From Sphingomonas sp. CCH10-B3 (GTDB taxonomy: Bacteria > Pseudomonadota > Alphaproteobacteria > Sphingomonadales > Sphingomonadaceae), in the NCBI RefSeq assembly GCF_001556185.1, contig NZ_LSIJ01000069.1, positions 1 to 15,816 on the forward strand: a DNA stretch of 15,816 nucleotides, given 5' to 3'. The notes below the pieces were generated by a model. The model was not told the DNA's origin. It was given only the letters and a program-made list of their open reading frames with translations, and did no database searches. This document shows positions 1-15,816 of the stretch, piece after piece (position 1 is the stretch's first letter; each line of letters opens with the position of its first letter). The position numbers and the translations under genes were made by a program.

Positions 1-2
1 CC

Positions 3-1178
3 ATGCGATCATCTCAATCTACACCAGAAATTACACCACGAGCGCGGACGCTAACGACTTCCCGGTCTGCGGCCTCGTGGAACTTCGGCGCGGCTCACCT
101 CGAATGGGAGCCGCTGGAAGTCGGCACGGGTGATACCCTCCTTGTTTCGGCACAAGTGCGCGGAGTGCCGGCGCGGGCGGTGCTCGACAGTGGCAGCGGC
201 GCGTCGATCATGAGCACGGCGCTCGCGGCGAAGCTCGGCTTGAACAATGGTGAGCGGCGCATGATTAGCGGGCTGAGCGCCAAGGCCCCGGTGCTGCTGG
301 TCCGCGACATCGACGTACAGCTCGCCCGCGAAACCCGTCGCTTACCCTTTGCCGTTGTTGGTGATCTGAGTTCAGTGTCGGCGGCCTTCGGACGACCGAT
401 CGACGTTCTCCTCGGTGCCGATATGTTCACGGGCAGCTGCATCGCGCTCGATTTCGCGAACAGGCGTATGGCGGTCGTCAAGTCAGGCACGTTTCTCGCC
501 GGCCCCGACTGGCGCGCTGTCGCGCTCGGACGCGGTGCCAAGCAGGAGCTGTTCATCCGGGCCTCCGTCGAGGGCCTGTCTCCCGTGCCCTTGATGATCG
601 ATCTTGGCAGCTCGGCCGCGCTGATGCTCTCGTCGGCCTATGCCCGCGATCAAGGGCTGTTGAACGGGAAGCTCGTCTCGACCGCGGCGATCGGCGGCGT
701 CGATGGTGTGCGTATCAACGATGCTTTCACGATCCAGAACATCAACATCGAAGGGCTTGGCGTCTCGAACGTCCCCACACTCGGGATGAGAGCTTGGCTC
801 TCCACCAGCACGGTTGGCAATGTCGGCCTACCGCTGATCGCTCAATTCGACGTGGTGTTCGACGTGACCGCCGGATTCGTGTGGCTCCGGCCACTCGGTC
901 CTCGTCGTCGCCTGCCGATGCTGAAGGACCGTAGCGGCCTTGGCCTCGCAGCCTCACCAACGGCGCTCACCGTTGTTCATGTGGCGGCGAACAGTCCCGC
1001 GGAAAAGGCTGGCTGGGCGGTCGGCGACCGGATCGTGGCGGTGAACGGCCATTCGATCGATGCGAACTATACGCGTGGGGAGCTCTGGCAAGTGCGCTCC
1101 CGGCCTGCTGGCACCCTCGTAAAGCTGACGATGGCCTCGGGTGATGTGCGCGAGCTCAGGCTGGCCGATTATTATTGA
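3..1178 (+). CDS. retropepsin-like aspartic protease with C-terminal PDZ domain (5' end possibly outside window)
   Basis: The 391-residue product has a duplicated aspartic-protease-like region followed by a PDZ domain. The first lobe carries a clear DSG catalytic motif (D62-S63-G64, in AVLDSGSGAS). The second lobe has the equivalent segment MIDLGSSAAL around D200, where the usual DTG/DSG reads DLG, so it looks degenerate. Residues about 305-389 form a PDZ domain with the typical VAANSPAEKAGWAVGDRIVAVNG stretch, shown here only in part: SPAEKAGW and GDRIVAVNG. Retropepsin-PDZ proteins are common in sphingomonads and are usually exported; substrates are generally unknown. No signal peptide is visible in the first 30 residues and no ribosome-binding site can be seen, because the first ATG is only two bases from the window edge. 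The true start may be upstream. It converges on the MerR gene with a 7-bp overlap of the 3' ends and is probably not part of the metal operon. Confidence 0.82.
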   Translation: MRSSQSTPEITPRARTLTTSRSAASWNFGAAHLEWEPLEVGTGDTLLVSAQVRGVPARAVLDSGSGASIMSTALAAKLGLNNGERRMISGLSAKAPVLLVRDIDVQLARETRRLPFAVVGDLSSVSAAFGRPIDVLLGADMFTGSCIALDFANRRMAVVKSGTFLAGPDWRAVALGRGAKQELFIRASVEGLSPVPLMIDLGSSAALMLSSAYARDQGLLNGKLVSTAAIGGVDGVRINDAFTIQNINIEGLGVSNVPTLGMRAWLSTSTVGNVGLPLIAQFDVVFDVTAGFVWLRPLGPRRRLPMLKDRSGLGLAASPTALTVVHVAANSPAEKAGWAVGDRIVAVNGHSIDANYTRGELWQVRSRPAGTLVKLTMASGDVRELRLADYY

Positions 1179-1591
1179 TCGGCTTGAGGGTGGCCTTTGC
1201 CGATCGCCTTCATGATCCGACAATCGGCCATGCGCGCCTTGGTGCAGCTCTGGCTGAGCATTGCCAACTCATCCCGCAACACCGCGAGTTGCGCCAGTCT
1301 CTCCTCCACATCCTTGAGGTGCTGAGCAGCGATAGCTGAGGCGGCACCACAATCCTGGTCCGGGTTCTGCGCCAGCCCCATCAACGAACGGATCTCGTCG
1401 ACGGAGAAGCCAAGCCGGCGACCGTTGCGGATGAAGTGCAAACGCTCAATGTCACTGGCATCGTAGGTTCTGCGACCCGACGCCGTGCGAGGGGCGGATC
1501 GGAGCAACCCGATCGACTCATAAAAGCGGATCGTCGTCACCTTCGTCGAGGTCTCGCTGGCGAGCTGCCCAATCATCACCGGCTTCATCAT
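1172..1591 (-). CDS. MerR-family heavy-metal-responsive regulator (CadR/PbrR/ZntR-like)
   Basis: This 139-residue protein begins MMKPVMIGQLA at the ATG at 1591-1589, six bases after an AAGGA ribosome-binding site; longer readings of the frame have no such site. The N-terminal winged helix-turn-helix contains the MerR signature TTIRFYESIGLL (residues 19-30) and GRRTY (39-43). It is followed by the long dimerisation helix (about 77-112). Three cysteines, C81, C116 and C124, are spaced as in divalent-metal MerR sensors, where the first Cys binds across the dimer to the other two. That places it with the Zn/Cd/Pb/Hg sensors rather than CueR (Cu) or SoxR (Fe-S). It is transcribed away from the CDF transporter across a 75-bp region that holds a MerR-type operator, so it most likely activates the CDF-FTR1 genes by operator distortion. 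Which metal it prefers cannot be read from the sequence. Confidence 0.93.
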   Translation of the reverse strand: MMKPVMIGQLASETSTKVTTIRFYESIGLLRSAPRTASGRRTYDASDIERLHFIRNGRRLGFSVDEIRSLMGLAQNPDQDCGAASAIAAQHLKDVEERLAQLAVLRDELAMLSQSCTKARMADCRIMKAIGKGHPQADQ

Positions 1592-1628
1592 GCCATCCTT
1601 GCTTATGCGAACGTGTCGCACATTTCGC

Positions 1629-1659
1629 TTGCTTCTACAGCGACTGGAGGTGGTAAGGA
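1629..1659 (+). promoter_or_regulatory. MerR-type promoter/operator with 19-bp spacer for the CDF-FTR1 genes
   Basis: A -35-like TTGCTT (1629-1634) and a -10-like TAAGGA (1654-1659) are separated by 19 bp, the overlong spacing typical of MerR-activated promoters. Inside the spacer lies the dyad CTACAGCGACTGGAG (1635-1649): two 6-bp arms around CGA with one mismatched pair. Its form resembles known PbrR/CadR operators (CTATAG-TAA-CTAGAG, recalled rather than searched). The -10 hexamer is a poor match to consensus and overlaps the ribosome-binding site of the downstream gene. The dyad and spacing are directly seen; regulation by the adjacent MerR gene is inferred. Confidence 0.68.
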
Positions 1660-1666
1660 AGGCCGC

Positions 1667-2293
1667 ATGAATGCTTCTACCGAAAGCTGCGGGTGCCACG
1701 GGGAGCCCGCGCGCGCGCAAACCGATCCGGCCTATCGCCGTGCGCTGCTGACCGTCGTGGTGCTCAACCTCGGCTTCGGAGTCGCCGAGCTGTTCGGCGG
1801 GTTCATCGCCGATAGCCAAGCGCTGAAAGCGGATTCCCTCGATTTTCTCGGGGACGGGTCGATCAGCCTTATCGGTCTTCTCGCGCTTGCCTGGTCCGCA
1901 CGGGCGAGGGCAAAGGTCGCGCTGACGCAGGGGTTGTTTCTCGGTGCGCTTGGCGTGGGCGTAATCGGTTTCGCGATTTGGCGCGCCCTGAACGCAACCG
2001 CGCCGGATGCCGAACTGATGGGCACAATCGGCGTTGTCGCGCTCGCGATCAATGTCGTGTCCGCCTTGGTGCTTGCGCGTTTCCGGGAAGGGGACGCCAA
2101 TGTTCGCGCGATCTGGCTGTTCAGCCGCAACGACGCGCTCGCCAATGTCGCGGTGATCGCCGCGGCCGGTCTGGTGGCGTGGACAGGAAGCGCCTGGCCG
2201 GACCTCGCCGTCGCCGGCCTCATCGCCCTCCTGTTCCTCCACTCCGCTTATGAAATCGTCACTGGCGCTCGGCGCGAACTGGGAGAGCGGTAG
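1667..2293 (+). CDS. short cation diffusion facilitator (CDF) metal transporter, copy 1
   Basis: This 208-residue inner-membrane protein has about six transmembrane segments and no C-terminal cytoplasmic domain, so it belongs to the short CDF subgroup. CDF proteins exchange cytosolic Zn, Cd, Co, Fe or related divalent metals for protons. Helix 2 carries ADSLDFLGD (residues 55-63) with the D59-x3-D63 metal pair. Helix 5 carries SRNDALAN (153-160), where the usual H-x3-D reads D156-x3-N160. The N-terminus has a potential metal-binding CGCHG (C8, C10, H11). The start at 1667 follows an AAGGAAGG ribosome-binding site and lies next to the MerR-type operator; upstream in-frame sequence belongs to the regulator region. 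Its stop overlaps the GTG start of the FTR1 gene by one base, so the two are probably co-translated. A distant paralogue lies at 13690-14298. The metal specificity is unknown. Confidence 0.9.
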   Translation: MNASTESCGCHGEPARAQTDPAYRRALLTVVVLNLGFGVAELFGGFIADSQALKADSLDFLGDGSISLIGLLALAWSARARAKVALTQGLFLGALGVGVIGFAIWRALNATAPDAELMGTIGVVALAINVVSALVLARFREGDANVRAIWLFSRNDALANVAVIAAAGLVAWTGSAWPDLAVAGLIALLFLHSAYEIVTGARRELGER

Positions 2294-4260
2294 TGCGTCT
2301 GCTCACCTTGATCCGGGCAATGCTCTCGCTGCGGCTGCTCGCCGCGCTCGCTGCGCTGCTGATCCCTGCTGCGGCATTCGCCGAACCCGGCGACGTGCAA
2401 ACCGCATGGCGGCTGCTCGACTATATGGCCGTCGATTATGGAGGCGCGGTCGCGAACGGTCGGATCAAGAGCGCGTCGGAATACGCCGAAATGAATGAGT
2501 TTGCCGCGTCGGTCTCGACACGGCTTCAAGGCCTGCCGGCGAAGCCGGAGCGCCAAGCCCTCATTCAGCGGGCCGCCAACCTCCAAGCGGTAATCGCGGA
2601 AAAGGGATCGACTGAACAGGTGGCAACACTGGCGCACGGGCTCGCGGCCGATCTGCTGCGCGCCTACCCGGTGCCGCTCGCGCCCGATAAGGCTCCGAAC
2701 CTCGTCTCCAGCGATGCACTGTTCCGACAATCCTGCGCGTCCTGCCACGGGATGACGGGCAACGGCCGTGGCCCTGACGCCGCCAAGCTCGCTACGCCCC
2801 CGATTGCTTTCACCGATGCCGAGCGCGCGCGCCAGCGCAGCGTGTTCGCGCTCTATCAGGTGGTGACGCAAGGCATCGACGGGACCGCGATGCAGAGCTT
2901 CGCCGATCTGCCCAACGATCAGCGCTGGGCGTTAGCATTCCGAGCCGGGAGCTTCGCCTTCACGGATGCGCAGGCGCGCGACGGCGAGCGGCTTTGGAAA
3001 TCCGACCCGACCCTTCGCCGGCGCATTCCGGACCTGAAAACCCTGGTCGCGCTCACCCCGGCCGCGCTCGGCGCGGCGATCGGCGACGCCAAGGCTGACG
3101 CCGTGCTCGCGTTCCTGCGTCGTCATCCCGAACAGGTGATACAACAGGCTCCCGGCTCGCTCGCGGTCGCCCGCGCCAAACTCGCCGAAAGCGTGGCGGC
3201 TGCGCGGCGCGGCGATGCGCGCATGGCGAAAGAGCTGGCGCTGTCGGCCTATCTCGATGGGTTCGAGCCGATCGAGCCAACACTCACCGCGCGCGACGCG
3301 ACGCTGATGGGTCGAATCGAGGGCGCGATGGGGGAGTTCCGCGCCTCGATCGACCGGGGCGCGTCGCCCGATGATCTCGCGGAGAAGGTCGCAGTACTGG
3401 GCGGCCTTTTCGACGATGCGGAAGCGGCGCTCGCGCCTGATGCCGCCACCGAAGCGTCCACGTTCCTGGGCGCGTTCACGATCCTGCTGCGTGAAGGGCT
3501 CGAAGCCCTGCTCATCGTTGTCGCCATGATCGCGTTCCTGCGTAAAGCCGAGCGCGGCGAGGCGCTGCGGTACGTGCATGGCGGCTGGGTCAGCGCGATC
3601 ATCGCGGGCGGGATCACCTGGGCGGTCGCCACCTATGCGATCGGGATCAGCGGTGCGAGCCGGGAGCTGACGGAAGGGTTTGGCTCGCTGTTCGCCGCGG
3701 TCGTGCTGCTCTCGGTCGGGATTTGGATGCACGGCAAGGCGCAGGCCGATCAGTGGCAGCGCTATATTCGCGAGAAGATGTCGCGGGCGCTCTCGGGCGG
3801 GTCGGGCTGGTTCCTGTTCGGGCTGGCGTTCGTCGTAGTTTATCGCGAGGTCTTCGAGACGATCCTGTTCTATGCCGCGCTTTCGGCGCAAGGTGACAAC
3901 GGGATGCTTCTCGCGGGGGCCGGGTCGGCGATTGGACTGCTCAGCCTGATCGCTTGGGCCATGCTTCGCTACAGTCGCAAGCTGCCGATCGCGCAGTTCT
4001 TCCGCTATAGCTCCTGGCTCATGGCGGTCCTGACCGTCGTGCTGGCGGGTAAAGGCGTCGCCGCGCTCCAGGAAGCCGGCCTTATCAACATCGCACCGCT
4101 CGCGGACGTGCCACGGCTGTCGATGCTCGGCGTGTTTCCCACTTGGCAATCGGTGCTGGCGCAACTCCTGATGGCGGTCGCCATTGCGGTCGGGTTCGCC
4201 TGGAACGGGCGCGACCGATCCCGCTCGGGTTCCGGCTCAGTGACCCTTGGTTCGAATTAG
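2293..4260 (+). CDS. cytochrome c-FTR1 family iron/lead permease (PbrT-like)
   Basis: The 655-residue protein fuses a secreted N-terminal region to an FTR1 permease. A signal peptide (residues 1-30, ending AAAFA) precedes a helical periplasmic region. A cytochrome c domain then carries C148-A-S-C151-H152 for heme attachment, with M200 a plausible axial ligand. The FTR1 domain starts near 392 with two R-E-x-x-E metal motifs, REGLE (400-404) and YREVFE (517-522), within about seven transmembrane helices. FTR1 permeases import oxidised iron. A similar cytochrome-FTR1 architecture occurs in PbrT, the Pb(II) uptake protein of Cupriavidus pbr loci, and a Cd/Pb-type MerR next door fits that reading. 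The GTG start at 2293 overlaps the CDF stop by one base and has GGGAGAG five bases upstream; an ATG at 2320 is possible but has no clear ribosome-binding site. The domain calls are firm; iron versus lead is not resolved. Confidence 0.9.
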   Translation: MRLLTLIRAMLSLRLLAALAALLIPAAAFAEPGDVQTAWRLLDYMAVDYGGAVANGRIKSASEYAEMNEFAASVSTRLQGLPAKPERQALIQRAANLQAVIAEKGSTEQVATLAHGLAADLLRAYPVPLAPDKAPNLVSSDALFRQSCASCHGMTGNGRGPDAAKLATPPIAFTDAERARQRSVFALYQVVTQGIDGTAMQSFADLPNDQRWALAFRAGSFAFTDAQARDGERLWKSDPTLRRRIPDLKTLVALTPAALGAAIGDAKADAVLAFLRRHPEQVIQQAPGSLAVARAKLAESVAAARRGDARMAKELALSAYLDGFEPIEPTLTARDATLMGRIEGAMGEFRASIDRGASPDDLAEKVAVLGGLFDDAEAALAPDAATEASTFLGAFTILLREGLEALLIVVAMIAFLRKAERGEALRYVHGGWVSAIIAGGITWAVATYAIGISGASRELTEGFGSLFAAVVLLSVGIWMHGKAQADQWQRYIREKMSRALSGGSGWFLFGLAFVVVYREVFETILFYAALSAQGDNGMLLAGAGSAIGLLSLIAWAMLRYSRKLPIAQFFRYSSWLMAVLTVVLAGKGVAALQEAGLINIAPLADVPRLSMLGVFPTWQSVLAQLLMAVAIAVGFAWNGRDRSRSGSGSVTLGSN

Positions 4261-4300
4261 TGCAATGACATGAAAACCCTTCCGTGATAGAGGCAAGCTA

Positions 4301-4630
4301 GTGCGAGCCTTTTTGCCTTTCCTGACATGCCTGATGCTGGTCCTGACCAGCTTCTCCGGCATGGCCCATGCCGCCGATCTGGCGGGGGGAAGCATCGCGG
4401 GCGTTGAGTTCACGGTCCATACCGCCGGTGACATCGATCAGGTGCCATCGGACTCGGACAAGAATGTCCCGCATCATCACAATTATTGTCACGGACACGA
4501 CGTCGGCGCGCCTGCGCGCACGACGATGGAATATACCCCCGTCCTCACAGTGCCCAAGCCGACAATCTCCGCCTCTGCGTCGCTCGACGGCCGCACCGGC
4601 ATGGTCCATTTGAGGCCCCCCCAAGCCTGA
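4301..4630 (+). CDS. small secreted His-rich protein preceding czcCBA (CzcI-like position)
   Basis: This 109-residue protein has a signal peptide (MRAFLPFLTC to MAHA, about residues 1-24) and no recognisable domain. A short cluster, HHHNYCHGHD near residues 58-67, combines five His, one Cys and one Asp and could bind metal in the periplasm. Small exported His-rich proteins such as CzcI and CnrX-type factors often lead czc/cnr operons, and this gene sits in that position, 60 bp before czcC. I see no full-length homology to CzcI, so the comparison is positional. The GTG start at 4301 is needed to supply the signal peptide; a modest GAGG lies seven bases upstream. The gap before it (4261-4300) has no strong promoter, so it may be read from upstream or from a weak local promoter. 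Confidence 0.75.
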   Translation: MRAFLPFLTCLMLVLTSFSGMAHAADLAGGSIAGVEFTVHTAGDIDQVPSDSDKNVPHHHNYCHGHDVGAPARTTMEYTPVLTVPKPTISASASLDGRTGMVHLRPPQA

Positions 4631-4690
4631 CGTCCGATTTGGGCGTGCGTTGGCGCGCCCCTGTCGATCATCGTCAGGAGTCCTATTTTC

Positions 4691-5968
4691 ATGAATCGTA
4701 TCCTCGCGGCCATGCTGGCCGCAGCGTCTTGCGCCACGATGGCGCAGGCGCAGGTCGGACCGTCCGCGCCTGTTGCGCAGGATGCGCCGGTCTACACGCT
4801 TGACCAAGCGGTCAGTGCAGCGGGCGGTTCGGCCCCTGCTGCGGAAGCGGCGACAGCTGGAATCGACGCGGCCCGTGCAGGTCGCACAGTCGCCGGCTTG
4901 CGGCCCAATCCGGTGGTTCAAGGCCAAGTCGAGAATGTCATCGGCTCCGGGCCGTATCGGGGGGTCCGCAGCGCGGAAACCACGGTCGGCTTTGCGATCC
5001 CGATCGAGCTAGGCGGCAAGCGCGGCGCCCGCGTCGCGGTCGCCAATGCGCAATTGTCCCGGGCCGAGATCCAGGCCGCGATCATCGCGGCGGATGTCCG
5101 GCTTCAGGTAACGCAGCTCTATGTCGAAGCGGTCGCGGCCGATCGCCGGGTAATGACAGCCCGCGATCAGGCCCGGATCGCCAGCGATGCGCTGCGGGCC
5201 GCGAGCGTTCGCGTGCAGGCAGGGCGGGCATCGCCACTCGAGCAACAGCGCGCGGATGTCGCGCGTATCAATGCCGACGCCAATGTGGAGCGGCAGCTTC
5301 GCTTGGCCGAGGCGGCCCGCGCCAATCTGGCGCGTCGGATCGGACGGCCGATCGACGGCCTGCTCGATGACACGCTGCTCGATCGCCTTCCCGATGTGAA
5401 CGTCTATGGGCCGTTGGCACCGGTCAACACGACCGGCACACTCGCGCTGGCGGCAGCCAACGCGGATTTCTCCATTGCCGAAGCCGGCGTGCGGCTCGCG
5501 CGCGCCAATCGCGTGCCTGACCTGAACGTCGGGCCGTCGATCCGCCGCCTGGAAGCGACCAACGACATGGCGGCGGTGTTCAGCGTGTCGATCCCGATCC
5601 CGGTGTTCAACAATGGTCGCGCCGCGATTGCGCAGGCGACCGCGCAGCGGACCCAGGCGGATGCGCAGCGCCGCGTGACCGCGCTCGACATCGAACAGGC
5701 GATCACGGACGCGCAGGCGCAGGCGGCCAATGCCGCAACGACGGCTCGTGCGGCGTCGGGGCCGGCGCTGGCGGCTGCACAGGAGGCCGCCCGCATCGCG
5801 CGGATCGGCTATCGCGAGGGCAAGTTCGGCCAGCTCGAATTGCTCGATGCTGAACGCACGCTCGCCGAAACGCGGGTCGCCGCGATCGACGCGCTTGCCA
5901 ATTACCAGAATGCCCGCGCGCAAGTGGAGCGACTGACCGCTCGTGCGCCCAATGGGGGGAATCAGTGA
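4691..5968 (+). CDS. czcC: CzcC-like outer-membrane efflux channel (TolC family)
   Basis: The 425-residue product has a signal peptide (MNRILAAMLAAASCATMAQA, cleavage before QVG) and two tandem outer-membrane-factor repeats, about residues 35-230 and 245-415. The long alanine- and glutamine-rich amphipathic helices would form the periplasmic alpha-barrel; the family trimerises in the outer membrane. Recognisable TolC/CzcC features include AIPIELGGKRGARVAVA around residue 100, and GYREGKFGQLELLDAERTL near the C-terminus (quoted in part: EGKFGQLELLDAERTL). It would form the exit duct of the CzcCBA metal efflux complex. A GGAG ribosome-binding site lies ten bases before the ATG. The stop codon overlaps the start of czcB (TGATG), showing translational coupling. 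Length is normal for CzcC. Confidence 0.93.
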   Translation: MNRILAAMLAAASCATMAQAQVGPSAPVAQDAPVYTLDQAVSAAGGSAPAAEAATAGIDAARAGRTVAGLRPNPVVQGQVENVIGSGPYRGVRSAETTVGFAIPIELGGKRGARVAVANAQLSRAEIQAAIIAADVRLQVTQLYVEAVAADRRVMTARDQARIASDALRAASVRVQAGRASPLEQQRADVARINADANVERQLRLAEAARANLARRIGRPIDGLLDDTLLDRLPDVNVYGPLAPVNTTGTLALAAANADFSIAEAGVRLARANRVPDLNVGPSIRRLEATNDMAAVFSVSIPIPVFNNGRAAIAQATAQRTQADAQRRVTALDIEQAITDAQAQAANAATTARAASGPALAAAQEAARIARIGYREGKFGQLELLDAERTLAETRVAAIDALANYQNARAQVERLTARAPNGGNQ

Positions 5969-7146
5969 TGAAGAGCTTTTATCTCGCGGGCGCGGCGTCG
6001 CTCGCCCTGCTCTTGGCTGCCTGCGGCGGCAAGGATGGCGGAAACGAGGCAACTGCCGAAGGCGCAGCTGCCAATGAGACGGCAGCGGGCACGGAAAAGG
6101 GCGGTGCTGAAGGCGGTCATGCCGGTGAAGGCGTCGTCACATTGGGTGCCGACCAGATCGCCACAGCGGGCGTCCAGGTCGGACGGCCGATCATCGGCGG
6201 GGCCGGGACGATCGAGCTGCCCGCGATCATCGAGGGCGACCCACAGGGAACGCAGGTCGTCTCGGCCGCAATTGCGGGACGCGTGGTCGCGCTCACCCGT
6301 AACCTCGGCCAATCGGTCGGACGCGGCCAGACCATTGCGGTCATCGAAAGCCGCGAGGCGGCGCAGATCAAGGGCGAGGTCGAGGCGGCGCGGGCGCGGC
6401 TTCAGCTCGCTAATTCGAACCTCGCGCGCGAACAGCGGCTGTTCGCGCAGAGAGTCTCCCCTGAACAGGATCTGATCGCCGCCCGCACAGCGGCGACGGA
6501 GGCGCGGATCGCCCTGACGCAGGCGCAGAGCATGGTTTCGGCGGCGGGTGTCGGCGGCGGCGGGCTCAACCGGCTCGGCATTGCCGCGCCGATCTCGGGC
6601 CAGATCATTGCGCGCCCCGTGACGCTGGGACAAACGGTCGCGGCGGATGCCGAACTCTATCGCATCGCCAACCTGAGCCAGGTGTCGATCGCGCTTAATC
6701 TCAAGCCCGAGGATGCGGGCCGGGTGCGTCCCGGCAATACGGTGCTGGTGAAGGCGGCAGGCCGTCAGGCGACCGCCCGCGTGACCTTCGTGTCGCCGGC
6801 GCTTGATCCGCAGACGCGGCTCGTGCCTGCGCTCGCCACCCTCGACAATCGCGGTGGCGAATGGCGGGTCGGCGAGCCTGTGACGGCAGCCGTGCAGCTC
6901 ACGGGCAGCGGCGGGAGCGGGGCGGTCCGCGTGCCGACGACGGCGGTCCAGAGTTTCGAGGGCAAGTCGGTCGTGTTCGTGCGCACGCCCACCGGCTTCA
7001 AGGCGACCCCGGTCCAGCTCGGCGATGCGTCGGGCGACACGGTGATCGTCCGGTCGGGCCTGACCGGCAACGAACAGATCGCCACCACCGGAAGTTTCAC
7101 GCTCAAGGCCGAGATCGGCAAGGGCGAAGCGAGCCACGAGGATTAA
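5968..7146 (+). CDS. czcB: CzcB-like periplasmic adaptor (HlyD/membrane fusion family) lipoprotein
   Basis: This 392-residue membrane-fusion protein links the RND pump to the outer-membrane channel. It has a lipoprotein signal with lipobox LAAC19 followed by G/E/A-rich linker sequence containing one His (GGHAGEG). The first lipoyl-like half is at about residues 95-128, a coiled-coil hairpin at 131-190, the second lipoyl half at about 203-233 (IAAPISGQIIARPVTLGQTV), and beta-barrel and membrane-proximal domains continue to the end. The ATG at 5968 overlaps the czcC stop (TGATG) and has a GGGGGGA site seven bases upstream; the GTG three bases earlier is an alternative giving a 4-bp overlap. The czcA start follows after only three bases. 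The family call is firm; the metal is inferred from the pump. Confidence 0.93.
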   Translation: MKSFYLAGAASLALLLAACGGKDGGNEATAEGAAANETAAGTEKGGAEGGHAGEGVVTLGADQIATAGVQVGRPIIGGAGTIELPAIIEGDPQGTQVVSAAIAGRVVALTRNLGQSVGRGQTIAVIESREAAQIKGEVEAARARLQLANSNLAREQRLFAQRVSPEQDLIAARTAATEARIALTQAQSMVSAAGVGGGGLNRLGIAAPISGQIIARPVTLGQTVAADAELYRIANLSQVSIALNLKPEDAGRVRPGNTVLVKAAGRQATARVTFVSPALDPQTRLVPALATLDNRGGEWRVGEPVTAAVQLTGSGGSGAVRVPTTAVQSFEGKSVVFVRTPTGFKATPVQLGDASGDTVIVRSGLTGNEQIATTGSFTLKAEIGKGEASHED

Positions 7147-7149
7147 GCC

Positions 7150-10100
7150 ATGATCGCCCGTATCGTAACCTGGGCGGTCGAGAAGCGCTGGCTAGTCCTG
7201 CTCCTCACCGTCATCGTCGCCGCCATCGGCGCCTTTTCCCTCTACCGGCTACCGATCGACGCGGTGCCGGACATCACCAACAATCAGGTCCAGATCAACG
7301 TCCGCGCGCCTGCCCTCTCGCCCGAGCTGGTCGAGAAGCAGGTGTCGTTTCCAATCGAAACCGCGCTCGCCGGCACCCCCGGCCTGGAATATACGCGCTC
7401 GTTGAGCCGCAACGGCTTCGCGCAGATCACGGCGGTCTTTTCGGACGCGACGGACATCTATTTCGCCCGCCAGCAGGTGGGCGAGCGTCTGCGGGGCGTG
7501 CAAGAGAATCTGCCCGACGGCGTGAACCCTGAAATGGGTCCGATCGCGACAGGCCTGGGCGAGGTGTACATGTACACCGTTCGTCTCGATCATCGCGAGG
7601 ACGACAAGCACAAGCCCGGTGAACCGGGCCAACAGCCCGATGGCAGCTACATCACGCCAGAGGGCGAGCGACTGACGACCGAAGAGGACAAGGCGACCTA
7701 CCTGCGCACCGCGCAGGACTGGATCGTGACGCCGCTTCTGAAGACCACACCGGGCCTCGCCGGTGTCGACTCGATTGGCGGTTACGCCAAGCAGTTCCTC
7801 GTCGTGCCCGACGTGCAGAAGCTGGCCTCGCTCGGCATCACGCTGACGGACCTGGGAAATGCGCTGGAGCGCAATAACACCAGCGTCGGCGGTGGCTTCG
7901 TCAATCGCAATGGCGAAGGTCTGGCTGTTCGCTCGGATGCGCTCGTTCGCAATGCCAGCGAGTTGGCCAGGACCGTGATCGCGACACGTAACGGCGTGCC
8001 GATCACGGTAGAACAAGTTGCGACTGTGAAGACGGGTCAGGCGATCCGCATGGGTTCGGCATCGGAGAACGGTACCGAAGTCGTCGTCGGCACGGCGATC
8101 ATGCGGATCGGCGAGAACAGCCGCATCGTGTCGACCGCGGTCGCTGAGAAACTGAAGACGATCAACGCTTCGCTGCCTCCTGACGTCGTAATTCAGCCGG
8201 TGCTGAACCGCACCGAGCTGGTCAATTCGACGATCAAGACGGTCGCGAAAAACCTGTCCGAAGGCGCGGTGCTGGTCATCGTCGTGCTCTTCCTGCTGCT
8301 CGGCAACTTCCGTGCGGCCCTGATCGCGGCGTTGGTCATCCCGATCACCATGATGCTGACAGGCTTTGGTATGCTGCGCGCTGGGGTCTCGGCCAATCTG
8401 ATGAGCCTTGGGGCTTTGGACTTCGGTCTGATCGTCGACGGCGCCGTCATCATCGTTGAAAACGCGCTGCGAAGGCTTGCCGAGCAACAGCATCATGAAG
8501 GCCGATTGCTGAGCGTCAAGGAAAGGCTCGCGACCGTGGCAGCCGCCGCGCGCGAGATGATCCGGCCCTCGGTCTACGGACAGGCGATCATCATCCTCGT
8601 CTACGTGCCGCTACTCACGCTGACCGGCGTGGAGGGCAAGACGTTCGTGCCGATGGCGCTCACCGTCATCATCGCGCTCGGCTTCGCCTTCATCCTGTCG
8701 CTCACCTTCGTCCCCGCCATGATCGCGATCTGGCTGTCCAAAAAGGTGGAGGAGAAGGACGGCCGCATCATCACATGGCTGAAGAAGCGCTACGAACCCG
8801 GTCTCGACCGGGCGATGAAGCGCCCGACCCTGACGATCGGGGCGGGTGTCGGCAGCCTTGTGGTGGCGGCGCTTGCCTTCACCACGCTCGGCTCGGTGTT
8901 CCTGCCGCAGCTCGATGAAGGCGATCTGCTCATCCAGTCGCTCCGCATCCCGGCAACGTCGGTCCAGCAGAGTCAGGCGATGCAGGTGCCGATCGAGAGG
9001 ATGATGTCGAAGCAACCGGAGGTGGCGTTCGTCTATTCAAAGACGGGCACCGCCGAGCTGGCGGCCGACCCGATGCCGCCGAACGCGACCGACATGTTCG
9101 TCATCCTGAAGCCGCGGAAGGACTGGCCGAACCCCGACCTTCCCAAGGAGGAGCTGGTAAGTCGGATCGAGGGTAATCTCGCGAAGTTCCCGGGCAATGC
9201 CTATGAGATCACCCAGCCCATCCAGATGCGCTTCAACGAGCTGATCGCCGGCGTTCGCGGCGATATCGCGGTGAAGGTATTCGGCGACGACTTCACACAA
9301 ATGAACCGGACGGCCGAGCAGGTTGCTGCGGTGCTGCGCAAGACGCAGGGCGCAGCGGACGTGAAGGTCGAGCAAACGACGGGCCTGCCCATGCTCGACA
9401 TTCGCGTCAATCGCGACGCAATGGCGCGTCTGGGCGTCACTGCCCAAGATGTGCAGGACATCGTCACCGCGACAATCGGCGGGCGCACCTCGGGCCAGAT
9501 CTTCGAGGGCGATCGGCGCTTTCCGGTCGTGATACGGCTCTCTGAAGCGCAACGGGCGGACATCGGCCTTCTCGAACAGGTGCAGGTGCCGTTGGCGGGG
9601 GGTGGCTATGTGCCGCTTTCGAGCGTCGCCGACATCAAGGTGGTCGATGGTCCCAACCAGATCAGCCGCGAGAACGGGAAGCGTCGCGTGGTGGTGCAAG
9701 CCAATGTGCGCGGTCGCGACGTCGGCAGTGTCGTTGCGGACGCGCAGGCGGCGATCGGTAGCCAGGTTCGGCTGCCCGCTGGTGCCTATCTCGAATGGGG
9801 CGGCCAGTTCGAGAACCTGCAATCGGCAAGCGAACGTCTGAAGCTGGTCATTCCGGCCTGCTTCATCCTGATCCTGTTGCTCCTCTACGGGGCATTGGGA
9901 TCGGTCCGCGATGCCGCGATCGTCTTCACCGGCGTGCCCTTCGCGCTGGTGGGCGGCGTTCTGCTGCTGTTCCTGCGGGGCATGGACTTCTCGATCTCGG
10001 CGGCGGTTGGCTTCATCGCCTTGTCGGGCATCGCGGTCCTCAACGGCCTCGTGATGGTCAGCTCGATCCAGGACCTGATCCGGTCGGGGCTATCGCGCGA

Positions 10101-10395
10101 AGAGGCGGCCCATGTCGGCGCAATGCAGCGTCTGCGGCCCGTCGTCATGACCGCGCTCGTCGCCAGCCTCGGCTTCGTGCCGATGGCGCTTGGCGAAGGC
10201 GCGGGCGCGGAGGTGCAGAAGCCATTGGCGACCGTCGTCATCGGCGGCCTGATCTCGGCAACGCTGCTGACGCTGTTCGTGCTGCCGACGCTCTACGCCC
10301 GGTTCGGGCAGAAAGTGATCGAGAAGCCCGAGCACTACAATGAGGAGCATGAAGGGGACGACCACGGTCAGACCTTCGTGAACGACTTGGCCTGA
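7150..10395 (+). CDS. czcA: CzcA-like heavy-metal RND efflux pump
   Basis: This 1081-residue inner-membrane proton/metal antiporter has the full RND plan: twelve transmembrane helices and two large periplasmic loops. The helix 4 motif GALDFGLIVDGAVIIVE contains D424, D430 and E437. These have the same spacing as the proton-pathway residues of CzcA (D402/D408/E415). This matches the Zn/Co/Cd branch of the heavy-metal RND family rather than the Cu/Ag branch, where CusA differs here. An acidic, polar stretch at about 146-186 in the first periplasmic loop is longer than a minimal loop. The C-terminus is hydrophilic with His and acidic residues (EHYNEEHEGDDHG). It is the last gene of the czcCBA set, three bases after czcB, and is followed by a strong hairpin. 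The substrate is predicted as Zn/Cd/Co, not shown. Confidence 0.95.
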   Translation: MIARIVTWAVEKRWLVLLLTVIVAAIGAFSLYRLPIDAVPDITNNQVQINVRAPALSPELVEKQVSFPIETALAGTPGLEYTRSLSRNGFAQITAVFSDATDIYFARQQVGERLRGVQENLPDGVNPEMGPIATGLGEVYMYTVRLDHREDDKHKPGEPGQQPDGSYITPEGERLTTEEDKATYLRTAQDWIVTPLLKTTPGLAGVDSIGGYAKQFLVVPDVQKLASLGITLTDLGNALERNNTSVGGGFVNRNGEGLAVRSDALVRNASELARTVIATRNGVPITVEQVATVKTGQAIRMGSASENGTEVVVGTAIMRIGENSRIVSTAVAEKLKTINASLPPDVVIQPVLNRTELVNSTIKTVAKNLSEGAVLVIVVLFLLLGNFRAALIAALVIPITMMLTGFGMLRAGVSANLMSLGALDFGLIVDGAVIIVENALRRLAEQQHHEGRLLSVKERLATVAAAAREMIRPSVYGQAIIILVYVPLLTLTGVEGKTFVPMALTVIIALGFAFILSLTFVPAMIAIWLSKKVEEKDGRIITWLKKRYEPGLDRAMKRPTLTIGAGVGSLVVAALAFTTLGSVFLPQLDEGDLLIQSLRIPATSVQQSQAMQVPIERMMSKQPEVAFVYSKTGTAELAADPMPPNATDMFVILKPRKDWPNPDLPKEELVSRIEGNLAKFPGNAYEITQPIQMRFNELIAGVRGDIAVKVFGDDFTQMNRTAEQVAAVLRKTQGAADVKVEQTTGLPMLDIRVNRDAMARLGVTAQDVQDIVTATIGGRTSGQIFEGDRRFPVVIRLSEAQRADIGLLEQVQVPLAGGGYVPLSSVADIKVVDGPNQISRENGKRRVVVQANVRGRDVGSVVADAQAAIGSQVRLPAGAYLEWGGQFENLQSASERLKLVIPACFILILLLLYGALGSVRDAAIVFTGVPFALVGGVLLLFLRGMDFSISAAVGFIALSGIAVLNGLVMVSSIQDLIRSGLSREEAAHVGAMQRLRPVVMTALVASLGFVPMALGEGAGAEVQKPLATVVIGGLISATLLTLFVLPTLYARFGQKVIEKPEHYNEEHEGDDHGQTFVNDLA

Positions 10396-10397
10396 AG

Positions 10398-10432
10398 GGT
10401 GAGCGGGGCGATCCGCGATCGCCCCGCTCATC
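10398..10432 (+). terminator. strong hairpin after czcA (terminator-like or mRNA-processing stem-loop)
   Basis: The arm at 10398-10412 pairs with 10418-10432 around the loop CCGCG (10413-10417). That gives 15 bp including one G-U pair, with the central 13 bp perfect. It starts three bases after the czcA stop. There is no downstream T-run on the plus strand, so it is not a classical intrinsic terminator. It could protect the czcCBA message or partially attenuate reading into the SRPBCC gene. Confidence 0.6.
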
Positions 10433-10448
10433 TCTGGGAGATGGGGAT

Positions 10449-10937
10449 ATGCCTCGCACCATAACCAGCTCAATGCTTCACGGCGGGCCACTGCGGATCT
10501 GGTCGGCGATCACCGATCCGGATCATCGTCGGGCTTGGAGTCCGCTCGTATTCCTCGACAACCCGTGCCAGCTTGGCGAGACGGAATGTACCTTCGCGAT
10601 CCAGGGCATCACCCGACCAATTCGGACGCCAGCACGGATTGATCGATTCGATAAGCCGCACGCCTTCGCTTGGTCCTGCGGCATCCCTTATCTGTTCACG
10701 CTCGAAGAGCGGTACGAGCTGGCAGGGGACGACGGTGGCACCAGGCTAACACATAGCTGCACGCTGCGCGGGGCGCTGTCTTTGCCGTTCGCGGCGATGA
10801 TGTTGCGTCGCCTGCGGTCCCTGATGATCGAGGCTGACGATCGCCTCGCAACCTATCTGCGCTGGCGGGTGGGTCAGCCTGCCCGTGGGATCAATCGTCA
10901 GCGCGTCCCCTCCCGGTACAGGAGGAAGGCGCGATGA
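10449..10937 (+). CDS. SRPBCC-family (START/Bet v1-like) protein
   Basis: The 162-residue soluble protein shows the SRPBCC pattern. An N-terminal strand and helix with the I-W-x-A-I-T-D-P-x-x-x-x-x-W signature (residues about 17-30) precede a series of beta strands. A long C-terminal helix (about 115-138) would close the ligand cavity. Family members bind hydrophobic ligands or act in aromatic and lipid metabolism, and no specific function can be assigned here. There is no signal peptide, so a cytosolic location is expected. The C-terminal 20 residues are basic and low in predicted structure. A GGGAG/GGGGA stretch precedes the ATG. The stop overlaps the next gene (ATGA), tying it to the lipoprotein gene and suggesting a role linked to this accessory block rather than to czcCBA directly. 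Confidence 0.75.
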   Translation: MPRTITSSMLHGGPLRIWSAITDPDHRRAWSPLVFLDNPCQLGETECTFAIQGITRPIRTPARIDRFDKPHAFAWSCGIPYLFTLEERYELAGDDGGTRLTHSCTLRGALSLPFAAMMLRRLRSLMIEADDRLATYLRWRVGQPARGINRQRVPSRYRRKAR

Positions 10938-11308
10938 CGCCGTTGAAGCGGGTTCTGCCCGCCCTCATCCTCGTTATCGGGCTGGCGGCTTGCACGGAAA
11001 GCAAGCCGCCAGCCCCGCCAACGGAGCAGCAAATCCATTCGTCCGACAGCGCCGTGGCGACCGGGGAAATGGGGCGCCATCCCTATCGCTGTTCCGACGG
11101 GGAACCGCTGTTCGTCGACTACAAGGACAACGGCCTGCAGATCGATTTGCGGCGCTCCAGCAGCGCCGTGCCCATGACGCTGACCGCGCCAGCGCAGGGC
11201 CTCCAATATGTCGGCGAGACAGCCACCGCGACCTTCAAGGGGTCGCAGCTCACCATCGTGGAAGGCGAAGGCCGCACGCGGACCTGCGAACGGGAGGGCA
11301 CCCGATGA
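10934..11308 (+). CDS. MliC-like (C-type lysozyme inhibitor fold) lipoprotein, copy 1
   Basis: The 124-residue protein has a lipoprotein signal with lipobox GLAAC20, a Pro-rich linker and a small C-terminal domain. That domain resembles the MliC/PliC membrane-bound lysozyme inhibitor fold. Features seen are YRCSDG near residues 51-56, a VDYKDNGLQI strand, an LTAPAQGLQYVGE segment like the family's SGSGxRY region, and a closing TCER. C53 and C118 probably form the fold's disulfide. Family members block lysozyme in the periplasm; the inhibitory loop here is not an exact match, so the activity is uncertain. The start overlaps the SRPBCC stop by four bases. A related lipoprotein with almost the same Cys-Cys spacing (65 versus 64) lies at 12614-13003, on the other side of fliE and the bestrophin gene. 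Confidence 0.75.
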   Translation: MTPLKRVLPALILVIGLAACTESKPPAPPTEQQIHSSDSAVATGEMGRHPYRCSDGEPLFVDYKDNGLQIDLRRSSSAVPMTLTAPAQGLQYVGETATATFKGSQLTIVEGEGRTRTCEREGTR

Positions 11309-11361
11309 ACCGTCCTGTCTTCCGACACGTCGCACTGCAACGGGAGAGAAACGATGTCTGA
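11305..11361 (+). CDS. possible 18-codon mini-ORF linking the lipoprotein and fliE genes
   Basis: The ATG at 11305 overlaps the lipoprotein stop (ATGA) and opens an 18-codon frame, MNRPVFRHVALQRERNDV. It ends at 11361, overlapping the fliE start at 11354 by eight bases. It may only carry ribosomes across the 45-bp gap to fliE, and it contains the fliE ribosome-binding site. No evidence shows the peptide is made for its own sake. Confidence 0.22.
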   Translation: MNRPVFRHVALQRERNDV

Positions 11362-11695
11362 CACGTCGATCTCGAATGTGATGGCCATTCGCGCCGAAGT
11401 GATCGCGCGAAGCCGCGCCTTGCGCGAGGCGCAGCCGACGGCACCGCCCGGCGTGACGCCGACCGCTCCAGCCTCAACCTTTGCCGACACCCTCAATGCC
11501 GTGGTGGCGAAGGTCAACGAGACCCAGGAGCAGGAGGATGTCGTCACCGAAGCATATGAACGGGGCGAAACCACCGACATTGCGACCGTCGCGCTCATCC
11601 AGAGCCGTGCATCCATTACGTTCGAGGCGACGCTGCAAGTCCGGAACAAGCTGCTGTCTGCATATCGAGACATCATGAACATGCCGATCGGATGA
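11354..11695 (+). CDS. fliE: FliE-like flagellar hook-basal body protein, isolated copy
   Basis: The 113-residue product ends with the hallmark FliE C-terminus: ASITFEATLQVRNKLLSAY (residues 86-104) followed by RDIMNMPI. The middle, FADTLNAVVAKVNETQEQED (43-62), matches the FliE helical region. Length is normal for FliE, which is about 100-110 residues and has no signal peptide because the flagellar export apparatus secretes it. In flagellated bacteria FliE joins the MS ring (FliF) to the rod (FlgB) in the periplasm. Here no fliF, flgB, flgC or export gene is present. Its neighbours are a MliC-like lipoprotein and a bestrophin, all on the same strand with short gaps. A GGGAGAG ribosome-binding site lies a few bases upstream of the ATG. 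It could be a displaced flagellar gene or one recruited to an envelope role. The family identity is strong; the function here is open. Confidence 0.9.
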   Translation: MSDTSISNVMAIRAEVIARSRALREAQPTAPPGVTPTAPASTFADTLNAVVAKVNETQEQEDVVTEAYERGETTDIATVALIQSRASITFEATLQVRNKLLSAYRDIMNMPIG

Positions 11696-11726
11696 CGATC
11701 GCGGAGATAACTAAGGCGGTATTGGT

Positions 11727-12614
11727 ATGATTGTCGGCACAAGGCCACGATTTACGCAGATTATTGTCGAGGTTTGGAAGCCCCTCACGATCCTGTTCGT
11801 GTGGGACGTGGCGGTGACGGCATTCCACATGATGACCCCGATCAAGGAACCGCCTTTGCCGACGGCGCTGTTCGGCACTGCCATCGCGCTCTTCATGGGG
11901 TTTCGGACCAACGCCGCTTATGCACGCTGGTGGGAAGCGCGAACTCTTTGGGGCGCGCTCATCAATTCCTCGCGCAGTCTGGCCCGGATCACGCGCAGCC
12001 TGACCAAGGGGGAACCCGAGGGCAGTGAGATACGGCACCACATCATCCTGAGGCAGATCGCCTTTGCGCACTCGATGCGCTGCCAGCTTCGCCGACAGTC
12101 GCCCTATGAAGAAATTGCCCGGGTCGCCGGAACGGAGGTCGCCGATATGGCGGTCACTCGCCTGAACCCTGCCAATGCGCTCTTGGAGGACATATCGGGC
12201 ATTTACGCTGACGCGCTCGCGGAAGGTCGGATCACCGAGATCCAGCAGGCAACTGTGGAGCGCGTCCTGATCGACATCGCCAATGCGCAGGGCGGCATGG
12301 AGCGGATCAAGAACACGCCGCTGCCCAATGGCTTTCGGTTCTTCCCGAACCTCTTCACGCGTGTGTTCTGCGTGCTGCTCCCGATCGCGCTGGTCGAATC
12401 CCTGGGCCTTGCCACGCCGATCGGATCGACGCTGATCGGACTCGTCTTCCTCGCGGTGCTGAGCATCGGCGAGGATCTGACCGATCCGTTCGCCAATAGC
12501 GTCCACGATGTCCCGCTCACGGCCATGTGCCGCACGATCGAGATCGACCTTCTCCAAACCGCGGGACTTCCGGCCCCCGAGCCGCTGACACCTGATCACG
12601 GGGTGCTGTGGTGA
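11727..12614 (+). CDS. bestrophin-family ion channel
   Basis: The 295-residue membrane protein has the bacterial bestrophin (YneE/UPF0187) signature segments in order. These are FRTNAAYARWWEAR (residues 59-72), NTPLP (196-200) followed by the FFPNLFTRVFCVLLP helix, and EDLTDPFANSVHDVPL (249-264). Bestrophins are pentameric channels; animal ones conduct chloride, while a characterised Klebsiella homologue is cation-permeable. Four transmembrane helices are expected. In this setting it could balance charge or osmolarity during metal-proton exchange, but that is an inference from location only. The ATG at 11727 has AAGGCGG seven bases upstream. Its stop overlaps the start of the second MliC-like lipoprotein gene. 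The sequence looks full length. Confidence 0.9.
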   Translation: MIVGTRPRFTQIIVEVWKPLTILFVWDVAVTAFHMMTPIKEPPLPTALFGTAIALFMGFRTNAAYARWWEARTLWGALINSSRSLARITRSLTKGEPEGSEIRHHIILRQIAFAHSMRCQLRRQSPYEEIARVAGTEVADMAVTRLNPANALLEDISGIYADALAEGRITEIQQATVERVLIDIANAQGGMERIKNTPLPNGFRFFPNLFTRVFCVLLPIALVESLGLATPIGSTLIGLVFLAVLSIGEDLTDPFANSVHDVPLTAMCRTIEIDLLQTAGLPAPEPLTPDHGVLW

Positions 12615-13003
12615 TGGGCATGCGCGCCTTGCTGCATCTGCCCGGGCTCACGATCGCGCGCGTTGGCGCCGTTCTCGTCACCGGCGTGATTGTAGGGGCG
12701 TGCAACCCGGCTCCGAGCGAACCTGTCGAACCGGCTCATGACAAGCGTGTGACGCCAAGGCTGATCGCGCAGCGCATCATGTATTGCGACGACGGCACCC
12801 GCGCCGATGTCGACTTCATCGACGACGGCCTGAAGATGGCCGTCACCTGGCTGCCGAAGGGCAGGACCGAGATCCTGCGCGCCCAGCGAACCGGTGATGA
12901 ATTTCGCGGCAACCAGTCACGGGCGGTCGTGGCGGGCGGGGCGATCGCCTTCATGCGGCGCGGGAAAATCCACGTCTGTCACCGAACCCCGGAGGGATCA
13001 TAG
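12614..13003 (+). CDS. MliC-like lipoprotein, copy 2
   Basis: The 129-residue protein has a lipoprotein signal with lipobox VGAC30 and a Pro/Glu-rich linker. Its small domain begins IMYCDDGTRADVDFIDDGLK and ends HVCHR. It aligns with the C-terminal domain of the lipoprotein at 10934-11308: C-x-DG, then VD-x-x-D-x-GL, then a terminal basic x-C-x-R, with C58 and C122 probably disulfide-bonded. It diverges more from MliC than copy 1, so lysozyme inhibition is less certain; a role in binding another periplasmic partner is possible. The ATG at 12614 overlaps the bestrophin stop (TGATG). GTG codons at 12608 and 12611 are alternative starts; GTG 12611 would give a GTGA overlap. It is followed three bases later by the ZIP gene. 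Confidence 0.68.
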   Translation: MGMRALLHLPGLTIARVGAVLVTGVIVGACNPAPSEPVEPAHDKRVTPRLIAQRIMYCDDGTRADVDFIDDGLKMAVTWLPKGRTEILRAQRTGDEFRGNQSRAVVAGGAIAFMRRGKIHVCHRTPEGS

Positions 13004-13006
13004 GAT

Positions 13007-13693
13007 ATGCAGGCACTGCTTTACACGCTTGCGCCTGTGCTGGCGGTCGTAATCGGCGCGATCATCGCGAGCCGCACAAAGTTAAATCCTGGCCTCGTGG
13101 CGGGGCTACAGCATCTTGCTGCCGGCGTCGTGTTCGCGGCGGCAGCGACTGAAATCCTGCCGCAGGTCAAGCATGAGGCTTCGCCCAGCGCGACGTTGAT
13201 CGGCGGGGCGGCGGGCGTCGTAACGATGCTGGGTCTCAAGGCTTTCGAGGCCCGCTTCAAGGGGCCGATGGCGCTGCTCGCCGCGATCGGCATCGACATC
13301 CTGGTCGATGGCCTGGTGCTCGGCCTTGCGTTCGTCGCGGGCGAGAAGGCGGGATTTCTGCTGACGATCGCGCTGACACTCGAAGTGCTCTTCCTGGGTC
13401 TGACACTGACCAACGAGCTGGCGGAAACCTATCGCTCGCGCCTGCGCATCATCGTGATCGTCTCGGCCTTGGCGCTGCTGCTGCCGATCGGCGCGCTCGC
13501 TGCCGTTCCTGTCGCCACGCTCTCGCCGGTAATGGTCGCTGGCTTCCTGAGCTTTGGGCTGATGGCGCTGCTCTACCTCGTCACGGAAGAGCTGCTGGTT
13601 GAGGCGCACGAGAAGCCTGACACCCCGCTCATCAGCTCGATGTTCTTCGTAGGGTTCCTCGCCCTCCTGACGCTCGAGGAGATCATGGGATGA
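13007..13693 (+). CDS. ZIP-family metal transporter
   Basis: The 228-residue, about eight-helix membrane protein shows the ZIP pattern. LQHLAAGVVFAAAATEILP (residues 34-52) is helix 2 with H36 and E49. IGIDILVDGLVLG (94-106) is the helix 4 signature, where the usual H-N-x-x-E-G reads D97-x3-D101-G102. Helix 5 carries LTLEVLFLG with E126. ZIP proteins normally carry Zn, Fe, Mn or Cd into the cytosol, the reverse direction of the efflux genes around it. The replacement of His and Glu by Asp at the transport site suggests altered metal preference. A GGAGG-like site lies just upstream of the ATG at 13007. The stop overlaps the CDF start by four bases (ATGA), so the two transporters are co-translated. 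Confidence 0.85.
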   Translation: MQALLYTLAPVLAVVIGAIIASRTKLNPGLVAGLQHLAAGVVFAAAATEILPQVKHEASPSATLIGGAAGVVTMLGLKAFEARFKGPMALLAAIGIDILVDGLVLGLAFVAGEKAGFLLTIALTLEVLFLGLTLTNELAETYRSRLRIIVIVSALALLLPIGALAAVPVATLSPVMVAGFLSFGLMALLYLVTEELLVEAHEKPDTPLISSMFFVGFLALLTLEEIMG

Positions 13694-14298
13694 ATGCGAG
13701 CAACGACAACGCGGGCACGCAGGAGCGTCGCACGCTCTGGATCGTGCTGCTGCTGAACGCAGCAATCGCAGCGGGCTTTTTCGTATCCGGCGCGTTCGCC
13801 GATTCAAGTGCGCTCATCGCCAACGGCGTCGACAATCTGTCCGACACCGCCGTTTACGCTCTCAGCCTCGTCGCGCTGACCCACGGTAAGACGTGGAAGA
13901 CGCGCGCCGCGATCGCATCGGGGGTAATGCTGCTGATCTTTGCGGGCGGCATCCTGATCGATGTCGGGCGACGCTATGTGCAGGGGAGCGAGCCGATCGG
14001 ACCGACCATGATGGTCATGTCGGCGATCGCCGGCGTCGTAAACTACCTCTGCCTGCGGCTGCTCCAGCGGCTCAAGGATCCGGACGTTAACCTACGGGCC
14101 GCCACCACCTTCAGCTTCAATGACTTCATTTCCAATGGCGGCATCCTGATCGCGGGCGTGCTGGTGCTGTGGCTGGGCACCAACTGGCCGGACCTTCTGG
14201 TCGGCTTCGCTACCGCCATCATCGCCATCAAGGGCGGTGTCGAAATCCTGCGCGACGCGCGCGCCGAAACCAAGAAAAGCGAAAGGAGGTCGTCATGA
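13690..14298 (+). CDS. short CDF metal transporter, copy 2
   Basis: The 202-residue, six-helix transporter is a paralogue of the CDF protein at 1667-2293. Helix 2 reads ANGVDNLSD with D48-x3-D52. Helix 5 reads FSFNDFISNGG with N144, D145 and N149, the same ND-x3-N form as copy 1 in place of H-x3-D. The cytoplasmic C-terminal domain is absent, leaving only a short charged tail (about 188-202). It should export a divalent metal from cytosol to periplasm, feeding CzcCBA. Its start overlaps the ZIP stop, and its stop overlaps the P-type ATPase start by four bases (ATGA). An AAAGGAGG site inside its 3' end (about 14283-14289) serves the ATPase gene. Confidence 0.88.
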   Translation: MNASNDNAGTQERRTLWIVLLLNAAIAAGFFVSGAFADSSALIANGVDNLSDTAVYALSLVALTHGKTWKTRAAIASGVMLLIFAGGILIDVGRRYVQGSEPIGPTMMVMSAIAGVVNYLCLRLLQRLKDPDVNLRAATTFSFNDFISNGGILIAGVLVLWLGTNWPDLLVGFATAIIAIKGGVEILRDARAETKKSERRSS

Positions 14299-15761
14299 AC
14301 GACAAGCTCGAACTCGATATTCCAGTATTGTTGCCGGACCTTCCTGACGCGGCCGACGCTTGCCTGGACCGTCTCGTATCAACCCTGTCAAAGCGCGAAG
14401 GCGTCGAGCGGGCGCATGTGATCTGCCTCGACGGCGACACGCCGGCGGCCCTGTGCATCCATTTCGACGCTGCCAAGCTGCCGCTGCCGCGCTTGCGCGA
14501 GATGGTGCGCGCCGCGGGCGCCGAAATCACCGAACGCTACGGCCATGCGATCTGGCAGGTGACGGGGATCAGCCACGAGCGTCGGGCGCGCACCGTCAGT
14601 GACGCGCTATGCGCGCTGCCGGGCGTGGTGCAGGCGAGTGCCAGTACCAGTGGGTCTGTCCGGGTTGAATATGACCGCCGCGAGACCACCGAAGAGGAGG
14701 TGCGTTCGGCGCTTCGCAAGTTGAAGGTCCGGGTGGGCAAGCGGGTCGCCGCCGACGACCATGCCGGCCATGACCATGGTCCCGGTGGGCACGGGGCGGG
14801 CGAGGAGAAACACGGTCCTGGCGACGGTCACGACCATAGCCATGCCGATTTTCTTGGTCCCAACACCGAGTTGATCTTTGCGCTCGCTTGCGGCGCGCTG
14901 CTGGGAATTGGCTACGCGATCGAGAAGCTGGCCACCGGTGCACCGGACTGGCTGCCGACCGCCTGCTACATCGCAGCCTATTTCTTCGGCGGGTTCTTCA
15001 CGCTGCGCGAGGCAATCGACAATCTTCGGCTGAAGAAGTTCGAGATCGACACGCTGATGTTGGTTGCTGCCGCCGGCGCCGCTGCGCTGGGCGCATGGGC
15101 CGAAGGCGCGCTGCTGCTGTTCCTGTTCAGCCTTGGCCATGCGCTTGAGCATTACGCGATGGGACGCGCCAAGAAGGCGATCGAGGCGCTGGCGAAGCTC
15201 GCGCCCGAAACCGCGACCGTGCGACGTGACGGGCAGACCAGCGAAATCCCGGTCGAGGAGATGGTTGTCGGGGATATTGCTATCGTCCGACCAAACGAAC
15301 GCCTTCCCGCCGATGGTTTCGTCATCACGGGCACGAGCGCGATCAACCAAGCCCCGGTGACCGGCGAGAGCATCCCGGTCGACAAGGTGCCGGTCGCGGA
15401 CGCGGCAGCCGCCCGCGCCAAGCCCGATGCGGTCGAGGCGGAGAGCCGCGTCTTTGCCGGCACGATCAATGGCGGCGGCGCGATCGAGATCGAGGTGACG
15501 CGCCGATCCAACGAGTCCGCGCTCGCCAAGGTGGTGAAGATGGTGAGCGAGGCGGAGACGCAGAAGTCGCCGACGCAGCGCTTCACCGATCGGTTCGAGC
15601 GCATCTTCGTGCCCGCCGTCCTGATCCTGTCGGTGCTGCTGCTGTTCGCCTGGGTGGTCATCGACGAGCCGTTCCGCGACAGCTTCTATCGCGCGATGGC
15701 GGTACTGGTCGCAGCGAGCCCTTGCGCGCTCGCGATCGCGACGCCGAGCGCGGTCCTGTCC
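14295..15761 (+). CDS. P1B-type metal ATPase, 5' part only, interrupted by a Tn3-family transposon
   Basis: The frame opens at the ATG at 14295 after a consensus AGGAGG and encodes 489 native residues. Two ferredoxin-like, HMA-type regions (about 8-75 and 82-145) lack the CxxC metal motif. A His-rich linker follows (156-183, eight His). Then come transmembrane helices, the actuator domain with TGES (356-359), and helix 6 with S475-P476-C477 in AASPCALAIATPSAVLS. SPC rather than CPC places it with P1B-4-like ATPases (CzcP/CoaT/PfeT types; Zn, Co, Fe, Cd) rather than ZntA/CadA. The frame then enters a transposon end, so the phosphorylation (DKTGT), nucleotide-binding and HEGG regions are absent. 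The frame stays open to the window end with a nonsense tail. As seen it cannot be an active pump; the 3' part may lie beyond the transposon. Confidence 0.9.
15757..15761 (+). repeat. predicted left copy of 5-bp target site duplication (TGTCC)
   Basis: These five bases abut the outer GGGG end of the inverted repeat. Tn3-family insertion duplicates 5 bp, so TGTCC should recur directly after the far end of the element, followed by the rest of the ATPase gene. Only one copy is visible here. Confidence 0.5.
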
Positions 15762-15799
15762 GGGGTCGGTACACAGAACGGACCCAGATATACGCTAAG
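15762..15799 (+). repeat. Tn3-family 38-bp terminal inverted repeat
   Basis: The segment is exactly 38 bases. It starts GGGGTCGG at the ATPase junction and ends TACGCTAAG, with CAGAA and GGA in the middle. These are the conserved outer and inner ends of Tn3/Tn21-group terminal repeats. The GGGG end faces the ATPase gene, so the element extends to the right. Confidence 0.88.
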
Positions 15800-15816
15800 G
15801 TTTTGCCGTGCCTTCG
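15762..15816 (+). mobile_element. left end of a Tn3-family transposon (continues past window)
   Basis: The terminal repeat and 17 interior bases are present. No transposase, resolvase or cargo is visible. The conserved ATPase sequence ends abruptly at base 15761, which independently supports an insertion junction. Confidence 0.85.

Follow-up and report, generated by a model that had tools for sequence, protein, structure and literature searches.

A mobile FliE subfamily under purifying selection, found mainly in metal and ion-transport islands of sphingomonads

The window, by which we mean the whole 15,816-nucleotide stretch analyzed here, carries a FliE-family gene inside a metal-efflux operon. 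Genes in this same-direction run follow the order czcC, czcB, czcA, SRPBCC, lipoprotein-like, fliE, bestrophin, second small gene, ZIP, and CDF. The succession of efflux genes and then SRPBCC, small lipoprotein-like, ZIP, and CDF genes identifies a czc-type metal-resistance island, whose features are as follows.

1172..1591, minus strand: regulator of MerR type, transcribed away from the first CDF gene (by eye from the list of open reading frames)
4691..10395, plus strand: czcC, czcB, and czcA-type efflux genes (open reading frames; related plasmids annotate the same order as TolC family, RND adaptor, and CusA/CzcA)
10449..10937, plus strand: SRPBCC / polyketide-cyclase-like protein (PF10604, 28.1 bits, a narrow pass over the cut-off of 27.4)
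10934..11308, plus strand: small lipoprotein-like protein, weakly MliC-like (MliC scores 16.2 bits and so misses the cut-off of 22; lipoprotein nature judged by eye)
11354..11695, plus strand: stand-alone FliE paralog, 113 aa (open reading frame; PF02049, 84.8 bits, cut-off 22.4; TIGR00205, 76.8 bits, cut-off 30)
~11381..12631, plus strand: stretch missing in sister islands, comprising fliE past codon 9, bestrophin, and the start of the next small gene (right edge to ~25 bp)
11727..12614, plus strand: bestrophin-family channel (PF25539, 226.4 bits)
12608..13003, plus strand: second small lipoprotein-like protein (by eye; no Pfam match)
13007..13693, plus strand: ZIP-family transporter (PF02535, 35.5 bits, a narrow pass over the cut-off of 35.1)
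13690..14298, plus strand: cation diffusion facilitator, CDF (PF01545, 63.7 bits)

The window fliE starts 45 nt past the small lipoprotein-like gene, and the bestrophin gene follows 31 nt downstream. A scan for sigma-70 promoters and terminators gave no excess over shuffled sequences. By eye, a candidate MerR-type promoter, its spacer 19 bp long, lies at 1629-1659 of the window, 5' of the first CDF gene, as judged against the consensus for such promoters; this stretch matched none of the other loci compared.

The 113-aa product had been read as FliE, and this assignment is confirmed by both FliE profiles, which score above their curated cut-offs. Helices are predicted at residues 4-25, 43-69, and 76-108, so that all three FliE helices, namely helix 1 and the helix 2-3 hairpin (D0), are predicted intact, and the best structural matches are solved FliE structures. 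According to passages of PMC12403130, the partners of FliE are the MS ring, FliP, FliR, FlgB, and FlgC, its route is the flagellar export channel, and Met-102 of Salmonella FliE touches FliP. No membrane segment was found in the window protein (maximum 19-residue hydropathy 1.06). Given this finding and the occurrence of fliE without bestrophin, the envelope-spanning adaptor that the first-pass annotation had suggested, taken as tied to bestrophin, is not supported. Cys occurs in 0/26 and His in 1/26 island-type FliE rows of our alignment, making metal binding by FliE itself unlikely.

The absence of flagellar genes around the window fliE, remarked on earlier, extends to the whole 73.9-kb contig (C2). 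Searching its 73,865 bp by tblastn (E<=1e-6) with the host's own FliE, FliF, FliG, FliH, FliI, FleQ, and flagellin (names assigned by eye, FliF also by Pfam) recovered only the window FliE. The rod-protein family PF00460, which includes flgB/flgC, had no match on this contig; its six matches in the genome all fall on contig C23, at 21.0-27.7 kb. C23 also carries a second host fliE, together with fleQ, fliF, fliG, fliH, fliI, and three flagellin genes. The two FliE proteins are 50% identical (53% over residues 6-112), and the presence of a fliE in the flagellar cluster rejects the possibility that the window gene is the host's only or misplaced flagellar fliE. The three tandem flagellin genes of this cluster (L003 4317-7223, minus strand) are 94-97% identical to the first. 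Flagellar FliE is the adaptor between the MS ring and the rod and the opener of the FliPQR export gate, and to our knowledge FliE is generally treated as meaningful only inside the flagellum.

The arrangement recurs well beyond the window. In a scan using one genome per species, fliE sits in the same operon in 24 of the best 80 of 132 loci (L010-L033, 83-100% identity), some of these operons being broken off by contig ends. The gap 5' of fliE measures 45 nt in 25/27 loci and the 3' gap 31 nt in 23/26. On plasmids, eight records hold the full 3.85-kb stretch, and a ninth plasmid, H44 (FliE 77%), keeps the same order through the second small gene and then has a P-type ATPase. Thus, the search for FliE homologues with metal-operon neighbors proposed at the outset finds the order in 24 genome loci and nine plasmids, and this conserved position supports the earlier placement of fliE in the metal-resistance transcription unit. 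An obligate fliE-bestrophin pair is rejected, since L019 keeps fliE with bestrophin reduced to a remnant and relatives beside a P-type ATPase and a transporter have no bestrophin annotated next to fliE. In L033 (genome G321), fliE is broken by an internal stop codon. Two of the sphingomonad metal islands, L022 and L011, come from records that bear the names Tolypothrix campylonemoides and Arthrobacter sp., probably through contamination or misnaming.

Some sister islands have no fliE. The region occurs in 35 plasmid records, in its full form in 8, shortened to 2,619 bp from 3,850 in 26 (two of them from the same strain), and as a partial copy in 1, making the deleted form commoner than the full form on plasmids (26/35 records). 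In pISP0, fliE is kept from its start through codon 9, after which the reading frame continues within the second small gene; its annotated hypothetical protein (L090, 6911-7324) is the FliE nine-codon start fused to the second small lipoprotein-like protein. The identical junction was present in 13/13 loci inspected, comprising 12/12 genomes in which ZIP is 96% identical and fliE is missing there, and pISP0, the one short-form plasmid of the 26 in which it was read base by base. Because one shared junction retains the first nine fliE codons, the fliE-less sister islands are shown to have lost the gene by deletion. One loss, in a lineage that later spread, would be the simplest account of the shared junction. 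A one-off insertion of fliE, the outcome that would have undone the earlier proposal, is rejected, as the gene is conserved in 24 loci and the islands without it are deletion products that retain nine of its codons.

We then placed the island gene among its relatives. In a set of 397 genomes from the family, 8 encode a FliE with an identity of at least 60%, the next best among the matches listed being 57%. Stand-alone relatives (~50-64% identity) are mostly near metal or ion-transport genes. Some adjoin a P-type ATPase and transporter, one a HAD hydrolase and an arsenic-resistance gene, and others DedA and phospholipase D-like genes; the G166 relative is next to a Na/Ca exchanger on a contig that also has relaxase and coupling-protein genes; and L130 again has SRPBCC, small lipoprotein, and bestrophin-like neighbors (names by eye). 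No metal gene was found near relative L095. In a tree of 92 rows and 116 columns, few columns for so many rows, the 26 island-type rows all fall to the same side of a branch (88/82), and together with three CDF/pyruvate-kinase-associated rows they split from flagellar FliE at 99/94. The comparison with flagellar FliE that had been called for therefore yields a clade apart, with the window protein outside the flagellar group. Identical sequences were merged, and the tree leaves out 11 second-type flagellar FliEs, L042 (ambiguous, split), L078, other partial copies, same-place repeats, and L033 and L126, which the profile missed.

The clade has residues of its own. E61, D62, Q83, and R85 are present in 26/26 island-type rows and A80 in 24/26, whereas flagellar rows have M80 in 58/58, R or K at position 83 in 58/58, E61 in 0/58, and R85 in 0/58. 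The helix-3 residues F90 to M110 are largely common to both groups. The island-type motif was found in 0/23 flagellar loci checked, among which L180 repeats a row of the tree. Two further kinds of stand-alone FliE were seen. One, with a long N-terminal part, lies behind DUF6118 (L100 5767-6213, L101 5761-6213, and L102 5761-6213; also L116 and L129), and in L100 and L101, on conjugative plasmids, also behind a traA relaxase. A third kind (L098 5788-6213, L099 5788-6213, and L048 from ~5845) sits in L098 and L099 between CDF/pyruvate kinase and DedA/HAD genes.

Island fliE is under strong purifying selection, with a summed pairwise dN/dS of 0.087 for 16 distinct sequences among 26 rows (window, L010-L032, L091, and L092, with L033 left out; the pairs are non-independent and dS is high for the two most distant rows). 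This constraint is as strict as that on ZIP (0.089), CDF (0.070), and CzcB (0.080); the values for bestrophin, SRPBCC, and the small lipoprotein-like genes are 0.124, 0.204, and 0.245-0.273. That fliE is a passenger carried along by the island with no function of its own would agree with its loss in one widespread lineage and with the broken L033 copy, but is very unlikely given this selection and the recurrence of the same clade across several contexts.

The hosts are largely flagellated. flhA is present in 31/32 genomes carrying stand-alone FliE loci, the sole exception being the assembly titled Tolypothrix, which is probably mixed with sphingomonad DNA. It is also present in 32/35 ZIP-bearing genomes without island-type FliE, including 12/12 of those with the deletion, and flagellated hosts are therefore not discriminating as evidence of function. 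Seven of the 8 genomes with FliE of at least 60% identity have flagellar genes, the exception being G166, where an intact island-type copy occurs without FlhA, FliP, and FliF_C. Thus, a host need not have a flagellum to carry the gene, at least where the gene is on mobile DNA. By FliF_C alone, 11/298 genomes had FliE without FliF (lists compared by eye); as FlhA is found in 9 of these 11 and FliP in G035, G166 alone stays a clean flagellum-less case. G255 has FlhA and is missing among the FliE and FliF_C genomes; it is a draft of ~180 contigs, and this may be an assembly gap.

These results make a strong case for a mobile FliE subfamily that is under selection and associated for the most part with metal and ion-transport islands. 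As to its role, our leading reading, in which our confidence falls a little short of even, is a distinct, horizontally transferred sphingomonad FliE subfamily, residing mostly in metal/ion-transport islands and acting on the host flagellar export gate. During metal stress, island FliE would be co-produced with the efflux proteins, exit the cytoplasm via the host flagellar type III gate, and dock on FliPQR and the MS ring, replacing or sitting beside flagellar FliE; docking would change or block gate opening and rod assembly for the duration of the stress. The export gate as target is an educated guess. It draws support from the separate flagellar fliE of the host, the same operon order in L010-L033 and the nine plasmid records, the clade with its low dN/dS, fixed residues, and kept helix 3, the predicted helices and matches to solved FliE, the partners and route given in PMC12403130, and the lack of Cys and of a membrane segment. 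Against it stand the G166 copy, the similar share of flagellated hosts with and without the gene, the prevalence of the deleted form on plasmids, and the relative without a metal gene nearby. A bolder version, which we consider doubtful, is that the FliE of mobile metal islands is a dedicated, re-tuned form which, when metal is present, docks on the host export gate and plugs or re-gates FliPQR. If true, costly flagellum building would be stopped or an ion leak closed, and a flagellar basal-body part would have been taken over by a mobile element.

Two other roles were weighed against action on the export gate. Independently of the flagellum, a metal or ion-homeostasis operon might have recruited the FliE hairpin for use as a small helical regulator or adaptor that acts either in the cytoplasm or on the inner membrane. 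The G166 copy, intact without the three flagellar markers and beside an ion exchanger on a relaxase-bearing contig, fits such a role, as do the fixed residues at 61/62/80/83/85 and the recurrence of transporter and envelope neighbors. We nevertheless regard it as unlikely, since the helix-3 residues conserved in flagellar FliE are retained, no membrane segment is present, and a constant partner is missing, with neighbors that vary and bestrophin gone in L019 and in the P-type ATPase/transporter relatives. Less probable still is that the island copy is an extra working FliE, sustaining flagellar assembly when metal stress lowers chromosomal expression. Its full FliE anatomy and the near-constant flhA of the hosts would suit a spare, but a single gene out of a many-gene machine is little supply, and fixed differences such as A80 in place of the flagellar M80 argue for a changed task.

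Among the papers listed on FliE in sphingomonads and on metal resistance, none was seen to describe this subfamily, with most subscription papers outside the literature covered; in passages on FliE from PMC3238334 and PMC6472365, it appears within lists of flagellar genes. Plasmid annotations name the island gene fliE, a label that can mislead surveys in which fliE is taken to indicate a flagellum. Metal clusters may adjust the host swimming machinery, and the coupling of motility to metal status raised by the first-pass annotation is possible. Through a selected, mobile FliE in metal operons, possible interference of plasmids and resistance islands with host motility can be approached, and the opening of the export gate can be dissected with a FliE altered by nature.

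Among known systems close to the window are the czc-type metal-resistance islands of sphingomonad plasmids, for example that of pISP0 (Sphingomonas sp. MM-1), which shares TolC, the adaptor, CzcA, SRPBCC, the small protein, the ZIP-position gene, CDF, and a P-type ATPase, but from which fliE and bestrophin have gone through the in-frame deletion. The traA-DUF6118 FliE of sphingomonad conjugative plasmids is likewise a stand-alone FliE on mobile DNA, but has a separate origin in the tree (100/100), a long N-terminal part, and flagellar-type residues at 80 and 83. Flagellar FliE (PF02049 / TIGR00205) differs from the window protein in adjoining fliF rather than lying on a metal island and in its residues at 61, 62, 80, 83, and 85, whereas the two share the family match, the three helices, and common helix-3 residues, including window M110, which by alignment corresponds to Salmonella Met-102.
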